A stretch of DNA of 23,432 nt from positions 1 through 23,432 of the IMG/VR virus record IMGVR_UViG_3300042449_001381, one strand, 5' to 3'. This document shows, one piece after another, positions 1-23,432 of the stretch. Made by a program: the position numbers and the translations under genes. The stretch's first letter is position 1; each line of letters starts with the position of its first letter. The DNA comes from a virus. The notes under the pieces are model-generated. The model saw only the letters and a program-made list of their open reading frames with translations. It made no database searches and was not told the DNA's origin.

Positions 1-262
1 GAACGATCTTCTCTTCCCGTGTCGTCTTTCGCATCTTTGGTTTCGTTTCAAAGTGCTTTCTCATCTCTTCGATACAATCTCTACGGAATGCATCTTCTAT
101 CTGGTCCCTATAGTCTTTATAACCTGGTGAGAGGTTCTGTACCACAGAGATACATTCTTCAATGAGTAACTCAGAGAACTTTTCCAGTTTAGTTGGAACA
201 CCTTCTGGATTGTGTACCAATAAGCCAGACTCTCTTGCAAGTTCTTTGATTCGTTCGTTCAT
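1..262 (-). CDS. Hypothetical protein, cut by the window edge (N-terminal 87 codons)
   Basis: I read an open frame starting at ATG 262 that runs off the left edge without a stop, so only the N-terminal part is present. It begins MNERIKELA and contains the segment KFSELLIEECISVVQ, a pattern common in small phage proteins of unknown function. A similar segment (YSEKLIELVVEECIEAIK) occurs in the gene ending at 2024, so the two may be paralogues. The ATG lies 1 base after the aldolase stop, with an AGGA about 10 bases upstream, which suggests cotranscription and reinitiation. No catalytic motif is visible. The real length is unknown. Confidence 0.75.
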   Translation of the reverse strand, partial: MNERIKELARESGLLVHNPEGVPTKLEKFSELLIEECISVVQNLSPGYKDYRDQIEDAFRRDCIEEMRKHFETKPKMRKTTREEKIV

Positions 263-263
263 T

Positions 264-896
264 TTAATACTTTCCTGATGCTAGTACGATTTGACAAATA
301 TGTTCTAATCGTTCAATGTGTTCAAATGCTCGCCAAGGGCTCGTATCAATAGCAACCACGCCGTGACCCTTGATACCTACGATATCGTAAGCAATGTTAC
401 CATCTTTGTCTAACTTCAGATTCTCATGGCATCGGTCAGCAAGTTCTTGACTAATCGGTGGTACATCACCAACGTTAGGTGCAACCTTCGTATAGCGGTT
501 AAGTTCGGGGAAAGCATCACTAATAGTACTCAGGTCGATACCTCTGTGCATAGCCGCAATACAATAAGTTGGATGCAAGTGTACTACTACACGAACATCA
601 TTAGAGTGTTGACCCATTGCTCTCTGTAGTCCAAAGTGCAGGGGTAATTCTCCACTAGGTTTTAGTTTAGCACTAATATCAGAGTATGGCAACTCGACAC
701 AATATTTACTGTAGATTGAATTTGCTAGACCAATCTTCTTAAATTGATCCGGTTGTAGTGTTTGTTTCCGTACACCAGACGGTGTGATATAGAAGTGGTC
801 ACGGTCATGGTGACGGATGCTTACGTTACCGTCACGGCTGGTAATCCAGTTTCGTCTGTATGCTTCAACTAAAGTATCACAGATTGTTTCTAACAT
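264..896 (-). CDS. Class II aldolase/adducin-family metal-dependent enzyme
   Basis: Members of this family are Zn-dependent sugar-phosphate lyases, epimerases or dehydratases (fuculose-1-P aldolase, ribulose-5-P 4-epimerase, methylthioribulose-1-P dehydratase MtnB) and act in the cytoplasm. In this 210-aa protein I see the N-terminal GNVS loop (residues 23-26), ITPSGV (37-42), the segment around catalytic Glu 83 (KPSGELPLHF), two metal-ligand histidines at 106 and 108 (VHLHPT) and the third at 178 (GHGV). All key residues are present and the length fits the family, so it is probably active. The substrate cannot be read from the sequence. The start ATG 896 has AGGA 8 bases upstream and overlaps the previous stop by one base (TAATG). 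An enzyme of central metabolism is unusual cargo among these small phage genes and is a candidate auxiliary metabolic gene. Confidence 0.85.
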   Translation of the reverse strand: MLETICDTLVEAYRRNWITSRDGNVSIRHHDRDHFYITPSGVRKQTLQPDQFKKIGLANSIYSKYCVELPYSDISAKLKPSGELPLHFGLQRAMGQHSNDVRVVVHLHPTYCIAAMHRGIDLSTISDAFPELNRYTKVAPNVGDVPPISQELADRCHENLKLDKDGNIAYDIVGIKGHGVVAIDTSPWRAFEHIERLEHICQIVLASGKY

Positions 897-1108
897 TATC
901 CGTTTCCTACAATAAAGTGTTTTCGCAACACTTCTAATTTATCTTCATACTCAGCTATGTGTGATATTTCTTTTTCTACGGCACCCATCCAATCAGTATG
1001 ATCGTGTATAGCCATTGGTTTATTCAACATAACTTCCACATTCATTTTGTGTCTAAGAATGCCTGCCGAAAAATCAGCCTCTAGTGCATCTAATAGTTGT
1101 TTTTTCAT
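896..1108 (-). CDS. Conserved hypothetical protein (70 aa)
   Basis: A small acidic, mostly helical protein starting MKKQLLDALE. The frame stays open upstream to 1144, but I chose ATG 1108 because AAGGA lies 7 bases before it. The upstream bases are also used by a 36-aa membrane peptide in another frame whose stop is 1 base away. The centre (HKMNVEVMLNKP) and the helical end (EKEISHIAEYEDKLEVLRKHF) resemble a hypothetical protein repeatedly found in T4-like aquatic phages; the role is unknown. No membrane segment or catalytic motif is visible. Its stop overlaps the aldolase start (TAATG), which implies translational coupling. Confidence 0.75.
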   Translation of the reverse strand: MKKQLLDALEADFSAGILRHKMNVEVMLNKPMAIHDHTDWMGAVEKEISHIAEYEDKLEVLRKHFIVGNG

Positions 1109-1109
1109 T

Positions 1110-1220
1110 TTATTTCCTTGGTTCATTTTCTTCATCCTCTCCATTCTTGTGCATATCCCATAGTACTATTCCTACTACGGCTACTGTGAATAATACGGCA
1201 ATAATTTCATTGAAAGTCAT
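1110..1220 (-). CDS. 36-aa single-span membrane peptide
   Basis: This short frame starts at ATG 1220 (MTFNEIIAVL) and ends with TAA at 1110, one base before the next start. Residues 4-21 are strongly hydrophobic and form one transmembrane helix. The tail (WDMHKNGEDEENEPRK) is highly charged, so the probable layout is a membrane anchor with a cytoplasmic tail. It fills the otherwise empty gap between the exonuclease stop and the 70-aa gene. A weak GAAG precedes the start. No family is recognised. Small membrane peptides in early phage regions often modulate host membrane proteins or exclude superinfecting phage, but that is only an analogy. Confidence 0.6.
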   Translation of the reverse strand: MTFNEIIAVLFTVAVVGIVLWDMHKNGEDEENEPRK

Positions 1221-1242
1221 GTTTATACTTCAATTATGTATT

Positions 1243-1818
1243 TCATTCTTTGACACCATACATGAGTTGCATGGCATCATAAGCACAATCATCAACTGGA
1301 TTGTGTTTCGTCACATGGAGTGCAGGATCAAATCCTGGGTATTCCACTTTAGCATATCCAGATGGAGAGCCAATAATAAAATCAATAGCAGTTCTCACAT
1401 CTCTCCATCTGGAAAAATAAAACACAGGCTTCACTTCAAGTTGTTCTTCAAGTGAATCTAGCACCAGCTGGTCGAGATTACCACGTGCCCATACAATACA
1501 CTTGTCGTGGTTAGGAAATTGTGTTGACCAAGTTCTGAGAGACTCAACCGCTTCTTCAGCAGTAACATCAATCACGGATGGGCGGAAGGACTTGTTCCGT
1601 GCGTTATCGCATTGTTTGGACCACCACTCGATTGTACTCCGCTTCGAGGTTCTTTTCAGTCGTTTCATCTGGTCTTCTGCATCTAGTTTAACAAAGAATG
1701 CCGAATCAATCAGTTCTTGGTAAGACTTCTTCTCTTCTGGATTGAAGTAGAGGCAGGCCATTGATAGAATCACCGAGGATGAATCTTTACCTAGCGTTTC
1801 AACATCAAATACAAACAT
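1243..1818 (-). CDS. DEDD-family 3'-5' exonuclease (Rv2179c-like exoribonuclease type)
   Basis: The 191-aa protein opens with the Exo I motif FDVET (Asp 5, Glu 7), followed by a TLGKDSSSVILSMACLYF stretch typical of the Rv2179c-like 3'-5' exonucleases common in phages. A mid-protein acidic residue fits Exo II (Asp 116 in ARGNLDQL). Exo III is seen as His 172 followed by Asp 176/177 (HNPVDDCAYDA). The complete DEDDh-type set suggests an active two-metal nuclease that trims RNA or DNA 3' ends in the cytoplasm. Its exact substrate is not readable. The start ATG 1818 overlaps the previous stop (TAATG) and the Shine-Dalgarno is weak (AGGG about 11 bases upstream), so translation is likely coupled. 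Confidence 0.85.
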   Translation of the reverse strand: MFVFDVETLGKDSSSVILSMACLYFNPEEKKSYQELIDSAFFVKLDAEDQMKRLKRTSKRSTIEWWSKQCDNARNKSFRPSVIDVTAEEAVESLRTWSTQFPNHDKCIVWARGNLDQLVLDSLEEQLEVKPVFYFSRWRDVRTAIDFIIGSPSGYAKVEYPGFDPALHVTKHNPVDDCAYDAMQLMYGVKE

Positions 1819-2024
1819 TACTCAATTGCCCTATATTCAAACTTCCAATATGTACCACCTTCTTGATAAAACTCAAGATTGCCTCTTCGTTCAACTTTCT
1901 CAAGCCAACGGCAATCGTGGTCTTGAATACGAACGGGATACCATGCAAACCAAACATGCCATGTCATGCGTCTGTCTCTCCTGATTTTTAGATAATCAAG
2001 GAATTTGTCACAATCAAATTTCAT
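1818..2024 (-). CDS. Hypothetical protein (68 aa)
   Basis: A small basic and aromatic protein starting MKFDCDKFLDY. Its core WHVWFAWYPVRI followed by HDCRWLEKVERR resembles a phage hypothetical family of about this size whose function is unknown. It has five tryptophans in 68 residues and a His-Asp-Cys group but no complete metal site that I can assign. ATG 2024 overlaps the previous stop (TAATG), and its own stop overlaps the exonuclease start, so it is tightly embedded in the operon. Confidence 0.75.
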   Translation of the reverse strand: MKFDCDKFLDYLKIRRDRRMTWHVWFAWYPVRIQDHDCRWLEKVERRGNLEFYQEGGTYWKFEYRAIE

Positions 2025-2275
2025 TATTTTCCAAAGTTGGATTGTACTGACTTAATTACTGTATTGATAGTATACTCTAATCGGTCTTTATCGAAATTAG
2101 TATATGTCACTGATTTGAGGTCTGTTCGTTTAATGGCTTCAATACATTCTTCAACGACCAACTCAATTAGTTTCTCTGAGTACCCGTAACACACTTGCTT
2201 CGAGGTATAAATCTTGTTTTCTTCAAGGTAACTTTTTGCTTTGTCTGTTAATTCTACAGTTTTATCGGAGATCAT
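2024..2275 (-). CDS. Hypothetical protein (83 aa; start uncertain)
   Basis: A helical protein with a central segment YSEKLIELVVEECIEAIK similar to the partial gene at the left edge. Two starts are possible. ATG 2287 would overlap the upstream gene by 16 bases and has no clear ribosome site. ATG 2275 forms an ATGA junction with the upstream stop, the arrangement used by most genes here, so I prefer 2275 (MISDKTVELTDK). No function can be assigned. A paralogous relation to the left-edge gene is possible but rests on one short segment. Confidence 0.65.
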   Translation of the reverse strand: MISDKTVELTDKAKSYLEENKIYTSKQVCYGYSEKLIELVVEECIEAIKRTDLKSVTYTNFDKDRLEYTINTVIKSVQSNFGK

Positions 2276-2667
2276 TGGTCTATCCATTCTAATATTTCAA
2301 AATATTCACTTACACGGTTCCTTGCATCTTCAATGTCAATGGCTAGAACCTCAACCTCTAGTATATCATCTTCCAGATATAATGTAAAGGGGCATTCGTT
2401 TGCTTTTTTGGATGATATAACATCACCAAGGTCAACTCTACCGAAAACTCTATAAAACTTACCGTTCTTTAACCGTGTCAATAGATTGTATGATTGCTCA
2501 TGTGTTTCTATGATTGTGTCGTACCAATTCTCGGCTTCACCTTGTGTAGCAAACTTCGGTGATAAGGTGGAACCGGAACTGGGATTAATCCAGAACCATA
2601 CTGGATTTTTCATGTCGGTTTGTCTATACTTTATTAAATGTGCTTCAAATTTCTTATTGTTAGCCAT
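2272..2667 (-). CDS. Hypothetical protein (131 aa)
   Basis: This soluble protein begins MANNKKFEAHLIKYRQTDMKNPVWFWINP and has mixed alpha/beta character. It has no cysteines apart from one near residue 92, no membrane segment and no recognisable catalytic motif. The segment SPKFATQGEAENWYDTIIETH looks like a small helix-strand domain. It overlaps the oxygenase end by 8 bases and ends in an ATGA junction with the next gene, so it is probably expressed from the same transcript. I do not recognise the family. Confidence 0.7.
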   Translation of the reverse strand: MANNKKFEAHLIKYRQTDMKNPVWFWINPSSGSTLSPKFATQGEAENWYDTIIETHEQSYNLLTRLKNGKFYRVFGRVDLGDVISSKKANECPFTLYLEDDILEVEVLAIDIEDARNRVSEYFEILEWIDQ

Positions 2668-3211
2668 TCGGTTTCTTTGAGAAGAACAGTTGAATTGAAA
2701 TTCTAGGTGGTGCTACCGTTGCTAATGGTGTTGTACAATGCCATTCTCGTTCTGTTGAATAAATGGCTGTATTGTACTGGGGGCAATAAAATTGTCCTTG
2801 TTTAGGATTGATATGTGGCGCATCTACACCTTTATCTTCTTCAGTCCACGCAAACCAACCACCCCAATTTGAATCCCATTCTTTGTTGAGATAAATTGAC
2901 ATAGCATCATAATCTACATAATCAGGATGCCAATTTACACAAGAGGTTGCAAAGCCCATATAAAGAATGGCTGAAGATCCGTATGGAAGGTAATCTAGTT
3001 TACCACGGTTTACTAACTCATAATAAATTGGATTCTTCCATTCATCGGAAAGCGCACGTGATAGTATAGTACCACCAGTAGCATACTTCAGTACATCTAC
3101 CCACTTTGTTTGATTTGATGACCAAACATCACCACCTTTAGTTTGTTCATTCCATTGAAGTAGTTCATCAATAAAACTCTGTGAAAGTACATCTTCTATA
3201 ACTTTAATCAT
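2660..3211 (-). CDS. 2-oxoglutarate/Fe(II)-dependent oxygenase (prolyl hydroxylase-like)
   Basis: The 183-aa protein has the double-stranded beta-helix signature of 2OG-Fe(II) oxygenases: His 95 and Asp 97 (NWHPDY) as the first two iron ligands, the strand AMSIYLNKEWDSNWGGWFAW, His 158 (REWHCTTP) as the distal ligand, and Arg 170 (PPRISIQLFF) to bind 2-oxoglutarate. Such enzymes hydroxylate proteins, bases or small molecules. In aquatic T4-like phages they are frequent but their substrates are mostly unknown. The frame opens 3 codons earlier with TTG, but I chose ATG 3211 (MIKVIEDVLS), one base after the vWA stop. No strong ribosome site is seen, so coupling is likely. Confidence 0.85.
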   Translation of the reverse strand: MIKVIEDVLSQSFIDELLQWNEQTKGGDVWSSNQTKWVDVLKYATGGTILSRALSDEWKNPIYYELVNRGKLDYLPYGSSAILYMGFATSCVNWHPDYVDYDAMSIYLNKEWDSNWGGWFAWTEEDKGVDAPHINPKQGQFYCPQYNTAIYSTEREWHCTTPLATVAPPRISIQLFFSKKPNG

Positions 3212-3212
3212 A

Positions 3213-5453
3213 CTAAGCAATCAAATTAATAAATCGGTTGAGAACAATTCGGTTTGAAATGCGACCACCGGTGTATTTCGAAAATGCATTCACAAGACCA
3301 CGTGTTGAGGTGTTAGTGACTTCAAACTCTTCTTCATCATCGGTATCGATTTTATCCGAACGCAAGAAATAATATTCATCATATCCTACATTATCTAGGT
3401 AGGTGAAATTAGTCTTACGAAACTTAACGATTTCGATATCGATATTATTTTGTTTTTCTTTTGGTGTATACAATTGCAATGCTTGACGTACATCACGAAC
3501 TTTTGCAACATAGAAACCAATCAAATTACAATTAGTACGTTGTTTCAATAATCTCAACAATGCTGTCGTTTGTTTGGAACTATAGCTGGTATATCCAGAG
3601 GCCTCTTCAATTTCAACAGAAGCCTTTGTAATTGGATCACGGAGAAAGGAACGTTTTCTGTAATTTGAATCAATATTGCGTACACCCAAAATACGACCAG
3701 TTAATTTATCTATATCATCAATACAACCATGTAAACTTGAGCCTTCACCATCTGTTAGGAAAACAGTATTTACAATTTCCAATTTATTATCAGATTTGAA
3801 TTGTGGAATAATTTCAAAGGCGGCCATAATTGCTTCATTCAATGGAGTACCAGAAAGTTGCATAATCTCAGAAGGTTCCATGTTACTGCAAGTACCACGG
3901 CGACCAATACCATAATCAAGCAAATAAGAAGCCATCTTTGTAAATTCATTTGATGACATCTTATGTGAAAGAATATTCAACAATGAAAATGGATTCACAT
4001 TAATATCACCAACTTTTGGTGTTGTTACTGGTACATACTCATCAACGAAATTGCTATCTAATTGTTTAGTAATAGTATTTTTGCTATAAGAAGAAAATGC
4101 ATACACTTCAAAAGGAATATTCACTTTCTTACAAAACATCACAAGGTTCAAAAGTTGTTTTACAGTAGGATTAATGTGATCGACCATCGAACCAGACCAA
4201 TCAAGGAACATCACAAGACCATGAGACTTACCGTTCGGCACTTTCGTCATACGTGCAAAGATATCATCGGTGAATTTGTATTCATGGATTTTAGAAAGGT
4301 TCAATTCACCTGTCTTAGAAACCTTTGCACGACTTTGTTGTTCCGCATTTTTACGCATTTCAAATTCTTTTACAAGATAAGAAACAACCTTATTCGATTC
4401 GATACGGAATTTATTGAAATTCTCCAACATTTTGGCTTGGTTGAAAAATTCTGCATTAAAAGAAGTAGCTGTATTGTGTTTCTCAATAGACTTAATCAAA
4501 TCTTTGTGTCCAATAAAAACTTTATCAAATAGAATTTTAGGAACATTAGAGTAAACCATTTCTTTAGTTTTACCCTGTTGATATAGATTTTCTTCTTTTT
4601 GACGGAAAGTATTATCCGTTTCAGATTGAATCATGTCATCAGTTACACCAGAACTACCACCACGGCCAGTTCTAGGATCTTCTTTCTCTTCAGACTTCTG
4701 GTTATCATCACCTTGTTGACCAGATTCTTGTTCACTCTCGATATCACCTTCTTTAGGTTCACCTTCTTCGGGAACACCATTCTCAGGATTAACTTCAAGT
4801 TTATCATCAACAATATTAATTGTCACGGTTTGAGTTTCATCACCGTCATCATTAGACAATTCGAATTTATGATTGAAACCTTTTTGAGTTTCTGATTCGA
4901 GTTGTTCTTTCATAAACTTTTGAATTTTAAGTGAAACTTCCACAGTTTCTTCAAAAGTCTCGGCTTCTTCAACTTCTTGGAGAAGTGTATATTCTTCGGT
5001 AGTGAAATCAATACCTTGAGCCGCACCACCTTTTGTGTGCAAGTTAATACGGTCAATGAAATTGAGTGTGTTCAGGTCTTTACCTTTGACACCAAAAAAG
5101 TCCATGTCCAAAAGTTCACGATAACCTTTGACAAAGGAAATACGGATACCTGGAAATTTACGTTTGATTTTCTTTTCAATACGTGCATCTTCACACACGT
5201 TGAGAATGGAACGATTGACTTTTACTACTTTAATAGAATCATGCCAACCTTCTTCAGGTGTTTCTAGTGCATGACCAACTTCGTGACCAAGCAAAAGATC
5301 ATATAGTTCTGAAGAAAGGTCGCCATTGAGAATTGGAACAGTCAAAACACGATTTTTAATGTCGAAACAAGCGGTTTGTACTTGTCTTTGCTCAACAATC
5401 AAGTTTTCCGTAGCCATGAGGCGTGCTAGATTAGATTTTGATTCAATTAACAT
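3213..5453 (-). CDS. HExxH metallopeptidase-like / von Willebrand factor A protein (CobT-like)
   Basis: This 746-aa protein has three parts. The N-terminal part carries a zinc-protease-type motif HEVGH (His 57, Glu 58, His 61), with a possible third ligand, Glu 88, in NVCEDARIEKK. Residues about 198-262 form a low-complexity acidic linker. The C-terminal part is a vWA domain with a complete MIDAS: DWSGS (Asp 416, Ser 418, Ser 420), Thr 534 (SGTPLNEA) and Asp 566 (LTDGEGS). This resembles the CobT-like subunits that work with MoxR/CobS-type AAA+ ATPases in chelatase-like complexes; T4-like aquatic phages often carry such a pair. No AAA+ partner is in this window. ATG 5453 has AAGGA 5 bases upstream and its own sigma-70 promoter, so it may be transcribed independently of the micro-gene cluster. 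Confidence 0.85.
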   Translation of the reverse strand: MLIESKSNLARLMATENLIVEQRQVQTACFDIKNRVLTVPILNGDLSSELYDLLLGHEVGHALETPEEGWHDSIKVVKVNRSILNVCEDARIEKKIKRKFPGIRISFVKGYRELLDMDFFGVKGKDLNTLNFIDRINLHTKGGAAQGIDFTTEEYTLLQEVEEAETFEETVEVSLKIQKFMKEQLESETQKGFNHKFELSNDDGDETQTVTINIVDDKLEVNPENGVPEEGEPKEGDIESEQESGQQGDDNQKSEEKEDPRTGRGGSSGVTDDMIQSETDNTFRQKEENLYQQGKTKEMVYSNVPKILFDKVFIGHKDLIKSIEKHNTATSFNAEFFNQAKMLENFNKFRIESNKVVSYLVKEFEMRKNAEQQSRAKVSKTGELNLSKIHEYKFTDDIFARMTKVPNGKSHGLVMFLDWSGSMVDHINPTVKQLLNLVMFCKKVNIPFEVYAFSSYSKNTITKQLDSNFVDEYVPVTTPKVGDINVNPFSLLNILSHKMSSNEFTKMASYLLDYGIGRRGTCSNMEPSEIMQLSGTPLNEAIMAAFEIIPQFKSDNKLEIVNTVFLTDGEGSSLHGCIDDIDKLTGRILGVRNIDSNYRKRSFLRDPITKASVEIEEASGYTSYSSKQTTALLRLLKQRTNCNLIGFYVAKVRDVRQALQLYTPKEKQNNIDIEIVKFRKTNFTYLDNVGYDEYYFLRSDKIDTDDEEEFEVTNTSTRGLVNAFSKYTGGRISNRIVLNRFINLIA

Positions 5454-5466
5454 GTGTTTCCTTGTG

Positions 5467-5474
5467 AATTTATA
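5467..5474 (-). promoter_or_regulatory. Possible T4-type late promoter element
   Basis: On the minus strand the bases read TATAAATT, seven of eight matching the T4 late consensus TATAAATA. It lies just downstream of the sigma-70 -10 box and 13 bases before the vWA start codon. It could allow late expression of the same gene, but AT-rich DNA gives such matches by chance. Confidence 0.25.
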
Positions 5475-5480
5475 GTATGT

Positions 5481-5508
5481 ATTATACTACACTCACATAA
5501 AAAGTCAA
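5481..5508 (-). promoter_or_regulatory. Sigma-70 promoter for the HExxH-vWA gene
   Basis: The minus strand reads TTGACT (5508-5503), a 16-base spacer, then TATAAT (5486-5481). This is 5/6 and 6/6 to consensus. It lies in the longest intergenic gap of the window (100 bases) and transcription would begin about 20 bases before the ATG at 5453. It should be recognised by host RNA polymerase. Confidence 0.8.
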
Positions 5509-5553
5509 GAGGTGTGTTGTTTTTTCGACAAAATTTGACAAAAATCAGAAAAA

Positions 5554-5877
5554 TTAGTCTTTTTTCGTGATTATTAAAGTTTTTTCTTCGGAAACTTCGA
5601 GATTTAGTGTATCTCCTTCTTTCCATCCAACTTCTTCGCAAAATCCTTCAGGAAAAGTAAGAATTCCGTCACCTGATCCGTCTTCGGCATCTTCAATAGT
5701 GAAAGTTCCGTAAGTTTTTGTCACCGGCTTGACCCATGTATTCATAACATCATTCAATGCATCAAAGGAATAAGTTTTTTTGACTAATTTCTCATCGAGT
5801 GCAAAATAAATGTCATTTGCCAACTCAGGATCGGCTTCGATTAACAGTTCAACAAGTCTATTGAGTTTATTGGACAT
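5554..5877 (-). CDS. AbrB/SpoVT-like beta-barrel domain protein, putative regulator
   Basis: The 107-aa protein has a helical N-terminal half (1-50) and a C-terminal half (about 58-104) with the swapped-hairpin AbrB-like pattern: GILTFPEGFCEEVGWKEGDTLNLEV, then a final strand TLIITKK. Such domains bind DNA as dimers in AbrB and in MazE-type antitoxins; small phage proteins with this pattern are common and mostly uncharacterised. No toxin gene is adjacent, so an antitoxin role has no support. The frame stays open up to 5931, but GGAG 7 bases before ATG 5877 fixes the start (MSNKLNRLVE). It overlaps the preceding 49-aa gene by 11 bases. It is the last gene before the 100-base gap. Confidence 0.65.
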   Translation of the reverse strand: MSNKLNRLVELLIEADPELANDIYFALDEKLVKKTYSFDALNDVMNTWVKPVTKTYGTFTIEDAEDGSGDGILTFPEGFCEEVGWKEGDTLNLEVSEEKTLIITKKD

Positions 5878-6016
5878 TATCATGCTCCGATAATACAATC
5901 TTTTTCCGCTTTTCGGCAACAACAATTTCAATATTCATTAAAGTGTTCATAACTTCTTCATAACTCATTGCCTCCAGACGTTCGGTGATTTCTTTTAAAT
6001 CTTGTTCATTAGGCAT
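5867..6016 (-). CDS. 49-aa acidic helical protein
   Basis: The frame runs from ATG 6016 (MPNEQDLKEITERLEAMSYE) to TAA at 5867. AAGGA lies 8 bases before the start, a good ribosome site. The product is a charged, probably fully helical peptide with a basic stretch AEKRKKIVL near the end. It overlaps the end of the 42-aa gene by 8 bases and the start of the AbrB-like gene by 11, which links the three for translation. No family is recognised. Confidence 0.65.
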   Translation of the reverse strand: MPNEQDLKEITERLEAMSYEEVMNTLMNIEIVVAEKRKKIVLSEHDNVQ

Positions 6017-6137
6017 AATTTGCATCCTTTAGTCGGTGCTTTGGTTGACGAACGTACTGTGTTTCAGCCTTATGTTTTTGAGCAGGCTTGATTGGTGTAC
6101 GACAAACTGGTTTACGTATTTTTATTACGATTTTCAT
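6009..6137 (-). CDS. 42-aa strongly basic protein
   Basis: The start is ATG 6137 (MKIVIKIRKPVCRTPIKPAQ), set by GGAG 5 bases upstream; the longer GTG-initiated reading to 6275 would lie inside the preceding gene and has no such site. About a third of the residues are Lys, Arg or His and no acidic cluster is present, so nucleic-acid binding is plausible. Similar tiny basic proteins occur in related phages without known function. Confidence 0.65.
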   Translation of the reverse strand: MKIVIKIRKPVCRTPIKPAQKHKAETQYVRQPKHRLKDANYA

Positions 6138-6138
6138 A

Positions 6139-6471
6139 TTATCTCCGCATTCTTGCAATATCTTGTGCTTCTTCATCCGAAAATACTGGAACTGCATTTG
6201 ATTTGTGTAGTGTTCCAATACCAAGGATTTTAGTTCCTGTATATACTTTACGAACGGCCGCAGGTGCAACACCACCGGTGTCCAATGATTTTATATGTTT
6301 AGTTGAAGACCGACCAGCAGGCGCATCCAAAGAATATTGTAATGGCTGGAAAGTATCTTTTTTGACAGTAAACGGTGTTTGATGTTTGGATAACCAAGCC
6401 GCATATTCATCCCGTTCTTTTTTGGGTTTGAGTTTTGGCTTAGATTTTCCCTGTCTCACATAAATCATCAT
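6139..6471 (-). CDS. Conserved phage hypothetical protein (110 aa)
   Basis: The protein has a basic N-terminus (KSKPKLKPKKERDEYAAWLSKH) and a conserved C-terminus (KILGIGTLHKSNAVPVFSDEEA, then DIARMRR). Proteins with this same ending are found in many T4-like and other tailed phages, always as hypotheticals of about this size. No catalytic motif is identified. GGAG lies 7 bases before ATG 6471, and a perfect-consensus promoter lies just upstream, so it is the first gene of a transcript. The next ATG follows its stop by one base. Confidence 0.8.
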   Translation of the reverse strand: MMIYVRQGKSKPKLKPKKERDEYAAWLSKHQTPFTVKKDTFQPLQYSLDAPAGRSSTKHIKSLDTGGVAPAAVRKVYTGTKILGIGTLHKSNAVPVFSDEEAQDIARMRR

Positions 6472-6497
6472 AAAATATCTCCGAAACGAATATTAGT

Positions 6498-6525
6498 ATT
6501 ATATCAGTTCCACGGATAATGTCAA
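6498..6525 (-). promoter_or_regulatory. Perfect-consensus sigma-70 promoter
   Basis: On the minus strand TTGACA (6525-6520) and TATAAT (6503-6498) are separated by 16 bases, with all twelve bases matching consensus. It lies in a 76-base gap, about 20 bases before the ribosome site of the gene starting at 6471. It should be a strong early promoter for the micro-gene cluster 6471-5554. Confidence 0.88.
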
Positions 6526-6532
6526 GAATGTT

Positions 6533-6548
6533 GTTGTATTTTTACAAC
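6533..6548 (-). repeat. Short inverted repeat at gene end (6-bp stem, A4 loop)
   Basis: A perfect 6-bp inverted repeat (GTTGTA / TACAAC) with a loop of four A in the minus-strand transcript. It begins at the stop codon of the gene ending at 6548 and precedes the promoter. There is no U-tract after it, so it is a poor intrinsic terminator; it may protect the 3' end or be chance. Confidence 0.35.
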
Positions 6549-6736
6549 TAGCGATTATATTTGCTGTATCGTCTATCTACATATTCATAACCGACAGGTT
6601 CTTCATCTCGGTGTCTTTGGCGCATCTTACGGAATTCTGCTGATTCCTTTTTGCGTTTTTTACTGTTATATGTTTTTGTATCGTAATCGTCCGAGTCTTC
6701 TTCGTAAGGACGGTACTTAGCAACAAATTTACCCAC
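6548..6736 (-). CDS. Hypothetical highly charged protein (62 aa)
   Basis: A very polar protein, MGKFVAKYRPYEEDSDDYD, followed by a Lys/Arg/Glu-rich middle (KKRKKESAEFRKMRQRHRDEE) and a tyrosine-rich end. It is probably disordered or a single helix. The start is GTG 6736; GGAGA sits 5 bases upstream, which supports this non-ATG start. It is the last gene before the perfect promoter at 6498-6525. No function can be assigned. Confidence 0.7.
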   Translation of the reverse strand: MGKFVAKYRPYEEDSDDYDTKTYNSKKRKKESAEFRKMRQRHRDEEPVGYEYVDRRYSKYNR

Positions 6737-6751
6737 TTCTATCTCCGTAGT

Positions 6752-7174
6752 TTATAACACATCTGGAATGTTTTCACGGATAAACTTTAATGTCAATCCT
6801 TTAACACCCAGGTCTTTCTTAAAAATACCAATAACAATATCCGCTTCACGTGGTTCGAGAGATTCTAGAAAAACCATGAGAAGTTCTTCTGCACGTTTTG
6901 GTGCCAATTTCTCAGCGGTTTCATTTCCTACACGGAACATGTAAAGGCGTTTAAGTTCAGTATCAAGTGAAGCATATGAGATTCCAGGTTTTGTATCTGG
7001 CTTCTTATATCTTTCTGGATAATCTTTAAACTTCCATTGCATTTCTGGACGATATGCTAATTGAAGTACCAATTTTAAAGTTGGTGTCCAATTACTGGCA
7101 AGCACATTAATCTTATCTTGTTTCGAATCTGCTTTTGCAAATTCATCAAACACTTCATAAACATTTTTTCTCAT
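6752..7174 (-). CDS. DUF6433-like phage protein (140 aa)
   Basis: A soluble, largely helical protein (MRKNVYEVFDEFAKADSKQDKI at the start, then LKLVLQLAYRPEMQWKF). From memory it matches the DUF6433 family seen beside RNase H in aquatic T4-like phages; the function is unknown. The C-terminal part (EPREADIVIGIFKKDLGVKGLT) shows a conserved-looking helix-turn-helix arrangement but no clear DNA-binding signature. ATG 7174 overlaps the RNase H stop (TAATG), so the two are translationally coupled and a role in replication or recombination is plausible by context. Confidence 0.7.
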   Translation of the reverse strand: MRKNVYEVFDEFAKADSKQDKINVLASNWTPTLKLVLQLAYRPEMQWKFKDYPERYKKPDTKPGISYASLDTELKRLYMFRVGNETAEKLAPKRAEELLMVFLESLEPREADIVIGIFKKDLGVKGLTLKFIRENIPDVL

Positions 7175-8022
7175 TAGAATTCCTCTATTACATCCATCAA
7201 ATTTTTAAGTTTCTTGGCCATGAAGTAAGGTATTAACTTAGATCGAGGGGCCGGCGTTGTATTATTATATGTATCGATAATCGAATTTTTAATATCACCT
7301 GGAATGTTACGGAGGTCAATAAGTGTCTGATTTCTTGAGAAACCAATACGTGCAGTCTCATCTTCATATTCACCGTAATTTGTGGACATGAAAGTTGTCA
7401 AACGTGCTTCAGTCATAACCTTCTGACGCACTTCACGTACAAAGGTATCACCTGGAGATAGAATATTTGGAATGCCATCACCACGGTCACCACCGATAAT
7501 TTTGGCTTTCAATTCTTCTAATGGATTCTTTGAGGTGATAAACTTCTTTTGTGTTGGGTTATATTGTTTTACATTCTTGTACATTTGCAGTTGTAGGAAA
7601 TCTCCGTCACTGGAAAGAATCAAAACTTTTTCTGTTTGTGAATAGATTGGTGTGAGTGTACCAATAATATCATCGGCTTCTGCACCATCAACATCGATAA
7701 CACGATATGGAAAATTATCTTTAAGTTCTTGTTTGATTTTACCAAGGATATCAAAAATCAAATGCCAATCTAAATCGGATTTTTCACGTGTCTTTTTACG
7801 ACCAGCTTTGTAGAAAGGAAAGAATTCTTTACGCCAATACTTCTTATTGTCACAGCATAACACAACTTCGCCATATTCGTGACGGAACTGTTTAATGTGA
7901 CCACGTAGGATATTCAATGCTAGATGGCGAATCAAATCTTCTTCCAGTTTCACATTTTTCTGTCCAGAGATTTGGACCATAAGACCAGCCAGTAAAACCT
8001 GGTTTAAGTCAACAAGAATCAT
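7174..8022 (-). CDS. rnh: RNase H, T4 rnh-type 5' nuclease (FEN-like)
   Basis: T4 RNase H is a 5'-3' exonuclease of the flap-endonuclease family that removes RNA primers and some DNA from lagging-strand fragments. This 282-aa protein (T4: 305 aa) shows the acidic residues in order: Asp 5 (ILVDLNQ), Asp 58 (CCDNKKYWR), the cluster Glu 115, Asp 117, Asp 118 (GAEADDIIGT), Asp 139 and 141 (SSDGDFLQL), and Asp 179/182 (GGDRGDGIPN). The basic bridge region (KEFFPFYKAGRKK) is also present. ATG 8022 has AAGG 7 bases upstream. It has its own sigma-70 promoter inside the end of the preceding gene and overlaps the next gene by one base. With the primase at 15465-16481 it completes part of a T4-type lagging-strand apparatus. 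Confidence 0.93.
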   Translation of the reverse strand: MILVDLNQVLLAGLMVQISGQKNVKLEEDLIRHLALNILRGHIKQFRHEYGEVVLCCDNKKYWRKEFFPFYKAGRKKTREKSDLDWHLIFDILGKIKQELKDNFPYRVIDVDGAEADDIIGTLTPIYSQTEKVLILSSDGDFLQLQMYKNVKQYNPTQKKFITSKNPLEELKAKIIGGDRGDGIPNILSPGDTFVREVRQKVMTEARLTTFMSTNYGEYEDETARIGFSRNQTLIDLRNIPGDIKNSIIDTYNNTTPAPRSKLIPYFMAKKLKNLMDVIEEF

Positions 8023-8030
8023 AATATACC

Positions 8031-9125
8031 TTATTTAATTACTCTGAGTAGAATTATATCAGAATTGATTCGACCTGTCAAGGCCTGTTCAACCGCATTT
8101 ATATCGGTTAATGTTTTCCGTAGTGCAATCTTACCTGCTTTCAATGTGGCAGGTAAAACAACCTCAGGTTTTCTAATGGTTTTTTGTACAGACGTTTCCT
8201 CATTGTAATTAATGAGTGTTGTACCTTTAACGTTCAATCCACCGGCATCCGTTGCATTGTAACATCCGAGTTTTCTTGTTTTGGTATTAAAAACCCACAA
8301 CTGTGAAGAACCGATGATATCAGCAGGATTAATAGAAGCGACTTTATATTCATTGTCTTCCTTTTTGAATTGAAGTTTTTCTATGATTTTATCCACAGGC
8401 TTAGCCTTTTTCTTCCTAGGCGCACGTGTGACTTTTGAGGTATGTGCAATCTTAGTACAATCGTCAATAATTGTTTTTAGTAGATTAGCATACTCTTTCA
8501 ATTCAGTTTTCTTGAGATACGAATAACCATCAACAAGGTCTTTATCTTTACCTTTCAATGCTTCTTCTATTTCGGTTAATTTGTTGCTAAAAACTGGAAT
8601 AATAAATCGTGTATGAGCACCTTTAATATCTAAAGTTTTCATCAACTCATAAGGTTTAAATGTTGTTTTGAAATTCCTATTAACAAAACATTCATCGATT
8701 GAACCTTCTATTTCACCGATATACTCACGTGTTTTTTCGGCAATACGTTCTTGTATAGAGACTACTTTAGTTTGTGTGACTTCTTCGACTTTGACAACAG
8801 GTGCTTTGTTGTTTTTGAGTTTTTGAATGAACGAATTGATCCATTCTTCATTTTTCTCGGATAATGGTGCACCTCTGAGTTTCATTCGGCAAACAAAACC
8901 AAGATTCTGAAATTCAGCTTCTGGATTCTTTTCGACAAGTTCAATATCTTTTTTAGATGCACCGATTTCTTTTAAGTAAGAGAGTGTGAATTTTTTACTC
9001 TCTTTAGAATCAGAGTGGTAATTATACCAGTTTAATGCGGAAGATATTGATGTTTGTCCGGTTTTCCATGATGGTTCTCCACCAGACAATGCTTTTTCAA
9101 AATCTTTAACGGATGCGTGTCTCAT
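8031..9125 (-). CDS. Conserved phage protein of unknown function (364 aa)
   Basis: A basic, soluble protein. Residues 1-100 hold a compact helical part (KTGQTSISSALNWYNYH); about 105-260 are lysine-rich with likely coiled helices; the end (SSQLWVFNTKTRKLGCYN, then LINYNEETS) appears to be a beta-rich domain. I recognise the general pattern from hypothetical proteins of aquatic T4-like phages near rnh but cannot name a function. The basic linker APRKKKAKP at 235-243 could touch nucleic acid. ATG 9125 overlaps the upstream gene by 20 bases; the ribosome site is poor (AAAGG about 13 bases away). The 3' end of the gene contains the RNase H promoter. Confidence 0.72.
   Translation of the reverse strand: MRHASVKDFEKALSGGEPSWKTGQTSISSALNWYNYHSDSKESKKFTLSYLKEIGASKKDIELVEKNPEAEFQNLGFVCRMKLRGAPLSEKNEEWINSFIQKLKNNKAPVVKVEEVTQTKVVSIQERIAEKTREYIGEIEGSIDECFVNRNFKTTFKPYELMKTLDIKGAHTRFIIPVFSNKLTEIEEALKGKDKDLVDGYSYLKKTELKEYANLLKTIIDDCTKIAHTSKVTRAPRKKKAKPVDKIIEKLQFKKEDNEYKVASINPADIIGSSQLWVFNTKTRKLGCYNATDAGGLNVKGTTLINYNEETSVQKTIRKPEVVLPATLKAGKIALRKTLTDINAVEQALTGRINSDIILLRVIK
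8053..8081 (-). promoter_or_regulatory. Perfect-consensus sigma-70 promoter inside a coding end, for rnh
   Basis: On the minus strand TTGACA (8081-8076), a 17-base spacer and TATAAT (8058-8053): all twelve bases and the spacing are ideal. It lies within the last codons of the 364-aa gene, about 31 bases before the RNase H start at 8022. It should be a strong host-polymerase promoter for rnh and the DUF6433-like gene. Confidence 0.88.
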
Positions 9126-9387
9126 GCGTATTTACAGCCTTTACAGAATCGAGACGGAAAGAACGCCAACCGTTATTTTCCATATCCCAAACCGAGAGTG
9201 TATTCGGATTTTCTGCTTTTGTCAAGCCCTCTGTTAACAACTGTTGTCCTTCAACAACAGGTTGTGCAGGTAGATATTCGGGTAGAAGTGTGCATTTAAG
9301 TTCACGTTCTGTGCCATCAATTTTAGTGAACACAACTGTGGATACACTATTTGTCAAAATCTCTTTCAATTCATACTTATCAAACAT
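9106..9387 (-). CDS. DUF2693-like small beta protein (93 aa)
   Basis: The protein has strands VVFTKIDGTERELKCTLLPEYLP and a C-terminal VWDMENNGWRSFRLDSVKAV. This 'FTK.DGT..R..CTL ... WD...GWRSFR' layout is that of small phage proteins related to DUF2693, an SH3-like or WYL-like fold. These may be small regulators, but no member known to me has a proven role. ATG 9387 has AAGGA 7 bases before it and overlaps the preceding gene by 8 bases. The gene overlaps the next one by 20 bases. Confidence 0.65.
   Translation of the reverse strand: MFDKYELKEILTNSVSTVVFTKIDGTERELKCTLLPEYLPAQPVVEGQQLLTEGLTKAENPNTLSVWDMENNGWRSFRLDSVKAVNTHETRIR
9197..9225 (-). promoter_or_regulatory. Weak candidate sigma-70 promoter
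   Basis: TTGACA (9225-9220), a 17-base spacer and TACACT (9202-9197) on the minus strand, inside the DUF2693-like gene and about 70 bases before the 364-aa gene. The -35 is perfect but the -10 matches only 4 of 6, so it may be chance. Confidence 0.25.
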
Positions 9388-9754
9388 TTTTCATTTCCTT
9401 TTCATAATCTTTAATATATTCAAAAGTTTCATCTTCCATTCCAGCCATAATATTATCCATAACTTCTTTCGATGTTGTGGTAAATTTTGTAACGACACCA
9501 TAAAAACCATCTTCCGCCATTCGGCCAATATAATCTATTGGTGAGGTTAGAATTGCTTGAAATCGTTCTGGCATTTTTGGTGGATCATCTTGTACAATGA
9601 TAATATCAAAGTAGTCTCCTAATTCTGTTCCACCAACTTTTTCACCTGGATTTTTAAATTGAAATTGTGAGAATTCCAAATCACCATCCTCGTTGCGATA
9701 GAAATTAATTCCATCAAAATCATTATTCTTTAATTGTTGCAAGAATTCTTTCAT
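9380..9754 (-). CDS. Hypothetical acidic protein (124 aa)
   Basis: A strongly acidic soluble protein beginning MKEFLQQLKNNDFDGINFYRNEDGDLEF. It contains a strand pair YFDIIIVQDD and a helical, very acidic C-terminus (MAGMEDETFEYIKDYEKEMKNV). The acidity could reflect DNA mimicry or protein binding, but nothing specific supports this. AAGG lies 6 bases before ATG 9754. The first 32 bases overlap the end of the GIY-YIG gene in another frame, an unusually long overlap for this window. Confidence 0.68.
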   Translation of the reverse strand: MKEFLQQLKNNDFDGINFYRNEDGDLEFSQFQFKNPGEKVGGTELGDYFDIIIVQDDPPKMPERFQAILTSPIDYIGRMAEDGFYGVVTKFTTTSKEVMDNIMAGMEDETFEYIKDYEKEMKNV

Positions 9755-10163
9755 TGAATGCCTTAATGTGTGACTTTCTCACTTTGACCATAATCCATGC
9801 ATTGTAGTAATCATTAGATTCTAATACACTACGGTCAAACTGTTCTTTAGCTTCTAGATAACCACATTCACCTTTTGATTTACATAGGTGTAAGATTTCT
9901 CTTTTGAAATTATCCTTCCCATGTAGTATAACATCATTTTGCAACTCGGCACTAGATCCGTAGTAAGTTTGCCAGTCCGAAGGTGTTTTGTACCTTTTCT
10001 TTTTACCTTTGAGAACTTTCGTTTTCATAGAATAAAAAAACTTTTTACCAATATATTTTCTACCTGTAGCTAAATGGGTGATAATATAGACAAAGCCATA
10101 ATTATCACCCACATCATTTTCTGTAAAATCTTTATTGTCGTATTGCCAATTTATTTGTCCCAT
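9723..10163 (-). CDS. SegE-like GIY-YIG nuclease domain protein
   Basis: GIY-YIG enzymes cut DNA; in T4 the Seg proteins are free-standing homing endonucleases. In this 146-aa protein GFVYIIT (23-29) replaces the GIY element and KYIGKK (36-41) supplies YIG. A basic stretch follows (TKVLKGKKKRYKTPSDWQTYYGS), then Glu 104 (GYLEAKEQF), the expected catalytic glutamate, and Asn 121 (DYYNAW). The layout matches the SegE-like GIY-YIG family. The protein is little more than the catalytic domain, with no separate DNA-binding module. It overlaps both neighbours, so it is integrated into the operon rather than a fresh insertion. It could be a domesticated nuclease. Confidence 0.78.
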   Translation of the reverse strand: MGQINWQYDNKDFTENDVGDNYGFVYIITHLATGRKYIGKKFFYSMKTKVLKGKKKRYKTPSDWQTYYGSSAELQNDVILHGKDNFKREILHLCKSKGECGYLEAKEQFDRSVLESNDYYNAWIMVKVRKSHIKAFNERILATIKE

Positions 10164-10339
10164 TCCTCATTCTCATCAAAGTCCTCATCTTCTATATATT
10201 CTTCATTTAGGACTTCGATTCTTTCACCACAGAACGGGCAAAAGGTGGGAGATTCATCTGACACATAATCTTCTTCAAACGCAATTTCACAGGTTGATTC
10301 ACAATTTTCACACTCTGCGGTTGTAATTTTTTCAGACAT
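10151..10339 (-). CDS. Small zinc-ribbon-like protein (62 aa)
   Basis: Cys 10 and Cys 13 (CENC) and Cys 34 and Cys 37 (CPFCG) form a four-cysteine zinc-ribbon pattern; Cys 17 is extra. The C-terminal third is almost entirely acidic (NEEYIEDEDFDENEEWDK). AAGGA lies 6 bases before ATG 10339. It sits between NrdB and the GIY-YIG gene. Small zinc ribbons of this type may modulate polymerases or other proteins, but no specific role can be read. Confidence 0.75.
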   Translation of the reverse strand: MSEKITTAECENCESTCEIAFEEDYVSDESPTFCPFCGERIEVLNEEYIEDEDFDENEEWDK

Positions 10340-10356
10340 TTTTTATCCTTCTTATT

Positions 10357-11340
10357 TTATGCCCAAACGTCACCCCAGTTTCCTGATGTGGCACCTTTAG
10401 CATAGTCTGTTGCACGATTTTCAAAAAAGTTAGTATGAGTTGGTGCATTAATCATCTCTTCAACCCATGGCAATGGATTGCGTTTGACTTTAAAAATACC
10501 CTTCATACCTAAACCAATCAATCTGCGGTCAGCAATATATCGGATGTATTTTTTCAAATCATCACTTGTCAGACCTTCCATCTCACCCATACCAAACGAC
10601 AAATCAATGAACTTATCTTCTAGTTCAACCATGCGTTCTGCAATAGTGTAAATGGATGATTTTAATTCATCATTCCAGATTTCCTGATTCTCGCTTATGT
10701 ATGTTTTGAATAATTTCATCATGTTCTCGGCGTGCATTGTCTCATCGACAATAGACCAAGTAACAATCTGTCCCATACCCTTCATCTTACCTGTGCGTGG
10801 GAAATTCAATAACATAACAAAAGAGGAGAATAACTGCATACCTTCAGTAAATGCACTGAACACGGCGATGTGGCGTGCAGTATTCTCTTTTGTTCCGTTT
10901 TTGCTTGCAATATCTAAAACATAATCGTGCTTGTCTTTCATTTCTTGGTAGTCCAAGAATTGATTGTATGTTGTTTCAGGCAAGCCTAGTGTTTCAATCA
11001 AATGTGAGTAAGCGGCAATATGAAGTGCTTCACGTGCGGCAAAACCCATCAGCATCATTCGTACTTCTGGTTGTGGAAAATAAGGCAAGTAATTACGAAC
11101 ATAACCACCGGCAACATCAATGTCACCTTGAGTGAAGAATCGGAAAATGTTGGTAAGAAATTGTTTTTCTTGATCCGTTAATTTCTTTTTCCAATCTTTC
11201 ACATCCTCAGCCATTGGTACTTCAGTGTGAAGCCAATGGCTTTGTTCATGTTTCAACCAAGCATCATAAGCCCAAGGATAATTGAAAGGTTTGAAATTGT
11301 TTCTTTCATCCGTTAGTCTAGAAGATGTCTTTTTAATCAT
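10357..11340 (-). CDS. nrdB: Ribonucleotide reductase class I, small (beta) subunit
   Basis: The protein houses the diiron-tyrosyl radical that starts ribonucleotide reduction by NrdA. Ligands are visible: an Asp at 73 or 75 (QGDIDVAGG), Glu 104 and His 107 (REALHIAAY), Glu 166 (FTEGMQLF), Glu 200 and His 203 (VDETMHAE). The radical tyrosine is Tyr 111, four residues after His 107, as in E. coli NrdB, so this is a tyrosyl-radical enzyme and not a radical-lacking variant. The C-terminal tail (GATSGNWGDVWA) should dock onto NrdA. Length is 327 aa (E. coli 376). ATG 11340 overlaps the thioredoxin stop (ATGA). NrdA lies upstream, separated by three genes. Confidence 0.95.
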   Translation of the reverse strand: MIKKTSSRLTDERNNFKPFNYPWAYDAWLKHEQSHWLHTEVPMAEDVKDWKKKLTDQEKQFLTNIFRFFTQGDIDVAGGYVRNYLPYFPQPEVRMMLMGFAAREALHIAAYSHLIETLGLPETTYNQFLDYQEMKDKHDYVLDIASKNGTKENTARHIAVFSAFTEGMQLFSSFVMLLNFPRTGKMKGMGQIVTWSIVDETMHAENMMKLFKTYISENQEIWNDELKSSIYTIAERMVELEDKFIDLSFGMGEMEGLTSDDLKKYIRYIADRRLIGLGMKGIFKVKRNPLPWVEEMINAPTHTNFFENRATDYAKGATSGNWGDVWA

Positions 11341-11582
11341 GCTTCAATCCAATTCTTCAAAATTTCTTTTGTTACTAAACCCGTCATTCTTTTAACTTCA
11401 ATATTTTCTTCAACAATAACCAATGTAGGAACTGATCGGATTCCATAGTCCATTGCCAGTTCTGTATCAACGTCAATATCAAAGACTTCAATTGGTAAGC
11501 CTGTATCAATTTCTTCTAATTGTTTAGCCAAGTTTTTGCAGGGTTGGCACCAAGATGCCGTAAATCTTAAAATTTTTCTCAT
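11337..11582 (-). CDS. Thioredoxin-like protein (81 aa)
   Basis: A short thioredoxin fold with the redox site WCQPC (Cys 12, Cys 15) near the N-terminus and the cis-proline loop SVPT (Pro 52). WCxPC is thioredoxin-like rather than glutaredoxin-like. At 81 aa it is shorter than host thioredoxin (about 108) and similar in size to T4 NrdC (87). Its place directly before nrdB, with ATGA overlaps on both sides, points to reduction of the C-terminal cysteines of NrdA during dNTP synthesis. There is no signal peptide, so it is cytoplasmic. Confidence 0.9.
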   Translation of the reverse strand: MRKILRFTASWCQPCKNLAKQLEEIDTGLPIEVFDIDVDTELAMDYGIRSVPTLVIVEENIEVKRMTGLVTKEILKNWIEA

Positions 11583-12022
11583 TTGTTACACCAAGAAGTT
11601 TTAGCTTCACCGTAATATTCACGTGCGAAACCATTGTTAATTAACATCATTCTGAGACTTTTTCCGTCTAACAGAACATCACCTAAAACACGACCACCGT
11701 ATTTGTCCCAATCCATTAAGACAATCTGTCTTTTTTGTGCCGCATTGATTTGTGCTTTCGTGAATGCCGTTGCGGCTTGGCCACGTGCATCTTCTTCTGG
11801 ACATCCAGCACGAAAACCTTTTTCTGGTGTGTCAACACCAAAAACACGAACACTTAATTCCTTTTTAAGTGGATCAGGTAACCAGTTAGCCTGAAACGCT
11901 ACTGTATCACCATCCACAACTCTTGTCAATACCGCATCATAAGTTACACCAGTTTTTTGTTTGCCTTGTGCAAATGCTACGATGGTTGCCATCGCCATTA
12001 TTGTTATAATTAATTTTTTCAT
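11579..12022 (-). CDS. Secreted thermonuclease (staphylococcal nuclease-like)
   Basis: The 147-aa protein starts with a signal peptide: MKK, then a hydrophobic core IITIMAMATIVAF with a likely cleavage after AFA (about residue 18). The mature part is an SNase domain with Asp 37 and 39 (RVVDGDTV), Arg 59, Asp 64 and Glu 67 (VRVFGVDTPE) and Arg 111 (DKYGGRVLGDV), the full set of Ca2+ and catalytic residues. It should therefore act in the periplasm or outside, cutting DNA and RNA. Two cysteines (74, 145) could form a disulfide after export. It lies between the 212-aa gene and thioredoxin with ATGA overlaps, inside the nrd operon. The ribosome site is AAGAAA-like. Confidence 0.88.
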   Translation of the reverse strand: MKKLIITIMAMATIVAFAQGKQKTGVTYDAVLTRVVDGDTVAFQANWLPDPLKKELSVRVFGVDTPEKGFRAGCPEEDARGQAATAFTKAQINAAQKRQIVLMDWDKYGGRVLGDVLLDGKSLRMMLINNGFAREYYGEAKTSWCNK

Positions 12023-12657
12023 TTTTCTTTTCTTTCATACATTACGGTATCAGTGTCACCTAAAGCCCATTTTGCTTCAGTTTCTACGGACCACCTTTTG
12101 GTTGATACTTTAAAATCCGGATACTTTAATTCACGAGGATTACTCGATGGCTCAAACACAATCATTCTATTATTAGGTTGACATGCAAATTGACCATTAT
12201 CACACTTGATGAAGTTATAAGATTTATGGTCTTCAACATCCTCAGAGAGACCAGTATCTATAACGTTAAAATCTGGGTGTGCCGAATCTACTGTGAACAT
12301 ATATTCACCATACATCCAATCACCACTTTTCAATTTGAATTTACATTTCATCGATTGCAATTGTGCCTTCTTCAGTACAGTAATATCGTAACTTAGGCAG
12401 TCCCATAACTGCAAATAATCAAGTGGAAGTGGCTCACCTTCAATAGGTTTCCAACAGTATGCACTGATGGGTAACTTATCATACAATGCACCATATTGAT
12501 TCAAATAAGATTCAATTCGAAATGCTTGTCCTCTTAATGATTTAATACTAACCCACCAACAAGGTTCCAACTCATCATAACCTTTTTCGAAGTCATAAAG
12601 AAATTCTTTGCGAACAAAACATTTTACTGTTGGTAGGTTTGCAATTATATGTGACAT
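12019..12657 (-). CDS. Conserved hypothetical protein (212 aa)
   Basis: A soluble protein rich in aromatic residues. It starts MSHIIANLPTVKCFVRKEFLYD and includes CWWVSIKSLRGQAFRIE, an SYDITVLKK segment, and a late FIKCDNGQFACQPNNRMIVFEPS. The even spread of strands suggests a beta-rich fold. It has seven cysteines but no clear metal motif or catalytic signature. ATG 12657 follows the NrdA stop directly (TAAATG), so it is coexpressed with ribonucleotide reductase. I have the impression that similar proteins occur beside nrd genes in T4-like aquatic phages, but no function is known to me. Confidence 0.72.
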   Translation of the reverse strand: MSHIIANLPTVKCFVRKEFLYDFEKGYDELEPCWWVSIKSLRGQAFRIESYLNQYGALYDKLPISAYCWKPIEGEPLPLDYLQLWDCLSYDITVLKKAQLQSMKCKFKLKSGDWMYGEYMFTVDSAHPDFNVIDTGLSEDVEDHKSYNFIKCDNGQFACQPNNRMIVFEPSSNPRELKYPDFKVSTKRWSVETEAKWALGDTDTVMYERKEK

Positions 12658-14457
12658 TTATCCCTCACAGGCAATACAATCATTACCTTCAGCGAGGGCT
12701 GTCATATCAAGTTCTTTAATTACATCACGTTCAATTCTCTTGGAAACCTTATCAGCCTTTGCCAATTTTTCTGAACGGCAGTAATATAATGTTTTCACAC
12801 CTTTCTTCCATGCTAAGAAGTGAATAGCATGTATATATTTGAGATGAGAATCGGGTCGGAAGAATACGTTTAGTGATTGTGCTTGGTCAATATAAACTTG
12901 ACGATCTGCCGCATGTTCAATCACCCAACGTTGGTCAATTTCCATAGAAGTCTTAAACACGGCTTTTGTGTCCTCGTCCATCCAATCAAGGTGTTGTACA
13001 GAACCATCATTAGCAATAATTGAAGACCAAATATCAGCATATTTTCCAGAATCCATTCCATCTTCTAGTGACAGATGTTTTCTGATTACTCTATCGAGCC
13101 AACGATTCTTATTTAAAAATGAGCCAGATAAAGTGTCCTGACGGTAAGCGTTAGCACGATAAGGCTCAATGCTAGGGCTAGTATTTCCCATAATGATAGA
13201 CGAAGAAGCATTTGGAGCAATAGCCATAAGATGACTGAAACGCTGGCCACTACCCGTAGCATCGGGTGCTTCACCGCGTTCAGTACCGAGTTGAAGATTT
13301 GCTTCATCTAGTTTACCTCTGATATGTTTGAAAATCTTATTGTTTAATACTTTTGCCATTACACCTTCAAATGCTACATTGTTCTTTTGGAGAAAAGCAT
13401 GAAAGCCGAGAGCGCCAACACCGATGCTCCGTTCACGGCTAGCACTATATCTTGCACGTGATATGCTATCAGGAGCATTATCAATGAAATATTGAAGGAC
13501 GTTATCGAGCATCTCTGCAATGTCCCGAAGAAATAATTCGTTATCTTTCCAATCATCATAATACTCCAAATTTACGGACGATAAGCAACATACAGCAGTT
13601 CGTTCTTCATTAGTAGGAAGAATAATCTCCGAGCAAAGATTTGATTGGTGTACTTTCAGACCTTTATCTTTTAAGAATTGTGGAAGTCCACGATTGCTTG
13701 TATCAATGTAATGAATGTATGGTTCACCTGTATGCATACGGAGTTCGAGAATTTGTTGCCACAGATGTTTAGCAGACACAACTTCACGCACTTCACCTGA
13801 ATGTGGATCTTTTAGTTCCCAAGCATCATTCGCTTCTGGATCGACCATACATTTTTCAATGATTCGCATGAAATCATCGGTGATATTGATACCATGATGC
13901 AGATTCAAACAACGGACGTTTGGATCACCCGTTGGTTTACGCATCTCTAAAAAGGGAATAAGGTCAGGATGACTAATATCAAGGTAGGCAGCATAAGAGC
14001 CACGGCGAGTGCGTCCTTGACGATACGCAAGACTAGAGGCATCGTAAATCTTGAGGTGAGGCATAACGCCAGTACTCTTATCATCCGCAGAGCGTATCCC
14101 AAAGCCGATGCCAACACCGCCGCCAAACATAGACAGCCAATTAGTTTCAGAAAGATTATCAACTAGACCCTCCGCAGTATCTTCAACATAGTTAAGAAAG
14201 CATGAAATAGGTAGCCCACGCTTAGAACGGCCGTAGCTAAGAATAGGAGTGCTATAGCTAAGCCAATGATTAGAGGCGTAATTATACAAACGCTGAGAAT
14301 GCTCCGGATTAGAGCCAAAAGACGTTGATACATATGCAAACCTCTGTTGTGGTGATGTTTCATCATCACGCATGTATGATTCTTTTAATCGTTTAATACC
14401 TAATTCATCAAATAGTTTATCTTTTTCCAAGTCTATTGTGATACCCATATATTCCAT
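12658..14457 (-). CDS. nrdA: Ribonucleotide reductase class I, large (alpha) subunit, lacking an ATP cone
   Basis: The catalytic subunit reduces ribonucleotides to deoxyribonucleotides with NrdB. The frame opens at a TTG (14505), but AAGGA 5 bases before ATG 14457 (MEYMGITIDL) decides the start, giving 599 aa. Active-site residues: Cys 86 (GLPISCFLN) and Cys 290 (AVCCLSSVNL) as the reductant pair, Asn 273, Cys 275 and Glu 277 (SNLCSEI) for radical chemistry, and a C-terminal CIAC pair (594, 597) for re-reduction by thioredoxin. E. coli NrdA has 761 aa; the missing part is mainly the N-terminal ATP-cone that senses dATP. The enzyme is thus predicted to escape dATP shut-off. It lies 11 bases after the pyrophosphohydrolase gene. 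Confidence 0.95.
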   Translation of the reverse strand: MEYMGITIDLEKDKLFDELGIKRLKESYMRDDETSPQQRFAYVSTSFGSNPEHSQRLYNYASNHWLSYSTPILSYGRSKRGLPISCFLNYVEDTAEGLVDNLSETNWLSMFGGGVGIGFGIRSADDKSTGVMPHLKIYDASSLAYRQGRTRRGSYAAYLDISHPDLIPFLEMRKPTGDPNVRCLNLHHGINITDDFMRIIEKCMVDPEANDAWELKDPHSGEVREVVSAKHLWQQILELRMHTGEPYIHYIDTSNRGLPQFLKDKGLKVHQSNLCSEIILPTNEERTAVCCLSSVNLEYYDDWKDNELFLRDIAEMLDNVLQYFIDNAPDSISRARYSASRERSIGVGALGFHAFLQKNNVAFEGVMAKVLNNKIFKHIRGKLDEANLQLGTERGEAPDATGSGQRFSHLMAIAPNASSSIIMGNTSPSIEPYRANAYRQDTLSGSFLNKNRWLDRVIRKHLSLEDGMDSGKYADIWSSIIANDGSVQHLDWMDEDTKAVFKTSMEIDQRWVIEHAADRQVYIDQAQSLNVFFRPDSHLKYIHAIHFLAWKKGVKTLYYCRSEKLAKADKVSKRIERDVIKELDMTALAEGNDCIACEG

Positions 14458-14468
14458 ATTTTTCCTTA

Positions 14469-14816
14469 TTATTTTACAAAGTTTTCTAGTTGCGGTGGTT
14501 TCCAACCTTCGGGTTTCATCACTTTACCATCTTCACGTTTTTTAACTTTACCTGTTACTGGATCAATTTTATCTAGATTCGATCTAGCAACTTCATTCCA
14601 TGCACCAGAAACATCATAGCCTTTCATGTAGCAATAACCTAGAATAACCCAAATCATATCCATACATGCATCGAGGGTTTCTACTTCATCTTTTGTTAAT
14701 AGCGCACCAACATATTCATCATATTCTTCTCGAATAAGTTTATCATATAATTTAACATTATCTAATGTCTTTTCTTGGTCACATGCTTCAATAAACTTAA
14801 CTACATCATTGTACAT
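14469..14816 (-). CDS. MazG-like / phosphoribosyl-ATP pyrophosphohydrolase-fold NTP-PPase
   Basis: The 115-aa all-alpha protein carries the acidic motif of the MazG/HisE superfamily: Glu 30, Glu 31, Glu 34 (LIREEYDEY) followed by Asp 49 and Asp 53 (LDACMDMIWV). The ending NLDKIDPVTGKVKKREDGKV, then KPEGWKPP, is typical of the single-domain phage and bacterial members. Such enzymes hydrolyse (d)NTPs to monophosphates, either cleansing the pool or providing dUMP-type precursors; MazG proteins of cyanophages have also been linked to nucleotide signalling. Its place between thyX and nrdA supports a role in dNTP metabolism. ATG 14816 overlaps the thyX end by 11 bases. Confidence 0.85.
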   Translation of the reverse strand: MYNDVVKFIEACDQEKTLDNVKLYDKLIREEYDEYVGALLTKDEVETLDACMDMIWVILGYCYMKGYDVSGAWNEVARSNLDKIDPVTGKVKKREDGKVMKPEGWKPPQLENFVK

Positions 14817-15468
14817 TAATATATTCCTTAATCATTGGAAAAATTGGTTCGATTGCATCAGCACAAGCCAAAGCAATTTCACGGTGTTCTTTTTGTGTTC
14901 CGTTACCGGATCGGAGCTGTATATAGTGTACCCAAGAACGCAGAGTTCCGTTCATGTACATACGTGAACATGTCATACCTTCAGGAAGAACGGCACGTGC
15001 TTGTTCTTTGGCGATTCCATGTTCCAAGGCCCATTGATATGTGTCTTGACACATTTTTTGAATATTATTCTGCATGTTTTCCCACTGATATGCCAGTCTT
15101 CTAGAATCATCATCTCTTTTTAGTTCAACACTATTTTGACGATTCTTCATATCTTGCAAACGGGTTTCTCTAATTTCAAAACCAAGTTGTGATGCATCAG
15201 CATAACGTTGGCTAAACTCTTGGAAAGAAAAAGAACGGTGACGTAGAATCTGTCGTGCAATGTCACGTGTGGTTTCGATCTCCATGCATACGGAGACCAT
15301 CTCCAATGGCGACCAATGCTGGTGCTTAATCAGATAGCGAACTAACTTCTCGGCAGTTTCTGAATTGTTTTGATTTGTTGGATTCGATACACGTGCGGCG
15401 AAAGCCACCTGCTCAAGTAAGTTCATTCCATCGGGGCTTTGTGAATAATTAATTAATTTTACGTTCAT
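14806..15468 (-). CDS. thyX: FAD-dependent thymidylate synthase
   Basis: ThyX makes dTMP from dUMP with methylene-tetrahydrofolate and FAD/NADPH. The signature RHRxxSxxExSxR is complete at residues 76-88 (RHRSFSFQEFSQR). N-terminal AAFAARVSNP-like (FAARVSNP) and C-terminal RSWVHYIQLRSGNGTQKEHR segments, the latter with dUMP-binding residues, are also present. At 220 aa it has normal length. The frame opens at ATG 15480, but ATG 15468 (MNVKLINYSQ) has GGAAG upstream and an ATGA overlap with the primase stop, so I chose that. T4 itself uses ThyA; ThyX is typical of many aquatic phages. It stands first in the dNTP block. Confidence 0.95.
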   Translation of the reverse strand: MNVKLINYSQSPDGMNLLEQVAFAARVSNPTNQNNSETAEKLVRYLIKHQHWSPLEMVSVCMEIETTRDIARQILRHRSFSFQEFSQRYADASQLGFEIRETRLQDMKNRQNSVELKRDDDSRRLAYQWENMQNNIQKMCQDTYQWALEHGIAKEQARAVLPEGMTCSRMYMNGTLRSWVHYIQLRSGNGTQKEHREIALACADAIEPIFPMIKEYINVQ

Positions 15469-16481
15469 ACTTTCTTCCATTGAATAAATTCCATCTTTGC
15501 TCTCAAATTAACGAATGTGTTCTTATCAATAATGTCAACAATTTCATCAGTTGTAAATCCAGACAATATCATATCATTAATATCTTTCTCTTGCATCATC
15601 TCAGGCCAAATACAAATTGCAAAATGATTCTCGATTGCTTTGTCCATCAATTTACAAATATCTTTATTTCTAGGTTCATTATCAAATACTAGAACCAACT
15701 TATCCCTTTTTATATAACTTACAGCATTGGCTAAATTAGCATCGGCTGTAGCAACAGCATTTGGTAGGAAAAGGGAATCGATTGGACCTTCAGTTACATA
15801 TACTTTTTCATCTTTATTCACTCTATCCAGTCCGAAGATTTTTATACTTTCTTCTGCAATTTTAATTGTAATATAACGAATCTTTGAATCACGCAACGCA
15901 CGACCTTGAACCGCTAACAGAGAACCATCAATGTCGAAAAAAGGAATAATAAGTCTAGGATCATCTTCTTTCAAGTCTTTATCGTGGTCTGGAAGCAACT
16001 CATCGATAAATGCTTTGAAGTCATTTGCATAGTATAGTGTATTATATGTAGCCTCTGGAATTTTTCGTCCTATGCAATACTGTGCCGCATAGTGATCCAT
16101 CGGTAGATCAATAATCTTTGGTAGATTTATATCCTTTGGTTTCTTTTTGAACACTGGTGCTTCAAACTTCAGTTCAGTTTTTTCAATTTTTGTTGGAGTT
16201 TTGTGTGTATCTGCATAACGTTCAAGTGCATATTCCTTGACTAGATTTGCATCAAGTAAATTGATGAAGTTATACATTGTATGACCAATACCACAATTCT
16301 GACACTTATAGAAGTAATCATTCTTTTTGCGGTAAACATAACCACGTGCTTTGTGTAGGTGCTTCTGTGAATCACCACAAAACGGGCACCGAAAATTAAA
16401 CAGGTCTTCTTTCTTTTGGGAAAACCTATTTAATTTTGGAGAGAGTAGTTTGAGGTATTTTCGATCAATAAAAACGGACAT
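15465..16481 (-). CDS. DNA primase, T4 gp61-type (zinc finger + TOPRIM)
   Basis: The enzyme makes RNA primers for lagging-strand synthesis, normally with the gp41-type helicase. The N-terminus has a zinc finger: Cys 32 and Cys 35 (CPFCGDS), Cys 60 and Cys 63 (CQNCG). The C-terminal half has a TOPRIM domain: Glu 231 (YVTEGPIDSL), Asp 267 (VFDNEP) and Asp 274, then a DIND motif at 300-303. Length (338 aa) equals that of T4 gp61 (342) closely. ATG 16481 has only a weak ribosome site, but a promoter with an extended -10 lies 30 bases upstream, so it is the first gene of the replication and nucleotide transcript. No helicase gene is in the window. Confidence 0.92.
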   Translation of the reverse strand: MSVFIDRKYLKLLSPKLNRFSQKKEDLFNFRCPFCGDSQKHLHKARGYVYRKKNDYFYKCQNCGIGHTMYNFINLLDANLVKEYALERYADTHKTPTKIEKTELKFEAPVFKKKPKDINLPKIIDLPMDHYAAQYCIGRKIPEATYNTLYYANDFKAFIDELLPDHDKDLKEDDPRLIIPFFDIDGSLLAVQGRALRDSKIRYITIKIAEESIKIFGLDRVNKDEKVYVTEGPIDSLFLPNAVATADANLANAVSYIKRDKLVLVFDNEPRNKDICKLMDKAIENHFAICIWPEMMQEKDINDMILSGFTTDEIVDIIDKNTFVNLRAKMEFIQWKKV

Positions 16482-16510
16482 AACAAGGCAACATAATGTA
16501 AAGTTCTGTT

Positions 16511-16539
16511 ATTCTAGCACATTTTTATTTGGAGTGCAA
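16511..16539 (-). promoter_or_regulatory. Extended -10 sigma-70 promoter for the primase-nrd operon
   Basis: On the minus strand TTGCAC (16539-16534), a 17-base spacer and TAGAAT (16516-16511). The -35 is weak (3/6) but the -10 is 5/6 and is preceded by TGC, an extended -10 element. It lies in a 73-base gap, about 30 bases before the primase start, where a new transcript is expected. Confidence 0.6.
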
Positions 16540-16553
16540 TACCATTTTTGGTA
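16540..16553 (-). repeat. Short inverted repeat at gene end (5-bp stem, A4 loop)
   Basis: TACCA / TGGTA with a loop of four A in the minus-strand transcript, two bases after the stop codon at 16555 and directly before the primase promoter. It lacks a U-tract. It mirrors the arrangement at 6533-6548. Confidence 0.3.
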
Positions 16554-16554
16554 A

Positions 16555-16860
16555 TTAACTTAACAGAGAAAGGATTTTATCGGAATGGCCAGCAATCCAT
16601 CCACCCACGCCTATGCCACCGGCAATCATGTATGTCCACTTCTCTTTCAATTTCTTTAATTCGGAAATATCCTTGGCTAAAGCGGCATGTTGCTCACAAG
16701 AAGCACCATACATCTTTTCAAGTTCACCCTTGAGGTCGTCACGGGTTCTATCGAGACAATTGTGCATGTCTTTCACATCCACTTTAAGAACATCAATTTT
16801 TTCATTGATGTTTTCTACCTTGGTCTCGACAATGCCAAGTCTTTCCGTTGTAGTCGCCAT
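16555..16860 (-). CDS. Coiled-coil protein with C-terminal membrane anchor (XhlA-like)
   Basis: The 101-aa protein starts MATTTERLGIVETKVENINE and continues with heptad-like helices to about residue 70, then a Gly-rich hydrophobic segment YMIAGGIGVGGWIAG (75-90) and a short tail. This coiled-coil plus one C-terminal membrane segment is the layout of XhlA-type, haemolysin-like or holin-associated proteins. It is the last gene of the lysis block and may help position or regulate the holin. The frame is open further upstream (to 16902), but ATG 16860 is one base after the previous stop and GAAATAAA precedes it, so I use 16860. Assignment is by shape only. Confidence 0.7.
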   Translation of the reverse strand: MATTTERLGIVETKVENINEKIDVLKVDVKDMHNCLDRTRDDLKGELEKMYGASCEQHAALAKDISELKKLKEKWTYMIAGGIGVGGWIAGHSDKILSLLS

Positions 16861-16861
16861 T

Positions 16862-17071
16862 TTATTTCTTTTCTGACTTTTCTGGAACCTTGGTACCTTC
16901 AAGTTTCTTGTGAACTTTGATAGTCTTGCATTCTTGTTGTGGCTTACCTGCTTTATCTAGAACAGGTTTTCCATCCTTGGTCATTTTATCGATGCAAACT
17001 TTTTCAGTTTCAGCACCAAAAGAAAGTGTTGTGACCAATGTAAGTGTAAGTAACGCTATGAACTTTTTCAT
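16862..17071 (-). CDS. Small secreted protein with signal peptide (69 aa)
   Basis: MKKFIALLTLTLVTTLSFGA is a clear Sec signal peptide, with cleavage likely after SFGA (residue about 20). The mature part is about 49 residues, very lysine-rich, with two cysteines (26 and 48) that could pair in the periplasm, and a repeat-like KDGKPVLDKAGKPQQ. TAGGAG lies 6 bases before ATG 17071. A periplasmic basic peptide next to lysis genes might affect the envelope or inhibit another phage, but no family is recognised. Confidence 0.72.
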   Translation of the reverse strand: MKKFIALLTLTLVTTLSFGAETEKVCIDKMTKDGKPVLDKAGKPQQECKTIKVHKKLEGTKVPEKSEKK

Positions 17072-17080
17072 TTTAAACTC

Positions 17081-17314
17081 CTAAAAATTAACTTTATTTT
17101 TGTGACTTGCAAATTTTTCTGATGCAGTGAAACCTAAACCTGCAACAACAATATACATCATACTGTCGAATAGTGTGTTATCCACAGTTTTTCCAAAAAA
17201 CACATTACTCATAAAGGCCACCGAACACATAATAAAAGCGAGGAAGGTTATAACTCTCTTGGAACTCCAAGAGTCATTATGACCATCACTCAACAAACTT
17301 TTTAAAAACTTCAT
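17081..17314 (-). CDS. Two-span membrane protein, holin candidate (77 aa)
   Basis: A short basic N-terminus (MKFLKSLLSDGHNDSWSSKR) is followed by hydrophobic helix 1 (VITFLAFIMCSVAFMSNVFF, about 21-40) and helix 2 (FDSMMYIVVAGLGFTA, about 49-65), then a basic tail (SEKFASHKNK). This is the size and layout of a class II holin, and it stands a few genes after the endolysin, which has no signal peptide and needs a holin to reach the wall. The ATGA overlap joins it to the 169-aa membrane gene. The holin role is inferred from context and shape. Confidence 0.65.
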   Translation of the reverse strand: MKFLKSLLSDGHNDSWSSKRVITFLAFIMCSVAFMSNVFFGKTVDNTLFDSMMYIVVAGLGFTASEKFASHKNKVNF

Positions 17315-17820
17315 AGTTCCGGTTGGTGTGCAGGTGGTGGTGCAAGTTTTCCACCGAAACCTGTCATCACTTCGGATGATGTAAATGTTGGTTCAACTCT
17401 GGAACTCATTCCCATTTGTGAACCCATTCCACCCATTTGCATAGATGGTGAAGAAAATGAATTGGATGCCGGTGCTTGTGAAACAGGTGGTGTTTGTGCA
17501 ACCGTTGCTTTAGCCGCTTGGACTTGATTCTCACTTGCTTGCTTCATCAATGCCATTTTGGCTTCTGTTTCTTCTTTCGAGCCACCAGCCAACATGATAC
17601 CTGAAAGGGTACCTGTCAAGAATGTAGCAATAGGTACAATCAACTCAAAGAACTTCTGGTCAATTGGAGAAATTGCGTTAAGAGGTTGTGTGACAAATAT
17701 TAAAGAATAAAGAACAACAAAAACAATACCTGTCAATGTTAGAGATAAGCATACACCAATAAAGAACTTCAGTCGAGCCATCAACTGTTCTTCTGTGTAC
17801 ATTAAATTATTATTTTCCAC
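17311..17820 (-). CDS. Two-span membrane protein with Met/Gly/Pro-rich tail (169 aa)
   Basis: Helix 1 spans about residues 18-45 (FFIGVCLSLTLTGIVFVVLY) and helix 2 about 60-80 (FELIVPIATFLTGTLSGIML). The last 75 residues are low-complexity (a Pro/Ala/Ser section, then MQMGGMGSQMGMSS and a PPPAHQPEL end). The start is GTG 17820: AAGGAG sits 6 bases upstream, which decides against ATG 17802. It may be a second holin or antiholin, or a structural membrane protein. It overlaps the cysteine-rich gene by 11 bases and the holin candidate by 4. Confidence 0.68.
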   Translation of the reverse strand: MENNNLMYTEEQLMARLKFFIGVCLSLTLTGIVFVVLYSLIFVTQPLNAISPIDQKFFELIVPIATFLTGTLSGIMLAGGSKEETEAKMALMKQASENQVQAAKATVAQTPPVSQAPASNSFSSPSMQMGGMGSQMGMSSRVEPTFTSSEVMTGFGGKLAPPPAHQPEL

Positions 17821-18112
17821 AATTTGCTCCTTGTTGTACTGGTTGGCAACTTGGTGTTGCCATATTTAATTGTTGTTTTGCTAATATGTTTTGTGGTTCT
17901 TCTGGAGGACCTAATCTTGGATCACGTTGACCTTTGAACACATGTTCAATACATGTTCGTGTTACATCACAAGCCGGCTTTTGACAAATTGGTTTGTCCC
18001 AGTTAGATGGGTCTTGACAAGGATAGCGAAATCTGTCACCACCAAAAATAGCTAGTGCAAGTGGTAATAAAACAAGAAGGGCTAGCCATCTAAACATTTT
18101 TTTATCGTTCAT
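17810..18112 (-). CDS. Membrane-anchored cysteine-rich protein (100 aa)
   Basis: After MNDKKMFRW comes one hydrophobic helix (LALLVLLPLALAIFGG, about 10-25). The remaining 75 residues contain six cysteines (32, 43, 48, 54, 89, 98) and many prolines. If the helix is an uncleaved anchor, the cysteines face the periplasm and may form three disulfides. AGGAG lies 7 bases before ATG 18112, which overlaps the endolysin stop (TGATG). It resembles unknown proteins found beside the lysin in related phages. A role in controlling lysis is possible by position. Confidence 0.7.
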   Translation of the reverse strand: MNDKKMFRWLALLVLLPLALAIFGGDRFRYPCQDPSNWDKPICQKPACDVTRTCIEHVFKGQRDPRLGPPEEPQNILAKQQLNMATPSCQPVQQGANCGK

Positions 18113-18738
18113 CAGTGTACTCCTAATACGTGTAGAGCGTGTTCATAATGTTTGATACGGTCATCTAGGCCAATTGTTCCACCATTGATACGTTTAGTAA
18201 GTGTGACAATATCACCTTTGTCTGCCCATTGATTCAGGTTATTTGTTTCCCAGAACCAGCAAGCCGATTGTGCGGCACCTTCAAATGTAGCAAGATATTC
18301 TGATGCTTCATCCGGAGAAATATGTAGTGATGCGGCAAACCAAGTATAGTTTTGTTTACCTGTCAACTGAATGAGTCCACGACCACAGTATTTGTAGCCG
18401 TCACCTGATGCTTCATCTCCGTTACCCATGCGGTTTGCATAAACACGATTGGCGATTGCTTCTTGTTTATTTGGACGTGAGCAATATTCATTAGCGATAG
18501 CATCATCAGGGAAATACTTTGGGAAAATCTTACGTAGTGTAGCTGGCTTATAATTTAGATTCTCTTTGAGTGCAGTGAAACCACCAGACTCATGGGCACA
18601 TTGTGCAATAAAAGCCGCAATGCGTTGTGGTGTATTGATCTCATAATCCGGTAACAGTTGAGCCAAGGCATTATGCCAATGTTCAACATATGGATTTTTT
18701 GGAAGTAATTGTTTTAATTGTTGTAGTGTTAGTTCCAT
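18112..18738 (-). CDS. Endolysin, glycoside hydrolase family 19
   Basis: The 208-aa protein is a single GH19 (chitinase-like) catalytic domain that hydrolyses peptidoglycan glycan strands. First catalytic acid: Glu 50 in AQCAHESGGF; second: Glu 59 in KENLNY. The conserved GYKYCGRGLIQLTGKQNY segment (114-131) lies in the substrate cleft, and WFWETNNLNQWAD follows. There is no wall-binding module and no signal peptide, which fits a lysin of a Gram-negative host released by a holin. It abuts the o-spanin gene on one side (end 18738) and the cysteine-rich gene on the other. Catalytic residues are intact, so activity is expected. Confidence 0.93.
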   Translation of the reverse strand: MELTLQQLKQLLPKNPYVEHWHNALAQLLPDYEINTPQRIAAFIAQCAHESGGFTALKENLNYKPATLRKIFPKYFPDDAIANEYCSRPNKQEAIANRVYANRMGNGDEASGDGYKYCGRGLIQLTGKQNYTWFAASLHISPDEASEYLATFEGAAQSACWFWETNNLNQWADKGDIVTLTKRINGGTIGLDDRIKHYEHALHVLGVH

Positions 18739-19001
18739 TACTTTAATCCTTCAAAGATTGTTTTTTGTACACCGTACCATTCAATCCACGCATCACTCTT
18801 TACAGCACATGCGTAATACTCTGAATAGTTAACAGTAATAGTTTTTGCAATATCACTTAATTTAGCATCATCATTCACTTTATTTAATTGTGGGCATTTC
18901 ACCATTAAATGTTTTGGCACTTCAGGGAATTTAGCAACAACTGGAACTGTAGTTGAACATCCAGTTAGTAATGCAACAAATAATATAGCTATTAATTTCA
19001 T
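18738..19001 (-). CDS. Outer-membrane spanin lipoprotein (Rz1-type o-spanin)
   Basis: MKLIAILFVALLTGC is a lipoprotein signal with lipobox LTGC; Cys 15 would be lipidated and the 73-aa mature part lies in the periplasm. It ends the spanin pair: the o-spanin joins the coiled coil of the i-spanin and fuses the two membranes at lysis. Two further cysteines (36 and 65) could form disulfides. AGAGGTG precedes ATG 19001, and the ATGA overlap with the i-spanin supports the pair, although it does not nest within it as in lambda. Context (adjacent to the endolysin) makes the call firm. Confidence 0.85.
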   Translation of the reverse strand: MKLIAILFVALLTGCSTTVPVVAKFPEVPKHLMVKCPQLNKVNDDAKLSDIAKTITVNYSEYYACAVKSDAWIEWYGVQKTIFEGLK

Positions 19002-19450
19002 TTTGGCACCTCTGCCGCTTTATTATGTAATACTATGAATTCTTTTGGTATTTCACATTCACCGCCTGGTAGAAACTTGGTATCATATTTCACAATTTCT
19101 TTATCAACGTATTTGATAATTTCTTCACCACGTTCTTTTATAACTTGTGTTTTTGTTACAATTTTAGTTTCAATCTTTACATTTTCTTTTTCAGATTCAA
19201 CTTGAGCGGCTTCAACTTTGGCTTCAAGTTCTTTTACCCTAGCCAGCCAAGCCTCTTCATTTGATATTGCACCAGACATATACGTGCCTAACACAATAAG
19301 TGCAACAGAAGCAAGTTGTATGGGAGTTTTATAAATGTAGATTGCTGGTATGGGAATATACTTTAGTAAGTAGGTTACAGCAAGACCAATCAAGCCGATA
19401 CCAAGTATGGCATAAAATATCCAAAATGGTAACCACTTAAGTATCCACAT
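18998..19450 (-). CDS. Inner-membrane spanin (Rz-type i-spanin) with two membrane helices
   Basis: The N-terminus has two hydrophobic helices (LPFWIFYAILGIGLIGLAVT, about 7-28, and LASVALIVLGTYMSGAI, about 46-62). Residues 64-125 form a long charged coiled coil (WLARVKELEAKVEAAQVESE onward), and the C-terminal part (PGGECEIPKEFIVLHNKAAE) looks like the end of Rz-type spanins. Typical i-spanins have one N-terminal anchor; here two spans require an N-out/C-out topology for the coil to be periplasmic. It precedes the lipoprotein o-spanin and the endolysin. ATG 19450 follows the previous stop by one base. Confidence 0.78.
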   Translation of the reverse strand: MWILKWLPFWIFYAILGIGLIGLAVTYLLKYIPIPAIYIYKTPIQLASVALIVLGTYMSGAISNEEAWLARVKELEAKVEAAQVESEKENVKIETKIVTKTQVIKERGEEIIKYVDKEIVKYDTKFLPGGECEIPKEFIVLHNKAAEVPK

Positions 19451-19451
19451 T

Positions 19452-19634
19452 TTACATCTTTGGTGATTTACGTGTAAGTGTGGTCATAAGAACTACACGT
19501 TTTTTCTTTTTCAGATTAACACCTGGTTCTCCACCCTTTTCACCTGTGCCTGCAATAGCACCTGTACTTACAGCATTACCTGGTCCCGTGGAAACTGCAC
19601 CACCATCTTCTCTTAATTTTTTGAACGATTTCAT
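19452..19634 (-). CDS. Small basic protein with Gly/Ala-rich repeat (60 aa)
   Basis: MKSFKKLREDGG is followed by a low-complexity segment with two copies of AVSTG (GAVSTGPGNAVSTGAIAGTG) and a basic end (KKKKRVVLMTTLTRKSPKM). Similar short proteins with an 'MK.F......AV..G' start and a basic tail occur in T4-like aquatic phages, often near head genes; the role is unknown. The ATGA overlap with the preceding gene supports expression. No membrane segment is seen. Confidence 0.6.
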   Translation of the reverse strand: MKSFKKLREDGGAVSTGPGNAVSTGAIAGTGEKGGEPGVNLKKKKRVVLMTTLTRKSPKM

Positions 19635-20017
19635 ATTTCTTTTAGTATGTTGGCTACATCCATGTCAATTGGTATATTTGAAGATAATATGTCTTTTCCA
19701 TTTATACCTTTGACGAAATCTGGCATATAATTTAAATATGTCAGAAAGGTTTTAAGTACATCATAGTCAACCTCATCAATTCTGAAAAACAAAATTCGGG
19801 TTGCGGGTTCTACTCCAAAAACATTATACAGAAGTATTAGATGATTTAAAACCAATCTTTCTTTGAGTGATTTTGTAATCTTATAGCGCCTGAACAATCT
19901 TTTCAAATATTTAGTGCGTTTTAAGTCACCTTCGAATTCACTCATAACATAATGCGGTGAAGTATAAGCCTTCATAGCATACATCAAAAAGTTTTCTTCA
20001 TTCAAATCATCGAACAT
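19631..20017 (-). CDS. Conserved phage protein, DUF7207-like (128 aa)
   Basis: The protein starts MFDDLNEENFLMYAMKAYTS and contains SEFEGDLKRTKYLKRLFRRY, then LVLNHLILLYNVFGVEPATR. I recognise this pattern from T4-like phage hypotheticals (DUF7207 from memory). It is helical and basic in the centre. The frame opens at TTG 20047, which lies inside the hairpin at 20028-20045; ATG 20017 is the better start although no Shine-Dalgarno is visible. Its role is unknown; in related phages it lies in the late region. Confidence 0.72.
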   Translation of the reverse strand: MFDDLNEENFLMYAMKAYTSPHYVMSEFEGDLKRTKYLKRLFRRYKITKSLKERLVLNHLILLYNVFGVEPATRILFFRIDEVDYDVLKTFLTYLNYMPDFVKGINGKDILSSNIPIDMDVANILKEI

Positions 20018-20027
20018 AATGATAAAT

Positions 20028-20045
20028 GGGTGACTTGCGCCACCC
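20028..20045 (-). terminator. Stable hairpin with GNRA tetraloop after a structural gene
   Basis: In the minus-strand RNA, GGGUGGC pairs with GUCACCC around a GCAA loop (7-bp stem including one G-U pair, GNRA loop). It begins 5 bases after the stop at 20051 and is followed by AUUUAUC, not a full U-tract. It may be a weak terminator, a processing or stability element, or may shield the next gene's start. The stem is read directly; its role is inferred. Confidence 0.55.
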
Positions 20046-20050
20046 AAATA

Positions 20051-20599
20051 TTAAATGATAACTGCGCCGTTGCCAGTCATACTTCCGGCCGCTACCAATG
20101 TTTCATACTGTGTACGATTAGCACGACCACCCATTGTTACAGTGAATGCGGCATTTCCAGAAACAGGAACTGCTGTAGGTGTAGTGAGATATAAACCGGC
20201 AGTATTAATAGTGATATCTCGAATCGAACCATTCGTATTTACTGCTACTGTTGCATTTGCTACGGTAGCACCTGTGCCACCACCAGAGAATGTTACGAAA
20301 CTGTTCGTTCCAAAAGCACCTGCGTTTGCGGTGATAGAAAGAACAGGACCCATACCGGCAGTTCTTTGAACCCAACCAGCATGTGCCATTTTATTTGCGG
20401 CAGGTGTTACTTGTGTGTTTGATGCTTCTTGTGTATCGACACCATAAACACCAACGGCCTCAGAAAATGCTTGTGCTACGTTAGCATTAGCAAAAATTAC
20501 ATTGGCGTTTGCACGTGTTGGTGCTAAGTTTAAAGCCGTACCAGCATAAAGTGGCACACCAGTGTTTGCATCTGTCATTGTCCAGAAAGCTGTTGACAT
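20051..20599 (-). CDS. Putative virion structural protein (182 aa)
   Basis: The protein is low in charge and rich in Ala, Gly, Thr, Asn and Val. It begins MSTAFWTMTDANTGVPLYAG. Residues about 85-160 contain a beta-type segment (NSFVTFSGGGTGATVANATV, then SIRDITINTAGLYLTTPTAV) like the repeats common in tail and head-fibre proteins of marine phages. AAGGAG lies 8 bases before ATG 20599, a very strong ribosome site, in keeping with abundant late expression. It follows the 732-aa modular gene and is followed by the hairpin at 20028-20045. A virion location is inferred from composition. Confidence 0.7.
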   Translation of the reverse strand: MSTAFWTMTDANTGVPLYAGTALNLAPTRANANVIFANANVAQAFSEAVGVYGVDTQEASNTQVTPAANKMAHAGWVQRTAGMGPVLSITANAGAFGTNSFVTFSGGGTGATVANATVAVNTNGSIRDITINTAGLYLTTPTAVPVSGNAAFTVTMGGRANRTQYETLVAAGSMTGNGAVII

Positions 20600-20631
20600 T
20601 TTTAATTTCTCCTTGAAAGAATTCTATTTAC

Positions 20632-20639
20632 TATTTATT
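20632..20639 (-). promoter_or_regulatory. Possible T4-type late promoter box
   Basis: The minus strand reads AATAAATA (7 of 8 matches to TATAAATA), 32 bases before ATG 20599 and overlapping the stop of the 732-aa gene. Late promoters in T4-like phages sit at this distance. The match is suggestive only. Confidence 0.35.
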
Positions 20640-22833
20640 GTTTCTGTGAATTAGGTCTGGTCTTAAGAACAGGCTCAATCTCTACTGTATCACGGGGCTG
20701 ACCCGTCATGGTTGTTCCGCCTTGCAAAACAACTTTGGCTGTAGGTGTTTTACCACCTTTGTCAGTTTTTTCCCAATCATACATGCTTTCATTTTTACCC
20801 TTCTTTTTATAGATGGATTTAATGATACGTGCAGATTTCATATTCTTTTTGCGGTGCTCTGATTCCATTGCTTTAACAGAATTTGTTGCTGATAGGGGTG
20901 AGTCTTCGATACCACCAATGCCTTCTTGTACAACATCTTCAGAGACAGACTTCCAGCCACCACCTTTGGATTTATACCATTTTGACGCCCAACCATTTGC
21001 ATATGCTGATGGGTAAACATCAAACTTAGAACGAGCCATTGATTTTGCTCTTGACCAAAGTGCAGGATTTGTTGGACTATTTTTTTCGTCCATTTGTTCT
21101 GCTTCTTCATTTTTAGGTCTGCAATCTGGAACCATCTTACCACCCTTCATTTTCATGCCGACTTGTTTGTGTGTATCCCAACATGCTTCATCAACTTCTT
21201 CTTCACTGAGTTTACCTTTGCCGTAATTTGATACATTTATTGGCTTACCACCCTTGCCTGCACGGTCTGCAACTGGATCATGTCTGCGTTTAGTTGCGAC
21301 TGCGGCCGCTCGTTCACTCTTACTGAGTTCAGCACGTTTTTCTTTTGACATACATTTTGGTTTTGGTTCACCAGGTTCTCTGGCACAAGGACCTGCTACT
21401 TCACCTTTTGAGTTGATTCTTTTCCAATCACCTTCAGGATCAGTTTTGCTAAACCATTTACGTAAATCTTCACGTGTGAGGTGGCTATCAAGTTCTTGGT
21501 TGTCATCTTGTTTCTTCAATTCTGCCAAAGGCTTTTCAGCCTGTTTACGAATTGCTTTTGTGACACCACCGATAGCTTTAATGCTTTTGAGTGTACCTTT
21601 TGGTGTTACACCACGTGATGGGCCTGTGGAAACTTTATCAACATAAGATTTCAATGTAGAAGTTTTGAGTTCTTGTAGGGGTTCACCTTCAACTTCCACG
21701 GAATCTCCGACATAACGTCCACTACCAGCAGATTTGTAATATGCTCCAGGTGAACTCATGTCAACCTTTTTCTCTGGTTCAGACTTCACTGGCGGATACA
21801 TTTTCTTATATGCTTTTTTGATACCCTTATCTAATTTAGCCTGTTTAGCAGGAGATGCTGTAGGAAATTTCTTATGACCAGCAGACATGTATGAATGTAA
21901 CGTACCTTTTGAAAGTTCATCTAAAACTTCTTCGTCCAGTTCTTTTGTAGATTTCAAATAATCTAAAGAAGTTGTGATATAATCTTCTGCTTTTGTTATT
22001 TTGGATTGGACCCACTCTGGAAGATTTTCATCATCTTCTAGCATATTTTTAATATCTTCTGCATTTCTACAAATGGTTTGTAATAGAGTTTTAGCCATTG
22101 AACCTTCATAATCATATTCACCAGCATCTTTACTTTCTTTTAATTTTCCAGTAATAGAATCATAGTGTTCCATAGTTAACGGAACATCGTGGCGCATATC
22201 AATTAAACGTTCAACAACTTTGTGTAGTTCTACATCTGTCTTGACATCTTCACGGATGAATTCTAGTACACGAATAAGCAAAGGAATGTCCATGCTAACT
22301 GTATCTTTTACATCCGCTTCTTCTTTGACAGATTTCTTTTCTTCGTTCCAATCATCACCACGTTCGCCCATGCCTGATATTTCTTTCACGTGTCTATTTT
22401 TAAACAATCTAAATTCTGAAGAACGTGAATATGATTTCTTTTGGTTTCCATCCATCGATAGTGGATTTAAACCTTTAGCCTTGATGAAAGACATTAGAAG
22501 ACCAGTACCTGCTTCATCCAATTCTTCAACTTCTTCAGTTTTCAACTGGTCATTCATGTGAGAAATTTTATAGTTCTTAAATGCATTTGAACGTGCATAT
22601 TTTGAACGTGAAGCAAAGTCCATCTGTTCTGGATTATAACCAAGTGAACGAATATACTTAAACAACAATGGATCAGATTCGTCTAACTGTTCGGCTTCCT
22701 CTTTGACTGGTTGTGCATATTTTGCAGACCAAGGCTCCATTGGATCCTCATATGGTGAATCACCAAGTTTGCCCATAACAGACTCTTTCTTGGCCTTCAA
22801 CATATCCTTGATTAATTTACCAGCTTTGCTCAT
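20635..22833 (-). CDS. Modular linker-rich phage protein (732 aa) with duplicated domains
   Basis: The protein is a chain of small modules separated by acidic linkers such as EEAEQLDE (45-52), EEVEELDE (100-107), KELDEEVLDE (297-306), SEEEVDE (543-549) and EEAEQMDE (576-583). Modules: two copies of a 'GxNP..M.......YSRS..F....' unit (54-96, 108-151); a helical unit (176-240, IPLLIRVLEFIREDVKTD); two 'TL.SY' units (307-345, 389-430); a TREDLRKWFSKTDPEGDWKR unit with two cysteines (450-520); a CWDTHKQVGMKMKGGKMVPD unit (551-571); and NPALWSRAKSMARSKFDVYP ... WASKWYKSKGGGW (589-629), which recalls DUF5872. Such modules recur, shuffled, in proteins of marine T4-like phages. AAGGA lies 7 bases before ATG 22833. 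It may be a virion-internal or scaffold protein. Confidence 0.72.
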   Translation of the reverse strand: MSKAGKLIKDMLKAKKESVMGKLGDSPYEDPMEPWSAKYAQPVKEEAEQLDESDPLLFKYIRSLGYNPEQMDFASRSKYARSNAFKNYKISHMNDQLKTEEVEELDEAGTGLLMSFIKAKGLNPLSMDGNQKKSYSRSSEFRLFKNRHVKEISGMGERGDDWNEEKKSVKEEADVKDTVSMDIPLLIRVLEFIREDVKTDVELHKVVERLIDMRHDVPLTMEHYDSITGKLKESKDAGEYDYEGSMAKTLLQTICRNAEDIKNMLEDDENLPEWVQSKITKAEDYITTSLDYLKSTKELDEEVLDELSKGTLHSYMSAGHKKFPTASPAKQAKLDKGIKKAYKKMYPPVKSEPEKKVDMSSPGAYYKSAGSGRYVGDSVEVEGEPLQELKTSTLKSYVDKVSTGPSRGVTPKGTLKSIKAIGGVTKAIRKQAEKPLAELKKQDDNQELDSHLTREDLRKWFSKTDPEGDWKRINSKGEVAGPCAREPGEPKPKCMSKEKRAELSKSERAAAVATKRRHDPVADRAGKGGKPINVSNYGKGKLSEEEVDEACWDTHKQVGMKMKGGKMVPDCRPKNEEAEQMDEKNSPTNPALWSRAKSMARSKFDVYPSAYANGWASKWYKSKGGGWKSVSEDVVQEGIGGIEDSPLSATNSVKAMESEHRKKNMKSARIIKSIYKKKGKNESMYDWEKTDKGGKTPTAKVVLQGGTTMTGQPRDTVEIEPVLKTRPNSQKQ

Positions 22834-22836
22834 TGC

Positions 22837-23432
22837 TTAGTCCTTTTTAGCGGCCTTTGTGGCAGTTGCATACATCACTTCTTTGGCTCTTTCACCGTAA
22901 CGTGATTTGAAACCAGCAAGAGATTTTTTCATACCTTTAACGATACGTTCTTTTTCAGCAGTCTCACCTTTAGTTAGTGTGCGTTCGTCAACTTGTTCAA
23001 CTTCTTCTTCGTTAACATTAAGTTTAACTTTAGCTTTTAAGAATGGATTAGCTGACTTGCCAGCAACTCTACCTGTTAAGGTGTCTGTTGTTGTGACGCT
23101 TGGATCAATTTCTTCTTTTTTAGTCATCTTCTTCTCAAGGTCACCCAAGTCTTTATCTTTAGGACCTTTGACAATTGCAAAAGGATCAGCCATAGAATCA
23201 CGATGTGTCTTTGCGGCATTACCATAACGGTGGCCTAAAACTCTTGTACCGGTTGAAGTAGGAATTTTAACACTTGTGTCTGCTTCTTCAACTTGTTCTT
23301 CATTGACTTTCTTTTCGCCACGGAGAAGTTTGAAGTCGTGAGCATCAATTTTGTTGTTCTTATTTTTATCAATCTTGTGTTGATTGCCCTTGAGTGCTTC
23401 CATCTTAGCCTTATAATCGGCTTCGTTGATAC
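22837..23432 (-). CDS. Linker-rich protein with EF-hand-like loop, 5' end outside the window
   Basis: The frame is open to the right edge, continuing upstream of ATG 23403 (…INEADYKAK), so the N-terminus is missing. A 12-residue EF-hand-like loop (DKNKNNKIDAHD) could bind Ca2+. Acidic linkers (NEEQVEEADTS, NEEEVEQVDE) are like those in the next gene, and the C-terminal ERIVKGMKKSLAGFKSRYG ... KEVMYATATKAAKKD is a module seen often in aquatic T4-like phages. It ends three bases before the modular 732-aa gene, so the two are cotranscribed. A structural or scaffolding role is likely, but it is inferred. Confidence 0.7.
   Translation of the reverse strand, partial: INEADYKAKMEALKGNQHKIDKNKNNKIDAHDFKLLRGEKKVNEEQVEEADTSVKIPTSTGTRVLGHRYGNAAKTHRDSMADPFAIVKGPKDKDLGDLEKKMTKKEEIDPSVTTTDTLTGRVAGKSANPFLKAKVKLNVNEEEVEQVDERTLTKGETAEKERIVKGMKKSLAGFKSRYGERAKEVMYATATKAAKKD

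Follow-up and report, generated by a model that had tools for sequence, protein, structure and literature searches.

Acidic linkers ending in phi-x-E in a modular viral protein, a probable head-core polyprotein cut by a gp21-type protease

Introduction

Why are the modules of a 732-amino-acid (732-aa) viral protein joined by acidic linkers that end like cleavage sites of the T4 prohead protease, gp21? The protein is encoded in a linear IMG/VR virus fragment of 23,432 bases (hereafter, the window). The plus strand across positions 20635-22833 contains many stops, and the 732-aa frame is read from 22833 to 20635:

20635..22833, minus strand: 732-aa modular protein P0001, proposed head-core polyprotein; open frame from ATG to stop; homologues in ~22 viral contigs

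The original prediction for this gene was a polyprotein that is cut at the linkers into several small proteins, either internal to the head or injected. Internal head proteins of T4-like phages are the first to meet the defences of the host, and to our knowledge few of them are known outside T4 and giant phages. A Pfam search of the 732-aa protein gave zero domains at E ≤ 1, and all of its PHROG matches are of unknown function. An enzymatic function was considered and dropped, as a Pfam domain is absent at this threshold.

Modules and Junctions of the 732-aa Protein

Leader, junctions and modules are arranged as follows; carets mark predicted cut points, and phi stands for L, I, V, M or F. The six junctions that had been named at the outset (LDE^S, LDE^A, LDE^L, VDE^A, MDE^K and VQE^G) lie exactly where they had been placed, while two junctions with the full L-x-E motif, LQE^L and LAE^L, had been overlooked.

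22678..22833, minus strand: residues 1-52, N-terminal leader, ends in EEAEQLDE; predicted helix 4-20
22675..22686, minus strand: junction 1, LDE^S, residues 50-53; relatives have LNE^D or LTE^D
22513..22677, minus strand: residues 53-107, small helical module, the first of a similar pair; ordered at ~54-95
22510..22521, minus strand: junction 2, LDE^A, residues 105-108; VNE^A, IDE^A or LTE^A in relatives; Glu in 20/20 contexts
21916..22512, minus strand: residues 108-306, second helical module of the pair (110-149), then a helical region (178-295) with further phi-x-E sites
21913..21924, minus strand: junction 3, LDE^L, residues 304-307; a module of the DELSKxTLxSY type begins here
21520..21915, minus strand: residues 307-438, basic region (pI 9.9, charge +14) containing the LQE^L junction
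21667..21678, minus strand: junction 4, LQE^L, residues 386-389; from the motif scan, full L-x-E match
21517..21528, minus strand: junction 5, LAE^L, residues 436-439; full L-x-E match, Glu in 14/14 related contexts
21187..21519, minus strand: residues 439-549, module called DUF6321 in a cyanophage record (Sf-CH8 annotation); phrog_727, phrog_12753
21184..21195, minus strand: junction 6, VDE^A, residues 547-550; from the motif scan and relatives
21085..21186, minus strand: residues 550-583, CW module, a beta hairpin plus an acidic linker; phrog_38880
21082..21093, minus strand: junction 7, MDE^K, residues 581-584; Glu in 55/55 contexts, linker disordered in the model
20923..21084, minus strand: residues 584-637, PTNP...YPSAYANGW module; pLDDT 79-88, weak DUF5872 similarity
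20920..20931, minus strand: junction 8, VQE^G, residues 635-638; VKE^G, VNE^G or VSE^G in relatives
20638..20922, minus strand: residues 638-732, basic C-terminal module (charge +8)

With a mean pLDDT of 42.9, the AlphaFold2 whole-protein model has low confidence and served only for comparing order between modules and linkers. It orders residues 54-95, 110-149 and ~178-229, with pLDDT up to 83 in the first helical module and below 50 in the first linkers, including that at 96-109. With a deeper alignment of residues 438-630, the DUF6321, CW and PTNP modules are ordered, and the linker at 575-583 is disordered and ends at the MDE cut point. A PDB sequence search of the C-terminal modules for solved folds gave only a chance-level match to a ribosomal protein, and a Foldseek search with the 438-630 model gave nothing below E = 1. 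Among members of the PTNP module, 40 of 47 weakly match DUF5872 (best E 6e-4). A likeness to defensins was rejected, its matches being short and insignificant.

Over the whole protein, [LIVM]-x-E is mildly enriched (22 sites against 13.6 expected, p = 0.006), while the stricter [LI]-x-E-[AGS] is not significantly so (3 against 1.6). Because this enrichment is modest, and strict-motif counting in a single protein is weak, counts anchored on modules were used in its place, and the case rests on position and conservation. Sites of the phi-x-E type are depleted within the DUF6321 module (0 against 0.88 expected in 439-549) and the C-terminal module and are lacking inside the CW and PTNP modules. 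Several of them do lie inside the folded helical region at 178-298, which counts against a polyprotein cut at its joints. Pieces predicted from the junctions include basic ones (charges +14, +8, +5 and +3), which may contact DNA.

Conservation of the Junctions

Scanning viral contigs yielded 46 loci, ~22 of them long homologues of the 732-aa protein; further scans with other modules extended the set to 319 loci. Distinct junction contexts were counted across ~300 related contigs. The conserved first residues of each module were taken as an anchor, the sequence upstream was read, and the null was made by shuffling the ten upstream residues. Phi-x-E stands exactly at the junction in 20/20 contexts of the AGTG module (shuffle mean 1.5), 51/51 of the PTNP module (5.4) and 13/13 of the LKK..TRE module (0.9), and in 11/13 for GIGG (0.8), 38/60 for AAW (4.1) and 33/59 for CW (2.8); these contexts share descent and so are non-independent, and most anchors were picked after the window protein had been read, while the AAW module and the contexts with a T4-type N-terminal capsid-targeting sequence (CTS) lay outside it.

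The residues of the motif behave differently from one another. In the three cleanest sets (AGTG, PTNP and LKK..TRE), the last residue before the cut point (P1) is Glu in 89/89 and Asp in none, P3 is one of L, I, V and M with a single F, and P2 is freely D, N, E, T, Q, S, K, A or Y. The alignment of homologues, which had been suggested as a check, thus upholds the phi and the Glu of the proposed x-D-E ending, while its Asp is variable among the first eight of these residues. T4 gp21 cuts after L/I-x-E, and replacement of the Glu by Asp in the leader of IPIII blocks processing and not targeting (PMC9026906). Glu-only P1 with free P2, together with the blocking effect of Asp in T4, is therefore the pattern predicted by selection for cutting, unlike what selection for acidity alone would predict. 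As a description of gp21 sites, the rule of L/I-x-E before A or G was too strict at P1′, where T4 gp24 has S and gp21 has T. Junctions 1-5 have the L-x-E of gp21 substrates. A point against cutting, however, is that the P3 residues documented for T4 gp21 are L and I, whereas junctions 6, 7 and 8 have V or M. P3 at the junctions is never S or A, which sets them apart from the S/A-x-E sites of phiKZ and SPN3US.

Exchange of Modules between Leaders and Linkers

Between near-identical relatives, whole modules come and go. For example, in L003 (94% identical), a further module of ~70 residues stands at the first linker and precisely the CW module is absent, both changes lying at linkers. Isolated cyanophages have only single modules in common with the 732-aa protein. 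Furthermore, the AAW and CW modules also stand alone directly behind short N-termini like the CTS of T4. Six distinct CTS-like starts end in Glu right before AAW (e.g., MISFKKFLEE^SAAWKRKEG), and 9 of 10 starts do so before CW (e.g., MKSFKSFIAE^RCWPGY and MKNFKDFLNE^RCWPGH). The corresponding T4 starts are MKTYQEFIAE^A of ipII and ipIII, to which the leader MKSFKSFIAE is nearly identical, and MAKINELLRE^S of gp24. Elsewhere, the same two modules follow internal linkers with the cut point unchanged, as in EEETIDE^SAAWQRK and TIDE^SAAW for AAW, and EEEVDE^ACWDTHK and VDE^ACWD for CW. To judge from these sequences, N-terminal leaders and internal linkers are interchangeable before the modules.

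This exchange bears on an alternative in which the protein is a virion component that is never cut, and its acidic phi-x-E linkers serve for docking or helix capping and so hold the modules in the prohead core or shell. Such an element would account for the further conserved Glu at P5 and P8 and, at junctions of the LDE^LSK type, for phi and the next Leu, which could form one face of an amphipathic helix; in the T4 CTS, moreover, the targeting residues are separate from the cut residues (PMC9026906). Acidic docking should tolerate Asp at P1, however, where it does not occur in the three cleanest sets though it is common at P2, and an identical phi-x-E ending closes the CTS-like leaders at the same residue. 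We regard a never-cut protein as unlikely.

The start of the 732-aa protein itself, MSKAGKLIKDMLKAKKESVMGKL, differs from the T4 CTS (MKxFxxF-phi-x-E type) found in T4 internal head proteins, which speaks against targeting of the T4 type. Two neighbouring genes have sites of the same kind near their starts:

22837..23430, minus strand: second module protein upstream, its start cut off by the contig end; INE^A among the first residues of the fragment, VDE^R at 147-150
19452..19634, minus strand: 60-aa protein with the T4-CTS-like start MKSFKKLRE^D; MKTFKQFMLE^D in relatives

Complete homologues of the upstream partner have 342 and 602 aa with repeated linkers, and around residue 22 all relatives examined have INE^A or IAE^A. 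The partner also contains an EF-hand-like stretch at window positions 23329-23376 (minus strand), DKNKNNKIDAHDF, whose Pfam EF-hand score (E = 0.03) is below the cut-off. The 60-aa protein is, from its start, probably further head cargo. It and its relative at L056:8029-8217 are 60-62 aa long and have a Gly/Thr-rich body. Next to it, the window encodes a DUF7207 (PF23837) protein at 19631-20047, look-alikes of which adjoin module proteins in the cyanophages S-CREM2 and P-SSM4. Three large genes lie beside the module genes in L056, the 166-kb relative (12584-14497, 14494-15690 and 15692-17029); they encode a nucleotidyltransferase plus kinase-like protein and two unknowns, with the CTS-like starts MKKFLQKIEE, MKTFNIFLKE and MKPFRHWLNE.

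The Protease and Its Canonical Substrates in Relatives

A gp21-type protease, the search for which had also been suggested, is present as PF03420 in 9/9 tested relatives of at least 133 kb and missing only from shorter fragments. These gp21 proteins align with T4 gp21 and have its GEL-HP and GVSSRG active-site motifs intact. Being a fragment, the 23-kb window itself lacks gp21. In the 166-kb and 177-kb relatives, the clear EE-x-E-phi-x-E linkers are those of the two module proteins, and the canonical substrates are also recognizable: MLNE^A of gp23 aligns with FLTE^A of T4 gp23, and NLSE^A of gp22 is as far from the start as IAE^A of T4 gp22. In these genomes, acidic phi-x-E sites abound in one other protein, the gp22-like scaffold.

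A Module Protein in Cyanophage Virions

The proteome of CsCl-purified virions of cyanophage S-CREM2 contains ORF160, with 7 unique peptides and 13.1% coverage, as well as gp21 and gp22 (PMC10665884, Table 3). ORF160 has DUF6321, CW and YPSAYASG modules behind LSE^A, LEE^K and ISE^G, and its gene neighbourhood is that of the window gene: cytidylyltransferase, module protein, DUF7207-type protein, primase and nrdA. The virion evidence thus concerns a distant protein that shares modules with the 732-aa protein, rather than the 732-aa protein itself. Together with the exchange of modules between leaders and linkers, this detection is support that the original prediction did not have.

Several non-structural proteins of the S-CREM2 virion also have T4-like leaders: gp6 (MKDFDSFLEE), gp13 (MKDLHSFLTE), gp14 (VKRFDAFLTE), gp154 (MKNFSSFLTE) and gp12 (FASFMAE^A). 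A single leader pattern, set after these starts had been seen, matches 5/52 detected proteins against 2/163 other frames (p = 0.0099), a suggestive link between T4-like leaders and detection in virions. The genes of gp6, gp12, gp13 and gp14 are at L320:3837-5081, 7704-10313, 10310-10546 and 10579-12861, and that of gp154 is at L322:34608-35468; the products are, in this order, a SAM hydrolase, a protein annotated as Cas9-like, a small unknown, a kinase and a cytidylyltransferase.

A Proposed Route and Its Alternatives

Probably, the 732-aa protein is a head-core polyprotein, which a gp21-type protease cuts into small, mostly basic internal head proteins. In a T4-like phage, the uncut chain of small domains would become part of the prohead core, and the protease would cut after the Glu of the phi-x-E that ends each acidic, disordered linker, so that an internal linker would serve the module behind it as the cleavable N-terminal CTS serves a T4 internal protein. 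The products would be one fragment of ~23 kDa and several small ones of ~4-14 kDa, in part basic. Some of these products may stay in the capsid with the DNA, possibly binding it, and may be ejected into the host like T4 internal proteins. The helical region at 178-298 with its several sites may be either cut up or shielded by folding. The computed basis for a cut polyprotein is the placement of the motif, residue-specific conservation, the occurrence of the same modules behind leaders and behind linkers, and the protease in relatives; all of these favour the reading first proposed, from which we infer the targeting, the cuts and the fate of the fragments.

Cutting by gp21 would also be expected for a scaffold-type core protein whose fragments are degraded and lost, as for most of T4 gp22, gp67 and gp68, so that the modules would play no part in the mature virion. 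Cutting into many peptides is known for the T4 core proteins (PMC9958956), and both region 178-298 and the gp22 of the relatives are rich in phi-x-E sites. Such a fate is quite improbable, however, for modules that are strongly conserved and in some cases stand singly behind CTS-like leaders like the retained proteins of T4; the DUF6321, CW and PTNP modules contain no inner sites, and a module protein is present in mature S-CREM2 virions.

That the linkers are only recombination joints, with no role for a protease and in a protein that may be outside the virion, would fit the way in which modules are cleanly gained or lost at linkers when the window is compared with near-identical L003, but is very improbable, given that linker DNA is unconserved (22 spellings of EEVEQIDE; 140 DNA sequences for 35 linker peptides; synonymous differences among the copies within the window) and that constraint at P1 and P3 with a free P2 is a protein-level pattern. 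With so many spellings, the protein sequence is what is kept, and an origin of the linkers as DNA-level repeats or recombination sites was dropped.

Comparison with Known Systems

A head-core polyprotein of this kind would share features with several known systems. T4 IPI, IPII, IPIII and Alt are likewise small head cargo behind a phi-x-E leader removed by gp21, but T4 internal proteins have one cargo domain and one short leader, whereas here there are several modules per chain, internal sites and no T4-type CTS. T4 gp22, gp67 and gp68 are likewise single precursors with several phi-x-E sites for gp21; they are mostly destroyed and expelled, and they have no exchangeable conserved modules. In giant phages, phiKZ gp175 and SPN3US gp245 are related to gp21, cut after Glu and make multiple cuts per protein, but the motif of the propeptides is S/A-x-E, not phi-x-E (PMC9026906), and 13 of 14 cuts in SPN3US take off N-terminal propeptides (PMC10052503).

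Polyvalent proteins of phages and conjugative elements are also multidomain, are delivered into hosts and have been likened to polyproteins by their describers (PMC5512222). However, their domains are biochemically distinct, with enzymatic and DNA-processing functions and in some cases embedded peptidases, and no known domain was found in the 732-aa protein, whose Pfam and PHROG results (above) are unlike theirs. Another likeness is to cyanophage T4-GC119 and DUF6321 proteins, which have the DUF6321, CW, YPSAYASG and AAW modules in common with the present family, with phi-x-E or similar joints and a different module order; that of S-P4 is annotated as a structural protein. In the literature found, these proteins are only hypothetical or structural and processing is nowhere proposed, and no description of CTS or prohead-protease polyproteins in cyanophages was found in the open-access literature.

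Implications

The shared modules may, somewhat doubtfully, be parts of a plug-in cargo system in T4-like aquatic phages, in which they would be loaded either singly behind a CTS or in tandem as a polyprotein whose linkers are the internal cut sites; one gene would then give several proteins in equal number, first in the capsid and then in the host. T4-like leaders would mark S-CREM2 gp6, gp12, gp13, gp14 and gp154 as packaged cargo. If the head-core polyprotein reading is right, packaged proteins would be readable from the genomes of common aquatic phages by the rule of phi-x-E leaders and linkers, several families of “unknown function” would gain a role, and tailed phages would gain a polyprotein strategy.
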